The position numbers and the translations under genes are program-made. Positions 1 through 64,000 of a DNA stretch of 64,000 nt are shown in pieces. This stretch comes from an uncultured Bryobacteraceae bacterium (lineage in GTDB: Bacteria > Acidobacteriota > Terriglobia > Bryobacterales > Bryobacteraceae), in NCBI GenBank assembly GCA_938003835.1, contig CALKXJ010000006.1, forward strand, positions 1-64,000, given 5' to 3'. Positions within the stretch are counted from its first letter, which is position 1; each line of letters opens with the position of its first letter. The notes beneath the pieces were generated by a model. That model had not been told where the DNA came from. It ran no database searches and worked only from the letters and a program-made list of their open reading frames with translations.

Positions 1-715
<715 letters not shown>

Positions 716-789
716 TGGCTTATCCTCCATTGACTATCCGAATCAGCTGGGAAGCGGGCCGGCACGAGGGCGAGCCCGACACTCCACTA

Positions 790-816
790 CTAGCACACTC
801 TTGCGAGGAGTGACAA
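790..816 (-). promoter_or_regulatory. CIRCE-like HrcA operator upstream of groES-groEL
   Basis: The 27-bp dyad has arms CTAGCACAC and GAGTGACAA separated by nine bases. Each arm matches the CIRCE consensus TTAGCACTC-N9-GAGTGCTAA at 7 of 9 positions. CIRCE is the operator of the heat-shock repressor HrcA and normally sits just upstream of groESL. A TTGTCA resembling a -35 box on the minus strand (811-816) overlaps the dyad; its -10 partner is weak. Apart from this, the 731-943 gap shows nothing clear. Confidence 0.7.
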
Positions 817-943
817 CCCGAAGGAGCAAGTGTTATGTTCAAAACAATTTAGTGCCGCGCGGCAGTGGGCGCCCGTCAGGCGTCTCGCTGCTTGCCATCC
901 GTGCCGCACCGAGCTAGTCTAGAGGCCGAAGAGGCTTGGTTCG

Positions 944-3709
944 ATGCGCAACTTTGTCCTGGTATGGCTCCTGGGCTCGACCGCGCTGCCCGGCCAGGCT
1001 CAGTCGGAGCGGGCGCTCGCCTGGCTGCTCGGGCAAGTCAACGCCAACACCTCCGCCTTCTTCATCTATCGCGACCACGATGACGGGCGAAACGCCGCCA
1101 TGCCCTCGGGACTGTTTCCCGCCGGCGCGCGGCTGACGATCGACCCCGCTTGTCTGGATGATCCGGACTCTCCGAGCGGCTGCGCGACCGACCCGCGCCG
1201 CCTGGACTGCGAGAAGGGCACCGTCCTGCGGATCACCTGGCCGCGCATGGCCTCTTATGAATACGCCGGTTTGAACCTGGAAGAGCCGGAGGGCTACACC
1301 AGCCGCGCGCGGGGCATCGGGTACGACCTGCGGCCTGCTACGCACCTGGTCTTCCGCTACCGATCGCCGACCGGCATCAACGTCCGCTTCGGAATCAATA
1401 CCGGCGCCACCACGGCTCAAACGCCGTTTCAGCGCCTGCCGGCTTCCCGCTCCTGGTCGGAAATGCGGATTCCGATCGCTGAGCTGCGGCCACCGCTTAC
1501 CGACCTGCGCAACGTCCCCATTCCGTTTTTCGTCGTCAGCAACGGCGACCCGGTTGAAGGCTCGCCCGCCGGCGGCACGCTGCTGCTGGACGACATCCGC
1601 ATCGAGCCGGTGCCGTCCGGGCGGTCGACGATGGCCGCGCTGCCGCTCGCCTTCCGCACCTGCGGCGTCATCCCGGCGCCCGACGCTCTGCCCGGACGCG
1701 TTCCGATTCCCCCGGATCAACTGCTGCGCAATGTGGCCACGATCTACGAATCTTCGCTGGTTCTCTGGGCCCTGCTGCGGGACGGCTCGGCGGCCTCGCG
1801 GGTTGCGGCGCGGCAGATCGCCGACACGTTCGTGGCAGTGCACGCGCGAGACAACTCGGGCTTGCCGCTGCCCAAGACCAAAGGCGGCGCGGGACTCCGC
1901 AACGCTTACATGAACGGGCCGGCGACATTCCTCAATGACCAGATCGGTGGCGCCAAGGCGGGCGAGGCGCGGCTGGCGGGCTTCTCGATCGCCTCCGAGC
2001 GATGCGGGCCCAGCCGCTTCTGCCTAATTCTCGATGGGGCCACAGGCGGCAACAACGCCTTTGCGGTGATCGCGCTCCTGGCGGCGTGGCGGCAGTTGGG
2101 CGACGTGAGGTATCTCGAGGCGGCGCGCAGCATCGCCACCTGGATTTATGAAGCCCTGCTTGACACCTCCGAGGAGAGCTTCGGGGGCTACTTCGCCGGA
2201 TTTGAGGACGGCGGGGCTCCGGACCGGCGGCTGGCGAGCAAGAGCGTGGAGAACAACGCCGACATCGCAGCGGCCTTCTGGATGCTGGCCGATGTGGAGT
2301 CGGAGCAGTGCCGGCGGGCGGAGGCCGAGCAGTGGAAGCGGCGGGCGCGGGTGGCAGGCGATTTCGTCCTACGAATGTATGACTCGCGCGCCGGCCGTTT
2401 CTTTGCCGGCACCGCGCCCCCCGGCGCCGGCGGGCCGGGCTTACGCCTCGACGGCGAACGACGCGGCCAGGATGTCATCAACACCTACGACTTCCTGGAC
2501 GCGAATACCTTCATTCCGCTCGCGCTCATGTCGCTTCCGGACTACCGCGACGCGATCGACTGGCGGAGACCGGTGGATTGGGCGCTCCGCCAGAGCCAGC
2601 GGATCCAGGCCGGCGGCCGGGAGTTCGAAGGCTACAGCCTGGTGGAGCAGCCGGTAGCCGGGCCACGGGGCATCGCCTGGGAGTTTACCGCGCAATTGGT
2701 GGTCGCCATGCGCGCCGTGGACGCGCACTACGGCGCGCGGCGCTATGCGGCGCGGATTGCGGCTCTGCTCGAGGAGATCCGTCGCGCCCAGAGCTTTGCT
2801 CCCTTCGCCGAGGGCGGAGGCATCCCGGCGGCGACGCTCGAAAACGGCGAGCAGATCCCTCCTTATGAGGCCTGCCTGTCGACGCCGTTCCAGTGCATTC
2901 CGCAGCGGCCGGGCCTGGCCGCCACGGTCTGGGCAGTCTTCGCCGAGCGGGGCTGGAACCCGCTGGGCCGCGACGCCGTTCAGTTCGATCTGCTGCCGCG
3001 CGTAGTCAACGGCGCGAGCTTCGATGGTTGTCTCGCGCCGGGCTCGCTCCTCAGCCTCTTCCGGACGCCGCTGGGGGGCGGTGAGGAGGTCGCCTCGGGC
3101 TTCCCGCTGCCGGAGCAGTTGGCGGGGGCGCGTTTGGAGCTCGGCGGCCGCCCACTCAAGTTGCTCTACGCCGGTTTAGGCCAGCTCAACGCCCAGTTGC
3201 CCTACGAAGCCCCTTCCGGACGCCTTGAGCTCGAGCTGGTGCTTCCGGGGGGAGGCCGCGTCCCAGCTCCGGTCGAGGTCCGGCCGGCGGCGCCGGGAAT
3301 CTTTTTGCGCGATCCCGTACGATGCGTGGCGTTTCGTTCCGACGGGACGCGGGTGGAGGAGAAGACGCCGGCGGCGCCCGGCGGAGTGGTCACGGTGTTT
3401 CTGACCGGCGTGGGTCCAACCTCGCCTCCGGTCGCGACCGGCGAGGCGGCCCCGGCTGAGCCGCTGGCGCTGGTGCGCGCGCCCGCGGCCTTCAGGGTGG
3501 GCGGGTTGGAGGCGCGGTTATTGTTTTTCGGTTTGACTCCGTACACGGCGGGGGTCGCGCAAGCGAATCTCGAGCTGCCGGCCACTCTCGGTGCGGGTGA
3601 GCATGAGATCACGGCGGTGGTGGGCGGCATGCCGAGCAACGGTTGTCGCATACCGGTCTTCAGCGCAGCTCCGGGTCCGACTCAGGCCGGCGCCGCTGCG
3701 ATACGCTGA
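944..3709 (+). CDS. Large secreted protein: toroid-like domain with TIGR03437-type C-terminus
   Basis: 921 residues with a signal peptide (cleavage near GQAQ). Residues about 60-215 look like a beta-sandwich ligand-binding module. Residues about 240-660 are helical and rich in aromatic and acidic residues, with repeats such as NNAFAVIALLAAW and NNADIAAAFWMLADV. This resembles the (alpha/alpha)6-toroid fold of several glycoside hydrolases, but I cannot name a family. From about 665 (VVNGASFDGCLAPGS) to the end it matches the TIGR03437 module found in exported Solibacter-type proteins, including LLYAGLGQLNAQLPYE. The ribosome site is weak. A secreted carbohydrate-active function is inferred, not shown. 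Confidence 0.75.
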   Translation: MRNFVLVWLLGSTALPGQAQSERALAWLLGQVNANTSAFFIYRDHDDGRNAAMPSGLFPAGARLTIDPACLDDPDSPSGCATDPRRLDCEKGTVLRITWPRMASYEYAGLNLEEPEGYTSRARGIGYDLRPATHLVFRYRSPTGINVRFGINTGATTAQTPFQRLPASRSWSEMRIPIAELRPPLTDLRNVPIPFFVVSNGDPVEGSPAGGTLLLDDIRIEPVPSGRSTMAALPLAFRTCGVIPAPDALPGRVPIPPDQLLRNVATIYESSLVLWALLRDGSAASRVAARQIADTFVAVHARDNSGLPLPKTKGGAGLRNAYMNGPATFLNDQIGGAKAGEARLAGFSIASERCGPSRFCLILDGATGGNNAFAVIALLAAWRQLGDVRYLEAARSIATWIYEALLDTSEESFGGYFAGFEDGGAPDRRLASKSVENNADIAAAFWMLADVESEQCRRAEAEQWKRRARVAGDFVLRMYDSRAGRFFAGTAPPGAGGPGLRLDGERRGQDVINTYDFLDANTFIPLALMSLPDYRDAIDWRRPVDWALRQSQRIQAGGREFEGYSLVEQPVAGPRGIAWEFTAQLVVAMRAVDAHYGARRYAARIAALLEEIRRAQSFAPFAEGGGIPAATLENGEQIPPYEACLSTPFQCIPQRPGLAATVWAVFAERGWNPLGRDAVQFDLLPRVVNGASFDGCLAPGSLLSLFRTPLGGGEEVASGFPLPEQLAGARLELGGRPLKLLYAGLGQLNAQLPYEAPSGRLELELVLPGGGRVPAPVEVRPAAPGIFLRDPVRCVAFRSDGTRVEEKTPAAPGGVVTVFLTGVGPTSPPVATGEAAPAEPLALVRAPAAFRVGGLEARLLFFGLTPYTAGVAQANLELPATLGAGEHEITAVVGGMPSNGCRIPVFSAAPGPTQAGAAAIR

Positions 3710-3716
3710 GATTGTC

Positions 3717-4835
3717 ATGCAGAAGAATCGTGATCGCCTCGAGGCGACGCGCCGCACCTGGTTCAAAGCGGCGCTGGCAGGGCTGGCCGGCGCAGCCCTG
3801 CCCGCGCGCGCGACCTCCGGCAAGCTGGGCATCCCGGGTCCGTACCCTGGCCGGGTCGTCGCCGTCTCCCATCCGGCCTCGATCGTCGACGGCGCCTATC
3901 AGGCCGAGCCGGTGCGCCAGATGATGCGCCGGGGCATGATGGAGCTCACGGGAGCGGACGGCTGGGTGGACGCCTGGCGCGTCTTTTTCGAGCCGGGCGA
4001 TGTCGTCGCGATCAAGGTCTGCCCCGTCGGAGGGCGCTACCTTTGTTCCGACGCCCTGGTGCTGCATGAGATCCTTGCAGGGCTGGAGGCGGCGGGCGTG
4101 CGGCGCGACGATATCCTCGTTTACAACCGCTACCGGCGGGAGACTTATGAAGCGGGTATCCACCGCTGGATCCCGGAAGGCATCAAGCTCACTTGGGCGT
4201 CGGAGGCCTACAACAAGATCCAGCAGGATATGGGCGGCTACGATCCGGACGTCTTCGTCGAGCTGCCGCTAGCCGTGCCGGGACAGGACTGGCGGGAGGA
4301 GCGCGTGCGCCGCTCCTATGTGGCGCGCATCCTCACGCGCCAGGTCAACAAGGTGGTGAACCTGCCGGTGGTCAAGCACCACCAGGCCGCCGGGGTGACC
4401 ATCGCGCTCAAGAACCTCTCGCACGGCTTCGTCAACAACGTCGAGCGGAGCCACGCCACCTACACGCTGAACGCCACGGGCACCTTCATTCCCGCGGTGG
4501 TGAGCCGGCCCGAGTTTCGTGAAAAGGTGGTCCTGCACATCGTCGACGGCGTCAAGGCCCAGTATCACGGCGGGCCGGGCGGGGTGCGGCAGTTCATGTG
4601 GGAGCACAAGACGATCTACTTTGCCACCGACCCGGTGGCGGTGGACAAAGTCGGCTGGCGGGTGCTCGACGAAAAGCGGGCCGAGGTGGGTCTGGAGCCG
4701 ATCGCCATCGCCCGACCCGACCGGTGGAGTCCCTACCTGCGCGGCCAAGTGGAGCACATCGAGCTGGCCGGCGCGCTTGGCCTCGGGATCTTCGACGACG
4801 CCAAGATCGACGTGCGGCGGATCGAGTTGAGCTAA
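3717..4835 (+). CDS. Tat-exported DUF362 family protein
   Basis: 372 residues. The start was placed at 3717 because the sequence then opens with a Tat-like signal (ATRRTWFKAALAGLAGAALPARA); the longer open frame overlaps the previous gene. The body has the DUF362 pattern: VVAIKVCPVGG, the segment VNKVVNLPVVKHHQAAGVTIALKNLSHG, and a C-terminal IYFATDPVAVDKVGW. DUF362 proteins are of unknown function and are often associated with iron-sulfur proteins; no ferredoxin motif is visible here. It follows the toroid protein by seven bases, so the two are probably co-transcribed. Confidence 0.8.
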   Translation: MQKNRDRLEATRRTWFKAALAGLAGAALPARATSGKLGIPGPYPGRVVAVSHPASIVDGAYQAEPVRQMMRRGMMELTGADGWVDAWRVFFEPGDVVAIKVCPVGGRYLCSDALVLHEILAGLEAAGVRRDDILVYNRYRRETYEAGIHRWIPEGIKLTWASEAYNKIQQDMGGYDPDVFVELPLAVPGQDWREERVRRSYVARILTRQVNKVVNLPVVKHHQAAGVTIALKNLSHGFVNNVERSHATYTLNATGTFIPAVVSRPEFREKVVLHIVDGVKAQYHGGPGGVRQFMWEHKTIYFATDPVAVDKVGWRVLDEKRAEVGLEPIAIARPDRWSPYLRGQVEHIELAGALGLGIFDDAKIDVRRIELS

Positions 4836-4839
4836 TACC

Positions 4840-5724
4840 TTAACCCTTTAGATCCCGGAACGCCTCTTCGATCTCTTTTCGGGCCTCCGGCGACGGAGGG
4901 ATCAGGGGCAGACGGGGCGGGCCGCCGTAATAGCCGTTCAGATCCATCGCGTACTTGAGGCCGGGTATGCCGTACTTGGTCGTCACCAGGTGGGCGGCGT
5001 AGCCGATGCGGTTCTGCCAGTCGAGCGCGGCGGCGGTGTCGCGCGTGCGGTGCGCCTCCCAGATGGCGATGGTGGCGTAGGGGGCGGCGTTGGCGAAGGC
5101 CAGCACCGCGCCGACGGCGCCGACGGCGAGCGAGGGCCACAGCGTCGGCGCCGAGCCCACCAGCACGCGGAAGCCCGGCTTGACCTCGCGGATCATCCGC
5201 ATGACCTTCTCGAGATTGCCGGAACTCTCCTTGACGGCGATGATGTTGGGGTGGTGCGAGAGCTCGGCCACCGCCTCGGGCGCGATGTCGAGCCCGGTCG
5301 CCTGCGGCCAGTTGTAAATCATCAGCGGGATCTTCACCTGGTCGGCCACGGCGCGGTAATAGAGCACCTGGGCAGCGGGGTTGTTCAGCAGGTTCTTGTA
5401 ATAGTGCGGCGTCCGCACCATGGCGGCCTTATAGCCGATGGCGGCGGCACGGTTGGTCAGATCCACCGTCTCGCGGACGCTCTCCATGCCGGTGCCCGCG
5501 ATGAGGATCTTCTCCGGGGCGGCGTACTCGGCCACCCACTCCCAGAGCTGCACTTTCTCTTCGGTGGTGAGATAGACGCTTTCGCCGGTGGAGCCGCAGA
5601 CCACATAGCCGGCGAGCGCGGTCTGGTTCCACTTCTCGATGTTGTATTTGACCTTAGCCTTGTAAAGATTGCCCTCGTGATCGAAAGGAGTGGCAATCGG
5701 CGGGAAGATTCCTTCCAGCTTCAT
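4840..5724 (-). CDS. Dihydrodipicolinate synthase-family aldolase
   Basis: 294 residues of the class I pyruvate-type aldolase/lyase family (DapA, N-acetylneuraminate lyase, 4-hydroxy-2-oxoglutarate aldolase). Visible are the substrate loop GSTGES (44-49), the catalytic tyrosine in MIYNWP (Tyr137) and the Schiff-base lysine in VKESSG (Lys165). The full TIM barrel is present. It lies just downstream of atpE on the same strand, but a terminator intervenes. It sits among secreted catabolic genes rather than lysine genes, so a sugar-acid or hydroxyproline-type aldolase is at least as likely as DapA. The substrate cannot be read from sequence. Confidence 0.87.
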   Translation of the reverse strand: MKLEGIFPPIATPFDHEGNLYKAKVKYNIEKWNQTALAGYVVCGSTGESVYLTTEEKVQLWEWVAEYAAPEKILIAGTGMESVRETVDLTNRAAAIGYKAAMVRTPHYYKNLLNNPAAQVLYYRAVADQVKIPLMIYNWPQATGLDIAPEAVAELSHHPNIIAVKESSGNLEKVMRMIREVKPGFRVLVGSAPTLWPSLAVGAVGAVLAFANAAPYATIAIWEAHRTRDTAAALDWQNRIGYAAHLVTTKYGIPGLKYAMDLNGYYGGPPRLPLIPPSPEARKEIEEAFRDLKG

Positions 5725-5735
5725 AGCTCAAGAAA

Positions 5736-5768
5736 CAAAAAGGCCCCCGCCACCTCGAGCGCGGGGAC
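5736..5768 (-). terminator. Rho-independent terminator after atpE
   Basis: On the minus strand a CCCCGC/GCGGGG stem with a ten-base loop is followed by GCC and a run of five T. It lies 17 bases past the atpE stop, between atpE and the aldolase start at 5724. It ends the Fo transcript and separates it from the aldolase. Confidence 0.75.
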
Positions 5769-5784
5769 CCTGGTTGGAACGGAC

Positions 5785-6078
5785 TTAGACAACCTTGATG
5801 AAGACGATCACCAGCGTGTAGAGCGCCAGCGACTCGATCAGCGCCAATCCCAGAATCAGCGCAAACCGGATCGCGCCGGCGGCCGCGGGGTTCCTCGCCA
5901 TGCCCTCGGCGCAGGCGGCCACCGCTTTGGCCTGCCCCAGGCCGCACAGACCGGAAGCGATCGCCATGGAAAAACCGCTCGTGATGGCGACCCAGTTGGT
6001 GGCGCCGCCCTCCTGGGCCAGCACGGGGCCGGCAAAAACGAACAGAGCCAGCAGAATCAGAAACAGCTTCGCGTTCAT
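5785..6078 (-). CDS. atpE: ATP synthase Fo subunit c
   Basis: 97 residues forming the ion-carrying rotor subunit. A signal-like segment (1-21, ending VLAQ) precedes two transmembrane helices joined by the polar loop ARNPAA (61-66), the normal hairpin. The ion-binding carboxylate is Glu82 in LALIESLALYTLVI. Gln49 on helix 1, Ser83 and Tyr87 match residues used in sodium-binding c-rings, but the usual threonine after the serine is Leu84. It is the last gene of the atpZ-atpI-atpB-atpE run and is followed by a terminator. Confidence 0.95.
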   Translation of the reverse strand: MNAKLFLILLALFVFAGPVLAQEGGATNWVAITSGFSMAIASGLCGLGQAKAVAACAEGMARNPAAAGAIRFALILGLALIESLALYTLVIVFIKVV

Positions 6079-6182
6079 CGCTCGAGCATTCTCCTTCCTT
6101 GTATAAACCGCTTCCAGGAGGTGGTTCCCGCCATCCTCTTGCAGCCGGGCTCACACTGGAAGCCTATCATGCCGGTATGAAA

Positions 6183-6920
6183 TCAGTGCGCGTGTTCGAC
6201 CGCCCCCTGCACGTACACCATGGTGAGCAGCACGAAGATATAAGCCTGGAGGACGCCGACGAAGACGTGCAGGGCCATGAAGACCACAGGCACCAGAAAG
6301 TAAGTGAGGCCCAGGAAAACAAGAAAGACGTTTTCGCCGGCGAACATATTCGCAAATAGACGGACGGTGAGCGAGAGCGGCCGCGCCAGGTGACTCACGA
6401 TCTCGATGGGAAACATGATCGGCGCCAGCCACCAGACCGGGCCGGCGAAATGCGCGGCATAGCGCAGGGGGCCGTGTTCCCGGATGCCCATCAGGTTGTA
6501 GTAAAAAAACGCGAACAGGGCGCAGCCGAGGGGCACCGGAGCGAACATCGTCGGCGACTCGAACGCCGGTAAAATGCCGAGCTCGTTGCCGAACAAGATA
6601 AACAGGAAGAGGGTGGCGAACAGGTGCAGGTATTTTGGCCCGTGGTGGCCGATGATCTCCTCGGACTGGCCCCGCAGGAAACCGTAGATGATCTCGAAGA
6701 AGTGCTGGAGACCGCCGGGCTGGTCCATCGAAAGGCGCGGGCGCAGCCAGGCAAATAGAGCGACGAGCACCAGGAAGACGACAATCTGAAGGACGACGAA
6801 GTTCGACCAGGGCTTGTCGGGGTGCTCGGCTTCGAGTCCGACGAGCGCCAGCGCCCAGTTGGCCGGCCCGGCCAGGTAGCGGTTGAACAGCGCGGTCACC
6901 CAAAGCTCATGTTCGGGCAT
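6183..6920 (-). CDS. atpB: ATP synthase Fo subunit a
   Basis: 245 residues, the stator subunit that forms the ion half-channels against the c-ring. The essential arginine is Arg187 in PLSLTVRLFANMFAGE, and GNELGILPAF marks helix 4. Several membrane helices are evident. The start MPEHELWVTALF at 6920 was preferred over the upstream ATG at 6968, which would add 16 unusual residues lying inside atpI. It overlaps the end of atpI by 14 bp, so translation is probably coupled. Confidence 0.95.
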   Translation of the reverse strand: MPEHELWVTALFNRYLAGPANWALALVGLEAEHPDKPWSNFVVLQIVVFLVLVALFAWLRPRLSMDQPGGLQHFFEIIYGFLRGQSEEIIGHHGPKYLHLFATLFLFILFGNELGILPAFESPTMFAPVPLGCALFAFFYYNLMGIREHGPLRYAAHFAGPVWWLAPIMFPIEIVSHLARPLSLTVRLFANMFAGENVFLVFLGLTYFLVPVVFMALHVFVGVLQAYIFVLLTMVYVQGAVEHAH

Positions 6921-7302
6921 AGACGAGCTCGTAAAGGATCTCCACCAGGACGGCGGCGACGGCGACAAACAAGCCGACCAGCGCGGCCAGGATGTTGACC
7001 TTGAAGTATTTCACTATAACATAGCCGGCCGCGCCGAACAGCACATAGCGCAGCGGCAGCAGCAGCTTCAGTCCCTTGCGCGGCCTCGACGGGGCGGGTT
7101 CGAGCGAATCGGCCAGATGGTGCAGCCACCGGAAGTTGATCACCGAGACGGCGGCGCCGATGAGGAAGCCCAGGCTGGTCGACCAGCCGGCCTGCCAGGC
7201 GGCGACGAGCGCGCCGGCGATGCCGATCCACAGCATGTGCAGGTAGATGCGCCGGATTGCGCGCTGGTAGAACAGCTCGTCGGCGCCAGGCGCTTCACTC
7301 AC
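6907..7302 (-). CDS. atpI: ATP synthase subunit I-like membrane protein
   Basis: 131 residues with about four membrane segments (around 21-40, 43-58, 82-100 and 106-126) and a basic linker EPAPSRPRKG. Size, hydropathy and position directly before atpB fit the AtpI/UncI family, thought to help c-ring assembly or ion uptake. Sequence conservation in this family is low, so the call leans on context. Its start overlaps the atpZ stop by 8 bp and its end overlaps the atpB start. Confidence 0.75.
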   Translation of the reverse strand: MSEAPGADELFYQRAIRRIYLHMLWIGIAGALVAAWQAGWSTSLGFLIGAAVSVINFRWLHHLADSLEPAPSRPRKGLKLLLPLRYVLFGAAGYVIVKYFKVNILAALVGLFVAVAAVLVEILYELVYART

Positions 7303-7510
7303 CGGAGTCGCGCTGCACCTCCCGGATGAGCTCGATGAAACCCGCGGCGATGCCCACCAGCAGGAAGATGATATAGAAGAAAGACGTGCCGAAGAGCCGG
7401 TCGAGCAAATGGCCGATCAGGTAGCCCACCAGCACGCAGGCCGGTAAGACGAAGGCGAGCGAAGTGTACCGGCCCACCGCCACCCAAGGGCTGCGGTCGC
7501 GTTTGGCCAT
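7295..7510 (-). CDS. atpZ: AtpZ/AtpI-family small membrane protein
   Basis: 71 residues starting MAKRDRSPWVAVGRYTSLAF. It has two transmembrane helices (about 17-36 and 44-60) and the pattern VLVGYLIGHLLDRLFGTSF typical of AtpZ, a small protein encoded at the head of many ATP synthase operons and linked to magnesium/calcium transport. The longer reading frame that contains it runs through the divergent neighbouring gene and was rejected. It begins the Fo operon; 78 bp separate it from the divergent dehydrogenase operon. Confidence 0.8.
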   Translation of the reverse strand: MAKRDRSPWVAVGRYTSLAFVLPACVLVGYLIGHLLDRLFGTSFFYIIFLLVGIAAGFIELIREVQRDSGE

Positions 7511-7588
7511 CCTATGGGATTCTACCGCGCGTCGGGGGGCGGCAGGGGCAGGAGGTGGGATATCATAGCCGAATCGGGTGAAAACAGG

Positions 7589-8101
7589 ATGAAACGATCG
7601 CCTCGTCTGGATCGACGTCGGTTTCTGGCAGTCTCCGGCGCCGCGCCCACGCTGGCCTGCTCGCGGGCCGGGCGCCGCTGGCGCTTCTTCACTGAGGAGG
7701 AGGCGGCCACCGCGGCGGCCGTCTGCGACCAGATCATTCCCCGAGATGAAGACCCCGGGGCCGTGGAGACGGGCGCGGTGGAATTCATTGACCGCCAGCT
7801 CAAGGGTCACTACCGGCACTGGCAGCGGGCCTACCGCGAGGGCTTGCGCGAGATCGATGAGGCCGCCCGCGCGAAGTTCGGAAGAGCGTTCGCTTCCCTC
7901 GGCCCGGCAGAGCAGCTCGAGCTCGTGCGCGAGCGCGAGAAGACGCCGTTCTTCCGCCTGATCACGGACCACACGATGCAGAGCTTTTACGGCGACCCGC
8001 GCCACGGCGGCAACCGCGACTTCGCAAGTTGGCGCATGCTCGGCATCGCCAACCCGCCGGTGCGGGGCCGCCAGCAGTACGATCTGCGGGCGTCGCAGTA
8101 G
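7589..8101 (+). CDS. Gluconate 2-dehydrogenase subunit 3-like protein, Tat-exported
   Basis: 170 residues. The start at 7589 opens with a Tat signal (LDRRRFLAVSGAAPTLACSRA). The mature part begins FFTEEEAATAAAVCDQIIPRDEDPGA, the signature of the gluconate_2-dh3 family, the small subunit that accompanies membrane-bound GMC dehydrogenases and often carries the export signal for them. It ends nine bases before the GMC gene, fitting a heterodimer exported together. The C-terminal half ends in WRMLGIANPPVRGRQQYDL. Confidence 0.88.
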   Translation: MKRSPRLDRRRFLAVSGAAPTLACSRAGRRWRFFTEEEAATAAAVCDQIIPRDEDPGAVETGAVEFIDRQLKGHYRHWQRAYREGLREIDEAARAKFGRAFASLGPAEQLELVREREKTPFFRLITDHTMQSFYGDPRHGGNRDFASWRMLGIANPPVRGRQQYDLRASQ

Positions 8102-8110
8102 GAGGGCGAG

Positions 8111-9748
8111 GTGGCGCTGCGACATGTGGATGCGGTGGTGATCGGCTCGGGCGCCGGCGGCGGCATTGTGGCCAAGGAGCTGGCGACGGCCGGCATGACG
8201 GTGGTCTTACTCGAGCGCGGCCGCTGGATATCGCCCTACGAGTGCGCCAAGGACGATCTGCGCAACCAGCGCACCTCGGTGCTCGGCGCCTCCTTCGGGC
8301 CGGAGGACGAAGGCAACCCGCGCGTCAAGGTGAATCGCGACGGCAGCGAAGAGATCGTCTATCCGAGCCGGGGCGCCTACCACAACAATGCGATGTGTGT
8401 GGGCGGGGGCACGGCCAGCTATGGGGCGATGGCGTGGCGCTTCATGGCGCAGGATTTTCGCATGCGCTCGATCTACGGCGCCGTCGAAGGCAGCACGCTC
8501 GAGGACTGGCCGATCAGCTACGACGACCTCGAACCCTATTACGAGAAGGCCGAATATGAACTCGGCGTCTCGGGCGACGTCGAGCCGGACCCGTTCAAAG
8601 CACCGCGGCGCAAGCCGCTTCCGATGCCGCCGCTGGCGCCGAACCTCGAATACAGGATCCTGAAGCCGGCGGCTTTGCGGCTGGGCCTGCATCCGTTCGA
8701 CATTCCCATGCTGCGCAACAGCGTTCCCTACGACGGGCGGGGCGCCTGCATGCGCTGCCGCTGGTGCGTAGGCTTCGCCTGCGAGGTAAACGCCAAAAAC
8801 GGCACGCAGAACACGGTGATTCCGAAGGCGCTCGCTACCGGGCGCTGCAAGCTGCGGACGCGGGCCGTGGCAAAGGAGATTCTGCTCACCGCGCAGGGCA
8901 AGGCGCGCGGCGTGGCTTATATCGACCAGAATGATCGGCTCCAGGAACAGACCGCCGATCTGGTGGTGGTCTCCTGCGGGGCGATCGAGTCGGCGCGCCT
9001 GCTGCTCAACTCCAGGAGCCGCCTTTTCCCGAACGGCATCGGCAACAATCACGACTGGGTCGGCCGCAACCTCCAGGGTCATACCTACACCGGCGCCAAC
9101 GGCCTGCTGCCGTTTGACTGCTACGACGATTTGGGCCCGGGGGCGGGTATCGCCATTTGCGATTACAACCACGGCAATCCGGGCCTGGTGGGCGGCGGGA
9201 TGCTCTGCAATGAGTTCATTCGCCTCCCCTACCAGTACCTGGGGCGCATGCCGCCGTGGGTGCCGGCATGGGGAAAGGAACACAAGGACTTCGTCCGGAA
9301 GTGGTACCGCCGCACGATCAATGTGCAAGGGCCGGTACAGGAGATGCCGGTCTTTGAATCGAGGGTCCAGGTCGATCCCAAGGTCAAGGACCGCTGGGGC
9401 ATCCCGGCGGCGCGGCTATCGGGTTACAAGCATCCCCACACGCTCGAGATCGCCGACTTTCTCTCGCGGCGCGCCGAGGAGTGGGTGAAGGAGGCGGGTG
9501 CGATCCGCACCTGGCGGCGCGTGCCAAACGATGACCTGAGCGCAGGCCAGCACCAGGCGGGCACCTGTCGGATGGGCAACGATCCGAAGACCTCGGTCGT
9601 GGACCGCTACTGCCGCGTCCACGACGTCGAGAACCTTTACGTGGTGGACGCGAGCGTCCACGTCACCAATGGCGGGTTCAATCCGGTTCTGACGATCATG
9701 GCGATCGCCTACTGGGCCTCGGCCCACCTTGTGCGGAGCAGGAGCTGA
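8111..9748 (+). CDS. GMC-family FAD-dependent dehydrogenase
   Basis: 545 residues. The N-terminal dinucleotide fold is clear (VVIGSGAGGGIVAKEL, GxGxxG at 12-17), with VVLLERG at the end of strand 2. The C-terminal GMC module is present: HQAGTCRMGNDPK, YVVDASVHVTNGGFNP and TIMAIAYWAS. The cysteine-rich stretch CMRCRWCVGFACEVNAK is typical of the gluconate/sorbitol dehydrogenase subgroup. It starts with GTG, with AGGAGG five bases upstream. It lacks its own signal and is probably exported with the Tat-bearing small subunit. The substrate is likely a sugar, sugar acid or polyol, but it is not determined by sequence. Confidence 0.92.
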   Translation: MALRHVDAVVIGSGAGGGIVAKELATAGMTVVLLERGRWISPYECAKDDLRNQRTSVLGASFGPEDEGNPRVKVNRDGSEEIVYPSRGAYHNNAMCVGGGTASYGAMAWRFMAQDFRMRSIYGAVEGSTLEDWPISYDDLEPYYEKAEYELGVSGDVEPDPFKAPRRKPLPMPPLAPNLEYRILKPAALRLGLHPFDIPMLRNSVPYDGRGACMRCRWCVGFACEVNAKNGTQNTVIPKALATGRCKLRTRAVAKEILLTAQGKARGVAYIDQNDRLQEQTADLVVVSCGAIESARLLLNSRSRLFPNGIGNNHDWVGRNLQGHTYTGANGLLPFDCYDDLGPGAGIAICDYNHGNPGLVGGGMLCNEFIRLPYQYLGRMPPWVPAWGKEHKDFVRKWYRRTINVQGPVQEMPVFESRVQVDPKVKDRWGIPAARLSGYKHPHTLEIADFLSRRAEEWVKEAGAIRTWRRVPNDDLSAGQHQAGTCRMGNDPKTSVVDRYCRVHDVENLYVVDASVHVTNGGFNPVLTIMAIAYWASAHLVRSRS

Positions 9749-9753
9749 CACGA

Positions 9754-10839
9754 ATGGCGCTCCGACGAATGATACTGACCGGGGCCGGCGCGGCCGTCGT
9801 GGTACTGGCGGTGGCGACCGGCGGCGGATTGCTCTATTACGAAGCGGCGGGCGGGGAGGCTTGCGCCCGCTGTCACGAAATCCGGCCGGCCGTGGAGGAA
9901 TGGGCCGCTTCGACCCACCGCTCGCTCGCCTGCTCGGCCTGTCATGGCGGGCCGTTAACACCCGACCTCAATTTTCATGCGGGCAATCTGCGGCGCCTGG
10001 TGCGTCACCTGCGCGACGACGTCCCCGGGCAAATCGTGGTCGCCGGCTGGCGCGACATCGAGCGGATCACCGAGCGGTGCCGCAACTGCCACCAGGAGGA
10101 GCACGCGGCCTGGCTGGCCGGGCCACACTCGACGACTTACGCCGAGATCTTTCTCGATGCCGAGCACAACGCCAAGCGCCTGCTCATGGACGACTGCCTG
10201 CGGTGTCACGGGATGCACTTCCCGGGAAGCATCGAGGATCTGGTCACGCCGATTTCGACCAGCGGGCCGTGGCGCCTGCGGGTACCCGAACTGGCCGGCC
10301 AGCCCGCCATCCCGTGCATCGCCTGCCACGAAATGCACCGGAAGGGCACGCCCGGTGCCAGACGCATCGGGCGGCGCGAGCGGCCTGCCGCCGTCACCGA
10401 GGCGATCGCCCCGGCCTCCCTGGCGCTGATGGACCGGCGGACAAAGGTGCACCTGACGGCGACCGCCATGCCGGTGCCGGAGGTCTTCGAGAATGGCCGG
10501 CGCGTGAAGATGAGTCCTGACCGGCGCCAGGCGCTCTGCTACCAGTGCCATGCGCCGGAGGCGGGCGCCGCCGCCTGGACCGGGGACGACCGTACGGGGC
10601 TGGGCGTCCACGAAGGCATCAGTTGTCTGGCCTGTCACGCCACCCACACGCAGCGCACGCGGGCCTCGTGCGCCGGCTGTCACCCGCGCTGGTCCAACTG
10701 CGGTCTCGATGTGGAAACGATGGACACCACGTTCAAGGATCCGAAGAGCCGGCACAACATCCACACGGTGAAATGCGCGGACTGCCACCCCAAGGGGATC
10801 CCGCCGAAGAAGAAAGTTGCAGAGCCTCGCGCCGACTGA
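9754..10839 (+). CDS. Nine-heme c-type cytochrome with N-terminal membrane anchor
   Basis: 361 residues with one N-terminal membrane helix (about 6-27) and nine CxxCH motifs: CARCH, CSACH, CRNCH, CLRCH, CIACH, CYQCH, CLACH, CAGCH and CADCH. The anchor followed by closely spaced hemes recalls the NapC/NirT type, but the total number is larger and the later part looks like a separate multiheme domain. It starts five bases after the GMC gene, so it is probably the electron acceptor of the dehydrogenase, anchored on the outside of the inner membrane. Confidence 0.9.
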   Translation: MALRRMILTGAGAAVVVLAVATGGGLLYYEAAGGEACARCHEIRPAVEEWAASTHRSLACSACHGGPLTPDLNFHAGNLRRLVRHLRDDVPGQIVVAGWRDIERITERCRNCHQEEHAAWLAGPHSTTYAEIFLDAEHNAKRLLMDDCLRCHGMHFPGSIEDLVTPISTSGPWRLRVPELAGQPAIPCIACHEMHRKGTPGARRIGRRERPAAVTEAIAPASLALMDRRTKVHLTATAMPVPEVFENGRRVKMSPDRRQALCYQCHAPEAGAAAWTGDDRTGLGVHEGISCLACHATHTQRTRASCAGCHPRWSNCGLDVETMDTTFKDPKSRHNIHTVKCADCHPKGIPPKKKVAEPRAD

Positions 10840-10845
10840 GCGCCC

Positions 10846-12180
10846 TTACGGCTGGCCCTCCGGGCGGCGCAACGCCACCTCGTCACCGGCGTTGACGCCC
10901 CGGAGGACGGCGACCTCGACGTGATTGCGGAAACCGAGCTCGACAGGCCGTTTCTCGAACTTCTCGCCGCGCTTGACGAAGACGTAGCTGGCGCCGGCCT
11001 CCTCGAAGACCGCGGCGCGCGGGATGCGCACGCCGGGTTCCGCCTTGTCGATGATGATGTCGGCGTAGGCGGACAGGTCGGGGATCAGGCGCTCATCCGG
11101 CCTGTCGATCTCGATCCGGACGGGGATCTTGCGGACATAATTGCCCTGGAAGCCGGTCACCCGAGCGAGCGCGCCGATGCTGGTTACACGTCCCTCGTAG
11201 GAGGCTTCGGGGAAAGCATCCAGCCCGATGCGTGCCTTCTGGCCGATGCGGATGAGATGGCTTTCGGCCTGATTGATCTCGGCCTCCACCTGCATACGGG
11301 AGGTGTCCATGATCTTCATGAAGAGCCGGCCCGGAAAGAGCTGGTCGCCCTGCTGGACGAGGCTCATCTCGCCGCCGCGCCAGATCGCCTGGCGCACCGC
11401 CATGCCGTCCATCGGCGCCAGCACCGTATAGCGCTCGAGATCGTAGGCGTGGCGGTCGCGGTGGCGCTTGTGCCGCTCGGCGGTCAGCTCGAGGATGCGG
11501 ACCTCGGCGGCATGAGCGACCTTCTTGGCCTTTAAGTCATCGAGCTTCTGCTTGTAAGCGGCCTCGGCCTCTTCGACAGCCAGCCGGATGATTTCCCGGT
11601 CGATGACGGTCCGAATCTCGGCGGCGCCGGCCTCGAGCGTCCAGCCGTCGAGATCGGCCTTGGCCAGCCGGACGTCCTGTTGGAGGTTCTCCCACTCGAT
11701 GGCCTGCTCGGCCTGCCGCTTCTTGATGTCGGCCAGGGCCGAGAGCACCGTCGAGTGAACGTCGTCGATGTGATCTTTGAGAGCTTGCCCGTCGATGCGG
11801 GCCACCACGTCGCCCTTACGCACGCGGGCCCCGGATTCCTTGAGTTCGAGCAGAATGAGCGAGCTGCGCTCCGGGCCTCGCTGCTCCGGAGCACGGATAT
11901 TGACGAAATTGATTGAAGACGTCGTGCCCGCGACCCGAATGACCTGTTCCAGCGGCCCGGCCGTCGCCTTCGCCGTGGGAATCACAACGGGCAGCAACTT
12001 CGCCGTCTGGGCGGGCTTCAGCCAGAGCTGGTAAGCCAGGCCGGCGGCCGCGGCCGCGGCGAGCAGGAGGAGCCCGAGCTTCCAGCGCTTCGGTTTCGGC
12101 GGAGCAGGCCGAACTACCGGCGGCGGAACAAGCTCCGGCTCATGGACCGGTCTCGGAGAGGGGCTGGTGATGGCCGACAT
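10846..12180 (-). CDS. HlyD/RND-type membrane fusion protein
   Basis: 444 residues. A proline-rich cytoplasmic leader is followed by one membrane helix (KLGLLLLAAAAAAGLAYQLW), a lipoyl-like half-motif, a long alpha-helical hairpin (about 130-255) and the second half of the lipoyl and beta-barrel domains (YTVLAPMDGMAVRQAIW onward). This is the architecture of periplasmic adaptors of efflux pumps and secretion systems. Start choice is uncertain: a GTG at 12222 adds 14 residues, and no start has a good ribosome site. No pump, ATPase or outer-membrane factor lies beside it. It converges on the nine-heme cytochrome gene. Confidence 0.85.
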   Translation of the reverse strand: MSAITSPSPRPVHEPELVPPPVVRPAPPKPKRWKLGLLLLAAAAAAGLAYQLWLKPAQTAKLLPVVIPTAKATAGPLEQVIRVAGTTSSINFVNIRAPEQRGPERSSLILLELKESGARVRKGDVVARIDGQALKDHIDDVHSTVLSALADIKKRQAEQAIEWENLQQDVRLAKADLDGWTLEAGAAEIRTVIDREIIRLAVEEAEAAYKQKLDDLKAKKVAHAAEVRILELTAERHKRHRDRHAYDLERYTVLAPMDGMAVRQAIWRGGEMSLVQQGDQLFPGRLFMKIMDTSRMQVEAEINQAESHLIRIGQKARIGLDAFPEASYEGRVTSIGALARVTGFQGNYVRKIPVRIEIDRPDERLIPDLSAYADIIIDKAEPGVRIPRAAVFEEAGASYVFVKRGEKFEKRPVELGFRNHVEVAVLRGVNAGDEVALRRPEGQP

Positions 12181-12333
12181 GGCGCTGTTCCGGGGGTCAC
12201 CTCCAGCATACACGAGGATCACCCCCTAACGCTATGGCGTACAAAGACGTAAAAGGGGTTACACGGAATCGGAGGCGCTGGGACGACACGGTACGATTTC
12301 GCTGCTAGGCGAGCTGGTGGGGAATCTAAAAGC

Positions 12334-12831
12334 ATGATGGTTCTGCTGATTGGTCTGCTGGCAATGCTTACCGCGCCCGCCGCGCTTGGAGCCGCAGCGA
12401 TTCCGCCGCTGGAGGCGGAGAGCCTGGCAGGAGAGAAGGTGACGCTTCCGGAGCTGTGGTCGGGCCGGCCGAACGTGGTCATCTGGGGCTTCTCCAAGGA
12501 GGCCGGCGAGGGAATGCGGGCCTGGATGGCCGCGCTCGAGCGGGAGGACGTGAACGCCTGGGGCGCCGCCATGCTGGAGAGAGCCCCGCGACTCGTCCGG
12601 GGGATGATTCGCCGCGGGATGCGAGGCGACTTTCCCAAGTCTTCTCACAGCCGGGTCCTTTGCCTCTACCGGGGCGACAAGGAGTTGCGCCAGGCGCTGG
12701 GCGTCACCGAGGACCGCCTGCCGTTGATCGTGCTCTACGATGCCGGCGGCGCGGTCGTCTGGAGGTACGCCGGGCGCTACGAGGAAGCCGCGCGCGACGA
12801 ATTGCTGAAACTCTGGCGCGAGCTGCTCTGA
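12334..12831 (+). CDS. Exported thioredoxin-fold protein without a CxxC pair
   Basis: 165 residues with a signal peptide ending near ALGAAA. The mature start PPLEAESLAGEKVTLPELWSGRPNVVIWGFS resembles the opening strands of redoxin/TlpA or Atp10-like folds, and LPLIVLYDAGGAVVWRYAGRY resembles their last strands. The usual CxxC is missing: only one cysteine is present, in VLCLYRG. Thiol-disulfide exchange is therefore unlikely; a binding or peroxidase-like role remains possible. The fold assignment is tentative. Confidence 0.6.
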   Translation: MMVLLIGLLAMLTAPAALGAAAIPPLEAESLAGEKVTLPELWSGRPNVVIWGFSKEAGEGMRAWMAALEREDVNAWGAAMLERAPRLVRGMIRRGMRGDFPKSSHSRVLCLYRGDKELRQALGVTEDRLPLIVLYDAGGAVVWRYAGRYEEAARDELLKLWRELL

Positions 12832-12892
12832 GACCTCCCGGGGAACCGGCGCCGTTCTGCGATGCTTGCCGGGGGTGATCGGGAGATCGTTG

Positions 12893-13543
12893 ATGATCCT
12901 ACTGGCAGGCTGGAGCGGAGCGGCTGGGGCGGACCCGCTGCTCGAGGCGGTGACCCTGTCTGCTTCCTTCGACCAATCCGTACGCGCCGACGACGGGGGA
13001 GGGCGGCTGGAGCCCGGCACAGTGAGCTTCTGGCTGAAGACCGGCCCGGACACGATGCGCAAGACGCGGTTTTGCGATCCGGTGCAGATCACCGAGAGGG
13101 GGGCCAACAACGGCGGCCTGTGGGTGGACCTTCCCGACACCACCCCGCGCGATTTCCGGCTCGGCGCTTTCCCGGCCGAGCGACCCGGCCGCGGGTTGAT
13201 CGCCGAATCGGACGCGGACGCGCCGCTCGTGGTGGTGAAGAACGTCGGCTTCCGGGCTGACCGGTGGCACCACGTGGCCTTCACCTGGCGGAACTCCGAC
13301 ACGGGGCGGGCCGATGGCGAGGCGGCGCTCTACCTTGACGGGGAGCTTCAAGGCGTGCTGGAGGGCCGGCAGATCGCCATGGACTGGGATATCGGGAAGA
13401 CGGGGATCTATTTCGCAGTGGGTTATATCGGCCTGATGGATGAACTCGCCGTCTTTCGGCGACCGCTCGGCGCCGAGGAGATCCGGCGGCTCAACCGGGA
13501 GCCGGGGCTGGCGGCGGCCTTGAAGGGTCGAGCGAAGGATTGA
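12893..13543 (+). CDS. Exported LamG/concanavalin-like lectin domain protein
   Basis: 216 residues. The start was set at the ATG at 12893, which has GGGAG seven bases upstream and gives a short signal (MILLAGWSGAAGA); an upstream in-frame TTG at 12866 is less likely. The body has the LamG pattern: a first strand LSASFDQSVRAD, then FRADRWHHVAFTW, AALYLDGELQGVLEG and GLMDELAVFRRPLGAEEIRRL. Such domains bind sugars or mediate adhesion. It is a stand-alone single domain between the thioredoxin-fold protein and the cytochrome operon. Confidence 0.8.
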   Translation: MILLAGWSGAAGADPLLEAVTLSASFDQSVRADDGGGRLEPGTVSFWLKTGPDTMRKTRFCDPVQITERGANNGGLWVDLPDTTPRDFRLGAFPAERPGRGLIAESDADAPLVVVKNVGFRADRWHHVAFTWRNSDTGRADGEAALYLDGELQGVLEGRQIAMDWDIGKTGIYFAVGYIGLMDELAVFRRPLGAEEIRRLNREPGLAAALKGRAKD

Positions 13544-13636
13544 GGCCAGGCAGTCGTGGCGCACGAGGGGCCCGATATCAATGTGGATAAACGGGTCTAG
13601 TTGTCTTAGATTGCTTGTGAGGCTCATGGTGCTCTC

Positions 13637-14923
13637 ATGTCGGATGACTCGGACAGACGATGCTCGCGGGCCGTTCTGTCATCGCTCCTCGTGCCGGTGT
13701 GGTTCTGGTTTGCCGCGGCGCCGGAGGCGCAGGCCATCCCCGGTTTTGCCCGCAAGCATGACGTCAAGTGCTACAATTGCCACACTATTCCGCCGGTCCT
13801 GAACAAGACCGGCTACCTTTACAAGCGTTTCGGCTACCGCCTCCCGCCGGATTATGAGCCGGGCACTGCCCCGAAGAAGCTCTCCGAAGTCGACCGGAAG
13901 TTTTCCTGGCGGCTGACGGACGCGGCGGCCTTCCTGTTCGAACCGAATTTCAGCTACACGAAGGCCGGCGCCGAGGGGGAGCCGGGCGAGTCGCGCTCGA
14001 GTTTCGCGACCGAAGAACTCGAGCTGTTCTTCGGAGGCCATGTGCCGGAGACCAACTTCGGCTACTTCGTCGAGGCGGAGGTCGGCACCGAAAAGGCGGA
14101 GCTCGCCCAGGCGGTGGTGGCCTACGCGACGGGCCAGGTGAATTCGAGCGTCCTGCTGCGCGCGGGCAAGATGCTGCTTCAGGAGGGCGAGGGCACGCGT
14201 GGGGCCGTGGGCTTCAGCCTGTTCCCCTCGATGGCGCCGGTGCTCGAGCACTCGAGCCCGGTCGGCTTTACGCTCGATCATGCTCCGGTGGGCGTGCATG
14301 GCGGCTACACCTGGGCCTCGTCCTGGTACCGGCATATCGTCTCGGTCTCCGCGAAGCTCACCAACGGGGTCAACCAGGAAGGCGAGGGCATTGCGGCGGA
14401 CGCGACGCGCAATTTCAAAGACTTCTGGTTCAACGCCGACTGGTGGTTCGGTCCCGACGGCGGGGTGACCTTCTTAGCCTACCGGGGCGAGAAGGACCAG
14501 GAGGCGCTCGACGGCTCGTTTCGTTTCCGGCCCGCCCTGCGGCGCTACGGCGTCTTTGGCAACTACCTCTTTTTCGACAAGCTGGACCTGATCGGTGGCT
14601 ACTTGAAGAGCGAGGATGACTGGCGGTGGTCGGCGGCGGGTGCGGTCCGGCGTGCCCTCTCGCAGGGCTATCGCGGCGAGGTGGACTACTACTTCGTGCC
14701 CGGCCTGGCCGTCATGGGCCGCTGGGAACGCATCGACCAGGAGATCGAGGGCGGCCATCGAAGCCACCTGCGCTCGTGGGCGGTGGGCGCGGCCAAGGCG
14801 CTCACCCAGACGGGCCACATCGTGCTCCGGGGAAGTTATCAAGATGACCGCGGCGCCGATCCCCTGGACCTCGTCAAGCGCCACGACCGCCGGTTCATGT
14901 TGGACGTAAAGGTTGCCTGGTGA
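13637..14923 (+). CDS. Outer-membrane beta-barrel with an N-terminal heme c motif
   Basis: 428 residues. After a signal peptide (about 1-33, ending EAQA) comes a single CYNCH heme motif (Cys45, Cys48, His49) in the context IPGFARKHDVKCYNCH. The rest alternates hydrophobic and polar residues with many aromatics (for example FGYFVEAEVG, DFWFNADWWFGPDGG, YGVFGNYLFF) and ends DRRFMLDVKVAW. A terminal tryptophan or phenylalanine is typical of outer-membrane barrels. It heads the cytochrome operon, its stop lying only nine bases before the next gene. A heme-tagged porin delivering electrons to or across the outer membrane is inferred. Confidence 0.75.
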   Translation: MSDDSDRRCSRAVLSSLLVPVWFWFAAAPEAQAIPGFARKHDVKCYNCHTIPPVLNKTGYLYKRFGYRLPPDYEPGTAPKKLSEVDRKFSWRLTDAAAFLFEPNFSYTKAGAEGEPGESRSSFATEELELFFGGHVPETNFGYFVEAEVGTEKAELAQAVVAYATGQVNSSVLLRAGKMLLQEGEGTRGAVGFSLFPSMAPVLEHSSPVGFTLDHAPVGVHGGYTWASSWYRHIVSVSAKLTNGVNQEGEGIAADATRNFKDFWFNADWWFGPDGGVTFLAYRGEKDQEALDGSFRFRPALRRYGVFGNYLFFDKLDLIGGYLKSEDDWRWSAAGAVRRALSQGYRGEVDYYFVPGLAVMGRWERIDQEIEGGHRSHLRSWAVGAAKALTQTGHIVLRGSYQDDRGADPLDLVKRHDRRFMLDVKVAW

Positions 14924-14931
14924 GGAGTCTC

Positions 14932-15342
14932 ATGAAGAGCGTGAGTGCCTTTGCGGTTTTCGGCCTGATGGTTGCGGCCGGGTTCGTCCTCGCTCAGACG
15001 GCGGACGTCGTTCTCCCGCAGGACAACGGCCCCGAGGTGATCGACGTCTCGAAATACCCGGCCGAGATCCAGAAGGCCTATGGCCTGTTCCGCACCAAGT
15101 GCTCCAAATGCCACACCATCGCGCGCCCGATCAATACGACGATGAGCCGGGCGGAATGGGAGCGCTACGTCAAGCGCATGATGCACAAACCCAACTCCGG
15201 CATCTCCTCGAGCGACGGCAAGAAGATTTTCGACTTTCTAATTTATGACCAGCAGACGCGCAAGGATCCGAACCCGGGGGCCTTCTTCCCGGCGCTTTCT
15301 CTCGAGGAGATCGAGAAGCTGCGGCAGATGCAACGCCGATAA
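14932..15342 (+). CDS. Monoheme c-type cytochrome
   Basis: 136 residues with a signal peptide (ending FVLAQ) and one heme site, CSKCH in YGLFRTKCSKCHTIARPINT. A later conserved-looking segment MSRAEWERYVKRMMHKPNSG supplies the methionines that could be the sixth ligand. The start was set at the ATG at 14932, preceded by GAGGAG; the GTG at 14920 overlaps the previous stop. It is a soluble periplasmic electron carrier placed between the heme-tagged barrel and the Rieske gene, and so is a candidate shuttle between the bc-type complex and its partner. Confidence 0.85.
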   Translation: MKSVSAFAVFGLMVAAGFVLAQTADVVLPQDNGPEVIDVSKYPAEIQKAYGLFRTKCSKCHTIARPINTTMSRAEWERYVKRMMHKPNSGISSSDGKKIFDFLIYDQQTRKDPNPGAFFPALSLEEIEKLRQMQRR

Positions 15343-15359
15343 GCTGATCGGAGGCGAAG

Positions 15360-15821
15360 GTGAAGCGCCGGTCTTTGCTGGGCTGGGTTAAGGTCGGCAC
15401 GGCGGCACTCGGGGGCGTCGCGGCGGCGACGGTGGCGGCGACCTGGCGTTTTCTCTCGCCGAGTGTGCGTTACGAGCCGCCGCAGGAGTTCAAAGCCGGC
15501 CCGCCGGAGGACATTCCAGTCAACGTGCCGGTGTTCTTGGCGGAGGAAAACGTCTTTGTCTTTCATGACCGCGACCACGGCTTTGCGGCCTGCACCGCCA
15601 CCTGCACGCATCTGGGCTGCACGGTGCAATGGTCCCCGGCCGACCAGCGCTTTTACTGCCCGTGTCATGGCAGCGTTTACGACCACGAGGGACGGGTGGT
15701 GGCCGGACCTGCGCCGCGGCCGCTGGACTGGTTCGAAGTGAGCCTGGCCAAGGATGGCCAGCTCCGCGTCAACAAGCGCAAGCGGGTGAGCTCCAAGGAC
15801 CGGCTCTGGGTGCGCCTATGA
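15360..15821 (+). CDS. Rieske [2Fe-2S] protein of a bc-type complex
   Basis: 153 residues with an N-terminal membrane anchor (about 8-29). The cluster ligands are visible in two boxes: CTHLGC (Cys82, His84, Cys87) and CPCHGS (Cys100, Cys102, His103). Cys82/His84 and Cys100/His103 bind iron; Cys87 and Cys102 form the usual disulfide. It starts with GTG after GGAGG. Its stop overlaps the ATG of the cytochrome b gene (ATGA), as in petA-petB-type operons. Confidence 0.94.
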
Positions 15822-17065
15822 GGATTCTTCGCGAGCTGCGGGATTCGATCCGCCGCCGCGCCCCGCTCTCCACTCCGAAAGGCAGGGTTCAGCTTGTCTT
15901 TCACACGCTATGGTTGCATATCCATCCGGTCAAGGTGCACAAGTCCCGGCTGCGATTCACCTACACCGGGTACCTGGGTTTCATCAGTTTCTATCTGTTT
16001 CTGATCCTGACCGCCACCGGAATCGCGCTGATGTTCTACTACCGCCCCGCCGCGGCTTACGCCTACCAGGATATGAAGGACCTTGAGTTCGCGGTCTTTT
16101 TGGGTAAGTTCACGCGCAATCTACATCGGTGGTCGGCCCACGCGATGATTGTCGTCGTGGTGCTGCACATGTACCGGGTCTTCGTCACGGGCTCGTACAA
16201 GAAGCCGCGCCAGTTCAACTGGGCGATCGGCGTCCTGCTGCTGGTGCTGACGCTGTTGCTGTCCTTCACCGGCTACCTGCTCCCCTGGGACCAACTGGCC
16301 TTCTGGGCAATTACGGTAGGGACGAGCATCGGCGCCTATGCGCCCTGGCTGGGCCCCAAGCTCAAAGAGCTGTTGCTCGGCGGAACCCAGGTGGGCGACG
16401 CCGCTTTGATCCGGTTCTATGTGCTGCACTGCATCGCTTTGCCTGGCGCCATGGCGCTGCTCACGATGGTGCACTTCTGGCGGATTCGCAAGGATGGCGG
16501 TCTGTCCCCGCCGCCCGCAGAGGTTCAAGAGCACGGCGCCGCCGCTCTGGAGGCTGTGACCTCGGATTCCGGGCGGGCGGAGCTTGCCGGGACCCAGTCC
16601 GGCGCCGTGGCAGTGGCGGCGGTGATGGCGGCGCGGGCTGCCCGCGGCGAGGATCTAATTCTCTCTTATCCCTATGCCTTCCACCGTGAAGGGATTGCGC
16701 TGCTGGCGACGTTGCTGGTGATGATGACGGTTTCGCTGGTCTGGGGTGCGCCTCTCGAAGAAATGGCGAATCCGGCTAAGACGCCCAATCCGGCTAAGGC
16801 GCCCTGGTATTTTCTCGGCGTTCAGGAGATGGTGAGTTACTCTGCTTTTCTCGGCGGGGTTGCGGCTCCGGCGCTGATCATCCTGGCGCTTCTGGCCCTT
16901 CCCTACCTCGACACAAACCCGGAGCGTCGGCCCTCGAAACGCAAGCTCGCAATCTGGATCTTTTCTCTGGTGCTGCTGGCGAATCTGGTCTTCATCGTGA
17001 TCGGCACCTGGTTCCGCGGTGAGGGCTGGAAGTGGGTCTGGCCCTGGAGCGGCTCAGATGGATAA
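15818..17065 (+). CDS. Cytochrome b subunit of a bc-type complex, N- and C-domains fused
   Basis: 415 residues. The four heme b ligands are His103, His117, His204 and His219. The second pair is separated by 14 residues, as in b6-type proteins. [15 protein letters not shown] is the quinol-site region and [15 protein letters not shown] corresponds to the PEWY loop, with Pro-Trp-Tyr-Phe here. The b6-like and subunit-IV-like halves are joined in one chain by a polar, alanine-rich linker (about 227-285). The start at 15818 overlaps the Rieske stop, and the end overlaps the hexaheme gene by 8 bp. The longer open frame upstream is a shadow. Confidence 0.93.
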
Positions 17066-18449
17066 GCGGGCCCAGCAGGTCTTCGCTTTACTCAGCCTCG
17101 CGGTGCTCGCGGTGACGCTCGCGGCGATCGTCGAGGCCGGCCGGCCGCCGTGGAAGGCCTACCAGCGCGCCTTTTACCGGCTGGCGGCGAGCCGCGAGCG
17201 GGACGCGACGCGGCGCCAGAGACTGCTTCGTGAGCCGCTCGAGATCAAGCAGATCCTGCTACCGGGCCTCGGCAGGGTGGACCGATGTCCAACCTGTCAC
17301 CTGGGTGTCGAAGACCCGGATCTGGCCGACGCTCCGCATCCGTTCCGCTTTCATCCGGGACTCGAGCCGCACCGGGTGGAGCGCTTCGGCTGCACGGTCT
17401 GTCACGGCGGGCAGGGTCTGGCGACAGAGAAAACCGCGGCACATGGGCCGGTGCAGAACTGGCTCCAGCCGCGGCTGCCGCGGCGCTATCTGCGGGCAAG
17501 TTGCGCCTGCTGCCACACCGAAGGCGAGATTCCCGGTGTTCCGGAGCTGGGGGTGGCGCGCCAGATTTTCGCCACGCGCGGCTGCCCGGGCTGCCACCGG
17601 CTGAACAGCTTCGGCAACACGATTGGGCCGGAGCTGAGCGACGAAGCGCGACGTGAGCGAACGCCGGAGTGGCTGGAGCAGCACTTCCGGGATCCGCGTT
17701 CGATGACACCGCCTTCCCCCATGCCCGATTTCCGGTTCACCCAGCCGGAGATCGAGGCGCTGACGTTGTGGGTTCTGTCGCTCACCACGGAGCCGATGGC
17801 CGCCTACTACAGGAGCGTTCCCGTGATTCCGAGCGCTTCCGAGGGCCGCAGGCTGGCCGCACGCGCAAACTGCCTGCATTGTCATGCGATCCAGGGCGCC
17901 GCCGGCAGCCTGGCGTGTAATTTGGCCGGTATGGCCACGCGCCGGTCCGCCCGTTACATCGAGCGGCAGCTCGAGGAGCCTGAACCGATCGGCACGCGGG
18001 CGGCGATGCTGGCGTTTGGCTTCTCCCAACCCGCCTGCCGGGCGATCCGTGCCTTCCTTGAAGTCGCCACGGCTGCCGACGCGCGCACGCTTCTTGACAA
18101 CGCTTCCGCACTGGCCGACGGCGGTGAGACCCTGGTCGAGCTCGGGCGGCGGCGAACGCTGCACTTCGGTTGTGTCGGCTGTCACGGCGGGGATCTCAAG
18201 GGAGGAGTCAAGAATCCGAACAGCCAGGGCGGGGCAGTGCCCGCCCTGATTCACCTCGCCGACGACTACACCCGCGAGGAAGCGGCGACCATCATCCGCC
18301 GGGGCAAGACGCCGGCGCTCGAGGATCCCGCCAAGCCGGCGCCGCCGCTTTACATGCCCTCGTGGAAAAAGATCCTCGCTGAGGAGGACATCGAGCGGAT
18401 TCTCGCCTATGCCTGGTCGCTCAGGCCCAAGGAGTCCGAGGCCTGGTGA
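17058..18449 (+). CDS. Hexaheme c-type cytochrome of the bc-type complex
   Basis: 463 residues with an N-terminal membrane anchor (about 7-26) and six heme motifs: CPTCH, CTVCH, CACCH, CPGCH, CLHCH and CVGCH. The region around [19 protein letters not shown] and the following [24 protein letters not shown] looks like a cytochrome c domain with a distal methionine; the last two hemes sit in similar class I-like domains. It occupies the place of cytochrome c1 in the operon and overlaps the cytochrome b gene by 8 bp. It probably receives electrons from the Rieske protein. Confidence 0.9.
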
Positions 18450-18473
18450 TCGGGCGCAAGTAAGATATGGGGG

Positions 18474-20861
18474 ATGCGCAAGAGCAGCCGCCGACCGATT
18501 CTGGTCCGGCTCGCGGCGGCGGGCCTCGCCTGGTGCGCCGCCTCGCTCCTGGCCCAGGAACGCACCTTTCCGAGCGTGCGCGTGGAGCCGTTGGATGAAG
18601 CCGAGGGGTTCGACGATGAGCCGGCGCTCGCCCAGGCCGCCGACGGCACGTTGTACGTTGCCTGGATCAGCTTCCGCGCCGGAGGCGAGACGCTCCGGCT
18701 GGCGCGTTACCGTTTCGACGGGGCTGGTTTCTCGCGCCTCGGGGGCTGGCAGATTGCGGGCGGGCGCGCGACCTACGTGCTGAGCCCGAAGCTGGTCGCT
18801 GCGGCCGAGAAGGTCTGGGTCGTCTACGCCGCTGAGCAAAAGGGAGATTGGGACGTTTGGGCGGTGGAGTGTTCGGCGCGCGGCTGCGGGAGCCCTCTCC
18901 GAGTAAGCTCCGCGCCCGGCGCCGATGTCGACCCGGCGGCCGCCTGGCACGACGGCACGCTCTGGGTCGTCTGGGAGGCGAGTCGCGGCGGGGCGCGGCA
19001 GATCCTGGCGGCTTCGGTGCACGGCGGTCGGGTCTCGCCCGAGGAGCCGGTGAGCGAAAGCGGCGTCTCGAACTACGATCCATCGATCGCAGTGGACAAC
19101 GCGGGCGCCGTCGCCGTGGCCTGGCACCGCTTCGCCGACAACAACTACGACATCTACCTGCGCCGGCGGCCGCGCGGAGGCGCCTGGCAGCCGGAGCGCC
19201 GCCTGACGCGCGCGCCGGGCATCGACCGTCACGCCTTCCTGTTCACGCGCGGTGAAGAGCTCTGGATCGCCTACGAGAATGCGCAGATGGAACGGTACTT
19301 CACGGGCCGCACCGTCCGGCGCCGGGTGATCGTGGCCGAGATTACGCCGCGCGGTCTGGAGTCGTTTGCCGGACACCGCTCGCCCGAGCATCTTTGGGAG
19401 CGCGCCGAAGCCGCGGCGGCGGGGTTCGACGGCCAGGGGCGCCTGTGGGTGGCATACCTGAAGCCGCGCCTGCCGCGCGGCGGCTGGGAGGTGCACCTGG
19501 CGGCGCACAACGGCGAGAAGTGGATCGGCCAGGCGGCCGTCTCGCGCCGCAAGGGGATGGATCGCCGGCCGGCGCTCGTGGTGAGCGGCAGGGAGGCGTT
19601 TCTGGCCTTTCAGGCCGACGATCTGCCCGAGACGTGGGCCCAGGACGACCCGGCGGCCACCAGCCAGGCGCGCAGCCGGATCCTGCTGGGCGCCGCCGAC
19701 CTGGATCGCGCCCCGGCCAGAGCCGTGCCCTTTCGCGTCGAGCCGCTCGCCGAGCCGCTCGAGGATTTCGAGGCTGCGCGCCTGCGCCTGCATTACGGCG
19801 AGGATCTTGAAACGCCGGTGACCGATTATCGGGGCAAGAAGCTCCGGCTGTGGTTCGGCGACTTGCACAACCACTCCGATATCTCGGTGTGCAACCGTGT
19901 CGGCGACCAGTCGATCGACGAAAACTTTCAGGTAAGGCGGGATATCAACCGGCTGGACTTTGCCGCAGTGACCGACCACGGCTACAACATGGTCCCCTAC
20001 CTGTGGCGCCATTCGGCGAAGCTCGTGCGGGCCAATTATGACCCGGGACGATTCCTCACCTTGCTGGGTCAGGAGTGGACGTCCTCGTTCGAGATCTATA
20101 CCGACGAGAACCCGTACGGCTACTACGGCCACCGGAACCTGATTCACGAGGATCCTTATTTCCCCCGCTGGTGGAACGCGCACTTGGGCGGCACGCCCGC
20201 TGAACTGTGGGCGGCGCTGCGGAAGATGAAGGCGAGCTTCGTCACCATTCCGCATCAGCTCGCCGACACGGGAAACGTTCCCGTGGACTGGCGCTTCACC
20301 GACGAGCAGGCCCAGCCGGTAGCCGAGATCTTTCAGGTGCGCGGCTCCTATGAAGGCTTCGGGGCGCCCCGGCAGGCACAGCGCTCGATCCAGGCGCCGG
20401 GCCGGTACCTGCGCGACGTCTGGGCGGCTGGCAAGATTATCGGGGTGATCGCCAGCCCGGACCACGGCGGCGGCTACGGGAAGGCGGCGGTCTGGGCCCA
20501 GGAGCTGTCGCGCAAATCGATCATCGAGGCCATACGCGCGCGGCGCACTTACGGCACCACCGCGCCGCGACTGGTTCTGGATGTGAGGGTGAACGGCCAC
20601 ATGATGGGGGAAAAGGTCCGCGAGCCGGCCGGCGAGCGCGTCGAGGTGAAGATCCGCGCGCGGGCGCCCTCCCGCATCACCAGCGTCGAGGTCTGCCGCA
20701 ATGGCGATTTTATCTATGTTCACGAGGCGAACGACCGCGACGTGGACCTCACTTTCCTGGATGCTTCCCCGCCGGCGGGGCGCGTCTACTACTACGTTCG
20801 CGTCTTCCAGCAGGACTACGAGATCGCCTGGAGCAGTCCGGTGTGGTTAGGAGCGGATTGA
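18474..20861 (+). CDS. Secreted beta-propeller/PHP-type metal-dependent hydrolase fusion
   Basis: 795 residues with a signal peptide ending LLAQ. Residues about 28-420 contain propeller-like repeats of the form DGTLYVAWISF, DGTLWVVWEAS, AVAVAWHRF and GRLWVAYLKP, as in sialidase-like folds. From about 460 a PHP-like metal site appears (FGDLHNHSDIS), followed by FAAVTDHGYNM, FLTLLGQEWTS, HRNLI and ASPDHGGG, which resembles DUF3604/PHP proteins. The pairing suggests a substrate-binding propeller joined to a metallohydrolase, but the substrate is unknown. It is 24 bp after the hexaheme gene. Confidence 0.75.
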   Translation: MRKSSRRPILVRLAAAGLAWCAASLLAQERTFPSVRVEPLDEAEGFDDEPALAQAADGTLYVAWISFRAGGETLRLARYRFDGAGFSRLGGWQIAGGRATYVLSPKLVAAAEKVWVVYAAEQKGDWDVWAVECSARGCGSPLRVSSAPGADVDPAAAWHDGTLWVVWEASRGGARQILAASVHGGRVSPEEPVSESGVSNYDPSIAVDNAGAVAVAWHRFADNNYDIYLRRRPRGGAWQPERRLTRAPGIDRHAFLFTRGEELWIAYENAQMERYFTGRTVRRRVIVAEITPRGLESFAGHRSPEHLWERAEAAAAGFDGQGRLWVAYLKPRLPRGGWEVHLAAHNGEKWIGQAAVSRRKGMDRRPALVVSGREAFLAFQADDLPETWAQDDPAATSQARSRILLGAADLDRAPARAVPFRVEPLAEPLEDFEAARLRLHYGEDLETPVTDYRGKKLRLWFGDLHNHSDISVCNRVGDQSIDENFQVRRDINRLDFAAVTDHGYNMVPYLWRHSAKLVRANYDPGRFLTLLGQEWTSSFEIYTDENPYGYYGHRNLIHEDPYFPRWWNAHLGGTPAELWAALRKMKASFVTIPHQLADTGNVPVDWRFTDEQAQPVAEIFQVRGSYEGFGAPRQAQRSIQAPGRYLRDVWAAGKIIGVIASPDHGGGYGKAAVWAQELSRKSIIEAIRARRTYGTTAPRLVLDVRVNGHMMGEKVREPAGERVEVKIRARAPSRITSVEVCRNGDFIYVHEANDRDVDLTFLDASPPAGRVYYYVRVFQQDYEIAWSSPVWLGAD

Positions 20862-21242
20862 AGGCGCCGGGCGCGTGACGCGTAACCGGAGGCCGTCGGC
20901 CGAGACCACCCGCACGCGCTCGCCTTGGGCGATGGGCCTTGCCTCCGGCATGGCTTCCGCCAGCCACAACTCGCCGCGCAGCTCGACGTAGCCCGCCGGA
21001 TCGAGCGTTTCGCGCGCCACGCCGGCGAGCCCGACCAGCGCCTGAACGCCGGACTCCACCTGGGTCTCATAGGAGCGGCGCAGGAACGGATAGAGGACGA
21101 AGTCCTTCGCGACCAGCACGGCCATAACGCCGATGATCGCCCAAGCCGGCAGATCGAACCGCCGCTCGAGGGCGTAGAGGATGATCGCGGCCAGCAACCA
21201 GCCGGGGACTTGCAGCAGCACGTATCGGCCGAAAACGGTCAT
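20847..21242 (-). CDS. NfeD-like membrane protein
   Basis: 131 residues: two or three membrane helices in the first half (about 10-24 and 32-52) followed by a small OB-like domain beginning GLAGVARETLDPAGYVELRGELWLAEA, the C-terminal NfeD signature. NfeD proteins usually work with stomatin/SPFH-type proteins or a membrane ClpP-class protease, but no partner is adjacent. The stop lies inside the last codons of the convergent propeller/PHP gene (15-bp overlap). Confidence 0.85.
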   Translation of the reverse strand: MTVFGRYVLLQVPGWLLAAIILYALERRFDLPAWAIIGVMAVLVAKDFVLYPFLRRSYETQVESGVQALVGLAGVARETLDPAGYVELRGELWLAEAMPEARPIAQGERVRVVSADGLRLRVTRPAPSIRS

Positions 21243-21294
21243 GCCCGTGTTCCCTTATGGTACTGACTGCGAACTGGAGGCGGGTGATTCTACG

Positions 21295-21637
21295 ATGAAG
21301 CCCGGCCGTGCCGAGCGCGCGCGACTGGAGCGCGAAGTCGAGTCGCGACGGGGGCTCGGAAGGTCTTCCTGTTCGGATCGCTCGCGCGGGGAACTGTCGC
21401 TGGCGAGCGACATCGACCTGCCCGTCCTCTCCGACGAGGAAGGGCCGGCGGGCGAGCTCACGCGCGAGGTTTATCGGCGCCTCGATCGCTCCGAGGCCGT
21501 CGACGTGCTTGCCTACAGCGTGAAATCCTGGGAGCGGATCAAGGACCGGCCGTTTTTTCCGGCATATTCTAAGTTACGCCAAAGTGCTTTACGAAAGACC
21601 TGAAACAGAAAGCGAGCCGCTGCCTCCGCCAGGCTGA
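21295..21637 (+). pseudogene. Decayed MNT-type nucleotidyltransferase (antitoxin of a HEPN/MNT pair)
   Basis: The start frame reads MKPGRAERARLEREVE. The conserved core VATGARKVFLFGSLARG is then found in a second frame, the GELSLASDIDLPVLSDEEG part carrying the catalytic-type DxD is back in the first, and the ending YAKVLYERPETE needs a third shift. The G-S and D-x-D motifs are those of minimal nucleotidyltransferases (MntA), which neutralise HEPN toxins by AMPylation. At least three frame changes in about 340 bp make a working protein very unlikely, unless the assembly is wrong. Confidence 0.75.
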
Positions 21638-21996
21638 GCCCGACCTCGCCTTGCTCGGGACCGTCCGGGAAGCCGGCAAGCAAGATGCTTCCTGCTTTCT
21701 TGCCCAGCAGGCGGCCGGGAAAGCGCTCAAGGCATTCCTACTCTCTCGCGGGGAGGAATTGATCTTCACCCACTCGGTTTTCCGCCTGTGTCAGATGGCG
21801 GCTCAATACGAGCCGATCTGGGAGACCTTACGCGAGCGTGTCAAGCAGCTCGACTTTTATTACGTCGCGGCCCGGTGCCCCCAATGCCTTGGAAGACACG
21901 ACCCCGGCCGAGTTCTTCACCGGCAGGGATTCCGCCGAAGCCGTCGAAATGACCGCGCTGGTTGTCAAGACCGTCAAGGCGTCGCTCGCGTGGTGA
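21598..21996 (+). pseudogene. Decayed HEPN-domain protein (toxin half of the HEPN/MNT pair)
   Basis: The body reads RQAEPDLALLGTVREAGKQD and then SCFLAQQAAGKALKAFLLSRGEE, the typical HEPN helix that follows MNT genes, continuing to KQLDFYYVAAR. A frameshift near 21875 moves the family ending PNALEDTTPAEFFTGRDSAE to another frame, ending ASLAW at 21996. No start codon fits the first conserved residues. Position directly after the MNT remnant confirms the pair. Both halves are broken, so the module is probably dead. Confidence 0.75.
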
Positions 21997-22057
21997 GCGA
22001 GCGCCGCGCGCATTTTCGTTCTATAGTAGTGTCAGCCCGAGTTGCGAGGATCGAAGT

Positions 22058-23344
22058 ATGAACCGCCGATATTTTCTGCTGAGTGCGGGGGCTGTAGCGG
22101 CTGCCCGCCACCCGCTTCGCGCCAACGAAACGCTGCGCATTGCCTGCGTCGGCGTGCGCGGCCGCGGCCGGGATCACATCCGCAGCTTCGCCGCCCTGCC
22201 CGATGTGGAGGTGGCGGCCCTTTGCGACGTCGACGAATCGGTGCTCGAGACGCGGCTCGACGACGTCGAGAAGATGGGCAAGAAGAGGCCTGCCGCCTAC
22301 ACGGACTTTCGGAAACTTCTCGAGGACAAGTCGATCGACGCGGTCTCGATCGCCACCCAGAACCACAACCACACGCTTCAGACCATCTGGGCCTGCCAGG
22401 CCGGCAAGGATGTGTATGTCGAGAAGCCGTGCACGCACAACATCTTCGAGGCGCGGCAGATTGTGGCCGCCGCGCGCCGTTACGACCGCATCGTGCAGCA
22501 CGGCACGCAGAGCCGCTCCTCGGCGGCGTTGCGCGAGGGGATCGAGAAGCTGCGCGAGGGCGTCATCGGCGACGTCTACATGGCGCGCGGTCTGTGCTTC
22601 AAGTGGCGGGATACCATCGGCCGGGCGCCCGAGGAGCCGGTGCCGGCCGGCGTGCACTACGATCTGTGGCTGGGCCCGGCGCCCAAGCGGCCCTTCACCC
22701 GCAACCGGTTCCATTACAACTGGCACTGGTTCTGGGACTACGGCAACGGCGACATCGGCAACCAGGGCATTCATCAGATGGACATCGCCCGCTGGGGCCT
22801 GGGCGTCACCTATCCGGTCCGCGTGAGCGCCATGGGCGGACACTTCATGTTCGACGACGACCAGGAGACCCCGAACACCATGGTCGCCACTTTCGAATTC
22901 GACGGCCGCGCCAGACGCCGCATGCTCGTCTTCGAGGTGCGGCACTGGATGACCAACCGCGAGGCCGACATCGGCGGCCGGCGCAGTGGCGGCAACGTCA
23001 TCGGAAATCTCTTCTACGGTTCGCAGGGCTACATGGTGATCGATGGCGGCTACCGGACCTTCCTCGGCAAGGAGCAGGAGCCCGGCCCGAGCGCCACCGG
23101 CGGCGGCAATCACTACGCGAACTTCGTCGAGGCGGTGCGGCGCCGGGACCGCTCGGTGCTGAATGCCGAGATCGAGGAGGGCGCCATCTCGACCGTGCTG
23201 GTCCACCTGGCCAACATCTCCTATCGCCTGGGCCGCAGCCTCCGGTTCGATCCGGAGACGATGAGCTGCCCTGGTGACGAGGAAGCCAATCGGATGTTCA
23301 GGCGCGACTACCGGTCGCCGTTCATCGTTGCCGAGAAGGTCTGA
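22058..23344 (+). CDS. Gfo/Idh/MocA-family oxidoreductase, probably Tat-exported
   Basis: 428 residues. The start at 22058 gives an N-terminus NRRYFLLSAGAVAAA that resembles a short Tat signal. A Rossmann fold follows (RIACVGVRGRGRDHIRSF). The family's EKP motif is present in VYVEKPCTHN, and the C-terminal domain has NRFHYNWHWFWDYGNGDIGNQG and the histidine in IHQMD. Members use NAD(P) tightly bound to oxidise sugars or sugar derivatives. A longer frame starting at 21962 lies in the HEPN remnant and was rejected. Confidence 0.9.
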   Translation: MNRRYFLLSAGAVAAARHPLRANETLRIACVGVRGRGRDHIRSFAALPDVEVAALCDVDESVLETRLDDVEKMGKKRPAAYTDFRKLLEDKSIDAVSIATQNHNHTLQTIWACQAGKDVYVEKPCTHNIFEARQIVAAARRYDRIVQHGTQSRSSAALREGIEKLREGVIGDVYMARGLCFKWRDTIGRAPEEPVPAGVHYDLWLGPAPKRPFTRNRFHYNWHWFWDYGNGDIGNQGIHQMDIARWGLGVTYPVRVSAMGGHFMFDDDQETPNTMVATFEFDGRARRRMLVFEVRHWMTNREADIGGRRSGGNVIGNLFYGSQGYMVIDGGYRTFLGKEQEPGPSATGGGNHYANFVEAVRRRDRSVLNAEIEEGAISTVLVHLANISYRLGRSLRFDPETMSCPGDEEANRMFRRDYRSPFIVAEKV

Positions 23345-23368
23345 TCACGTCCCGGAGGTCTGAAGGCG

Positions 23369-24565
23369 ATGCCGAGAGCCAATCCGCTGGCCTGGTTGAG
23401 TGAGGAGATCGAGGGCTGGAAGAGGGCAGGAACCTACCAGCGCCTGCGCGTGCTCGAGTCAGCCTGCGAGCCCGTGGCGCGCTTCGACGGCCGCGAGGTC
23501 ATCAACCTCGCCTCGAACAATTACCTGGGCCTGGCCAACCACCCGAAGCTGGTGGAGGCGGCGATCGAGGCCACGCGCCGGTATGGGGCGGGTTCCGGAG
23601 CGGTGCGCACGATCGCCGGGACGATGACGCTGCACGTCGAGCTCGAGCAGCGCATCGCCCGGTTCAAGAGGGTCGAGGCCTGCGTGGTCTTCCAGTCCGG
23701 CTTTACCGCCAACGCCGGCACCGTGGCGGCCATCCTCGGGCCGGAGGATACGATCATCTCCGACGAGCTCAATCACGCCAGCATCATCGACGGTTGCCGC
23801 CTCTCGAAGGCCAGGATCCGGATCTTCCCCCACCGGGACTTCGAAGCCGCGGGCCGGATGCTGGCCGAGCTCGACGGCACGCCGGGCCGGAAGCTGCTCA
23901 TCACCGACGGCGTGTTCTCCATGGACGGCGACATCGCGCCGTTGCCCGTGCTGGTCGAGCTGGCCGAGCGCCACGGCGCCATCATGATGGTCGACGATGC
24001 CCACGCCTCCGGTGTCCTGGGGCGCAACGGGCGGGGTACGATCGATCACTTCAATCTGCACGGGCGGGTCGACATTCAGGTGGGCACGCTTTCGAAGGCC
24101 ATCGGCTGCCTGGGCGGCTATATCTGCGGCAGCCGCGACCTGATCGAATACCTCTACCACCGGGGCCGCCCCTTTCTGTTCTCGACCTCCCACCCGCCGG
24201 CGGTGGCCGCGGCCTGCCTGGCGGCCTTCGACCTGCTCGAGCAGGAGCCCGAGCGGATTGAGAAGCTCTGGGAGAACACCCGCTATTTCAAAGAGCAGTT
24301 GCGCCGGGAGGGCTTCGATACGGGAATCAGCGAGACGCCCATCACGCCCATCATGGTCGGCGATGCGGCCTTGGCCCATGCCTTCTCGCAGGCTCTGTTC
24401 GAAGAAGGACTGATGGCGACGGGCATCGGCTACCCCACCGTGCCCCGCGGCAAGGCGCGCATCCGCACGATCGTCACGGCCGTTCACACGCGCGAGCACC
24501 TGGACCGGGCGCTCGAGATCCTGGTGCGCGTCGGCAGACGGATGGGGATTGGCCGGCGGGTGTGA
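23369..24565 (+). CDS. kbl: Glycine C-acetyltransferase (2-amino-3-ketobutyrate CoA ligase)
   Basis: 398 residues of the PLP-dependent alpha-oxoamine synthase family. Visible are INLASNNYLGLANHP, the YGAGSGAVRTIAGT turn, the aspartate that holds the pyridine nitrogen in VDDAHASG (Asp210) and the PLP lysine in GTLSKAIG (Lys243). The sequence fits Kbl better than BioF (HASIIDGCRLSKA and SDELNHA), but the two families are close. Kbl splits 2-amino-3-oxobutyrate with CoA into glycine and acetyl-CoA. Threonine dehydrogenase, its usual partner, is not adjacent. Confidence 0.85.
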   Translation: MPRANPLAWLSEEIEGWKRAGTYQRLRVLESACEPVARFDGREVINLASNNYLGLANHPKLVEAAIEATRRYGAGSGAVRTIAGTMTLHVELEQRIARFKRVEACVVFQSGFTANAGTVAAILGPEDTIISDELNHASIIDGCRLSKARIRIFPHRDFEAAGRMLAELDGTPGRKLLITDGVFSMDGDIAPLPVLVELAERHGAIMMVDDAHASGVLGRNGRGTIDHFNLHGRVDIQVGTLSKAIGCLGGYICGSRDLIEYLYHRGRPFLFSTSHPPAVAAACLAAFDLLEQEPERIEKLWENTRYFKEQLRREGFDTGISETPITPIMVGDAALAHAFSQALFEEGLMATGIGYPTVPRGKARIRTIVTAVHTREHLDRALEILVRVGRRMGIGRRV

Positions 24566-24658
24566 GTCCTCCGGCGCAGCGCGACCGGGTGCGAATCTTT
24601 TGAAGTTGTAGTCTTCCTGCGTCCACGCTTCGTCTCTTGCAGCGAAGGAGATTGTCCT

Positions 24659-24935
24659 TTGCGCCAACCAACGGGTGGGCTACGTCTGGTCGCCCTCGTG
24701 GCAGGGCACAGGCGTTCTTCGACGACTTCGAGGTGCGCGAAATCCGCCTTTACTTTGACGACCCCAATTGGTCTAACACGCTCTACCAGGCGACGCCACC
24801 GATCGCAGCGATCCATACTTTCCCGCACGCTTTCGCTCCGGCGACGTCAGCATCGATCGGAGCGGCGTCCGGTTCAAGGGCAACGCCTCGTTCATGCGAG
24901 GCGGCACGAAGAAGTCCTTCAAGTTGAGACTTTAG
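24659..24935 (+). pseudogene. CotH-kinase family remnant, cut off by an insertion sequence
   Basis: A TTG after GAAGGAG begins a signal-like stretch (LRLVALVAG). After a frame change the sequence reads FFDDFEVREIRLYFDDPNW, and after another DPYFPARFRSGDVSIDRS, GVRFKGNASF and TKKSFKLRL, the N-terminal strands of CotH-type protein kinases. It stops exactly at the inverted repeat of the element starting at 24936. The kinase core is absent on the other side. The 24566-24658 stretch before it shows nothing else. Confidence 0.7.
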
Positions 24936-24954
24936 CCCGCATTTCTGACAAAGT
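24936..24954 (+). repeat. Left terminal inverted repeat of the IS1380-type element
   Basis: CCCGCATTTCTGACAAAGT. It pairs with the right end at 26230-26248 with a few mismatches and abuts the CotH remnant. Confidence 0.7.
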
Positions 24955-25169
24955 GTCGAAAGGGCGTCTCGAGCAGGGCATGGGGGTGTTTTCGGCGCGA
25001 TTTTTCAGCGCCCGTTTTGCCGGTCGCCGTCTGGAGTGGGCTCTCCCAGGCCGCAAAGGCGCACTCCTGCCTCCGATCGCGCCGCGGGAGGCGTTTTTGA
25101 CCAAAGCTCCGCCCGCCCGGCCCTCAAATTGATCTCCCCTCGGGGCTGCTCCAGAAGCGCTCCGCCGCC

Positions 25170-26182
25170 TCAACACCGCAGCTGCCCCCACGCCTGCCGG
25201 GACACCCCCACTCGGGGAAACTCCTCCGCCAGCGAGACCCAAATCCGCCGCGCCGTCACCCGGATCCGTGCCCCGATCTTCAGCCGTCACACCCGGATCG
25301 TTTCCGCCTGCGCCTGCTCCATCTCCGGCTCGATCCGCCGCCGCAACCGCTCGTTGCGCGCCAGCCCCAGCACGTAGTCCACCCCCTGGGCCTCGCACCA
25401 TGCCATCAGCTCCTCGCGGCAGAAGCCCGAATCACCCCGCACGATGATCTGCACCTCCGGCCACCGCCGCCGGATCTGCGCTACGATCCGCTCCAGCTCT
25501 TGTGTCGCCCCGGCGGCCGCGTCCCCGTCCGCGATGCGCAGCCGCGCGCACAACAGGTGCTCGCCCGCAAAGAGAGACAGCGGCAGATAGCAGTCCTCGT
25601 CGTAGTAACCGTGAAAGAACCGCTTCTCCTGCCGCCCGTGCAGCGGCAGATCGGTCACGTCCAGGTCCAGCACGATGCGCCGCGGCGGCTCCGGGTGCGC
25701 CTCCAGAAACAGATCCGCCAGCAGCGCATCGAACCGCTCTTGCCGGAACTGAATCTTGCAGTATCGGCTCAGCTCGCCCGTGCCCCGCTCCAGCCGGTTC
25801 AGCGTGCTCTTGCCGGCCAGCCGCCCCCGCCCCGCCCCGCGCCTCCCGCTCAGCAGCCCGAACATCGCGTCTTCCGGCAACCGCTCGTGATCGTTCAGAT
25901 CTTCGAAGCCCAGCGCCAGCCCGCGGACCCGCTGCGCCAGCATCTCGCTCAGACTGTGCCGCACGTAGCGCTCACCCCGCCCGTCGTCGAAACACCCCGC
26001 AATCCGGTCGATCAGGCCCCGGCGCCGCTCGGCCTCCCGCAACAGCAGCGCCCCGGCATCGGAGCTCACCGCCCGCCGTGGAGCCGCGCCACCACCTGGC
26101 GCGAACCATGGGCCGCAAACTCGAAGCTTTCTGGGATACACTCTGGGAGGACGGGGGTCTCGCTCTCGTTGGCTTTAAACAT
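25170..26182 (-). pseudogene. IS1380-family transposase, frameshifted and internally deleted
   Basis: The N-terminus starts MFKANESETPVL at 26182 after GAGAGG and runs to VARLHGGR, where a frameshift near 26070 moves the continuation (VSSDAGALLLREAERR) to the next frame. The DDE-type core is recognisable: VLDLDVTDLPLHG, GYYDEDCYLPLSLF and IIVRGDSGFCREELMAWCE. Then EPEM runs straight into QAQAETIRV, normally about 130 residues apart in this family, so an internal piece is missing. A TGA follows, and the family ending LKIGARIRVTARRIWVSLAEEFP continues in frame to 25170. It cannot encode an active transposase. Confidence 0.8.
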
Positions 26183-26229
26183 TTTCCTCTCACAAACGTT
26201 TATGTCAGAGTCTGCGGCTCCCCGCCAAC

Positions 26230-26248
26230 TTCTTGTGAGAAATCCGGG
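26230..26248 (-). repeat. Right terminal inverted repeat of the IS1380-type element
   Basis: Read inward on the minus strand: CCCGGATTTCTCACAAGAA, the partner of the repeat at 24936-24954. The bases just outside (CTAG) contain the stop codon of the pentaheme cytochrome gene. Confidence 0.7.
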
Positions 26249-26761
26249 CTAGAAGCCCAGGGCGTGGCAGAACTGGCAATCGTTAGAGACCTCGCGCGCG
26301 GCGTGGCAGCTCATGCAGGCCGTCATGCTGGTGGAGACTTCCTGGGCGAGCACATCGCGCTCAGCCACCGGGCCGTGGCAGGTCTCGCAGCCGATGGCGG
26401 CCTCGGTGTGGCTGGCGTGGCTGAAGAAGACGAACTCCGGCACCTGGTAAACGCGCACCCAGGGGATGCGTCCGCCTTTCTTCTCAAACTCTGAGAGCTT
26501 GCGCACCTCGGGGTGATCCGGAGCGATCGTGCGGTGACAGGCCAGGCAGCGCGAGGCGGCGGGCAGGCCGGCGCGCTCTTTGCTCCCGGCGCCCGGGTGG
26601 CAGTCGGCGCAGGCAAGCTTCGCTACGGCGTGCTGTTTGTGACTGAAGGCCACCGGCTGGGCCGCGACCTCCCTGGGCAGCTTTTCCTGCTTGCCTTGGT
26701 ATGTGCGAGGCACCTGCGCAACCAGCAGGGTGGCGGTGAGGAGGCCGGAGGCGATTTTCAT
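26249..26761 (-). CDS. Pentaheme c-type cytochrome (cytochrome c3-like)
   Basis: 170 residues. The start at 26761 gives a signal peptide (KIASGLLTATLLVAQ). Five CxxCH motifs are present: CADCH, CLACH, CETCH, CMSCH and CQFCH. They are preceded by histidines in FSHKQHAV and FFSHASHTEA, the spacing of class III/c7-type cytochromes with bis-histidine hemes. Its TAG stop lies right at the edge of the insertion element, so the original C-terminus may have been slightly altered. It is divergent from the ADP-ribosylglycohydrolase gene and no redox partner is next to it. Confidence 0.85.
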   Translation of the reverse strand: MKIASGLLTATLLVAQVPRTYQGKQEKLPREVAAQPVAFSHKQHAVAKLACADCHPGAGSKERAGLPAASRCLACHRTIAPDHPEVRKLSEFEKKGGRIPWVRVYQVPEFVFFSHASHTEAAIGCETCHGPVAERDVLAQEVSTSMTACMSCHAAREVSNDCQFCHALGF

Positions 26762-26864
26762 GGCAGCGCGAGAGCACCCAGCTTGCCCGTGCAACTGACA
26801 TCATAACCGGTTTCACTTCCTGCCTTTGACAGGACGGCGTGCCGGATGATAGCTTCATTGCGTC

Positions 26865-28433
26865 ATGCGCTGGATCTCGACGATTTCCCTCATGCTTGCC
26901 GTTTCGCTCGTCACCGGCTGCCGGCGCGAGCAACCCCAGGCCCCGGCGACGCGCGAGATTTCGCTCGAGGTGTTGCAGGACAAGATCCGCGGCGGCTGGG
27001 CGGGGCAGATGATCGGCGTCAGCTACGGCGCCCCAACCGAGTTCCGCTGGCGCGGCGAGATCATCCCCGAGGAGAAGCTGCCGGAATGGAAGCCGGAGAT
27101 GATCGAGGGCGCCCTCGATCAGGACGACATCTACGTCGATATGACCTTCGCCCAGGTCCTTCAGGAGAAAGGGCTCGATGCGACGACCGAGGACTTCGGC
27201 GAAATGTTCAAGAAGTCGCAGTACCGGCTCTGGCATGCGAACCTGGCGGCCCGGCGGGCGCTGCGCCGCGGCGTTCCGGCCACCGAGAGCGGCACGCCCA
27301 AGTACAACATCCATGCCAATGACATCGACTTTCAGATCGAGTCGGACTTCGTGGGCCTGATGTGTCCGGGCATGCCGCAGAGCGCCATCGATTACGCCCT
27401 GCGCGCCGGCCGCGTGATGAATTACGGCGACGGCATCTACGGCGGCGTCTTCGTTTCCTGCATGTACGCGGCGGCATTCTTCGAATCCGACGTGCGCAAG
27501 ATCGTCGAGGCGGGTCTGGCCTGCCTGCCGCCGGAGAGCCCCTATGCGAAGGTGATCGCCGACACGCTCCGCTTCTCTCAGGAGAATCCAAACGACTGGG
27601 TGCGGGCGTGGCAGTTGATCGAAGACAAGTGGAACCGCCGCGACCCCTGCCCGAGCGGGGCGCTCACACCCTTCAACATCGACGCCAAGCTCAACGGCGC
27701 CTACATCGCGCTCGGCCTGCTCTACGGGCGAGGCGACTTCGAGCAGACGCTCAAGATCTCCACCCGCTGCGGTCAGGACTCCGATTGCAACCCGTCGAAC
27801 GCGGCGGGCATCCTGGGCGTGGTGCTGGGCTACGAGAAAATTCCCGAGATCTACCGGAGCGGCATTCCGGCCATCGCGGACAAGAACTTCAGCTTCACCA
27901 AGCACAGCTTCCGCACCATCGTCGAGAGCACGACGCAGCAGGCGGTGGCGCTGGCGGAGCGTCGCGGCGGCCGGTTCCTCGGCGACAGGCTGGTCATCGC
28001 GGTCCAGCAGCCGGTCCCGCCGCCGCTCGAGATCTGGGACGATTACGGCGAGCCGGTGGAGCGCATCCCCCACACCGATGCGCGCTTCAATTGGAAGGGG
28101 CAGTGGGTCGAGCACGGCAAGGGGACGGCCCGGCGCGCCGCCCAGAAGGGCGCCGAGGTGAGCGTCAGCTTCGAGGGCACCGGCTTCATCCTGACCGGCT
28201 CCTATCTGCCCACTGGAGGCAAGGCGGATATCTCCATCGACGATGGCCCGCCCGAAACGATCGACGTTTATGAGGATCAGGAGCGAGCGAACGAAAGCCT
28301 GGCACATCGCTTCAAGCTTGCGCCGGGGCGGCACACGGTGCGGCTGGTGGTGCGCGGCGAGCCCTTCGAGGGCAACCCCGCCGAGAAGAAAGGCCGCGAC
28401 GTGGTGGTGCGCGATCTCATCGTGTTTCGCTGA
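26865..28433 (+). CDS. ADP-ribosylglycohydrolase-fold lipoprotein
   Basis: 522 residues with a lipoprotein signal (SLVTGC, lipobox cysteine 19). The ADP-ribosylglycohydrolase fold is suggested by DKIRGGWAGQMIGVSYG at the start, the acidic metal box DQDDIYVDMTF (about 85-95) and the late box CGQDSDCNPSNAAGILG (about 302-318), where the usual T of DxDT is Cys. Residues about 395-522 form an extra beta-rich C-terminal domain. Family members remove ADP-ribose or related groups; being exported, this one more likely acts on an extracellular glycoside. Confidence 0.8.
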   Translation: MRWISTISLMLAVSLVTGCRREQPQAPATREISLEVLQDKIRGGWAGQMIGVSYGAPTEFRWRGEIIPEEKLPEWKPEMIEGALDQDDIYVDMTFAQVLQEKGLDATTEDFGEMFKKSQYRLWHANLAARRALRRGVPATESGTPKYNIHANDIDFQIESDFVGLMCPGMPQSAIDYALRAGRVMNYGDGIYGGVFVSCMYAAAFFESDVRKIVEAGLACLPPESPYAKVIADTLRFSQENPNDWVRAWQLIEDKWNRRDPCPSGALTPFNIDAKLNGAYIALGLLYGRGDFEQTLKISTRCGQDSDCNPSNAAGILGVVLGYEKIPEIYRSGIPAIADKNFSFTKHSFRTIVESTTQQAVALAERRGGRFLGDRLVIAVQQPVPPPLEIWDDYGEPVERIPHTDARFNWKGQWVEHGKGTARRAAQKGAEVSVSFEGTGFILTGSYLPTGGKADISIDDGPPETIDVYEDQERANESLAHRFKLAPGRHTVRLVVRGEPFEGNPAEKKGRDVVVRDLIVFR

Positions 28434-28443
28434 GGGCGCCGGC

Positions 28444-29100
28444 TCAAACGTCGGCCCCGCCGGGCGGCTCGCGATGGGCTGCGATCAGGTAAAGCAGAAA
28501 CGCAACGAAGGCGAACACGCCCGCGATGACGAGGCCGCCCGGAATGTAGCTGACCGAGGCGTGGCGCACCAGCGCGTCAATGTTGGGCACGAACTGCGCC
28601 AGGCCGGTCCGGGCGTCGAGCACCCAAGTCGTGACCTTCAGCCACCAGGCGACAAAGAGCACCAGAAAGATCCAGCCGTAGTTGCGCCGAAGCCGGATGG
28701 CCATCGCTGCTCCCAGCGAGACGGCGTGCTCCGGGTGTCGTAGGTCCCGGCTGAGTCGGTCGCGCCAGTCGGTGCAGGGCGCCGCCTCAGCGGGAGCGAA
28801 CAACGGCGCAAAGTAATTCGCTTCGAGCAGGCGCACGCGGCGGCGGGAGACCTCAAACAGGCGATAGCGCCGCGCCTCGATGATGAGCAACAGGAAGACC
28901 AGAACCAGGCAGCAGAGAATCACCGCATGGTGCGAATCGGGCGAAGCCAGCGTGACGGAAAGCATGGCGGCGCTGGCGGCGATGGACCAGTTCGTGGTGG
29001 TGTCCAACCGAGTCCGCCAGGTGATCATCCGCGAGATCTCGCCGCGATAGAAGTGCGCGATGGCCGTAACCTCGTCGCGACCGGCCGGCAGGGACTGCAT
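28444..29100 (-). CDS. DUF2270-like integral membrane protein
   Basis: 218 residues. The sequence EVTAIAHFYRGEISRMITWRTRLDTTTNW at the start and FEVSRRRVRLLEANYFAPLFAP in the middle fit the DUF2270 family of predicted membrane proteins. Four membrane segments are visible (about 38-52, 57-76, 142-160 and 187-207). No function is known. It converges on the lipoprotein gene with a 10-bp gap and is divergent from the enolase-superfamily gene. Confidence 0.75.
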   Translation of the reverse strand: MQSLPAGRDEVTAIAHFYRGEISRMITWRTRLDTTTNWSIAASAAMLSVTLASPDSHHAVILCCLVLVFLLLIIEARRYRLFEVSRRRVRLLEANYFAPLFAPAEAAPCTDWRDRLSRDLRHPEHAVSLGAAMAIRLRRNYGWIFLVLFVAWWLKVTTWVLDARTGLAQFVPNIDALVRHASVSYIPGGLVIAGVFAFVAFLLYLIAAHREPPGGADV

Positions 29101-29162
29101 CGTTGTTTTATGCTAGCGCGGGCGGCGAGCGGATGATATAGTCCAAAGGGCGGGAGAAGGCG

Positions 29163-30311
29163 ATGACGAGATTCACACGACGCAGTTGGCTGGCCTCGGC
29201 GGGGGCTCCGCTATTGTCGGCGCCTTCCGCGGCGGCGGGCAAATCGGAGCGGCTGCGCATCACCAGGGTGGAGACCTTCCGCGTGGTGGTGCCCATGAAG
29301 CCCGATTCGACCACCGATCCCGAAACGGCCGAAGAGAGCCGTTTCGACCTGGTTCCGAAGACCATCCTCAAGATCCACACCGATTCCGGCATTGTCGGCA
29401 TCGGCGAAACCGGCCGCGGCGAAGACTACGACGCCATCCGGCGCAACGCCCAGTTCCTCGAGGGCAAGAACGCCTTCGACATGAATCTGGCGTATCTCGA
29501 GCTTCCGGCCCGCGCCGGCTACGCCGCCTTCGAGATGGCGCTTTATGACGTCGTCGGCAAGGCGATCGGCTGGCCCGTCTACAAGCTGCTCGGCGGGCTG
29601 GCGCAGCGCAAGGTGCTGGTGAGCTACTGGACGGGACGCCGCACGCCGGCCGGCATGCGGCGCGTGGCCGAGCGCGCGCTGGCCGGCGGCTTCACCTCGA
29701 TCAAGATGAAGGCCAAGCAGGGCGACCCAGTGGTCGAATCGATCGCGGAGATCGCCAGGGTGGCGCCGCAGATCAAAGTGATCTTCGATCCCAACACGCG
29801 CTACCGGAGCTTCGCCGACTTTCTGCCCGTGGCGCGCGAGCTCGAAAAGATCGGCAACGTGCTGGTCTACGAAGACCCGTTCGACAAGAACGACTTCGAG
29901 GGCTACCGCAAATTGCGGCGCGAGGTGAAGGGGCACGTCGTGCTGCATCTGGGCGATCCCAGGGCGATGATCCGCGCCATCCGCGAGGACGCCTGCTCGG
30001 CCTTCAACACCGGGGGCAACCCGGGCATGGCCGGCTTCGTCGCGAATGCGTATCTGGCGGGGGCCGCGGGCATGCCGGTCTGGCACGGCTCGGGCAACGA
30101 CTGCGGCATCGTGGACGCATCGTATCTGCACTCCTGCGCGGCGGCGCCCAACTGCACGCTGCCAAGCGACATTCTGAGTTTCCTGCGGGAGGACGATCTC
30201 ATCGTCGAGCCGATCGAGATCCGCTCGAGCTACGCGATCGTCTCCGACAAGCCCGGCCTCGGCGTCGAACTCGACGAGGACGCCGTGCGGCGCTACCAGG
30301 TGAAGGGGTAA
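29163..30311 (+). CDS. Tat-exported enolase-superfamily enzyme (mandelate racemase type)
   Basis: 382 residues with a Tat-type signal (FTRRSWLASAGAP). The barrel has the KxK acid/base motif SIKMKAK (Lys181, Lys183) and metal ligands Asp209 (IFDPN) and Glu237 (VYEDPF); the third ligand may be the Asp in HLGD. The N-terminal capping domain is present (RVETFRVVVPM). This family abstracts a proton next to a carboxylate. It starts the run with the D-aminoacylase-like lipoprotein (4-bp gap) and the amidohydrolase; GGGAGAAGG precedes its start. Confidence 0.88.
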   Translation: MTRFTRRSWLASAGAPLLSAPSAAAGKSERLRITRVETFRVVVPMKPDSTTDPETAEESRFDLVPKTILKIHTDSGIVGIGETGRGEDYDAIRRNAQFLEGKNAFDMNLAYLELPARAGYAAFEMALYDVVGKAIGWPVYKLLGGLAQRKVLVSYWTGRRTPAGMRRVAERALAGGFTSIKMKAKQGDPVVESIAEIARVAPQIKVIFDPNTRYRSFADFLPVARELEKIGNVLVYEDPFDKNDFEGYRKLRREVKGHVVLHLGDPRAMIRAIREDACSAFNTGGNPGMAGFVANAYLAGAAGMPVWHGSGNDCGIVDASYLHSCAAAPNCTLPSDILSFLREDDLIVEPIEIRSSYAIVSDKPGLGVELDEDAVRRYQVKG

Positions 30312-30314
30312 CCC

Positions 30315-32024
30315 ATGAAAAGGAGCGATTCCCGCCGCGCCTCCTGGATCACGCTTCTGGTCGCGGCACTGCTCGCTGCCGGTTGCGCGCGCCAACGCTA
30401 TGACCTCATCCTGCGCGGCGGAACCATCTACGACGGCTCGGGCGGCGCGCCCGTTGTCGCCGACCTAGCGGTCAAGGGCGACCGCATCGCGGCCATCGGC
30501 GACCTGAGCGACGCCCGCGCCGCGGCCGAGTTCGACGTCAAGGGCCTGGCGGTGGCGCCCGGCTTCATCAACATGATGAGCTGGGCCAATGAGTCGCTGA
30601 TCGCTGACGGCCGGTCGATGAGCGACATCAAACAGGGCATCACGCTCGAGGTGATGGGCGAAGGCAACTCGATGGGGCCGCTCAACGACGCCATGAAGGA
30701 GCGGATGCGCGCCGCCCAGGGCGATATCAAGTACGAGATCGAATGGACGACGCTGGGCGACTATCTGGAGTACCTGGAGCGCAGAGGCGTCTCTCCGAAC
30801 GTCGCCTCTTTCATCGGCGCCGCGACGCCGCGCATTTACGTGCTGGGCTACGAGGATCGGGCGCCTTCCTCGGACGAGCTCGAGAAGATGCGCGCGCTGG
30901 TGCGCCAGGCCATGGAGGAAGGTGCGCTCGGCGTCGCCTCCTCTCTGGTCTACCCGCCGGGCTTCTTCGCCAAGACCGACGAGCTCATTGCGCTCGCCCG
31001 GGTGGCCGCTGAGTACGGCGGCCTTTATATCTCCCATCTGCGCAGCGAGGGCGACGAGCTCATCGAGGCCGTGGAGGAGTTCCTCACGATCGTGCGCCAG
31101 GCGGGCGTGCGGGGCGAGATCTACCATCTCAAAGCCGCCGGCAAGGATAACTGGGGAAAATTCGACCGCGTGATCGAGATGATCGAGAAGGCCCGCGCCG
31201 AGGGCTTGGAAGTGACCGCCGACATCTACACCTACCCGGCGGGCGCCACCGGGCTCGACTCCTCGATGCCGCCCTGGGCGCAGGAGGGGGGATTCGAGAA
31301 GTTCCTCGAGCGGCTGAAGAATCCGGCGATCCGGCGGCGCATCGCCCGCGAGATGCGCGAGTCGAAGAAGGGCTGGGAGAACATGTACCTCCAGGCCGGC
31401 TCGCCGGATCGCATCCTCCTGGTCGGCTTCAAGAACGAGAAGCTCAAGCCGCTCACCGGCAAGACACTGGCCGAGGTCGCCCGCATGCGCGGGAAATCGC
31501 CCGAGGAGACGGCGATGGACCTGATCCTCGAGGACGCCAGCCAGATCGGGGCGATCTACTTCAGCCAGTCCGAAGACAACGTCCGCAAGGCGGTGCGCCT
31601 GCCGTGGGTGAGCTTCTGCACCGACTCAGCTTCTGTGGCCGCCGAAGGTGTCTTTCTCAAATCGAACCCGCACCCGCGTGCCTACGGCAGCTTCGCCCGG
31701 CTGCTTGCGAAGTACGTCCGCGAGGAGAAGCTGATCCCGCTCGAGGAGGCGATCCGTAGGATGGCGGCCCTGCCGGCTGAGACGCTGCGGTTGGACGGGC
31801 GCGGCATGCTGCGGAACGGCTACTACGCCGACATCGTCGTCTTCGACCCGGCGCGCATCCAGGACCATGCCACCTGGGAGAAACCGCACCAGTACGCCAC
31901 CGGCGTCGTGCATGTGTTCGTCAACGGCGGGCATGTGATTCGAGACGGCGAGCACACCGGCGCCAAGCCTGGGCGCGTCGTGCGCGGGCCGGGCTGGAAG
32001 GGACGCAAGGGAGGCACGACGTGA
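30315..32024 (+). CDS. D-aminoacylase-like amidohydrolase, lipoprotein, metal site altered
   Basis: 569 residues with a lipobox (LLAAGC, Cys24). It has the N-acyl-D-amino-acid deacylase frame: YDLILRGGTIYDGSG, AVAPGFIN, YISHLRSEGDELIEAV, YHLKAAGKDNWGK, FCTDSAS and the tail GYYADIVVFDP. The canonical metal-binding HxH after APGF is missing (NMMSWAN, about 86-92), and the GNC cysteine of D-aminoacylases reads GEG (Glu116). The two later histidines remain. A one-metal enzyme or altered chemistry is possible. It overlaps the next gene by 4 bp. Confidence 0.85.
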   Translation: MKRSDSRRASWITLLVAALLAAGCARQRYDLILRGGTIYDGSGGAPVVADLAVKGDRIAAIGDLSDARAAAEFDVKGLAVAPGFINMMSWANESLIADGRSMSDIKQGITLEVMGEGNSMGPLNDAMKERMRAAQGDIKYEIEWTTLGDYLEYLERRGVSPNVASFIGAATPRIYVLGYEDRAPSSDELEKMRALVRQAMEEGALGVASSLVYPPGFFAKTDELIALARVAAEYGGLYISHLRSEGDELIEAVEEFLTIVRQAGVRGEIYHLKAAGKDNWGKFDRVIEMIEKARAEGLEVTADIYTYPAGATGLDSSMPPWAQEGGFEKFLERLKNPAIRRRIAREMRESKKGWENMYLQAGSPDRILLVGFKNEKLKPLTGKTLAEVARMRGKSPEETAMDLILEDASQIGAIYFSQSEDNVRKAVRLPWVSFCTDSASVAAEGVFLKSNPHPRAYGSFARLLAKYVREEKLIPLEEAIRRMAALPAETLRLDGRGMLRNGYYADIVVFDPARIQDHATWEKPHQYATGVVHVFVNGGHVIRDGEHTGAKPGRVVRGPGWKGRKGGTT

Positions 32025-32818
32025 GCGAAGTTTCCCGGCGGGGCTTCCTCGCCTCCGCGGCCGCCTCACCGGCGGCGGCTCAGGCGAAGCCGCCCGTCAT
32101 CGACGCGCACTGCCATGCCGGCACCGGCCAGGCGATGTCAGCGCCGTGGACGACGCGCGCCTCCGTTGAGATCACCCTCCGGCATATGGAGGAGGCGGGC
32201 ATCGACCGCACGATCATCTTCCCCATCAACAACGTCGAATATGCGGGGCCGAATCGCGAGATTGCCGAAATCTGCGCGCGCCATCCGGACAAATTCATCG
32301 GCTTCGCCAAACACGACCCGCAGGCGGAGGCGGGCCGCATCCGCTCGATGCTTCGCGAGGAGGTGGAGCGGATGGGGCTCAAAGGGTTGAAGCTCCACCG
32401 CCTCCCCACACGCGAGGTGCTCGATGCGGTCGCCGAGCTCGGCATCCCGATTCTCTACCATCCCGAGAGGGTCGCCAACTTCCACCTGATCGCCTCCGAG
32501 TATCCGCAGGTGAACTTCATCATGGCGCACCTGGGCAGTTTCGCTTCGCACGACTGGACGGAGCATCTGGCGGCGATCGACGTGGCGCGGCGTTACCCGA
32601 ACGTCTATCTCGACACCTCCTCGGTGGTCTTCTTCCGCTTCCTCGAGCTGGCGGCGAGGGAGGCCGGGCCGGACAAGCTGATCTTCGGCAGCGACGGCCC
32701 GGAACTCGACTCGCGCGTGGAGCTTTACAAGGTGAAGCTGCTCAAGCTATCGGCGGCCGACGAGGCTAAAGTTGTGGGCGGCAACATCCGGCGCCTGCTG
32801 CCGAAAGGGGCTGTTTAA
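32021..32818 (+). CDS. Tat-exported amidohydrolase (amidohydrolase_2 family)
   Basis: 265 residues. It starts with GTG inside the stop of the previous gene (GTGA) and has a Tat signal (VSRRGFLASAAAS). The TIM-barrel metal site is complete: HxH in VIDAHCHAG, the histidine in ILYHPERV, FIMAHLGSF and the aspartate in IFGSDGPE. This is the PF04909 group, which includes decarboxylases and lactonases. Overlap with the deacylase-like gene suggests one pathway working outside the cytoplasm. Confidence 0.88.
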   Translation: MSEVSRRGFLASAAASPAAAQAKPPVIDAHCHAGTGQAMSAPWTTRASVEITLRHMEEAGIDRTIIFPINNVEYAGPNREIAEICARHPDKFIGFAKHDPQAEAGRIRSMLREEVERMGLKGLKLHRLPTREVLDAVAELGIPILYHPERVANFHLIASEYPQVNFIMAHLGSFASHDWTEHLAAIDVARRYPNVYLDTSSVVFFRFLELAAREAGPDKLIFGSDGPELDSRVELYKVKLLKLSAADEAKVVGGNIRRLLPKGAV

Positions 32819-32912
32819 GTCGAAATCGGGGGTTCATTTCGCTAAAATTCTCGGCAGGGTTGTTGTCGGCAAACCTGGCCCTAAGTTCTGAGGCTCGGGA
32901 GGGGACGAAGCC

Positions 32913-33380
32913 CTGAAGAACCGTTGCCTTGGGTTGGCCTTTCTCCGCGGCTGCGCCTTGCTCGTGCCGGCCGCGGAGGGTCCACAGTCAGCGGAGGCTC
33001 GCCGGCGGCCCTATGTCGCAGTCTCCAAGCGAACCATCTAGTATGCCGGGCCGTCGGCCAAAGCCGGCCTCGTCAAAGAGGTCATCCGGCGAACCGAGGC
33101 GCGTGACAGCCAGGGAAGACGATATTCCTCGGCGGGATCGAACCTGCCTGCTGAACACCGTCATGAGTGGATCCGGGACGGCGTGGCCGGAGAGTCGTAC
33201 TTCGGGAACCGACATCAGAAGGTTGCATACTTCCGCAGCCTGGATCCCGGCGAAGCTGGATCGGCTCTCTCGGATTCCCGGATGCAAGCGGTCGAGATCA
33301 ACGGACTCCCCTGCGTTAAAGGCCCTTGGCGGATGGCCGGGCCGGCCGCGGCTGGCTTCGGCAGGCGGTCTCGTGTATTC
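32913..33380 (+). pseudogene. Remnant of an unrecognised exported protein
   Basis: A frame beginning at a CTG after GGGAGGGGACG reads KNRCLGLAFLRGCALLVPA, like a signal peptide, then continues to KRTI, where a TAG interrupts it near 33040, and on in the same frame through LPAEHRHEWIRDGVAGESYF and AYFRSLDPGEAG. No family is recognisable. The same frame leads into the next gene, so it could be a lost upstream domain. Before it, 32819-32912 holds a TAAAAT that may be part of a promoter. Confidence 0.35.
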
Positions 33381-35375
33381 ATGAGAGACATGAGCCGCCT
33401 GCTTTCGCTCGCTCTCATCGTGGCGTCCGTGCCCTGCCTGGCCCAGAAGCGCTGGTGGATGGAGGAGCCGATCCGGCTCATCCAGACGAACCTGCGCGAA
33501 ACCGATTCGAACCTCGACGCAAAGCGGCTGGTCGACCAACTGGTTGACTTCCGCGCCAACGTCCTATTGTTTGGCATGGGGGGCATCGTTGCCCACTATC
33601 CCACCCAGGTGGAATTCCACTACCCGAGCGCTTACCTTCCGGCTGGTCGGGATACGTTCGGCGAGGTGCTCGAGCAGGCGCACGCGCGCGGCATTCGCGT
33701 CATCGGGCGCTTCGACTTCTCCCGTACCCAGAAGCCTGTCTATGACGCGCATCCGGAGTGGTTCTTCCGGCGCGCCAGCGGCGAGCCGTTCATCTACAAC
33801 GGCCTGTACTCGACCTGCATCAACGGCGGCTACTATCGCGAGCATATCTTCCGCATCTTGACGGAGGCGCTCACTCGCTACGAGGTGGACGGGCTGTTTT
33901 TCAACATGTTCGGCAACCCGCGCTCGGACTATAGCGGTAACCGCATGGGGCCGTGCCACTGCGCGGCCTGCCGCCGCCTCTACCGCGAGCGCTACGGTGG
34001 CGAGCTGCCCGCTTCGGACGACGATCCCCAGTACCGCCAGTTCCTGGACGCCTGCGCGCGCGAGGTAGCCGCCGAGATCGGCAAGCTGATCAAGAAGCTC
34101 CGGCCGGAGGCCTCCTTCAACACCTACATCCAGGAGCATGTCGATGGAATCATGTCGGAGTCGAACACCGCCGTGGACCGGCCGCTGCCCCTATGGCCGT
34201 ACTCAGCCTCCGACAACGTCAACTACAACCGCAACTCGGAGCCGGAGAAGATGGCCATCAACCTCTCGATGAGTTTCATCGATTACGCCTGGCGTTTCGC
34301 CGCCGTGCCGCCCAACGAGATCCGCGTGCGGTTGAGCCAGGCGATCGCTCACGGCGGGGCGCTCGCGCAGAACATGCACGGCACGATGGACCAGGAGGAC
34401 CGGTCCTTCCTCGAAGCGGCCCGTCCGCTGTTTCGCTGGCATGCCGAGCATGAGGATCTCTACGTCGGACAGGAGAACGCCGGGCGCGTGCTGCTGCTCG
34501 GGCCGCGGAACGACTCTTACCGGGGTTTCTACCGGCTGCTGAGCGAGCAGCACATTCCGTTCCGGGCCTCAAGCAACGTGCGGACGCTACTCGCGCACCC
34601 ACGCGAGTTCGATCTGGTGGTGGCCACCAGCCAAGTACCGGCGGAGCTCGAATCCTGGGTGCGGTCCGGCGGGAGGCTCCTGGTGGCGGGGCTGACGCCT
34701 CCCTTCGGGATAGACGGGCCGGTGAAGCGCTGGGAAGGCGTGCGCGGCTATTTCCGCATACGTGATCACGCGCTCTTTCCCTCGCTACGCCAGACGAACC
34801 TGCTCTTTCTTTACGGCGATTACCTTGAGTTCGCTCCCGAAGCGCGGCCGCTTTTGACGCTGATTCCGCCGTCGATGTTCGGTCCTCCCGAGAAGGTCTT
34901 CACGGACAAAGTGGAGACCGACAAGCCGGGCCTGATTCTGGGTGAGATCGGCCAAGGCCGGCTGGCCTACCTGCCCTGGGATGTGGGAGCGCTCTACTAT
35001 CGCTACAGCTCGCATCACCACGCCGGCCTCGTCGCCGACCTCATCGATCACCTCGTCGACGGCCAGCGGCAGCTTCGCACCAGCGCCCATCCGCTCATCG
35101 AGATCACCGTGATGCGCCAGCCGCGGCGGAACCGGACGCTCGTGCACTTTGTCAACCTCACCGGCCATTCCCAGACCGGATGGTTCGATCCGGTTCCGGT
35201 GCGCGACGTAAGAGTGCGCCTAGCCGGAAGCTTCGAGGCGGCGCGCTGGGTGCGCGGGGCACGGGAGCTGCCCTTGCGTCACGAATCGGGCGCCGGCGAG
35301 TTCACGCTGCCCGAAGTGAGCGGCTACGAGGTCGTGGTGCTCGAGGGCGGCTCGGCGTCAGCTCCACTGGACTGA
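33381..35375 (+). CDS. Secreted glycosyl hydrolase-like protein (GHL6-like barrel)
   Basis: 664 residues. The start was set at 33381 (alternatively 33390) because a signal peptide follows (SRLLSLALIVASVPCLAQ). Residues about 25-340 look like a TIM barrel of the hypothetical glycosyl hydrolase group: ARGIRVIGRFDFSR, HPEWFFR, YEVDGLFFNMFGNP and CHCAACRRLYRERYG. A glutamine-amidotransferase-like trimerisation domain (about 375-520) and a C-terminal beta domain follow, as in GH42-type enzymes. Catalytic acids cannot be assigned with confidence. It converges on an enolase-superfamily gene with an 18-bp overlap. Confidence 0.7.
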   Translation: MRDMSRLLSLALIVASVPCLAQKRWWMEEPIRLIQTNLRETDSNLDAKRLVDQLVDFRANVLLFGMGGIVAHYPTQVEFHYPSAYLPAGRDTFGEVLEQAHARGIRVIGRFDFSRTQKPVYDAHPEWFFRRASGEPFIYNGLYSTCINGGYYREHIFRILTEALTRYEVDGLFFNMFGNPRSDYSGNRMGPCHCAACRRLYRERYGGELPASDDDPQYRQFLDACAREVAAEIGKLIKKLRPEASFNTYIQEHVDGIMSESNTAVDRPLPLWPYSASDNVNYNRNSEPEKMAINLSMSFIDYAWRFAAVPPNEIRVRLSQAIAHGGALAQNMHGTMDQEDRSFLEAARPLFRWHAEHEDLYVGQENAGRVLLLGPRNDSYRGFYRLLSEQHIPFRASSNVRTLLAHPREFDLVVATSQVPAELESWVRSGGRLLVAGLTPPFGIDGPVKRWEGVRGYFRIRDHALFPSLRQTNLLFLYGDYLEFAPEARPLLTLIPPSMFGPPEKVFTDKVETDKPGLILGEIGQGRLAYLPWDVGALYYRYSSHHHAGLVADLIDHLVDGQRQLRTSAHPLIEITVMRQPRRNRTLVHFVNLTGHSQTGWFDPVPVRDVRVRLAGSFEAARWVRGARELPLRHESGAGEFTLPEVSGYEVVVLEGGSASAPLD

Positions 35376-36632
35376 CGTCCGTTTCTCGATTCGCGTTTCG
35401 TCGAGCTCGATGCCGAAGCCCGGCCTCTCGGGAAGCCCGATGCGCCCGTGCTCGACGCGCGGCGGATCTTTCTCGAACAGGTAGTAGTAGCTCATCTTGT
35501 GGATGAGGTATTCGGCGAGCGGGCAGGTCATGGGCGATTGCGCGGCGATGACGTGCAGCGCGGCGTGCAGGCTGTGGCCGTGCGGGATGAGCTGGGCATC
35601 GAACAGGGAAGCCACCGTGGCGATGCGCACCAGCTCGCTCACCCCGCCGCACCATTCCGGATCGCACTGCACCACGTTCAGCGCGCCGGCGCGGAGGTAG
35701 TCGCTCACTTCCCAGCGATTGTAGATGTGCTCGCCGGAGGCGACCGGGATGGAGGTGGCGCGCCGCAGCTCGACGAAGCTCTGAAGCTTCTCCGGATGAA
35801 ACGCCTCTTCGATCCAGCGGGGGCGGTACTGTTCGACCTGTTTCGCCCAGGCAAGGGCATAGTTGAGATCCCAGCCCATGAAGGCGTCGAACATCAGCTC
35901 GACGTCGTCGCCCACGGCCTGGCGCAGCGCGCGCACCAGCGCGACGTTCTTTTCGAGGCCTGCCGTGCCGTCGCCCGGCCCGTAGGCAAGAAACCACTTC
36001 TGATGGCGGTAGCCTTCGCTCGTGAGCCGGGCGGCGACGGCCGCGGCGGCCTCGGGTTCGACACTGTAACCCAGGCAGCTTCCGTAGACCTCGACGGCGC
36101 GGCGCGTCGGCCCGCCGAGCAGGCGCCAGACCGGGGCGTTGAAATAACGGCCCCGCAGGTCCCAGAGGGCGTTGTCCACGGCGCTGATCCCCATCATGAA
36201 GTGCCCGCGCCGCGAGTGGCGGTTCAGCCGGAACATCTGGTCCCAGAGCGCTTCACCGGCCAGCGGATCCTTGCCGATCAAGAACGGCTTGAGTTGCCGG
36301 TCGACGACGATGGCCGCTTCGGCATCGATCGGGCCGTAGAGTCCCTCAAGGCCGACATCGGTGAGGATCCTCAGATAGAGTGCCGAAAGGGCCGATTTCT
36401 CTTGAACCGGCTGCGGGTCGTCCCGGTAAGGCTTCGGCCGGTGCTCTTCATAAACGTGGAGCGGCTGCACCTGGTGCTGGCGGTGGAGGCCGCGCATCAC
36501 CTCGCGACTGCCCTCCAGGCGCCAGAATTCGAGAGCGCGGATCTTGAGGGCGCCCCGCGGCGTCTCCTGCGCGGGCGCCGGAGGTCGCACCGCAAGAGCT
36601 CCGAGGCCGGAAAGGAAACTGCGCCGTCGCAT
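35358..36632 (-). CDS. Enolase-superfamily enzyme, exported (mandelate racemase type)
   Basis: 424 residues starting MRRRSFLSGLGALA, a Tat-like signal. Metal ligands are visible in LMFDAFMGWD, PRWIEEAFHPE and VASGEHIYNRW, and a C-terminal histidine in LIPHGHSLHAA could be the general base. The KxK pattern of the first enzyme in the window is not seen; HQKWFLAYGPGDG occupies that place, so the reaction probably differs. The reading frame continues upstream through the prmA gene, but that extension is a shadow; the ATG at 36632 fits both the signal and the neighbour. Confidence 0.88.
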   Translation of the reverse strand: MRRRSFLSGLGALAVRPPAPAQETPRGALKIRALEFWRLEGSREVMRGLHRQHQVQPLHVYEEHRPKPYRDDPQPVQEKSALSALYLRILTDVGLEGLYGPIDAEAAIVVDRQLKPFLIGKDPLAGEALWDQMFRLNRHSRRGHFMMGISAVDNALWDLRGRYFNAPVWRLLGGPTRRAVEVYGSCLGYSVEPEAAAAVAARLTSEGYRHQKWFLAYGPGDGTAGLEKNVALVRALRQAVGDDVELMFDAFMGWDLNYALAWAKQVEQYRPRWIEEAFHPEKLQSFVELRRATSIPVASGEHIYNRWEVSDYLRAGALNVVQCDPEWCGGVSELVRIATVASLFDAQLIPHGHSLHAALHVIAAQSPMTCPLAEYLIHKMSYYYLFEKDPPRVEHGRIGLPERPGFGIELDETRIEKRTSVQWS

Positions 36633-36646
36633 GACGAGCGATTCTA

Positions 36647-37456
36647 TCAACTCGAGCTGCGCCGGACGAGGATGGCGGCCCAGCCGTCGCGCGCGGTGGT
36701 TTCGAGCGGTTCGAGGCCGGCGGCCCTGGCGGCGGAGGCAACCTCGTCGATCCGGTTCGGCTCGAAGCCGCTCAGCACGGCGAAACCGCCAGGACGCAGC
36801 ACGCGCGCAATCTCGGCTGCCAGGGCGACGGCAGCGCCGGGGCTGACGTTGGCCGCGACAAAATGCGCCGCCTGGTCGGCCACGGCGTCGGCAGAGCCTT
36901 GAAATAGGAGAGCCGCCACGCCCGCCCGCGCCAGGTTCTCTTGCGCGGCCTCGACGGCCTGCGTATCGATGTCGCAGGCGATGATGCGGCCGGCGCCCAA
37001 CAGGGCGGCCGCCTGCGCCAGGATCCCGGATCCGGCGCCCAGATCGAAGAACACTTGACCCGCGCCGAGCCGCCGCTCCATCGCCTCCAGGCACATTTGC
37101 GTGGTCGGATGATAGCCGGTGCCGAGCGCCAGGCCCGGCCGGATCTCCAGGCGCAGCCGCCCCGGGGGCGTCGGCTCGTCCCGCCAGTCCGGGACGATGA
37201 AGAAACGCTCGCCGACCTCGATCGGTGCGAAGGACTCCATGGTGAGCCGCACCCAGTTGACTTCTTCGACCGGCTCCCAGCGCGCATTCCACGCCGCGTA
37301 AACATCGATCGGAAACGGCTCGCGAAAGAAGGCTTCGAGCAGGATCCGGCCGGAGAGCTCTTCGTGCTCGATGAAGCCCGTCGCGCCGCGCTCCCACAGT
37401 TCGGCGACGAGCCGGTCTTTCTCCTCCGGTGAGGTTTCAAGAATCAGCGCCTGCAT
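36647..37456 (-). CDS. prmA: Ribosomal protein L11 methyltransferase
   Basis: 269 residues. An N-terminal substrate-recognition domain is followed by the SAM-binding domain: GLALGTGYHPTTQMCLEAME, then VFFDLGAGSGILAQAAALLGA, IIACDIDTQAVEAA and the post-motif NVSPG in place of the usual N-x-x-x-N/P region. PrmA trimethylates L11. It starts directly after the acyl-CoA synthetase stop on the same strand and lies 14 bp before the enolase gene. Confidence 0.88.
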   Translation of the reverse strand: MQALILETSPEEKDRLVAELWERGATGFIEHEELSGRILLEAFFREPFPIDVYAAWNARWEPVEEVNWVRLTMESFAPIEVGERFFIVPDWRDEPTPPGRLRLEIRPGLALGTGYHPTTQMCLEAMERRLGAGQVFFDLGAGSGILAQAAALLGAGRIIACDIDTQAVEAAQENLARAGVAALLFQGSADAVADQAAHFVAANVSPGAAVALAAEIARVLRPGGFAVLSGFEPNRIDEVASAARAAGLEPLETTARDGWAAILVRRSSS

Positions 37457-39046
37457 TCAGCCTTGCACCCGCTTCGCCTTGCCTGCCCAGAGCGTCTCTT
37501 TGAGTTCGGCTTTGCGGATCTTGCCCGTGCCGCTCTTGGGCAGAGGCTCCTGGCGGAAGAAGACGTGTTTGGGAAGTTTGAAGCGCGCCAGGCGGCCCTC
37601 CAGATGCGCCCGCAACTCCTCGGCGGTGAGCGTCTGGCCCGGCTTCAGCACGACGAACGCCGCAGGCACCTCTCCCCACTGGTCGTCCGGCGCGGCCACC
37701 ACCGAACACTCGAAGACGGCCGGATGCGAGGCGATGGCGCTTTCGACCTCGAGCGAGGAGATGTTCTCGCCGCCGCTGATGATGATCTCCTTCTTGCGAT
37801 CCACGATCTGGAGGAAGCCCTCTTCGTCCCAGGTGGCCATGTCGCCCGTGTGGAACCAGCCGCCCGCCATCGCCTCGGCCGTTTGCGCCGGATCCCGCCA
37901 GTAGCCCTCCATGACGTGGTCGCCGCGGGTGACGATTTCGCCCACCGTCCGGCCGTCGCGCGGCACGTCATTCATGGCCTGATCGACGACGCGCACTTCG
38001 ACGCCGATCACTGGAAAACCGGTCATGGCCTGGCGGCGGTAGCGCTCCTCGTCGCTCGAGAAGGTGAGGCCCGCTTTCGGAATGGCCGCGGCCAGCACCG
38101 GGGCCGTTTCGGTGAGGCCGTAACCGGAGAAGCACCGGCAGCCGAAGGTGCGCTCGACACGCTCGATCAGCGTCGGCGTGGAGGCGGCGCCGCCGATGAA
38201 GATGCGCCGCATGCTGGAAAGGTCATGGCGGCCCGCCTCGGGATGATTCACCAGAGCATTGGCCATCGCCGGGACCAGGTACATGTCCGTGCCGCGGTGC
38301 TCCTCGATGAGCCGGAAAACCGCCGGAGGGTCGAACCGGCGCACCATCACCTGCTTGACGCCGAGGTACGTGAGCGCCTGGGGGCCGCCCCAGCCGTTGG
38401 CATGGAAGAACGGAATCGTGTGCAGGTAGACCATCGACTCCACCTGGACGTAGAGCGTCATGACGGCGAGCGCGTGCAGATAAAGCGTCCGGTGGCTGAG
38501 CATTACTCCTTTGGGCGTGCCGGTGCTGCCCGAGGTGTAGAACAGCTCGGCCACGGCGTTCTCGTCGATCGAGGAGATGTCGGCGCGCTCGGGCTCGCCG
38601 GCGGCGATCAGCTCTTCGTAATTGAGCCCGGCGGGCTCCACCGTCCGGCCGATCGCCACCCAGTGGGCGATGCCGGGACAGGCGGCGCGCAGCTCCGCCG
38701 CCACGCGGGCGAACTCTTCCTCGAAGATGAGCATGCGCGCTCCCGCGTGGTTCACAATGGCAGCCAGCTCGACCGGAGCCAGGCGTACGTTGAGCGGAAG
38801 CAGAATGGCGCCGGCCTGCGGGACGCCGAAATAGCCCTCGAGCAACTGGTGGTTGTTGAAGCTCAAATAGGCCACGATCTCGCCGCGCGCGATGCCGTGC
38901 CGGCCGAGGCCGGAAGCCAGTCTCCGGCACCGCTCGCCGAACTCCGCGTACGTGAACTGGCGGTCGCCTGAAACGACCCCGACGCGATTCCCATAGAGGT
39001 CCGTGGCGCGGTCCAGACACCTGAGCGGCGTCAGAGGGGTGAACAT
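37457..39046 (-). CDS. Acyl-CoA synthetase (AMP-forming)
   Basis: 529 residues of the ANL superfamily. The phosphate-binding loop is FYTSGSTGTPKGVMLSH (about 167-183), followed by GYGLTETAPV, GWFHTGDMATWDEEGF with IVDRKKEIIISGGENIS, and the C-terminal lysine in PKSGTGKIRK. It activates a carboxylic acid as an acyl-AMP and then an acyl-CoA; medium- or long-chain fatty acids are most likely. It ends one base before prmA and is divergent from the coiled-coil protein gene. Confidence 0.9.
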   Translation of the reverse strand: MFTPLTPLRCLDRATDLYGNRVGVVSGDRQFTYAEFGERCRRLASGLGRHGIARGEIVAYLSFNNHQLLEGYFGVPQAGAILLPLNVRLAPVELAAIVNHAGARMLIFEEEFARVAAELRAACPGIAHWVAIGRTVEPAGLNYEELIAAGEPERADISSIDENAVAELFYTSGSTGTPKGVMLSHRTLYLHALAVMTLYVQVESMVYLHTIPFFHANGWGGPQALTYLGVKQVMVRRFDPPAVFRLIEEHRGTDMYLVPAMANALVNHPEAGRHDLSSMRRIFIGGAASTPTLIERVERTFGCRCFSGYGLTETAPVLAAAIPKAGLTFSSDEERYRRQAMTGFPVIGVEVRVVDQAMNDVPRDGRTVGEIVTRGDHVMEGYWRDPAQTAEAMAGGWFHTGDMATWDEEGFLQIVDRKKEIIISGGENISSLEVESAIASHPAVFECSVVAAPDDQWGEVPAAFVVLKPGQTLTAEELRAHLEGRLARFKLPKHVFFRQEPLPKSGTGKIRKAELKETLWAGKAKRVQG

Positions 39047-39122
39047 GGGCTGTCCTCTCCGTCCGGTGGCGTTCTTCGCGCATTGTACTCTAGCGGCACG
39101 CTATGCTGAGAGGCGCGTGGGA

Positions 39123-39818
39123 GTGAGCCTGCGGCACTTCGTCTACGCGCTGGTGGCCGCCGTCATCGTTTACATCGCGCGCGAGCTCAAACGCCGCCGC
39201 CTGCGCGTCAATCCCCGCCGGCCGGAGCTTAGCATGGCCGAGGCGGTCGAGCTTTTCGGGCGGGGTGCCGACCGGGATCCCGACCGGGTGCTCGTGCCCG
39301 ACCACCTGCGTGGCGTACCGCCCCCTTCCGTCCTTGAGGCGGCGGCGAGAACGGCGCAGGAAGCGGAACAGCAGAGCCTCCGCGCCGCTTCGGCACGCCA
39401 GGCGATCCGGGAAGCGATCCTCGCCCAGGCCACGCTCGCGCTCAAGCTCGAGGCGATCCTCGCCCGCGACGAGCGGGCGCGCGCGGCGCTGATTGCAGGC
39501 TACCAGCCCGGCATGGAGGAACTGCTCGTCGAGGGCGCCCGGATCTGTCATGAGAGCTGGCGGCTGCTGCGCTTCTACGCGCGGCTGAAGTTCGACGACG
39601 CGGTGCCGGAGGACTGGTTCCACCGTTATGTGCGCCTGGCCCGGCCCTACATCCGAGAGAAGGTACGCCTGGCCGAGGCCGCCGTGATCGAAATGGACGA
39701 AGGCGCCCGGCGCTTCATCGAAATTTACGACCTGCTTCTGGCGGACCTCAAGAAAGAGGCGCTGGCGGCGCCGCCCAAGAAACGCTTCGTTCCTCCCGAT
39801 CTGCCGGAGAGTGGATGA
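39123..39818 (+). CDS. Unrecognised membrane-anchored helical protein
   Basis: 231 residues if it starts at the GTG at 39123 (GAGAGG about nine bases upstream); a GTG at 39117 is the alternative. It has one N-terminal helix (FVYALVAAVIVYIA) with basic residues after it, then a long alanine- and arginine-rich helical region (about 75-125) and a second helical stretch around RICHESWRLLRFYARLKFDD. It ends in a proline-rich tail (PPKKRFVPPDLPE). No family was recognised. It converges on galT with a 6-bp gap. Confidence 0.6.
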   Translation: MSLRHFVYALVAAVIVYIARELKRRRLRVNPRRPELSMAEAVELFGRGADRDPDRVLVPDHLRGVPPPSVLEAAARTAQEAEQQSLRAASARQAIREAILAQATLALKLEAILARDERARAALIAGYQPGMEELLVEGARICHESWRLLRFYARLKFDDAVPEDWFHRYVRLARPYIREKVRLAEAAVIEMDEGARRFIEIYDLLLADLKKEALAAPPKKRFVPPDLPESG

Positions 39819-39824
39819 GCGGCG

Positions 39825-40877
39825 TCAATCGGCCCAGTGGCGCTCGCTCAGGGCGCGCAGCCGCTCGGCGGCGGCCTCCGCCGTGATGTCCCGTTGCGGC
39901 CAGGCGAGCATTTCGTAGCCGACCAGGAACTTCCGGATGCGCGCCGAGCGGAGCAATGGCGGGTAGAAATGCACGTGGAGGTCCCACTCCGGGTGCGGCT
40001 CGCCGTCGGTGGGCCGCTGGTGGATGCCCATCGAGTAGGGAAACGAGATCTGAAAAAGGTTGTCGTAGCGCACGGTGATGCGGTGCAGCGCCTCGGCGAA
40101 GGATGTGCGCTCCGCGCCGGTGAGCTCATCGAGCGCTGTGACGTGTCGCCGCGGCAGGATCATCGTCTCGAACGGCCAGACGGCCCAGAACGGCACCAGC
40201 ACGACGAAGTGGTCGTTGGAGAATACGATCCGCTCGCCCGCTTCCTCTTCGACGGCCAGGTACTCCTGAAGCAGGGTGACGCCGCGCTGCGCCAAGTGAT
40301 CGGCCTGCGCCGCCGTCTCCGCCGCCACGCGATCCGGGATCGAGCCGTTGGCCCAGATCTGGCAGTGCGGGTGCGGGTTGCTGCACCCCATCATCTCGCC
40401 GCGATTCTCGAAGATCTGCACGTGCCGGATGAAGGGCAGGCTGCCCAGCTCGACGTACTGCTCGACCCAGGTGTCGACCACCTGCCGTATCCCCTCGGTC
40501 TCCATACGCGCGAGCGTTAGATCGTGGCGGGGATGAAAGCAGACGACGCGGCAGAGGCCGGGCTCGGTCTCCGCTACGAGCAGCCCGGAGCGATCCGCCC
40601 GGCCCGGCGGGGTCTGGGGCGACATCGTCGGGAAGTCGTTGTCGAAGACGAAGGTTCCGCTATAAGGCGGGTTGCGGTGCCCGCGGGCCCGGACGTTGCC
40701 CGGGCAGAGGTAACAATCCGGATCGTAGGCCGGCAGGCGTTCCTCGGAAACGGCCTCCAACTGCCCCTGCCAGGGACGCTGGGTGCGATGAGGCGAGACC
40801 AGCACCCATTCCCGCGCGAGCGGATTGTAACGGCGGTGCGGCTGCGTGCTGAGCCACGTTTCCGAGATTAGCCGCAT
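39825..40877 (-). CDS. galT: Galactose-1-phosphate uridylyltransferase
   Basis: 350 residues of the HIT superfamily. The catalytic motif is SNPHPHCQ (HPHCQ at 169-173; His171 is the uridylylated residue). Zinc-type ligands appear as CYLC (Cys55, Cys58). The ending [14 protein letters not shown] supplies the second histidine cluster. The enzyme exchanges UMP between UDP-glucose and galactose-1-phosphate in the Leloir pathway. No galK or galE is adjacent, apart from the partial epimerase at the far end of the window. Confidence 0.92.
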
Positions 40878-40969
40878 GCTCTTCCGTCAGGTGTGCCGTA
40901 GGGGAATTCGAACTTGGGCGACGGGCAGCGGAAAGGATCAGGCGGTCTCTCGAAGAAAACTATCGAGCG

Positions 40970-41056
40970 TGGTGCGGATGAGAGGACTTGAACCTCCACG
41001 GGATTGCTCCCACATGGACCTGAACCATGCGCGTCTGCCAGTTCCGCCACATCCGC
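40970..41056 (-). tRNA. tRNA-Leu (anticodon CAG), CCA encoded
   Basis: An 87-nt class II tRNA. The acceptor stem is GCGGATG/CATCCGC, the anticodon arm is CATGG-TTCAGGT-CCATG giving CAG, and a long variable arm and TTCAAGTC T-arm follow, with CCA encoded at the end. It lies between galT and the TonB receptor gene. Confidence 0.93.
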
Positions 41057-41075
41057 ACGCGACGATCCATTACCT

Positions 41076-41104
41076 ATTCTGCAAAAGCGGGCCGCCGGTG
41101 TCAA
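41076..41104 (-). promoter_or_regulatory. Probable sigma-70 promoter of tRNA-Leu
   Basis: TTGACA (41099-41104) and CAGAAT (41076-41081) on the minus strand are separated by 17 bases, ending about 20 bases before the tRNA. The -35 box lies in the loop of the terminator of the TonB receptor gene. Confidence 0.55.
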
Positions 41105-41120
41105 TGCCGTGCGGCCCGCT
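41083..41120 (-). terminator. Rho-independent terminator after the TonB receptor gene
   Basis: On the minus strand a perfect 10-bp stem AGCGGGCCGC/GCGGCCCGCT with a 15-base loop is followed by TTT. It starts 17 bases after the receptor stop and overlaps the promoter of the tRNA-Leu downstream. Confidence 0.8.
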
Positions 41121-41136
41121 CTCGTTCAGGCGGAGA

Positions 41137-44100
41137 TTACCACTCCAGGCGGAAGCCCATGCGGAAGGCGCGCGGTCCGGGCTGGTCGCCGGTGGAGGCT
41201 CCGTTGACTTCGCCCACGCCGCTGATGACGCCCACCTGGCCGAGCTGGGTGATATTGGTGACCGGGTTGCTCCAGTTCGGGTGGTTGAAGATGTTGGTCG
41301 CCGTGAGCTCCCAGCGGAACACCACCCTCTCGGCCAGCTCGAAGTTCTTGATCAGGCCCATGTGCCAGACGTTGACCCAGGGGCCCTTGATCACGCCCTT
41401 GGCCGAGGTGCCGAACTGGCCCGGCTGAGGCGCCGCGAAGGCCGAGGCGTCGAACCAGCCGGTGACCTTGCGCTGGTCCTTGGGCAAGTTGGCGTCCCTA
41501 AGGTGATCCGGCCGGATGGTCACCAGGGGCGCCGTCCGGCTGGTGGTGTAAGCCGTGCCCGTCGGATCGGGTCCGGTCCACAGCGGCGTCAGGAACTGCC
41601 CGGAGTAGTAGCTGTAGATGCCGCTGAGCTCCCAGCCGCCTACCAGGAGGTTCAGCCCGCGGCCGGCGTTGCTCATGTACTTGCGTCCCCGGCCGAAGGG
41701 GAACTGGTAGAGCCAGTTGGTGGTCACGCGGTGCGTGGGGATATCGGACCAGACCGCGCGCTCGCGCCGGCGGTCGAACGGATTCTCCGGCGATTCGCCA
41801 CGCTCCAGGTCGCCGATGTCGCGCGCCCAGACCCAGGAGAACTGGTAGTAGAGGCCGTTGCGGAGCTTGCGCTCGGCCTCGGCGGTGAAGCCGTGGTACT
41901 GGTGCCCGGCACCGTTGGTGAAGTAGCTGATGCCCGGATACTGCGGGAAGGGCCGCGGCTTGTCCACGAACGGCCGGGTGTCCGGCACGGGCGAGTTGTA
42001 GTTATAGCTCCAGTCGCCCTGGCGCGTGTTGGTGCCGATATAGGAGAGCCGGAACCCGGTGTCCCACATCGACCGCTCGATGGTCAGGTTCCACTGCATG
42101 CTGTAGGGTATCTTGAGGTGCGGATTCACGGCGGCCGGCAGGCCGACGGTGGACGGCCCCCCGGTACCCGTCGCCGGGAAGACCTGCGGCAGCACGATCA
42201 CGGGCGTGGGCGTTGGATTGGTGAAGCTCGGCTCATTGATGACGAAGGGCACGCCGCCGTGGCTGATATTGCGCGGCACGACGTCGTAGTAGAGGCCAAA
42301 GCCGGAGCGGATCACGGTGTTTTCGCCCCACGGCCGCCAGGCCAAGCCGAGGCGCGGCGCGAAGTTGTTGCGGTCGCTGCGAATGAGCAACCGGCCGGGA
42401 AGTCCGAGGCTTTCTGCCTCGACGACATCGACATAGCCTTTGGGCATGAGCGGACTTACCAGATTCATTGTCCCGTTCGGGATCACGATCTTGCCGGAGG
42501 CGATGTCAAACAGCGACGCCCGTCCGTGCTCCTCGTCCCAGACCGGATGGAATTCGTAGCGGATGCCGAGGTTCATGGTCAACCGTGGCGTGATCTTGAA
42601 GTCGTCCTGGAAGAAGAAATCGTACTGCCAGCGCAGCCGGTCGATCAGGACGAAGGGAAAGGCCCGGGCCGCCGAGGACGGCAAGCCCAGCAGAAAGTCG
42701 CCGTACGGGTGGCCCGTGTAGCGGTTCGAGTAGGTGTGACTGCCGAACAGGTTGGCATTGGCGGCGCCGTCGTCCCACTCCACCCGCGTCAGGTTGAATC
42801 CGGCCTTCAGGTTGTGCCGGCCGCGGAACCAGCTCAGGTGCTCCTGAAACTGCATCAGGAAGTTCCGGAAGCCCGGCCGGCGGTAGTCCACCTGCGTGAT
42901 CGGCGTCAGGCCGATGCCGGACCAGTTCACTTTGAAGATGCCGCTGACGTCGGGCAGGTTGGGCACCAGACCGGTGAGCCCGAGGTCGCGGACGACATCG
43001 TTCCCCTTGAGTGGACCCTCGATGGGATTGTTGTTCAGGGCAAAACCCCAGCGGAATTCGTTAAGGAACGTCGGCGAGAAGGTGTGCGTGTAGACGATGC
43101 TGGCGGCGCGGTTGTCGCGCTGCTGGTACCGCTGGCCGATCGTGGGCAGATTTCCTTCGTACGGGCGATTGTAGAGCCGCTGCCAGGTGTAGCGGCCGAA
43201 GATGGCGTCCTTGTTGGAGAAGCGGTGATCGATCCGGGTGGTCCAGTAGGTGGAGGGATCGCGCGGTCTGATTTTCATCTCGCGGTAGTTCTGGCTCACC
43301 AGGACGGTCGGATCGCCGAAGTTGGGCAGCGGATAGAAACGGTCCTGGATCTTCTTGGCTACCGGATTAATACGGCTGGCGGGGATGACGTTGCCGGCGA
43401 ACGGTTGGCCAGTGCTGGGATCCCGGACGACGCTGGTCAAGCCCGAGAAGTTCCCCTCCCGCCAGGCCGGCAGCGGCACGGTCGGGTTGAGCAATTGCTG
43501 GACGGCGCTCCCGCGGGAGGTCTCGAAGGAGAAGAAGAAGAACGTCTTGTCCTTGCCTTCGTAGAGCCTGGGCAGGTAAACCGGGCCGCCGACGCTGCCG
43601 CCCGGGGTGTGGCTGATGCCGGTGCCGCGCTGGAGGGCGAACGGGTTGCGGGCACGGAACCAGGGCGTGCTGTAGTAGTCGAAGATGTTGCCGTGCAGCT
43701 CATTGCTGCCGGACTTGGAGATCATCGTTACCGTGCCGATAGTGCCGAACTCGGCCGTGTTGTTGGAAATATCGATCTTGATCTCCTGGAACGATTCGAT
43801 GTAGTTGGCAAGCGGGCCGATCTGCGTCTCGCTGACGCCGTCGCTCATCGTGGTGCCGTCGATCGACCAGTGGGACTGGTTCGAGCGGCTTCCGGCGAAA
43901 CGGATCGTCGAGGAGCCGCCGCCGGCTTGAAGCACATTGGGCGAAAGCGCCAGGAAGGCCCAGATGCCCCGCGTGTTCAGCGGGATCGACTTGAGCAGAT
44001 CGGCGGTCTTCGTGTCAGAGATCCGGGCGGTCTCGGTTTCGATCAGCGTCGCTCCCGCGGTGACCTCGATGCGGGTCTCCACGGTGCCGACTTCCAAGGT

Positions 44101-44424
44101 GATGTCCAGCCGGCGGTAGTCCCGCGCCTCGAGGATGATGTCCTGGGCGACGAACTCCTTGAAACCGGCGCCGCGGGCCGTCACCCGGTAGCTGCCCTCG
44201 CGGAGCTGAGCCAGCGTATAGATGCCGGCGGCGTTGGACTGGGTGGTGGTTTCGATGCCGGTGGCCAGATGCCGGGCCGTGATGGTAACTGCCGGAATGA
44301 CGGCTCCGGTCGCATCCGTCACCGTACCGGTGATCGTGGCGAAGGTCGTCTGGGCGGAGGCGGGCACGGCTGCCAGGGCGAGGAGAGCCACTAGCGCCCG
44401 AGCGACAGGGCGGGCTTTTGCCAT
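41137..44424 (-). CDS. Oar-like TonB-dependent outer-membrane receptor
   Basis: 1095 residues with a signal peptide ending PASAQ. Residues about 26-115 are a carboxypeptidase-regulatory-like domain (TITGTVTDATGAVIPAVTITAR, GIYTLAQLREGSYRVTA). A plug domain follows (about 120-240), then a large beta-barrel with many aromatic strands ending in FRMGFRLEW. This is the receptor type expanded in acidobacteria, presumed to import large or complexed substrates; its ligand is not visible. AGGAG precedes the ATG by seven bases. A promoter and a terminator of its own frame the gene. Confidence 0.92.
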   Translation of the reverse strand: MAKARPVARALVALLALAAVPASAQTTFATITGTVTDATGAVIPAVTITARHLATGIETTTQSNAAGIYTLAQLREGSYRVTARGAGFKEFVAQDIILEARDYRRLDITLEVGTVETRIEVTAGATLIETETARISDTKTADLLKSIPLNTRGIWAFLALSPNVLQAGGGSSTIRFAGSRSNQSHWSIDGTTMSDGVSETQIGPLANYIESFQEIKIDISNNTAEFGTIGTVTMISKSGSNELHGNIFDYYSTPWFRARNPFALQRGTGISHTPGGSVGGPVYLPRLYEGKDKTFFFFSFETSRGSAVQQLLNPTVPLPAWREGNFSGLTSVVRDPSTGQPFAGNVIPASRINPVAKKIQDRFYPLPNFGDPTVLVSQNYREMKIRPRDPSTYWTTRIDHRFSNKDAIFGRYTWQRLYNRPYEGNLPTIGQRYQQRDNRAASIVYTHTFSPTFLNEFRWGFALNNNPIEGPLKGNDVVRDLGLTGLVPNLPDVSGIFKVNWSGIGLTPITQVDYRRPGFRNFLMQFQEHLSWFRGRHNLKAGFNLTRVEWDDGAANANLFGSHTYSNRYTGHPYGDFLLGLPSSAARAFPFVLIDRLRWQYDFFFQDDFKITPRLTMNLGIRYEFHPVWDEEHGRASLFDIASGKIVIPNGTMNLVSPLMPKGYVDVVEAESLGLPGRLLIRSDRNNFAPRLGLAWRPWGENTVIRSGFGLYYDVVPRNISHGGVPFVINEPSFTNPTPTPVIVLPQVFPATGTGGPSTVGLPAAVNPHLKIPYSMQWNLTIERSMWDTGFRLSYIGTNTRQGDWSYNYNSPVPDTRPFVDKPRPFPQYPGISYFTNGAGHQYHGFTAEAERKLRNGLYYQFSWVWARDIGDLERGESPENPFDRRRERAVWSDIPTHRVTTNWLYQFPFGRGRKYMSNAGRGLNLLVGGWELSGIYSYYSGQFLTPLWTGPDPTGTAYTTSRTAPLVTIRPDHLRDANLPKDQRKVTGWFDASAFAAPQPGQFGTSAKGVIKGPWVNVWHMGLIKNFELAERVVFRWELTATNIFNHPNWSNPVTNITQLGQVGVISGVGEVNGASTGDQPGPRAFRMGFRLEW

Positions 44425-44483
44425 TTCACAACTCCTGTTTGGACTCCTGAAACGCTTGGCGGGATTGTTTCCCGTCGAAAGGA

Positions 44484-44512
44484 AGCATAACCCAGGGAAA
44501 CTGGATTGTCAA
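44484..44512 (-). promoter_or_regulatory. Sigma-70 promoter of the TonB receptor gene
   Basis: TTGACA (44507-44512) and TATGCT (44484-44489) on the minus strand, 17 bases apart and about 60 bases before the start codon. The -35 box overlaps the stop codon of the upstream glycosyltransferase gene. Confidence 0.75.
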
Positions 44513-45612
44513 TGAAAAACGGATGCCAGCACGCGCAGGTAGCGGGCGGCACAGCGGGCCGGAGCGTGCTCCGCTCGAACATATTCAGCGGCCCGGCGGC
44601 CGATTTCGCGCCCCGCCTCGGGAAAGGCGGCGAGCCATGCCATGTATTCGAGCAACATCTCCTGCTCGGCCGGGCCCGCATCGACGCGCAGGCAGGCTGT
44701 CTCAGGCAGGCCCGCATTCTCCGGCCCCGCGCTCAGGATGACGGGCTTTCCCAGACCCATCAGGCGGATGGTGATGCCAGACGTTTCGCCCGCGGGCGGG
44801 TACCGGAGATTGAGCGCGACGTCGACGGCCGCTGCTGCGATCCAGAACTCCCGCGCCGGAAGATATCCCACTCGCAGGATGCCCGGTTCGGACCAGGCCG
44901 GCTCGAGCGCCCGTTCGAGCTCGGCGGAGGCGAACCGCCCGGCGACGAGCAGCGCTACGTCGTTCCGCTCGCGCCTCAGGCGGCGGAAGGCCCGCAGAAC
45001 GGTTTCGAGCCGCTTGCTCTCTCGCAGGTGGCCGAACACGCCGAACAGCGTTGCCGAGGGCGCGACGCCAAGCCCGGCGCGCCAGCGCGTCCACTCCCAG
45101 GCGGGCACCGGCTCCGGAGGCGCAAACAGGTGCGGGATCTCGACAACCCGCACCCCGGGCGCATGCTCGCGGGCCATGGCTGCCGCGGCCGGATTATGCA
45201 CGATGACCGTGCGGGCGCGCTCGGCGATGCGCCGCAGCATGGGGAAGCGGAAATAGAGAGGATGCTGGGCCGAGCGGGCGCGCTGTTGCCAAAGCTGTTC
45301 GGCCAGCTCAGCATACCAGGCGCCGTAGTTGTAGACGAACTCTTCGACGTAGGCGCGCCGGTCGAGCCGGCCGAGCAGGAAGTGGTGAAGCACCGCATCG
45401 TGCAGGACGATGACGCCGGACCGCACGAGCGCCCGCTCGTAAATCCGGCCGTGGAGCGCATTGTTGCCCAGATGATACAGCTCGACGTCGCAGGGCTTCT
45501 TCGGATTGCGCCGGACTTCCGCCGTCCGCGCCAGCTCTTGCGCCAGCGCCTCCGCATAATCGGCCACCCCGGTGGGCGCGGGCGGAAACGGGGCATGGAA
45601 GCCGATTCTCAA
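44509..45612 (-). CDS. Glycosyltransferase family 4-like protein
   Basis: 367 residues of GT-B type. The N-terminal loop is PPAPTGVADYAEALAQEL, the middle has LFGVFGHLRESKRLETVLRAF, and the C-terminal donor site reads AAVDVALNLRYPPAGETSGITIRLMGLGKPVI, with the EX7E-like arrangement relaxed. It probably transfers a sugar to an envelope or exopolysaccharide precursor. It overlaps the YggS gene by 4 bp (ATGA), so the two are translationally coupled. Confidence 0.85.
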   Translation of the reverse strand: MRIGFHAPFPPAPTGVADYAEALAQELARTAEVRRNPKKPCDVELYHLGNNALHGRIYERALVRSGVIVLHDAVLHHFLLGRLDRRAYVEEFVYNYGAWYAELAEQLWQQRARSAQHPLYFRFPMLRRIAERARTVIVHNPAAAAMAREHAPGVRVVEIPHLFAPPEPVPAWEWTRWRAGLGVAPSATLFGVFGHLRESKRLETVLRAFRRLRRERNDVALLVAGRFASAELERALEPAWSEPGILRVGYLPAREFWIAAAAVDVALNLRYPPAGETSGITIRLMGLGKPVILSAGPENAGLPETACLRVDAGPAEQEMLLEYMAWLAAFPEAGREIGRRAAEYVRAEHAPARCAARYLRVLASVFH

Positions 45613-46271
45613 GGCCGCGTCCGGGGGCCGAAGAGCGCCGTGCCGAGGCGGATATGCGTGGCCCCCTCTTCGATCGCCACTTCGAAGTCACCCGACATGC
45701 CCATGGAGAGGCAGGACAGGGAGAAGTCGGCAGCCAGCTCGCGCAGGCGCGCGAAGTACGGCCGGGCGCGTTCGGGATCCTCAAACCACGGCGGCATGGT
45801 CATCAGGCCGACGAGCTTGAGATTCGGCAAGCTTCGGACAAGCTTGACCAGCGCGCCGAGCTCCCCGGGCGGCACGCCGCTCTTGGTTTCCTCCTCCGAG
45901 AGGCGGACCTCGATCATTACCTCCAGGAGCCGCCCGCATTCGTTGAGGCGCCGCGCCAGCTTGGCCGTGTCCACGGTCTGGATCGAGTCGAACAACTCGG
46001 CGGCCCGCCGGGCCTTGTTCGATTGCAGGTGGCCCACCAGGTGGAAGCGCGCCCCGGCGAGGTCAGTCACTGCCGGGCGTTTCGCTTCGAACTCCTGCAC
46101 GTAATTCTCGCCGAAATCGCGCAGGCCGGCCTCATAGCCCTCTCGAATCACCGCGGCGGGGAAGGTCTTGGTGACGGCGACCAGGGTGATCTCCTCGCGG
46201 CGGCGCCCGGCGCGGGCCGCTGCCCGATGGATGCGCTCTTCGACCTGGAGGAGCCGCTCCTTGACGGTCAC
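45609..46271 (-). CDS. YggS-family PLP homeostasis protein
   Basis: 220 residues, single-domain alanine-racemase-like barrel. The PLP lysine is Lys35 in LVAVTKTFPA, FGENYVQEF follows, then FHLVGHLQSNK and the phosphate site CLSMGMSGDFEVAIEEGATHIRLGTALFG. Members bind pyridoxal phosphate and buffer its level rather than catalyse a reaction. The gene runs into the glycosyltransferase gene and follows the DUF6599-like gene by six bases. Confidence 0.93.
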   Translation of the reverse strand: MTVKERLLQVEERIHRAAARAGRRREEITLVAVTKTFPAAVIREGYEAGLRDFGENYVQEFEAKRPAVTDLAGARFHLVGHLQSNKARRAAELFDSIQTVDTAKLARRLNECGRLLEVMIEVRLSEEETKSGVPPGELGALVKLVRSLPNLKLVGLMTMPPWFEDPERARPYFARLRELAADFSLSCLSMGMSGDFEVAIEEGATHIRLGTALFGPRTRP

Positions 46272-46277
46272 CTCATG

Positions 46278-47120
46278 CTATTGTATGTGGCGCGCCAGCC
46301 GGCTCAAGCGCGCCGCGGCGTCGTCCCCTTCCTTCAGGCCCGCAAAACCGAACAGGTACCGGCCTTTGCGGGCTGCGCACATGCGTCCGAGCATCCGGTC
46401 CGTGCCGGCATAAGCCTCCTCGGCGATCTCGAGCGGGGTCGCCTCCCCCCAGCGCGCCTTGAGTTTCGCCAGCACGGCCGCGGCCGCTTCGGGGGAGTCC
46501 TCTGGAACCAGAAACGCCCGGCCGAACGCGTAGTTGGCCACGTAGCCGCGCCGCAGCAGCCGCAATCCGAGGACGCTTTGCGGAACCAGACGGACGGAGT
46601 CCGCTTCCAGCCCTTCGCGCGGGAACCAGCCGAGTGCGGCGGGAGGGTCGGTGACGCCCTCGAGACGCGCCTCCAGGTGGCGGGCGAAGGCCTCGAGCGT
46701 CTTGCGGTGATCCTTTTCCGGGCTGGCCGCCAGCTCGACATAGTAGCTGCCTTTGACGAAGGTGGCGCGCCGCTCCAGGATCTGGCCCGCCGCGCCGATC
46801 TTGGTCAGTTCGTGGTGCGGGTGGCGGTTGGCGCTGAAGATGCCGTAGGCAAGCTCGGGCGAAGCCATCTCGGAGATGTCGATCAGGATGGAATCTTCCC
46901 CCGACCGGCAGGTGACGCCGGTCATTCGTCGGAATTCATAGAGAAGATAGCCTTCGGCGTTGCCGTTCATGTACTCGAACAGCGTATCCGGGACAAACGA
47001 GCGGACCTCGCCCTCCTGCGTGAAACCGGGAACGGCCGTGCAGTCGATCGCCGGAGGCCAGGCGCCCGGCAGGGCGACGGCGAGAAGCAGGGCCGGCCAA
47101 AGGCGCCGAATCGGCCTCAT
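46278..47120 (-). CDS. DUF6599-like exported protein
   Basis: 280 residues with a signal peptide (ending AWPPA). Family-like segments are VRSFVPDTLFEYMNGNAEGYLLYEFRRM, ILIDISEMASPELAYGIFSAN and RRATFVKGSYYVEL. The function is unknown. AGGAGG precedes the ATG at 47120 by seven bases; an open frame further upstream is a shadow inside the reductase gene. Its start overlaps the stop of the aldo/keto reductase gene (ATGA), so the two probably act together. Confidence 0.75.
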   Translation of the reverse strand: MRPIRRLWPALLLAVALPGAWPPAIDCTAVPGFTQEGEVRSFVPDTLFEYMNGNAEGYLLYEFRRMTGVTCRSGEDSILIDISEMASPELAYGIFSANRHPHHELTKIGAAGQILERRATFVKGSYYVELAASPEKDHRKTLEAFARHLEARLEGVTDPPAALGWFPREGLEADSVRLVPQSVLGLRLLRRGYVANYAFGRAFLVPEDSPEAAAAVLAKLKARWGEATPLEIAEEAYAGTDRMLGRMCAARKGRYLFGFAGLKEGDDAAARLSRLARHIQ

Positions 47121-48241
47121 GAGAAGACCTCCTGGGCGCGCTGGAGACGTTCGGCCACCAGCACACCGTTCGGGCACCGCACGGCGCAGGCGGCGCAGTC
47201 GCTGCATCGCAGCGCGCGCACCTGTTCCGGCAGGCGGAGGTAGCTCTCCCGCGCCAGCCGGAACTGCCCGTAGCCGTCCAGATACATGAGAGCCCGCAAG
47301 ATCTCCGGCACCGGCAGCCCCCTGGGACACTCGCCCTCGCAGGCGCCGCAGGCGCGGCAGTAGTAAGGACGGATGCGCTCGGCTTCGGCAGCGAGTAGCC
47401 GCCGGTCCTCTTCGGTGAACGCCTCGCTCATGGCCCGCATGTTCTCCTCGAGCTGGTCCAGATCCGCCATGCTGGGAATCGCCGTGTCCACTTCCGGATT
47501 GCGGAGCACCCACTTGAGCGCCGCGAGCATTTTCTTGCTTTCAGGCTGAAACTTCTCCCGGAGCGGCTTTCCGGGCAGGTAGCGCCACAGCCCCCCTCCC
47601 ATCACCTTCATCGCCACGATGGCCTTGCCCGCCTTGCGCGCCTGGCGGATCGCGCGTCCCATCTCCTCGCCCATCGTGTAGTTGTAAGAGGTCAGGATCA
47701 CGTCGATCTCGGGATTCGCGGCCAGAGCGGGGATCAGGCCGGTCATGTTGCTGTGGGTGCTGACGCCGGCAAACCGCACCTTGCCTTGCTTTTTGGCAGT
47801 GTTGAGCGCTTCCAGTAACTCGTCGGTGATCTGGCTGGGACGGCTCTTGGAGTGCAGATACCAGATGTCGATATAATCGGTGCCCAGCTCGCGCAGGCTG
47901 GTTTCCAATTCCGCCATCGCCTCGCCCTTGCCGGCGGCGTGTGTTTTCGTGCCGATGAGCACGCTCTTGCGCCGCCCCTTGAGCGCGGCGCCGACCAGGC
48001 GTTCGTTGTTTCCGCCCTGATAACTGCGAGCGGTATCGAAGTAATTGATGCCAAGCTCGGCCGCTTTCTCGAGCACCGCCGGATCGGAGGTGATGAGGCA
48101 GCCGAAGCCGACCTCGCTGACCTTGAGCCCCGTGCTGCCCAGGGCGCGATACCGGACAGGCGGAGTGGTGGCGGTTGTCCCGAGGACGGGCCAGGCGAGC
48201 CCGGCGCCGAGGAAACTGCGGCGCGATGCCTCAAATGCCAT
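47117..48241 (-). CDS. Tat-exported aldo/keto reductase with a 2x[4Fe-4S] ferredoxin tail
   Basis: 374 residues. The start at 48241 follows AGGAGGC and opens with a Tat signal (FEASRRSFLGAGLAW). The AKR catalytic set is visible: NYFDTARSYQ (Asp, Tyr), LIGTKTH (Lys) and IDIWYLHSKS (His). Two cluster motifs end the protein: CRACGACEGECPRG and CSDCAACAVRCPNG. The pairing suggests the reductase exchanges electrons with iron-sulfur partners outside the cytoplasm instead of, or besides, using NADPH. Confidence 0.92.
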   Translation of the reverse strand: MAFEASRRSFLGAGLAWPVLGTTATTPPVRYRALGSTGLKVSEVGFGCLITSDPAVLEKAAELGINYFDTARSYQGGNNERLVGAALKGRRKSVLIGTKTHAAGKGEAMAELETSLRELGTDYIDIWYLHSKSRPSQITDELLEALNTAKKQGKVRFAGVSTHSNMTGLIPALAANPEIDVILTSYNYTMGEEMGRAIRQARKAGKAIVAMKVMGGGLWRYLPGKPLREKFQPESKKMLAALKWVLRNPEVDTAIPSMADLDQLEENMRAMSEAFTEEDRRLLAAEAERIRPYYCRACGACEGECPRGLPVPEILRALMYLDGYGQFRLARESYLRLPEQVRALRCSDCAACAVRCPNGVLVAERLQRAQEVFS

Positions 48242-48342
48242 GACGCCTCCTTGCCTCACTGTATCGCAGAATCGGGTGCGCTTATCAGCGAAAGCGGTCC
48301 GGTTGCCCGATGGGTTGCGAGCGGCCGCGCTACCATCGAAGT

Positions 48343-49332
48343 ATGCGGGGCAAGTGGATCCTCGCCTCGGGGGTGGCGATCCTGCTCGGCGCCGCGCTCG
48401 GCGGAATCACGCTGTTGTGGAAGGGCCGCGCCGACAGCTCCGCCCAGCCGGCCGGGGCGCCGGCGGCCGCAGCGGAGGAGATCAGCCTGACCGGCCTCGT
48501 CCGCGCGCAGCATGTAGTCGGTCTGGCGGCGCCGATCGAAGGGACCCTGTTTCATGTGCTGGTCGCCCCGGGCGAGGAGGTGCACGAAGGCCAGCTCCTG
48601 GCGCAGATCCGGAACACGGCGCTCGAAGACGAGCTCAAGGCTGCCGGCGAGGAGGTCCGGCGCCTGGAGGACCGCCTCAAGAATCTCGAAACCGCCTTCC
48701 TGGCCGCGCGCCTGGAGGCCTCACGCGCCAATGCCGACTTCAGCCGCGCCCAGTCGGAATTCTTTCAGGCGGAAAAGGCCGCGCTCCGCCAGCAGGTTCT
48801 TTATCGCGAGGGCGCGACGCCCCGCCGCGTCTGGGAGGCCGTCCAGGCCGAGTTCAGGGCTAAGGAGGAGGAGTACGAGATCCGGCGCCAGGCGGTGCAG
48901 GCGGCCGAGGAACGCGTCTCCCAGCTGCTGAACGAAACCGAGACGGTGCGCCAGGCGCTCCAGGAGGCGAAAGACCGCATGGAGCTGGCCAGCTCGGACC
49001 TGCTCGCCACCGACGTGGTCTCGCCGGCCAACGGCATCCTCACGGCGCTTTCGGCCAAGGCCGGCGAGGAGGTGCATCCGGAAGCGGGGGATCTGTTTCA
49101 GATCGCCGTCGACCTGACGCGGATGGAAGTCGTCCTCAAGCCGGAGCCGCCATTGCGCGAGAGGATCCGGCCGGGCCAGGCGGCGAGCGTGCATGTGGCG
49201 GAAGCGCCGGGCGAGGTCTTCGCCGGTTCGGTGCGCCAGGTGGGCGAGCAAGGCGTCATCGTCGAGTTCACCTCCCCGGCGCCCGTCGTCCGACCCGGCC
49301 AGAGCGCGCACGTTCGCATCAAGCTACCATAG
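48343..49332 (+). CDS. HlyD/RND-type membrane fusion protein
   Basis: 329 residues. One membrane helix (about 5-26) is followed by a lipoyl half (EGTLFHVLVAPGEEVHEGQLLAQI), a long helical hairpin (about 85-215), the second lipoyl half (TDVVSPANGILTALSAKAGEEVHPEAGDLF) and a beta-barrel. The start was set at 48343; an upstream ATG at 48310 would add 11 residues and no signal. No transporter gene is next to it. It stands 15 bp before the fumarase gene, which is probably accidental. Confidence 0.85.
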   Translation: MRGKWILASGVAILLGAALGGITLLWKGRADSSAQPAGAPAAAAEEISLTGLVRAQHVVGLAAPIEGTLFHVLVAPGEEVHEGQLLAQIRNTALEDELKAAGEEVRRLEDRLKNLETAFLAARLEASRANADFSRAQSEFFQAEKAALRQQVLYREGATPRRVWEAVQAEFRAKEEEYEIRRQAVQAAEERVSQLLNETETVRQALQEAKDRMELASSDLLATDVVSPANGILTALSAKAGEEVHPEAGDLFQIAVDLTRMEVVLKPEPPLRERIRPGQAASVHVAEAPGEVFAGSVRQVGEQGVIVEFTSPAPVVRPGQSAHVRIKLP

Positions 49333-49347
49333 TCCTGCGAGGTCATC

Positions 49348-50858
<1,511 letters not shown>

Positions 50859-50862
<4 letters not shown>

Positions 50863-50885
50863 CTGGCGCGCAGCTTTGCTAAAAT
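50859..50885 (+). promoter_or_regulatory. Possible promoter of tRNA-Phe
   Basis: TTGACT and TAAAAT are separated by only 15 bases, 11 bases before the tRNA. The boxes fit but the spacing is short. Confidence 0.35.
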
Positions 50886-50896
50886 AAGGGTGCTCC

Positions 50897-50972
50897 GGCC
50901 AGGTAGCTCAGGTGGTAGAGCGCAGCCCTGAAAAGGCTGGCGTCGGCGGTTCGAGTCCGTCCCTGGCCACCA
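50897..50972 (+). tRNA. tRNA-Phe (anticodon GAA), CCA encoded
   Basis: A 76-nt tRNA: acceptor stem GGCCAGG/CCTGGCC, anticodon arm CAGCC-CTGAAAA-GGCTG giving GAA, T-arm GGTTCGAGTCC and encoded CCA. It follows the fumarase gene by about 35 bases. Confidence 0.95.
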
Positions 50973-51016
50973 CTGCTGCCCTTCGCTTTCCGCCTCGTCA
51001 GCATCCGGGTCAGCCC

Positions 51017-51397
51017 TCAGCGAGTGTCTGATGCCGGGCGCCGTTGACGCCGCCGGGCCGCCCGGGCCCGCTCCGCCTTGCGCACGCGCGCCTCGTCCAT
51101 GCCGAAGTAGTGGGCTACCTCGTGCCATACTGTATCTTCGACCAGTTTTTCGAGATGAGCCGGGCTGCGCGCCAGGCGTTCGTGCGGGCGCTGGTAAATG
51201 ACGATCCGATCCGGGAAGCGAAAACTCTCGCTGACACTGCGCTCGGTCAGCGGGCGGCCGTGGTAGAGCCCCAGCAGGTTCGGATCCGGCCCCTGAGGCT
51301 CGACGACGAAGACGACGTTTTCCAGGCGCCGGCGGAAGCGCGCCGGAATGCGGGCCACGGCGCGTTCCACCAGGCGGTCGAACTCCTGCGGGCTCAT
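51017..51397 (-). CDS. Minimal zincin-type metallopeptidase
   Basis: 126 residues of the short PF06262 family. The zinc site is TVWHEVAHYFGMDE: His92, Glu93, His96, with the aspartate of the GMDE tail (Asp101) as third ligand. LVERAVARIPARF opens the protein and the basic C-terminus (ERARAARRRQRR) is probably disordered. It lacks a signal peptide, so it is cytoplasmic. The substrate is unknown. It is divergent from the cytidylate kinase gene. Confidence 0.88.
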   Translation of the reverse strand: MSPQEFDRLVERAVARIPARFRRRLENVVFVVEPQGPDPNLLGLYHGRPLTERSVSESFRFPDRIVIYQRPHERLARSPAHLEKLVEDTVWHEVAHYFGMDEARVRKAERARAARRRQRRPASDTR

Positions 51398-51429
51398 GAG
51401 CTCTTTTCACATTGTAAAGACGCACTGCA

Positions 51430-52143
51430 ATGCAAATTCCGGATGGCGGCGGAGCATTCCGGGGTCTGATCATCACCATTGACGGTCCGGCCGGTGCAGG
51501 CAAGAGCACCATCGCCCGGAGACTGGCTGCCCGGTTCGGGCTCTTGAATATCGACAGCGGCGCCATGTACCGGGCGGTGGCGCTCTGGGCTTTGCGCGAA
51601 GGTGTGAGCCTGGAAGACGAGGCGCGGCTGGAAGAGCTGGCGCGCCGGGCCGAAATCCGCCTGGAAAACAACCCCCCGCGCATCCTGCTCAACGGCGAGG
51701 ATGTTTCCGAAGCCATTCGCGCGCCGGAGATCTCCGAGGCCGCCTCCCGGATCTCGGCCCTTCCGCGAGTCCGCCGTGCCCTGGTCGAAAAACAGCGCCG
51801 GCTGGGTGAGCGTGGCGGGGTCGTTATGGAGGGGCGCGACATAGGCTCCGTGGTCTTCCCCGACGCTCCGCTGAAGATTTACCTTGACGCCAGCCTTCGG
51901 GTGCGGGCCGAACGGCGCCTCGCCGAGCTGCGCCAGAAAGGCTCGGATGTGTCTTTCGAGGAGGTGGAGCGCGAGATGCGCCAGCGCGACCTTCGCGACA
52001 GCACTCGCGCAGATTCTCCCCTGGTCTGCCCGCCTGGCGCCGTCGTGGTCGACTCGACAAACCTGACGCCCGAGGAGGTCGAGGAGGCTATCGTAGCTTT
52101 GGTGCGCCGGCTCGAGGCGCACGGGAAGGAAGTATCACCGTGA
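51430..52143 (+). CDS. cmk: Cytidylate kinase
   Basis: 237 residues. The P-loop is DGPAGAGKST (about 18-27), the CMP-binding part is LNIDSGAMYRAVAL, and MEGRDIGSVVFPDAPLKIYLDASLRVRAERR is the typical mid-region. DLRDSTRADSPL carries the late arginine and aspartate. It phosphorylates CMP and dCMP for nucleotide pools. The ribosome site is weak. It overlaps the aspartate kinase start by four bases (GTGA). Confidence 0.93.
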   Translation: MQIPDGGGAFRGLIITIDGPAGAGKSTIARRLAARFGLLNIDSGAMYRAVALWALREGVSLEDEARLEELARRAEIRLENNPPRILLNGEDVSEAIRAPEISEAASRISALPRVRRALVEKQRRLGERGGVVMEGRDIGSVVFPDAPLKIYLDASLRVRAERRLAELRQKGSDVSFEEVEREMRQRDLRDSTRADSPLVCPPGAVVVDSTNLTPEEVEEAIVALVRRLEAHGKEVSP

Positions 52144-53564
52144 AGGATCTGCTGATTATGAAATTCGGCGGCACCAGCATGGGCTCCGCCGAGCGCATTC
52201 GCGTAGCGGCCCGGATCGCCGCCGAAGAGAAAGCGCGGCGCCCGGTGGCCGTGGTCGTTTCGGCGATGTCGGGCGTCACCGACCTGCTGATCGACACGCT
52301 CCGGCACGCCGAGGTGGGTGACCGCGAGGGCATGGAGGTGAAGCTGCGGCAGCTCGAGGAAAAGCACCTGGAGACCTGCCGGGAGCTGATCCCGGCGGGC
52401 GAGCGGGCGGCGACGCTGGCGGCCATCGAGAACAAGATCGCCGATTTCCGGCGCATTGCCCGCGGCATGCTCATGCTGGGCGAGCGCCCGCCGCGCTCGG
52501 TGGACGAGGGCATCGCCGTCGGCGAGCATCTCTCCTCGCTGTTGATGGCCGCCTATCTCCGCTCCCAGGGCATACCGGCCGAGGCGGTCAACTGTGCCGA
52601 AATCATCGTGACCGATTCGGTCTTCGGCAGTGCCTCACCGCTGCTTGAGCCGACGCGCGAACGGGCGCGGACCCGGCTGCTGCCGATGATCGAGGCCGGC
52701 TCACTGCCCGTGGCAACCGGCTTCAACGGCGCCACGGTAGACGGCCACCCGACGACGCTCGGCCGCGGCGGCTCCGACTACAGCGCCTCGATTCTGGCCT
52801 TCGCGCTCGATGCGGCCGAGCTTTGGATCTGGACCGACGTCGACGGCATCATGACCGCCGACCCGCGAATCGTGCCCGAGGCCGCCGTGCTCTCCGAAAT
52901 CACTTACCGGGAGGCGGCGGAGCTCGCCTACAACGGCGCCAAGGTGCTCCATCCCCGAACGCTCGCCCCGCTCATCGAGAAGGGAATCCCGGTCTGGAGC
53001 AAAAACAGCTTCGCGCCAGAGAAGCCCGGAACGCGCATTGCGGCGAAGATCGACGGGGCCGGCGGGGCGCGCGCGGTCACTTCGATGGCAAAGGTGGCGC
53101 TGGTGTCGGTGGAGCCGGCGAGCGCCGCCATCTCGGGCGCGCATGTCATGGCGCGGGCGCTCGACGCCCTGGCCAGCACGAACACCGAGGTGCTGGCCTT
53201 CTCGAGCTCGAGCTACCAGCAGAGCTTCTGTTTCCTGATCCGAAAAGAGGACCTGACGCCGGCGCTCGAGGCCATCGAGACGGCGCTGCGCCTGGAGCTG
53301 GCTCACGGCTACCTCAAGCCGATCGCCGTGGACGAGAACGTCGGGCTGCTCGCCGTTGTCGGCGAAGGCATGCGCGGCACCCCGGGCATCGCCGGGCAGG
53401 TCTTCACCGCCATCTCGCGCGAGCAGGTCAACATCATCGCCATCGCCCAAGGCTCGAGCGAGCTCACCATCGCCATCGTCGTGCACAAGGACGGCCTTGA
53501 GAAGGCCGTGCGAGCCGTCCACGCCGAGTGCCGCATGGCGGAAAAGGCCGCCGCAGCGCGCTAA
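52140..53564 (+). CDS. Aspartate kinase
   Basis: 474 residues. The kinase fold opens MKFGGTSMGSAERI; GRGGSDYSASILA and WTDVDGIMTADPRIVPEA are the catalytic and aspartate-binding segments; two ACT domains end the chain (about 320-395 and 400-470). It makes aspartyl phosphate, the first step to lysine, threonine and methionine. No fused homoserine dehydrogenase is present. It starts with GTG inside the cmk stop. The last bases overlap the convergent subtilase-like gene. Confidence 0.93.
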   Translation: MKDLLIMKFGGTSMGSAERIRVAARIAAEEKARRPVAVVVSAMSGVTDLLIDTLRHAEVGDREGMEVKLRQLEEKHLETCRELIPAGERAATLAAIENKIADFRRIARGMLMLGERPPRSVDEGIAVGEHLSSLLMAAYLRSQGIPAEAVNCAEIIVTDSVFGSASPLLEPTRERARTRLLPMIEAGSLPVATGFNGATVDGHPTTLGRGGSDYSASILAFALDAAELWIWTDVDGIMTADPRIVPEAAVLSEITYREAAELAYNGAKVLHPRTLAPLIEKGIPVWSKNSFAPEKPGTRIAAKIDGAGGARAVTSMAKVALVSVEPASAAISGAHVMARALDALASTNTEVLAFSSSSYQQSFCFLIRKEDLTPALEAIETALRLELAHGYLKPIAVDENVGLLAVVGEGMRGTPGIAGQVFTAISREQVNIIAIAQGSSELTIAIVVHKDGLEKAVRAVHAECRMAEKAAAAR

Positions 53565-56500
53565 GGGGCAACCGGAAGTCGGCCTTGCGACCGGATGCGG
53601 GCCGAGCCGCCCACCTGAAGATCCACCGTGTGCTCACCCGCTTCCAGCGCAGCCGGGACGCGGAGGTTGATCTGGTAGAGTCCCGGGCTCACCAGTCCCG
53701 CCCAGAGAACCGCCGCTTCTCGCTCGCCAATCCAGACGCGAACCTCGTCGCGCACAGTGGCCGGCGAGGCCAGAGTCCGGCCGGATGGCGCTGGTGGGTC
53801 GGTATTCGTGCCCAGTCCTGTGACGTAGAGCTGGAGGACATCCCCACTGCGCGCCGGCCGCGTCAGATAACCGGCAAAGGCGTTTTCCGGCGCCACCAAA
53901 ACATAATCGGCATTGTGCAGCGCTGCGACGAAAAGCCGCTCGCCCGCTTGGAAGGTGAAGACGGCGGGGGCCCAACGTCGGCGCACCCCGGTGGCTCTGC
54001 TCCGGCCGGCGGGGGTGATGACCTCTACTTCGACTTCTCCTTCGGCGTCATCGTCCGGCGCCTGGACGTTCAACTGAGTCGGACTGACGTAATAGATCGC
54101 GGCCGGCCGGCCGCCGATATTGACCCGGACACCGTCCAGTTCGACGGGCAGGCGATCCCCCACGATCTCTTCAGCCCGCCAGATCCGCGGATCGCCGCTG
54201 GCTAAGCGAACGCCTTTGATCGCCACCCAAGCGCCGGGGGCGAACTCCGGCAGGAAGCTGCCGTCGCTTAAGACCTCGGTAACGACAGGCGCCGTCGAGG
54301 GTAGCCCGATCAGTTGAACGACCACAACCAGCGACTGCGAGACGGCGCCGGCGGCCGAGAAGGTGACCGTGCCGATGTTGCGCTGAGCGGCCAGCAGACC
54401 CGGCAAAATCGTGATTTCGACGTTGCTCGGGGCGGAGCCGTCCGCGGTGGAAAGGCGCAGCCACGGCTGATTGCTGGCGGCGCGCCAAGCCAAGGCTCCC
54501 GTTCCGGCGTTCGAGATCCTCACCTGTCGGCGGATCGGCGCATCCTCCGCGCGGGCCTCCAAGGAAAGTCTGCTCGGATCGAGATGGAATACCGGGCCCG
54601 TGTCCGCGCCGGCGGCCACCGCCGTCAATGCCACGGCCGTGCTCGCGGTGAAGCTCTCCTCAAACGCGGTCGCCGAAACGGTCGCGCGCCCGTTAAACGG
54701 GCCTGCGGCGGCCGGGGCACGAACGCTCCAGGAGGCCTGCGCCGACTGGCCTGCGGGTATCTCGCCGAGGTTGATCTCCGTAGTGGTGGAACCGACCGGC
54801 AGCTCGAGCGACACCCGCACCCCGCCGGCCGGCAGCTCGCCGGTGTTGCGCACTGTACAGCTCAACGTGAAGTTTACTCCGACCGGTACGCGGGCGGGCG
54901 GCGCGCAACTGACGGTGAGAGACGGCCCGGAAACCGCCCGGAAACCAGGTTCGGAGACGGCAAGTGCGAACGGCTCAATGTTGCGGCATGGGGAACCTTT
55001 ATAGCGAACCTTTAGAAGCACAGCACCGGTGGCGCTTGTCGAGACCCGTTCGACACTGTCGATCGTGCCGATCGATGCGGCCAGTAGGCCGCCACTCTCC
55101 CGGTAGGCGCTCAGATCGAGATCCGCCAGACAACCAGCTAACGGGCGATCGTGTTCCGCGGGAGTCGGGTAGGCGGCTATGGCCCGCTGCCAGGCCAGGG
55201 TTGCCGTGAACCGACCTCGGGCCGATCCCAGGTAAAACAGCGCGCGATTGTGGGGGATGCGCTCGCCGATCACCTGCTCACGCTCGGCATAGGCCCGCTC
55301 CAGATCCACCGCACCCCAGCCCCAGTCCTCCCGCCACGTCTCGACGCCCCGGGCGGTGTTGATCAGCAGGGCCTTGAGCGCCAGCGGGTCGCGCACGCCA
55401 GCCTGTCGCAACAGGGCTCCGGCGCCGGCCAAAGCAGCCGCTGCGCTTGCGGTTGCCGTTGGAATTTCCCGCATCCCGTCCGAGTCATGACGAGCGAACC
55501 AAAAACCGGTGCCTGGAGCGGCTACGTCGGGCTTACGCCGACCATCGGATGCCGGCCCGCGCGCGCTGTAACGCGAGACCTCGTCGTCGCCTCGGTCCGC
55601 GGTTCCCTTGGTATTGATCGCCGCCGTGGTAAGCAGGCTCGCCTGGCCCCCTTCCCAATCGAGGACTTCCCGGGTTCGGCTCGGCTGGGACAGGCGACTT
55701 TCCTCGAGCACCGATCCCGAACGGACCGGCATAAAGATCCCGGAACTGGCCGCGAAGTACTCCAGGAACGAAAAAGGAAGCGCGTAGACCACCTTTACAT
55801 CGGGCCGATGCCGAACCAGCCATTCGAAAGCCTCCAGGAGATCCTGGAAATTTAGGCTGATTTCCAGGCGCTCGTCAGATTGCCAGAGATGCCCGCATTT
55901 AAGCACCAGCAGGCCGCTTACGCCCCAAGCGACTCCTTTATACTGCTCCCACCCTCCCGGAGCGCCCTGTCCGGCGATCAGCGAGGCAACGGCAGTTCCC
56001 GAGCCCACGCGATCGACTTGCCAGTCCAAAACGTCGCGAAAGCCTGGATCCCTGGAACCTCGCGTGAGGAACGTCCTGCCTTCCACCTGCAAGCCGCGAA
56101 ACATCGGATGGCCGACATTGACGCCGCTATCGAGAATAGCGACCCACTCGCCGCGGCCGATCAGGCCCCGTTGCCAAAGTGGACCGGCGCCCATGCTGAG
56201 GCCGGCCGGATCACGTGGGGTGGTTTGTGTGTGCTCTGCGGCGGAGAGGCGGCCCGCGCCGAGCCTCTCCCGCGGAGGCTCCTCAACCGGCGCGGTTTCC
56301 AGCTTCACCGGCGGGGGTTCTCTATGGACCTTCGCCACCAGGGGGTGACGCGCGAGGACTTCGCCAGGCTCTTCGGCAAGCTCGGCCACAAGCAGGTTCC
56401 ACAGGCTGTACTTTTTCACGACCTTGCCGCCAAGCTTCTCCACGAGGCTACTGACGGCCTCTTGTTCCGGGCGGATCTGCCGTTCGATCTCGCCGAAGGC

Positions 56501-56815
56501 CCGCTCGCGCGCCGCGCGGAGAGAAGCCGCCCAGGCGGCACGCCGTTGCTCGAGCTCCGTTTCTCGAATCTTGCCCCCGAAGCGGATCAACAGCTCGAGC
56601 CGCTGCTCCGCCCAAGCGCGAGGACCGCCTTCGGTCTGTTCCCAGCGCTCCAGAATCTCCTGCTGCGGCTGATTTCGGAGCCAGATCCAGTAACGAGGAG
56701 GTTGCTTCACGTCCGATTCGGCCGGTGCGCTTCGAGCGGTCGGCAGCAGCCAGATCGACAAGCCGTACAAACAGAGTGATAGAAAGCTATGTCGAAATAG
56801 ACACACTCTACTCAT
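53561..56815 (-). CDS. Secreted subtilisin-fold protein lacking the catalytic His and Ser
   Basis: 1084 residues with a signal peptide (ending ARSAP). Residues about 120-170 look like an inhibitor-type propeptide. The S8 fold is recognisable: VAILDSGVNVGHP (Asp229), GSGTAVASLIAG and SRYSARGPASDGRRKPDVAAPG. The catalytic histidine of GHGT is Ser272 and the serine of GTS is Ala456 (ATASAAAALAG). After it come a CARDB-like domain (TVSCAPPARVPVGV), a BACON-like module (LSLEARAEDAPIRRQV) and a TIGR03437-type end. It is probably not a protease but a binding or scaffold protein. Confidence 0.85.
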   Translation of the reverse strand: MSRVCLFRHSFLSLCLYGLSIWLLPTARSAPAESDVKQPPRYWIWLRNQPQQEILERWEQTEGGPRAWAEQRLELLIRFGGKIRETELEQRRAAWAASLRAARERAFGEIERQIRPEQEAVSSLVEKLGGKVVKKYSLWNLLVAELAEEPGEVLARHPLVAKVHREPPPVKLETAPVEEPPRERLGAGRLSAAEHTQTTPRDPAGLSMGAGPLWQRGLIGRGEWVAILDSGVNVGHPMFRGLQVEGRTFLTRGSRDPGFRDVLDWQVDRVGSGTAVASLIAGQGAPGGWEQYKGVAWGVSGLLVLKCGHLWQSDERLEISLNFQDLLEAFEWLVRHRPDVKVVYALPFSFLEYFAASSGIFMPVRSGSVLEESRLSQPSRTREVLDWEGGQASLLTTAAINTKGTADRGDDEVSRYSARGPASDGRRKPDVAAPGTGFWFARHDSDGMREIPTATASAAAALAGAGALLRQAGVRDPLALKALLINTARGVETWREDWGWGAVDLERAYAEREQVIGERIPHNRALFYLGSARGRFTATLAWQRAIAAYPTPAEHDRPLAGCLADLDLSAYRESGGLLAASIGTIDSVERVSTSATGAVLLKVRYKGSPCRNIEPFALAVSEPGFRAVSGPSLTVSCAPPARVPVGVNFTLSCTVRNTGELPAGGVRVSLELPVGSTTTEINLGEIPAGQSAQASWSVRAPAAAGPFNGRATVSATAFEESFTASTAVALTAVAAGADTGPVFHLDPSRLSLEARAEDAPIRRQVRISNAGTGALAWRAASNQPWLRLSTADGSAPSNVEITILPGLLAAQRNIGTVTFSAAGAVSQSLVVVVQLIGLPSTAPVVTEVLSDGSFLPEFAPGAWVAIKGVRLASGDPRIWRAEEIVGDRLPVELDGVRVNIGGRPAAIYYVSPTQLNVQAPDDDAEGEVEVEVITPAGRSRATGVRRRWAPAVFTFQAGERLFVAALHNADYVLVAPENAFAGYLTRPARSGDVLQLYVTGLGTNTDPPAPSGRTLASPATVRDEVRVWIGEREAAVLWAGLVSPGLYQINLRVPAALEAGEHTVDLQVGGSARIRSQGRLPVAP

Positions 56816-56891
56816 TGCCCAGAGGAAAGGATCGGAAAGCAGAGATCCCAGTTTCGCTTTCCTATCTTGACTTGACTAAACCCAGCCCGAA

Positions 56892-56921
56892 ATTGTAGCC
56901 GGATGAGGAGTAGCTTGTCAA
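56892..56921 (-). promoter_or_regulatory. Sigma-70 promoter of the subtilase-like gene
   Basis: TTGACA (56916-56921) and TACAAT (56892-56897) on the minus strand, 18 bases apart, about 75 bases before the start. The same gap carries two overlapping TTGACT copies on the plus strand that may serve psd, without a clear -10 box. Confidence 0.7.
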
Positions 56922-57056
56922 TAGGACGTGAGGAACCCACCCCAGCCGCGACCACCGCGTCGATGGGTGCAGCATGCCGGTCGGGCAACGCTCTCCCGTT
57001 TCGCTGCCCGATTCGCCCGCGGCGGATTTGCGAGAATGGAAGGCGGCAAATCGTCC

Positions 57057-57662
57057 ATGGTCCGGACCGGCCTGTATTACGCCATTGCGCTGACGGCGGG
57101 CGGGCTCGCTCTCGCCTGGCTGACCCGTCCTGCTTGGGCAATACCTCTCTATCTGGCCGCGGCTTTCTGCCTCTATTTCTTCCGCGACCCGGAGCGTGCT
57201 ATCCCTGAGGGGCCTGTTGCCGTGGCTCCGGCCGACGGAAGGATTGTCGCCCTGGCGGCGGAACCCGGCGGCGCCACCCGCCTGAGCATCTTTCTTAGCG
57301 TCTTTGACGTGCATGTAAATCGCGCACCCATCGCCGGAACGATCGCGAGGGTGGAATACAAGCCGGGCCGCTTCCATGTGGCGAGCCGGGATGTCGCCTC
57401 GATCGAGAACGAGCACAATGCGGTGACGCTCGAAGGGGACGGCAGCCGCGTTGTTTTCAAGCAGATCGCCGGCATCGTCGCCCGGCGGATCGTCTTTTAC
57501 AAGAAACCGGGAGACCGCGTCGAAAAAGGCGAGCGCGTAGGCCTGATCCAGTTCGGCTCGCGCCTGGACCTGGTGCTCGGCCCGGAGTGGGAGATCCTGG
57601 TGCGCCGGGGGGACAGAGTCCGGGCCGGATCGAGCATCGTCGCCCGGAGGAAGAACTCATGA
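57057..57662 (+). CDS. psd: Phosphatidylserine decarboxylase (short type)
   Basis: 201 residues. Two membrane helices (about 5-42) precede the catalytic part: FFRDPERAIPEGPVAVAPADGRIV, IFLSVFDVHVNRAPIAG and ENEHNAV. The self-cleavage site is FGS (Gly167-Ser168), where serine becomes the pyruvoyl group. It makes phosphatidylethanolamine. ATG at 57036 is the alternative start. It overlaps pssA by 4 bp, the next gene of the same pathway. Confidence 0.92.
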   Translation: MVRTGLYYAIALTAGGLALAWLTRPAWAIPLYLAAAFCLYFFRDPERAIPEGPVAVAPADGRIVALAAEPGGATRLSIFLSVFDVHVNRAPIAGTIARVEYKPGRFHVASRDVASIENEHNAVTLEGDGSRVVFKQIAGIVARRIVFYKKPGDRVEKGERVGLIQFGSRLDLVLGPEWEILVRRGDRVRAGSSIVARRKNS

Positions 57663-58543
57663 GCGAGGCCCGAGCCGGCCGGACTCCGGAGCGCCGACCT
57701 CGCCGCGCCGCTTATGCCCTGCCGGCGCTGTTCACCGCCGGCAATCTCTTCCTTGGCTTTCTGTCGGTGCTCCAGTCTTTCGAGGGGGTGATGCTGGCCA
57801 AGTCCGGCGAGCTGGGCTTCAACCCGCATTTCCGCCTGGCCGCCATCTGCATCGGCATCGCGGTCTTTCTCGATGGCCTCGACGGCTGGATCGCGCGCCT
57901 GACGAACACCGTCAGCGCCTTTGGGCGGGAGCTCGATTCGCTGGCCGACGTGATCACCTTTGGTGTCGCGCCGACGGTGCTCGCTTTCTCCTGGGGGATC
58001 GCCTTCGTCGATGGCAGCTCACCGGCTCATCTTCAGGATCACATCCGGCGCGCGGGCTACTTCTTCTCGTTCCTCTTCCTGCTGTGTGGCGCCGCGCGAC
58101 TGGCGCGCTTTAACATCCAGACCGATCCCGTACCGAAGAACCCCGGCCCGCCGGGGCGCAAGTACTTCGTGGGTCTGCCGATCCCCGCGGCCGCCGGCAT
58201 GATCGCCTCGATCACCTACGCCTCGGGTTCGACGCCTATCGAGTGGTGGCCGTTGTCGGTGGCCTGGCTCGCGCTGCTCGCCGTGCTCTCCCTGCTGATG
58301 GTGAGCACCTGGCGCTACCGCAGCTTTAAGGATTTGAACCTGCTCCGGCCGCGGTCGCCGCGCACGGTGGTGGTGCTCGGCAGCCTGATCTATCTGATCT
58401 GGAACTACTCCCAGGTTGTGCTGCTGGCGATGGCGATCACCTACGTGGGCAGCGGGATCGTGGTGCGGATTGGCGGCGTCCTCCGCCGGCGTTTCCATCC
58501 CCACCCGGCGCCGCCCGGCCCGGCGATGGAGTCCTCGGCTTAG
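57659..58543 (+). CDS. pssA: CDP-diacylglycerol-serine O-phosphatidyltransferase
   Basis: 294 residues with about seven membrane segments. The CDP-alcohol phosphotransferase motif is complete: DGLDGWIARLTNT and then FGRELDSLADVITFG, with the D-G-x2-A-R-x8-G-x3-D-x3-D spacing. It makes phosphatidylserine, the substrate of Psd, upstream in the same operon. The C-terminal tail is basic and proline-rich. It starts inside the psd stop (ATGA). Confidence 0.93.
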   Translation: MSEARAGRTPERRPRRAAYALPALFTAGNLFLGFLSVLQSFEGVMLAKSGELGFNPHFRLAAICIGIAVFLDGLDGWIARLTNTVSAFGRELDSLADVITFGVAPTVLAFSWGIAFVDGSSPAHLQDHIRRAGYFFSFLFLLCGAARLARFNIQTDPVPKNPGPPGRKYFVGLPIPAAAGMIASITYASGSTPIEWWPLSVAWLALLAVLSLLMVSTWRYRSFKDLNLLRPRSPRTVVVLGSLIYLIWNYSQVVLLAMAITYVGSGIVVRIGGVLRRRFHPHPAPPGPAMESSA

Positions 58544-58552
58544 AGTGCCGCC

Positions 58553-59572
58553 ATGGCCCTTGCGAACGTGGCGATCGTCGGCGGCGACACGCTGCTTGCG
58601 CGCGAGCTCGAGACGGTCTTTTCCGAGCGCGCCCCCGAGGTGGCCCTGCTCAAGACCGGCTTCGAGCAGGAGGAGCGTAACGCCAGGCTTGCGCGTGACG
58701 AGGAAGTCGAGGTGGTGCTCGCCTTCGACGAGGCGATCCTGGAGGCGACGCGCGTGGTGATTCTGGCGGGCACCGGCGAGACCAGCCGGAAGGCCCACCG
58801 TTTCGTCACCCGCCGGCGACCGCATCCCGCCATCATCGATCTCACCTATGCGCTCGAGGAAGAGGCGGCGGCCCGGCTGCGGGCTCCGCTGGCCGAACCC
58901 GCCGAGACGGCTGGGGAGCCGGGCGATCTGTTCGTCATCGCCCATCCGGCGGCGGTCGTACTCGCCGCCTTCTTCCGCCGGCTCGCGGCGCGGCACGCCG
59001 TCCGGCGCTGGCTGGTTCACGTCTTCGAACCGGCCAGCGAGCGGGGCAAGGTGGGCGTCGAGGAACTCCAGCAGCAGACGGTCCACCTGCTGTCGTTTCG
59101 CGCCCTTCCCAAACGCGTGTTCGACGAGCAGCTCAGTTTCAACCTCCTGGCGCGCTACGGCAGCGACGCCCCGCACAGTCTCCAGTCGATCGAAGCGCGG
59201 CTGGAGCGCCATCTGGCCACGCTGCTGGCGCGGGCGAACCTCATTCCCATGCCGTCGCTGCGGCTGATTCAGGCCCCGGTTTTCCACGGCCACAGCTTCT
59301 CGGTCTGGGTGGAATTCGACCAGCCGCCGGAGGTCGCCGCTCTGGCGGCGTCGCTCGCCTCGGACCTCATCGAGGTGCGGAGCGCGGAGGAGGAGCCGCC
59401 CACGAACGTGGGCGTGGCCGGCCAGAGCGGCATGACCGTGGGCCTGATTGAAATCGACCGCAACGATCCGCGCTCGGCCTGGTTCTGGATCGTGGCCGAC
59501 AACCACCGGATGACGGCGGAGAACACCGTGCGGCTTGCGCAGACGATTCTCGCAGGCGAGGGAGGCCGATGA
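58553..59572 (+). CDS. Aspartate-semialdehyde dehydrogenase-like protein without the catalytic cysteine
   Basis: 339 residues. An N-terminal NAD(P)-type fold (NVAIVGGDTLLAREL) is followed by a dimerisation domain with FEPASERGKVGVEELQQQT and HGHSFSVWVEF. The active-site box of true ASD enzymes (NPNCS) reads HPAAVV (131-136), so the cysteine is missing. The overall pattern resembles the USG-1 paralogs. It overlaps lptE by 4 bp. A non-enzymatic role in the envelope operon is inferred. Confidence 0.85.
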   Translation: MALANVAIVGGDTLLARELETVFSERAPEVALLKTGFEQEERNARLARDEEVEVVLAFDEAILEATRVVILAGTGETSRKAHRFVTRRRPHPAIIDLTYALEEEAAARLRAPLAEPAETAGEPGDLFVIAHPAAVVLAAFFRRLAARHAVRRWLVHVFEPASERGKVGVEELQQQTVHLLSFRALPKRVFDEQLSFNLLARYGSDAPHSLQSIEARLERHLATLLARANLIPMPSLRLIQAPVFHGHSFSVWVEFDQPPEVAALAASLASDLIEVRSAEEEPPTNVGVAGQSGMTVGLIEIDRNDPRSAWFWIVADNHRMTAENTVRLAQTILAGEGGR

Positions 59573-60084
59573 GGCGCCTGGCGCTGGCCGCTGCCGCGTC
59601 GCTGGCCCTAGCCGGCTGCGGCTACCATGTCGCCGGGCGGGCCGATCTCGTGCCGCGGCACGTCCGGACCATTGCCATCCCGGCGTTCGCCAACGCCACG
59701 ATCCATTACACGCTCACCCAGAGCCTGCCGGAGGCCATCGGGCGCGAATTCATTCGGCGGACGCGCTACCGCATCGTCGCCAATCCGGCTGAAGCGGACG
59801 CTGCGCTTGAGGGCGCCGTCCTTCAGTACTTCTCCTACCCGACCGTGACCGATCCGGCCACGGGCCGCGCTGCCGGCGTGCAGATGATCCTCGTGCTCGA
59901 TATCAAATTGCGCGAGGTCACCACCGGCTCGGTCCTGTTCGAGCGGCCCGGCCTGGTGGTGCAGCATCGCTATGAGATCAGCTCCGACCAGCTCGCTTAC
60001 CTCGAGGAAAGCGAAGCGGCCTTCGAACGCATCTCCGCCGAGGTCGCCCGCTCGGTGGTGAGCGCCATTCTAGAGAACTTCTGA
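59569..60084 (+). CDS. lptE: LPS assembly lipoprotein LptE
   Basis: 171 residues with a lipobox (LALAGC, Cys17) followed by GYHVAGRADLVPRHVRTIAIPAF, the LptE opening. The body has EFIRRTRYRIVANPAEADAALEG and a helix near the end. LptE plugs the LptD barrel that inserts lipopolysaccharide. Its presence implies an LPS-bearing outer membrane. It overlaps its neighbours on both sides (start by 4 bases, stop by 1 base). Confidence 0.9.
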   Translation: MRRLALAAAASLALAGCGYHVAGRADLVPRHVRTIAIPAFANATIHYTLTQSLPEAIGREFIRRTRYRIVANPAEADAALEGAVLQYFSYPTVTDPATGRAAGVQMILVLDIKLREVTTGSVLFERPGLVVQHRYEISSDQLAYLEESEAAFERISAEVARSVVSAILENF

Positions 60085-61139
60085 TGACGCCGGCGCAGTT
60101 TCTGGAGAGGCTCAACCGGCAAGGCCCTCCCGCCCTCTGCCTGTTCGTCGGCGCCGAGGCGTATCTGCGCGACCGCTGCCGGCGCGCGCTGCTCGAACGT
60201 GCTCTGCCTCGAGAGCTCCGCGAAGCGGGTTACACGCGTCTCGATCTCGACGAAGTGACGCTCGCCGAGGTTGTCGACGACGCCTGCTCGCTTTCCCTGT
60301 TTGCGCCGCAGCGCGTGATTTGGGTCAGTTCGGCCGAGGTGCTGCTTGCTCGCGCCGCACGCCGGGGAAGCCGCGAGGAGCCCGACGAGGCGCTGGCGCT
60401 GCTCGAGCGCTATGCGAAGCGGCCGTCCCCGGGCGTGGTTCTGGTCCTCGAAGCCGGCCGCTACGACTATGAAGGTGAAGGAAAAAAGCGGCTGGAGCGG
60501 CTTCAGGAGATGCTCGCCTTCATCCGCGATCAGGTGGTGCTGGCACGGCTCGATACGAACGAGGCGCGGCGACTGGCGGCGGAGCTGGCCGCCGAGGCCG
60601 GCTTGCGGCTCGGGCAGGCCGAACTCGCCCTGCTGGTGGAGGCCGCCGGAGGCGAGGCGACCCGCATTGCCAACGAGATCGAGAAGCTCAGCCTCTATGC
60701 GGGCCGCGGCGGTTCGGTCTCGGTGGAGGAGATTGCCCGGCTTGTGCCGAGCGCCCAGGCCACCACCATTTTCGCTTTGGTCAACGCCCTCGGGCGGGGC
60801 GACCGCCGGGCGGCCCTGGGCGCGCTCGATCTGCTGGTGCGCCAGGGCGAGTATCTGCCGCTGGCCCTGGCCTTTTTGAACACGCTGTTCCGCCAGGCGC
60901 TGGTGGCCCGGGAGGCCGGCCTTCGCACGCCTCCGCAGATTCAGGCGCATTTCAGCCGGATGGGCGTGGCGATGTGGCCGGCGCGCGCCCGCGAGATCGC
61001 CGAAACTGCCGCGACGTTCTCGCCCGAGGGTCTCCGCGCGAGGCTAATCCAGATCCACGAGGCCGACAGGGCGCTTCGCGACGCGCGCCCGGACGACCGG
61101 ATCGTCATGGAGCGGCTCGTGCTCGCGCTCACCGCATAA
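60084..61139 (+). CDS. holA: DNA polymerase III subunit delta
   Basis: 351 residues. The sequence ALCLFVGAEAYLRDRCRRAL opens the ATPase-like domain, and the helical C-terminal domain has LLVEAAGGEATRIANEIEKLSLYAG, then FALVNALGRGDRRAALGALDLLVRQGE and YLPLALAFLNTLFRQ. HolA opens the sliding clamp in the clamp loader. It starts at the last base of the lptE stop; lptE-holA is a common pairing. Confidence 0.92.
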   Translation: MTPAQFLERLNRQGPPALCLFVGAEAYLRDRCRRALLERALPRELREAGYTRLDLDEVTLAEVVDDACSLSLFAPQRVIWVSSAEVLLARAARRGSREEPDEALALLERYAKRPSPGVVLVLEAGRYDYEGEGKKRLERLQEMLAFIRDQVVLARLDTNEARRLAAELAAEAGLRLGQAELALLVEAAGGEATRIANEIEKLSLYAGRGGSVSVEEIARLVPSAQATTIFALVNALGRGDRRAALGALDLLVRQGEYLPLALAFLNTLFRQALVAREAGLRTPPQIQAHFSRMGVAMWPARAREIAETAATFSPEGLRARLIQIHEADRALRDARPDDRIVMERLVLALTA

Positions 61140-61242
61140 CAAACGCGTTTCACTGCTTTATACTCGAAGAGGGAGTCCGCTCAGGCGGCCCCTCCGGCGT
61201 TCGAAATCGGCTTCAAGCTCCAGCTCGAATTCAGGTCGCTCG

Positions 61243-62061
61243 ATGATGAGGCTCCAGGCTGCTTTCGGATTCGGTTTGCTGCTTGCCGCGGTGGCTGCTC
61301 CGGCGAAAGAAGCTCGCGCCAATGACGACCCGATCATTCCTGCGGGGCAGGGTGCGACGCTAAAAGGGCCGAGGGCGGAGGATACAAGCATCCGCTGGCG
61401 GCCGGTGTTGCGCGAGGCGGCCATGCTGTTCGGCATGACGCAAGGCTTCCGGCTCATCACCCAGGCCGACACGCGCGAGTCGCTCCGGGGCCCGTTCTTC
61501 AGGGATTACATCGAGTCGCTCAAGGGGCTCGGCGGCTGGGGCGATGACGATCCGCCGCTCACCAACTACGTCGCCCATCCCATCCAGGGTTCCGTCTGCA
61601 CGTGGATGCTGGTGCACCACGACCCCAAGGGCGCTCCGCTCGAGTTCAAGATGAACCGGGCTTACTGGCGGAGCCGGCTCAAAGGCCTGGGATTCAGCGC
61701 GGCCTACAGTACTTTCTATGAGCTCGGCCCCCTCGGCGACGCCGCCATCGGAAACCTGGGCATGCGGCGGGACTACAAAGGCATGGTGGACGTCGTCATC
61801 ACGCCCACCGTCGGGCTGGCCTGGCATCTGACCGAGGACGCGCTGGATCGATACTTCATCCGCTGGCTGGAGCAGCGGACCGCCAGCCCGGTGGTCAACG
61901 CTTTGACCCGAACGTGGCTCAATCCCACCCGGTCCTTCGCCAACATCCTCCGGCTCCGCCGTCCTTGGGAGCGCGAAACGCGTCCCGGCGTCCTGCGCGT
62001 TCGGGACCTGCACCGCGAACAGCGGACCGGCGCCGGCATCAACGGCGTGGATAGTCCATAA
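61243..62061 (+). CDS. Exported protein of unknown function
   Basis: 272 residues (a second ATG lies at 61246) with a signal peptide ending EARA. Aromatic and glycine-rich segments such as DDPPLTNYVAHPIQGSVCTWMLV, YWRSRLKGLGFSAAYSTFYELGPLG and YKGMVDVVITPTVGLAWHLTEDALDRYF recall small membrane-associated DUF3943/DUF2279-type proteins, but I cannot place it in a family. Its last 23 bases overlap the convergent glycosyltransferase gene. The gap 61140-61242 holds a TATACT resembling a -10 box without a clear partner. Confidence 0.6.
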   Translation: MMRLQAAFGFGLLLAAVAAPAKEARANDDPIIPAGQGATLKGPRAEDTSIRWRPVLREAAMLFGMTQGFRLITQADTRESLRGPFFRDYIESLKGLGGWGDDDPPLTNYVAHPIQGSVCTWMLVHHDPKGAPLEFKMNRAYWRSRLKGLGFSAAYSTFYELGPLGDAAIGNLGMRRDYKGMVDVVITPTVGLAWHLTEDALDRYFIRWLEQRTASPVVNALTRTWLNPTRSFANILRLRRPWERETRPGVLRVRDLHREQRTGAGINGVDSP

Positions 62062-63739
62062 GGGGCACCGGTTTGTTGGTCACCAGCAGGCGGCCTGCCG
62101 ACTCGGCCGCCACGAACGCCGGCTCGAGCCTGAGCTCCGCGACGCGAGCTGCCCGGACGATCAGCCACGTGCGTCCCGGTTGACGCCATCGTGCGAGGAG
62201 TTCCTCGCGCTCCATGAGCAGGCGCGGGGCGTCCGGATAGCGCAGGCCGGCCGCCAGGGACGGCGCATCCCCTTCGCAGACGTGTAGGAGAACGGGGGCA
62301 TAGAAGTTGACCGAGTTGGCCGTCTCATAGTCGCCGAAAACGGCCACAAGATCCTCCGGTCGCGCCTGGCTCGCCAGCACCAGACCGAAGGGCTTCGAGG
62401 AGACTACCGGCTCGGCGGCCCGGATGCTATAAGCGGCAGCACCTCCGAAGACCATCATGCCCGCGGTGAGAGCGGCCACGCTCCAGCGGCGCGCGAGGAA
62501 AAATCCCGCCGCGAGAGCCAGCGAAACCACCGCGGCCACCATTGCAAGCTGCCGGAGTAGCTCCGGCGGGAAGTCCGTGAGGATGCTGAAGTCTCTGGCG
62601 TGAGTTCGTTCCGGATGGCCGTTGCTGGCGTCGAGGCCGTAGCCGGTGATCGAAACGAGCGCCAGCAAAACTGCCGCCGCAGCCAGCAGGATGCCCAAAG
62701 TTGCCAAAGCTTTTCGCTCCCAGACGGACGCGCCCGGCGCGCCCGCCAGCCTCATCCCCGCCAGGATGGCCAGCGGGGGCAGCATGGGAAATGCGTAGTG
62801 CTCGAGGCGCGAAGAGGCGGAGAAGAACACGAACGCCAGGCCGACCCAACAAGCCGGCAAAACGGCCGCCCGTCCAAGGCGGCGTGCTCCGACCAGAAAC
62901 AAGCTCCAAGGGAACGCCCATACCGGCAGCAGCGCCCAGAACAGCACGAGCGGCACGGACTCATAGTCCACCGGTTCCCGCTTGCCCAGGAAGCGCAGAA
63001 TCTGCTCCTGGTAAAAATAGACGCGCAGGAAGCCGGGATTGCGCCACTCCATCGCGATGTGCCAGGGAAGCGCGAGCGCGGCAAATAGCAGGGCTCCGGC
63101 GAGCAGCCAGCGCCACGGGAGCTTCGGCAACCGGCGTTGAACCGCAGCCTGGAGGGCGATGACGCCGGCGGCCAGAGCTGGGCCGAGCAGACCTTTGGCG
63201 AGAAAGGCCCCGGCGGCGGCGGCGAAGAGGCCGAGCACCGCAGGCGGGCGCGGACGCTCGGCCCGGTCCACAAGGACAGAGCAGTACATGGCGAGCGTCA
63301 AGAAGAACACGAGCAGGATGTCGTGCATCACTTCGAGAGTGAACAGGAAGGTTCCCACCGAGAGGGCAAAGGCGAGACCGGCCGCCATCCCGGCTTGGGG
63401 GCCCGCCAGCAGCTTGCCGATCCGCTGGACGAGAAACGTGGTGCCACAGACGCCGGCGATCGACGGGATGCGGGCGGCGAACTCGCTTTGTCCGAACAGA
63501 GTGTAGGAAAGGGCAATCAACCAGTACAGCAGCGGCGGTTTGTCGAACGACCGGACGCCGTTGACATAGGGGGTAATCCAATCACCCCGCTCGAGCATCT
63601 GCTGCGGGATGTGCACATAGATGCCCTCGTCGGCGTCGGCGATCGCACGCCCGATTGGGGTGAGCCCGTAGACGGCCGCCGCCGCGAGAACCGGGAGCCA
63701 CCCGGCCGGCCCTTTGGAGAGAGAGGCTAAACCCCCCAC
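62039..63739 (-). CDS. GT39/ArnT-like membrane glycosyltransferase
   Basis: 566 residues with about eleven membrane helices. The first periplasmic loop has the acidic pair of GT-C enzymes (IADADEGIYVHIPQQML) and FDKPPLLYWLIALSYTLFG, both typical of the PMT_2/ArnT family. It transfers a sugar from a lipid carrier to lipid A, a lipid or a protein. The GTG start overlaps the stop of the upstream epimerase by 13 bp. The C-terminal periplasmic domain spans about 425-566. Confidence 0.88.
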   Translation of the reverse strand: MGGLASLSKGPAGWLPVLAAAAVYGLTPIGRAIADADEGIYVHIPQQMLERGDWITPYVNGVRSFDKPPLLYWLIALSYTLFGQSEFAARIPSIAGVCGTTFLVQRIGKLLAGPQAGMAAGLAFALSVGTFLFTLEVMHDILLVFFLTLAMYCSVLVDRAERPRPPAVLGLFAAAAGAFLAKGLLGPALAAGVIALQAAVQRRLPKLPWRWLLAGALLFAALALPWHIAMEWRNPGFLRVYFYQEQILRFLGKREPVDYESVPLVLFWALLPVWAFPWSLFLVGARRLGRAAVLPACWVGLAFVFFSASSRLEHYAFPMLPPLAILAGMRLAGAPGASVWERKALATLGILLAAAAVLLALVSITGYGLDASNGHPERTHARDFSILTDFPPELLRQLAMVAAVVSLALAAGFFLARRWSVAALTAGMMVFGGAAAYSIRAAEPVVSSKPFGLVLASQARPEDLVAVFGDYETANSVNFYAPVLLHVCEGDAPSLAAGLRYPDAPRLLMEREELLARWRQPGRTWLIVRAARVAELRLEPAFVAAESAGRLLVTNKPVPLMDYPRR

Positions 63740-64000
63740 TTGGCCCGGAACCAGTCCACCGTGCGGCGCAGCCCTTCCTTGAACTCGATGAGGGGCTCCC
63801 AGCCGAGCTCGCGACGCGCTTTCTCGAAGCTGACCTCTTTGCCCGGGAAGTCGCCCGCCCGCGCGGGAACGAACTCGATGCGCACCTGCTCGCCGAGAAT
63901 CTCGCGGATGCCCTCGGCCACCTCGAGCACCGTGACGCGCCGCGCCCCCTCGATGTTGTAGGTTTCGTTCGCCGCCCGCTCGTCCATGGCCAGCAGGTGC
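63727..64000 (-). CDS. NAD-dependent sugar epimerase/dehydratase, C-terminal part
   Basis: The last 90 residues of an extended SDR-type enzyme, open to the window edge. HLLAMDERAANETYNIEGARRVTVLEVAEGI and FPGKEVSFEKARRELGWEP are the C-terminal signatures of UDP-glucose 4-epimerase/GDP-mannose dehydratase relatives. The active-site region is outside the window, so the exact reaction is open. It precedes the glycosyltransferase gene with an overlapping stop. Confidence 0.85.
   Translation of the reverse strand, partial: HLLAMDERAANETYNIEGARRVTVLEVAEGIREILGEQVRIEFVPARAGDFPGKEVSFEKARRELGWEPLIEFKEGLRRTVDWFRAKWGV

Follow-up and report, generated by a model that had tools for sequence, protein, structure and literature searches.

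The gene at positions 13637-14923 on the forward strand of the analysed DNA (a stretch of 64 kb, hereafter the window) almost certainly encodes a fused cytochrome-porin, in which a single heme c motif precedes a predicted outer-membrane barrel. The protein is Cyc2-like, a likeness drawn through published descriptions of motif and fold rather than through a reference Cyc2 sequence. The first-pass annotation had presented the built-in heme as a departure from conduits made of separate porin and cytochrome proteins; fused cytochrome-porins are, however, already known as Cyc2 (PMC8406198, PMC5566968), and a single fused heme c on a 16-stranded porin is a known design and the published hallmark of that protein. 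What is new is the setting: a Cyc2-like gene that heads an operon with its own bc-type complex, of which we found no description in open-licence PMC titles and abstract starts among the matches listed (weak evidence of absence). We favour, with modest confidence, an overall explanation in which the Cyc2-like porin provides electron entry and is wired to this dedicated bc complex.

Cyc2 has been described as a signal peptide and one CXXCH joined to a 16-stranded, OprO/OprP-like porin, the heme site being preceded by the motif AXPXFAR[Q/K][T/Y] and followed by PXL (PMC8406198). The window gene specifies 428 residues from an ATG start, and its N-terminus shows the order IPGFARKHDVK-CYNCH after a likely signal peptide (residues 1-33, ending in APEAQA; 13637-13735) recognised by eye from its hydrophobic stretch. 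The counterpart of the first Cyc2 motif, AIPGFARKH (13733-13759), agrees in six of seven specified letters; the last, T or Y in Cyc2, is H here, and among the 64 family sequences it is Y in 49, F in 13 and H in 2. Three residues separate it from the first Cys of CYNCH (residues 45-49; 13769-13783), where PMC8406198 gives ‘5 amino acids upstream’, and the PXL motif, PVL (13793-13801), begins at the fourth residue after CYNCH, the stretch reading CYNCH-TIP-PVL. CYNCH is the sole heme c motif of the protein, which ends in Trp; a single CYNCH after a likely signal peptide and a terminal Trp, as the first reading had it, are borne out by the reading frame. Across all six frames the window holds 23 CxxCH motifs, 17 of them in the porin and three neighbouring cytochromes (1, 9, 1 and 6). 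Searches of Pfam and NCBIfam with the protein returned no match at E ≤ 1, and a sequence search of the PDB found no relative (best E 0.68 with the single sequence; nothing at E ≤ 10 with the profile).

We assessed conservation in two alignments: A1, composed of the window protein and 19 relatives picked by hand from phylum and family genome searches, and A2, composed of the window protein and 63 of the 79 loci recovered by an alignment scan of a genome contig collection (a single-sequence scan of the same collection gave no confirmed relative). Fifteen partial, divergent or short loci (L110, L123, L133, L135, L136, L138-L140, L142, L144, L147-L149, L151 and L152) stand outside both A2 and the CxxCH count, while L130, which has an undetermined or stop codon, stands outside A2 alone, its CxxCH being visible. 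CxxCH was present in all 64 near-full-length relatives so counted, and the 79-locus set is not blind to this region, since two of the three scan patterns lie just after the motif. Together with its flanking P, R and PxL it is invariant in 20 of 20 A1 rows and 64 of 64 A2 rows, at identities to the window protein reaching down to 27% and 35%, respectively; a chance CxxCH was rejected on the invariance of C, C and H throughout A2. Numbered from the mature N-terminus, the positions invariant in A2 are P3, R7, C13, C16, H17, P21, L23, G27 and G34. Among H, M, K, C, Y and W residues, those conserved in at least 85% of A2 within the first 70 positions are C13, C16, H17, Y28 (63/64) and K31 (55/64), and no further His or Met reaches that level anywhere in the alignment; we count this lack of a conserved distal His/Met ligand against the favoured reading.

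Acidobacteriota, a phylum common in soils, account for 78 of the 79 loci as labelled, the remaining one being Armatimonadetes, and the isolate names of 15 loci contain palsa, bog or fen. At E ≤ 0.001, 99 of 396 phylum genomes (the window’s own included) had a match, most of these matches covering just part of the N-terminal 150 residues. Within the same family, 26 of 101 genomes had a porin match, of which 14 were strong (E ≤ 2e-70, again with the window’s own) and the next stood at 3e-12. The N-terminal motif recurs in 12 other Acidobacteriota proteins, and a profile built from these could be aligned to A2 over 354 columns (hhalign 99.9%); their barrels are therefore probably related as well. 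Pfam gave one weak match in one of the 20 A1 members (E 0.069), and one weak porin match, below its cut-off, among 10 other family proteins. The plasmid search yielded one weak match, in Methylocystis (E 4e-3), and none when repeated with another family member.

The AlphaFold2 model of the porin, computed from a 64-sequence alignment (the window protein and 63 loci), had a mean pLDDT of 90.3 and a pTM of 0.88. It consists of three short N-terminal helices followed by 16 strands of at least three residues, which form a predicted beta barrel (model residues about 65-396; 13925-14920). The best match in VIA-align was OprO (4RJW; Z 25.8, 3.1 Å over 313 residues) and OprP (2O4V) ranked sixth with Z 25.4, although some fifteen top-ranking entries, with further 16-strand porins among them, lie within one Z unit and are best read as tied. 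Foldseek returned 255 PDB matches at E ≤ 0.001, and the best 50 of them consisted almost entirely of outer-membrane barrels, porins for the most part. PMC8406198 names OprO and OprP as structural relatives of Cyc2PV-1, which counts for the Cyc2-like reading. The earlier proposal of a heme c motif fused to an outer-membrane barrel is hence sustained by the single CxxCH and the predicted 16-strand barrel: structure prediction, put forward as a check, did return a barrel, and the motif, whose possible loss in close homologs had been raised, is kept in 64 of 64 near-full-length relatives. A barrel of the Mtr/Pio type was considered and rejected, given the 16 predicted strands, the protein’s own heme motif and the lack of a Pfam match; elsewhere in the window genome there is one PF11854 match, below its cut-off (21.4 versus 23 bits).

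Four further genes follow the porin on the same strand, the gaps between successive genes over 14920-18449 being at most 17 bases (starts read from the open reading frames). The first encodes a monoheme cytochrome c, c1 (14920-15342), with one CSKCH, an N-terminus that looks signal-like by eye, and only weak Pfam matches below cut-off; its GTG start codon shares bases with the stop of the porin gene (GTGA), with an alternative ATG 12 bases later. Next come a Rieske [2Fe-2S] protein (15360-15821; PF00355, 3.1e-14) and a cytochrome b with b6-like and subunit-IV-like halves (15818-17065; PF00033, 7.6e-42, and PF00032, 3e-9), whose likely ATG, as read from the frame, overlaps the Rieske stop. All three Pfam domains score above their cut-offs (53.1, 143.7 and 37.5 bits, against 20.3, 27.2 and 20.7, respectively). 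The last gene encodes a hexaheme cytochrome c subunit (17019-18449) with six CxxCH, assigned from co-occurrence and from a match to ExtS that lies below the cut-off; since the alignments of most family relatives begin at residue 9 or 10, translation may in fact start at an in-frame ATG near 17058.

Other genes flank this set in the window. A LamG-like (Laminin_G_3) protein is encoded on the same strand at 12866-13543, 93 bases upstream of the porin, and at 18474-20861, on the same strand after the operon, a protein of 795 residues that matches DUF3604; the latter had no tblastn match in the 78 relatives’ loci. Further upstream, the cluster at 7514-10839 comprises genes for a Gluconate_2-dh3 subunit, for a GMC oxidoreductase and for a nonaheme cytochrome c whose N-terminus resembles NrfH. 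Homologues of the GMC oxidoreductase and the nonaheme protein stand beside the porin operon in only one of 78 loci, L081 (70% and 57% identity).

Synteny was examined by tblastn on 78 of the 79 loci (L152 was left out). In 66 of the 68 loci that continue for 600 bases or more past the porin, a c1 homologue comes after it. Scoring same-strand homologues within 6.5 kb irrespective of gene order, we found Rieske, cytochrome b and hexaheme c together downstream in 31 of the 47 loci that extend at least that far, and no full set in the other 16. A GltD-like oxidoreductase is also there in 28 of the 31; the three full loci lacking it are L074, L112 and L151, of which the latter two hold distant bc homologues only (28-40% identity), in another order in L151. 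Upstream, a histidine kinase and an NtrC-type regulator occur in 40 of the 57 loci with at least 3.5 kb of sequence on that side. The GltD-like protein, as read from L066, belongs to the NAD(P)-binding flavoproteins and has a stretch resembling NuoI at its C-terminus (PRK12771, 4e-134, below the model cut-off at 448 versus 516 bits). By tblastn, neither the 64-kb window nor its nearest relative, L074, contains a match to GltD or to the two-component system. The 16 loci with no full bc set, the three full ones lacking GltD, and a window without GltD or two-component system count against the favoured reading.

The loci that depart from the common pattern fall into several kinds. In L111, L113-L117, L120-L122, L126 and L145, most of which read VPQ[FY]ARRY, the porin and monoheme c are present but the bc set is not complete within 6.5 kb (a single weak hexaheme-like match occurs in L115), so another partner may exist; the full set is also missing in L090, L124, L130, L134 and L140. 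Conversely, in L125, L127, L128, L129 and L137 the usual bc and GltD genes, together with two successive monoheme c matches, stand behind a porin only 35-36% identical to that of the window, and the porin thus seems exchangeable. L140, where a broken porin match leads straight to cytochrome b and hexaheme c with no match to c1, GltD or Rieske, is a deletion or an assembly fault.

The link between porin and bc complex is also visible in gene content across the family. At cut-offs of E ≤ 2e-70 for the porin and E ≤ 1e-60 for the hexaheme subunit, the latter leaving weaker homologues out of account, 14 of the 101 family genomes carry the hexaheme gene, namely 13 of the 14 porin-positive ones and 1 of the 87 others (Fisher p = 2.4e-14), counts that are not independent of those from the 79 loci, as the two sets partly comprise the same genomes. 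The two mismatching genomes, G432 and G443, are 87% and 84% complete. The upstream nonaheme cytochrome (9754-10839), which we considered as an operon partner, was rejected: it is found in 44 of the 101 genomes and is only moderately enriched (11/14 porin-positive versus 33/87 others, p 0.007). We consider it very probable that the porin works with the operon’s bc complex. This complex is probably not the sole quinol-oxidising route, since six NrfD-like matches and another cytochrome b occur in the window genome as well. The second cytochrome b gene (C6:237470) lies near the genome’s best GltD homologue (46% identity; C6:235147-236583), about 220 kb off on the same contig, and the two (region C6:234718-237934) perhaps represent another bc complex with its own oxidoreductase.

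We infer the heme attachment, the order of the partners, the substrate and the direction of flow from these data; the most likely role is electron entry, probably from Fe(II). In the favoured mechanism, an N-terminal segment of about 60 residues would carry one heme c and be followed by the 16-stranded OprO/OprP-type barrel. The first-pass annotation had suggested a heme at the periplasmic mouth that would serve as an electron entry point; such an entry is plausible. In Cyc2, the heme domain has been placed within the barrel as a ‘plug’ (PMC5566968), and this ‘inner placement’ has been taken to suggest reaction with dissolved Fe2+ only (PMC9040806). A small soluble extracellular donor, most probably Fe(II), would enter the pore and give one electron to the porin heme, from where it would pass to c1, to the hexaheme subunit, to the Rieske/cytochrome b complex (15360-17065) and finally to the quinone pool. 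In many relatives the GltD-like NAD(P)/FAD/Fe-S oxidoreductase of the operon would spend these electrons on NAD(P)H formation, an ‘uphill’ branch resembling petI of Acidithiobacillus ferrooxidans (cytochrome c4, NAD(P)-binding sdrA and bc1), which Fe(II) is reported to induce and to which an uphill role has been assigned (PMC2754497); the operon of these relatives unites a comparable set with the porin. That the net flow runs inward, from Fe(II) or some comparable donor, is in our estimate an even call. More doubtful still is whether the operon amounts to a self-contained Fe(II)-to-quinone-to-NAD(P)H module under a private NtrC switch, spread among Acidobacteriota of peat and other habitats; with such a module, organotrophs would gain reductant from dissolved iron while fixing no CO2 by the Calvin cycle. 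RuBisCO was not found in the window genome and is not enriched with the porin (2/14 porin-positive versus 12/87 other family genomes), and Calvin-cycle iron autotrophy therefore gains no support.

The same chain could also be read in reverse, with electrons passing from quinol through the bc complex to hexaheme c and c1, and then through the porin heme to a soluble extracellular acceptor, which would be an Fe(III) chelate, a humic quinone or an oxidised metal. In NCBIfam, the window cytochrome b matches Geobacter ExtP (8.6e-78) and, in its C-terminal half, ExtQ (3.2e-18), and the hexaheme protein matches ExtS (6.2e-12), a resemblance to a reduction-linked cluster that counts against inward flow; all three matches, though, score below the NCBI cut-offs (260.9, 66.3 and 45.3 bits against 290, 150 and 100). 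The porin of the ext cluster has been implicated in selenite and tellurite reduction and the cluster is reported to be up-regulated with Fe(III), yet ExtI is reported to be dispensable for Fe(III) citrate reduction (PMC5877670). Outward flow would also suit a genome in which RuBisCO was not detected and which carries the GMC dehydrogenase and nonaheme c upstream, and Acidobacteria have been suspected, from their decaheme cytochromes, of reducing Fe(III) in arctic peat soil (PMC3669403). Against it, the three Cyc2 proteins tested were reported to be Fe(II) oxidases (PMC8406198), and a GltD next to bc genes is no less compatible with the formation of NAD(P)H. On this balance we regard outward flow as unlikely, while treating it as the most serious competitor of electron entry.

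A further reading, which we consider improbable, is that of a substrate porin whose heme domain serves as a lid, redox gate or sensor during transport of anions or metal complexes, with no electron flow across the membrane. The nearest solved barrels are indeed substrate or anion porins (OprO, OprP and Omp32), and the missing distal ligand would suit such a role, but the c1 homologue in 66 of 68 loci, the full bc set in 31 of 47 and a presence/absence pattern that tracks the hexaheme subunit all speak against it. That CYNCH is a disulfide or a chance occurrence in an ordinary porin, as the missing Pfam and NCBIfam cytochrome match might suggest, is hardly credible in view of the adjoining cytochrome genes and of C, C and H retained in 64 of 64 A2 rows.

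The setting of the porin operon suggests that the Acidobacteriota carrying it exchange electrons with their surroundings. Its genome-level tie to one bc complex (13/14 versus 1/87) means that the operon yields a testable prediction of where the electrons go. Inward flow would carry iron oxidation into Acidobacteriota that lack RuBisCO; outward flow would make the porin, with its single heme, a very small conduit for reduction. Cyc2 homologues are used as search signs for iron oxidation, yet according to the authors of PMC8406198 the function of distant ones is in many cases uncertain and may be another.

Several known systems share parts of this organization. The ext cluster of Geobacter (ExtI, ExtO Rieske, ExtP, ExtQ and ExtS) likewise combines a porin with genes for a Rieske protein, cytochrome b and multiheme c; there the cytochromes have been described as products of genes distinct from that of the porin ExtI (PMC5877670), and the five window operon genes gave no rhodanese or selenoprotein match in Pfam or NCBIfam. 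In the petI operon (cycA1-sdrA1-petA1B1C1) the genes of a bc1 complex are co-transcribed with those of a periplasmic cytochrome c and of an oxidoreductase that binds NAD(P) (PMC2754497). SdrA is, however, a short-chain dehydrogenase, in contrast to the GltD-like flavoprotein of the window’s relatives, the c subunit here is hexaheme, and the outer-membrane oxidase of A. ferrooxidans is Cyc2 but is described as encoded in the separate rus operon and not in petI. MtrAB, PioAB and MtoAB have in common with the proposed system electron transfer across the outer membrane through a barrel, and differ in their separate decaheme cytochrome and predicted 26-strand barrel (PMC10654088), as opposed to a built-in heme motif and 16 predicted strands. 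The closest likeness is to Cyc2/Cyt572 of Mariprofundus, Acidithiobacillus and Leptospirillum, with which the window protein shares the likely signal peptide, the single N-terminal CXXCH, an AXPXFAR-type motif (six of the seven specified Cyc2 letters), the PXL motif and the predicted 16-stranded OprO/OprP-like barrel, its 428 residues comparing with a published minimum of at least 365 for Cyc2. The gene neighbourhoods diverge: Cyc2 of Acidithiobacillus is accompanied by cyc1, cup, cox and rus (PMC10654088), whereas the window porin is followed by Rieske, cytochrome b and hexaheme c genes, to which many of its relatives add the GltD-like oxidoreductase and the NtrC system.
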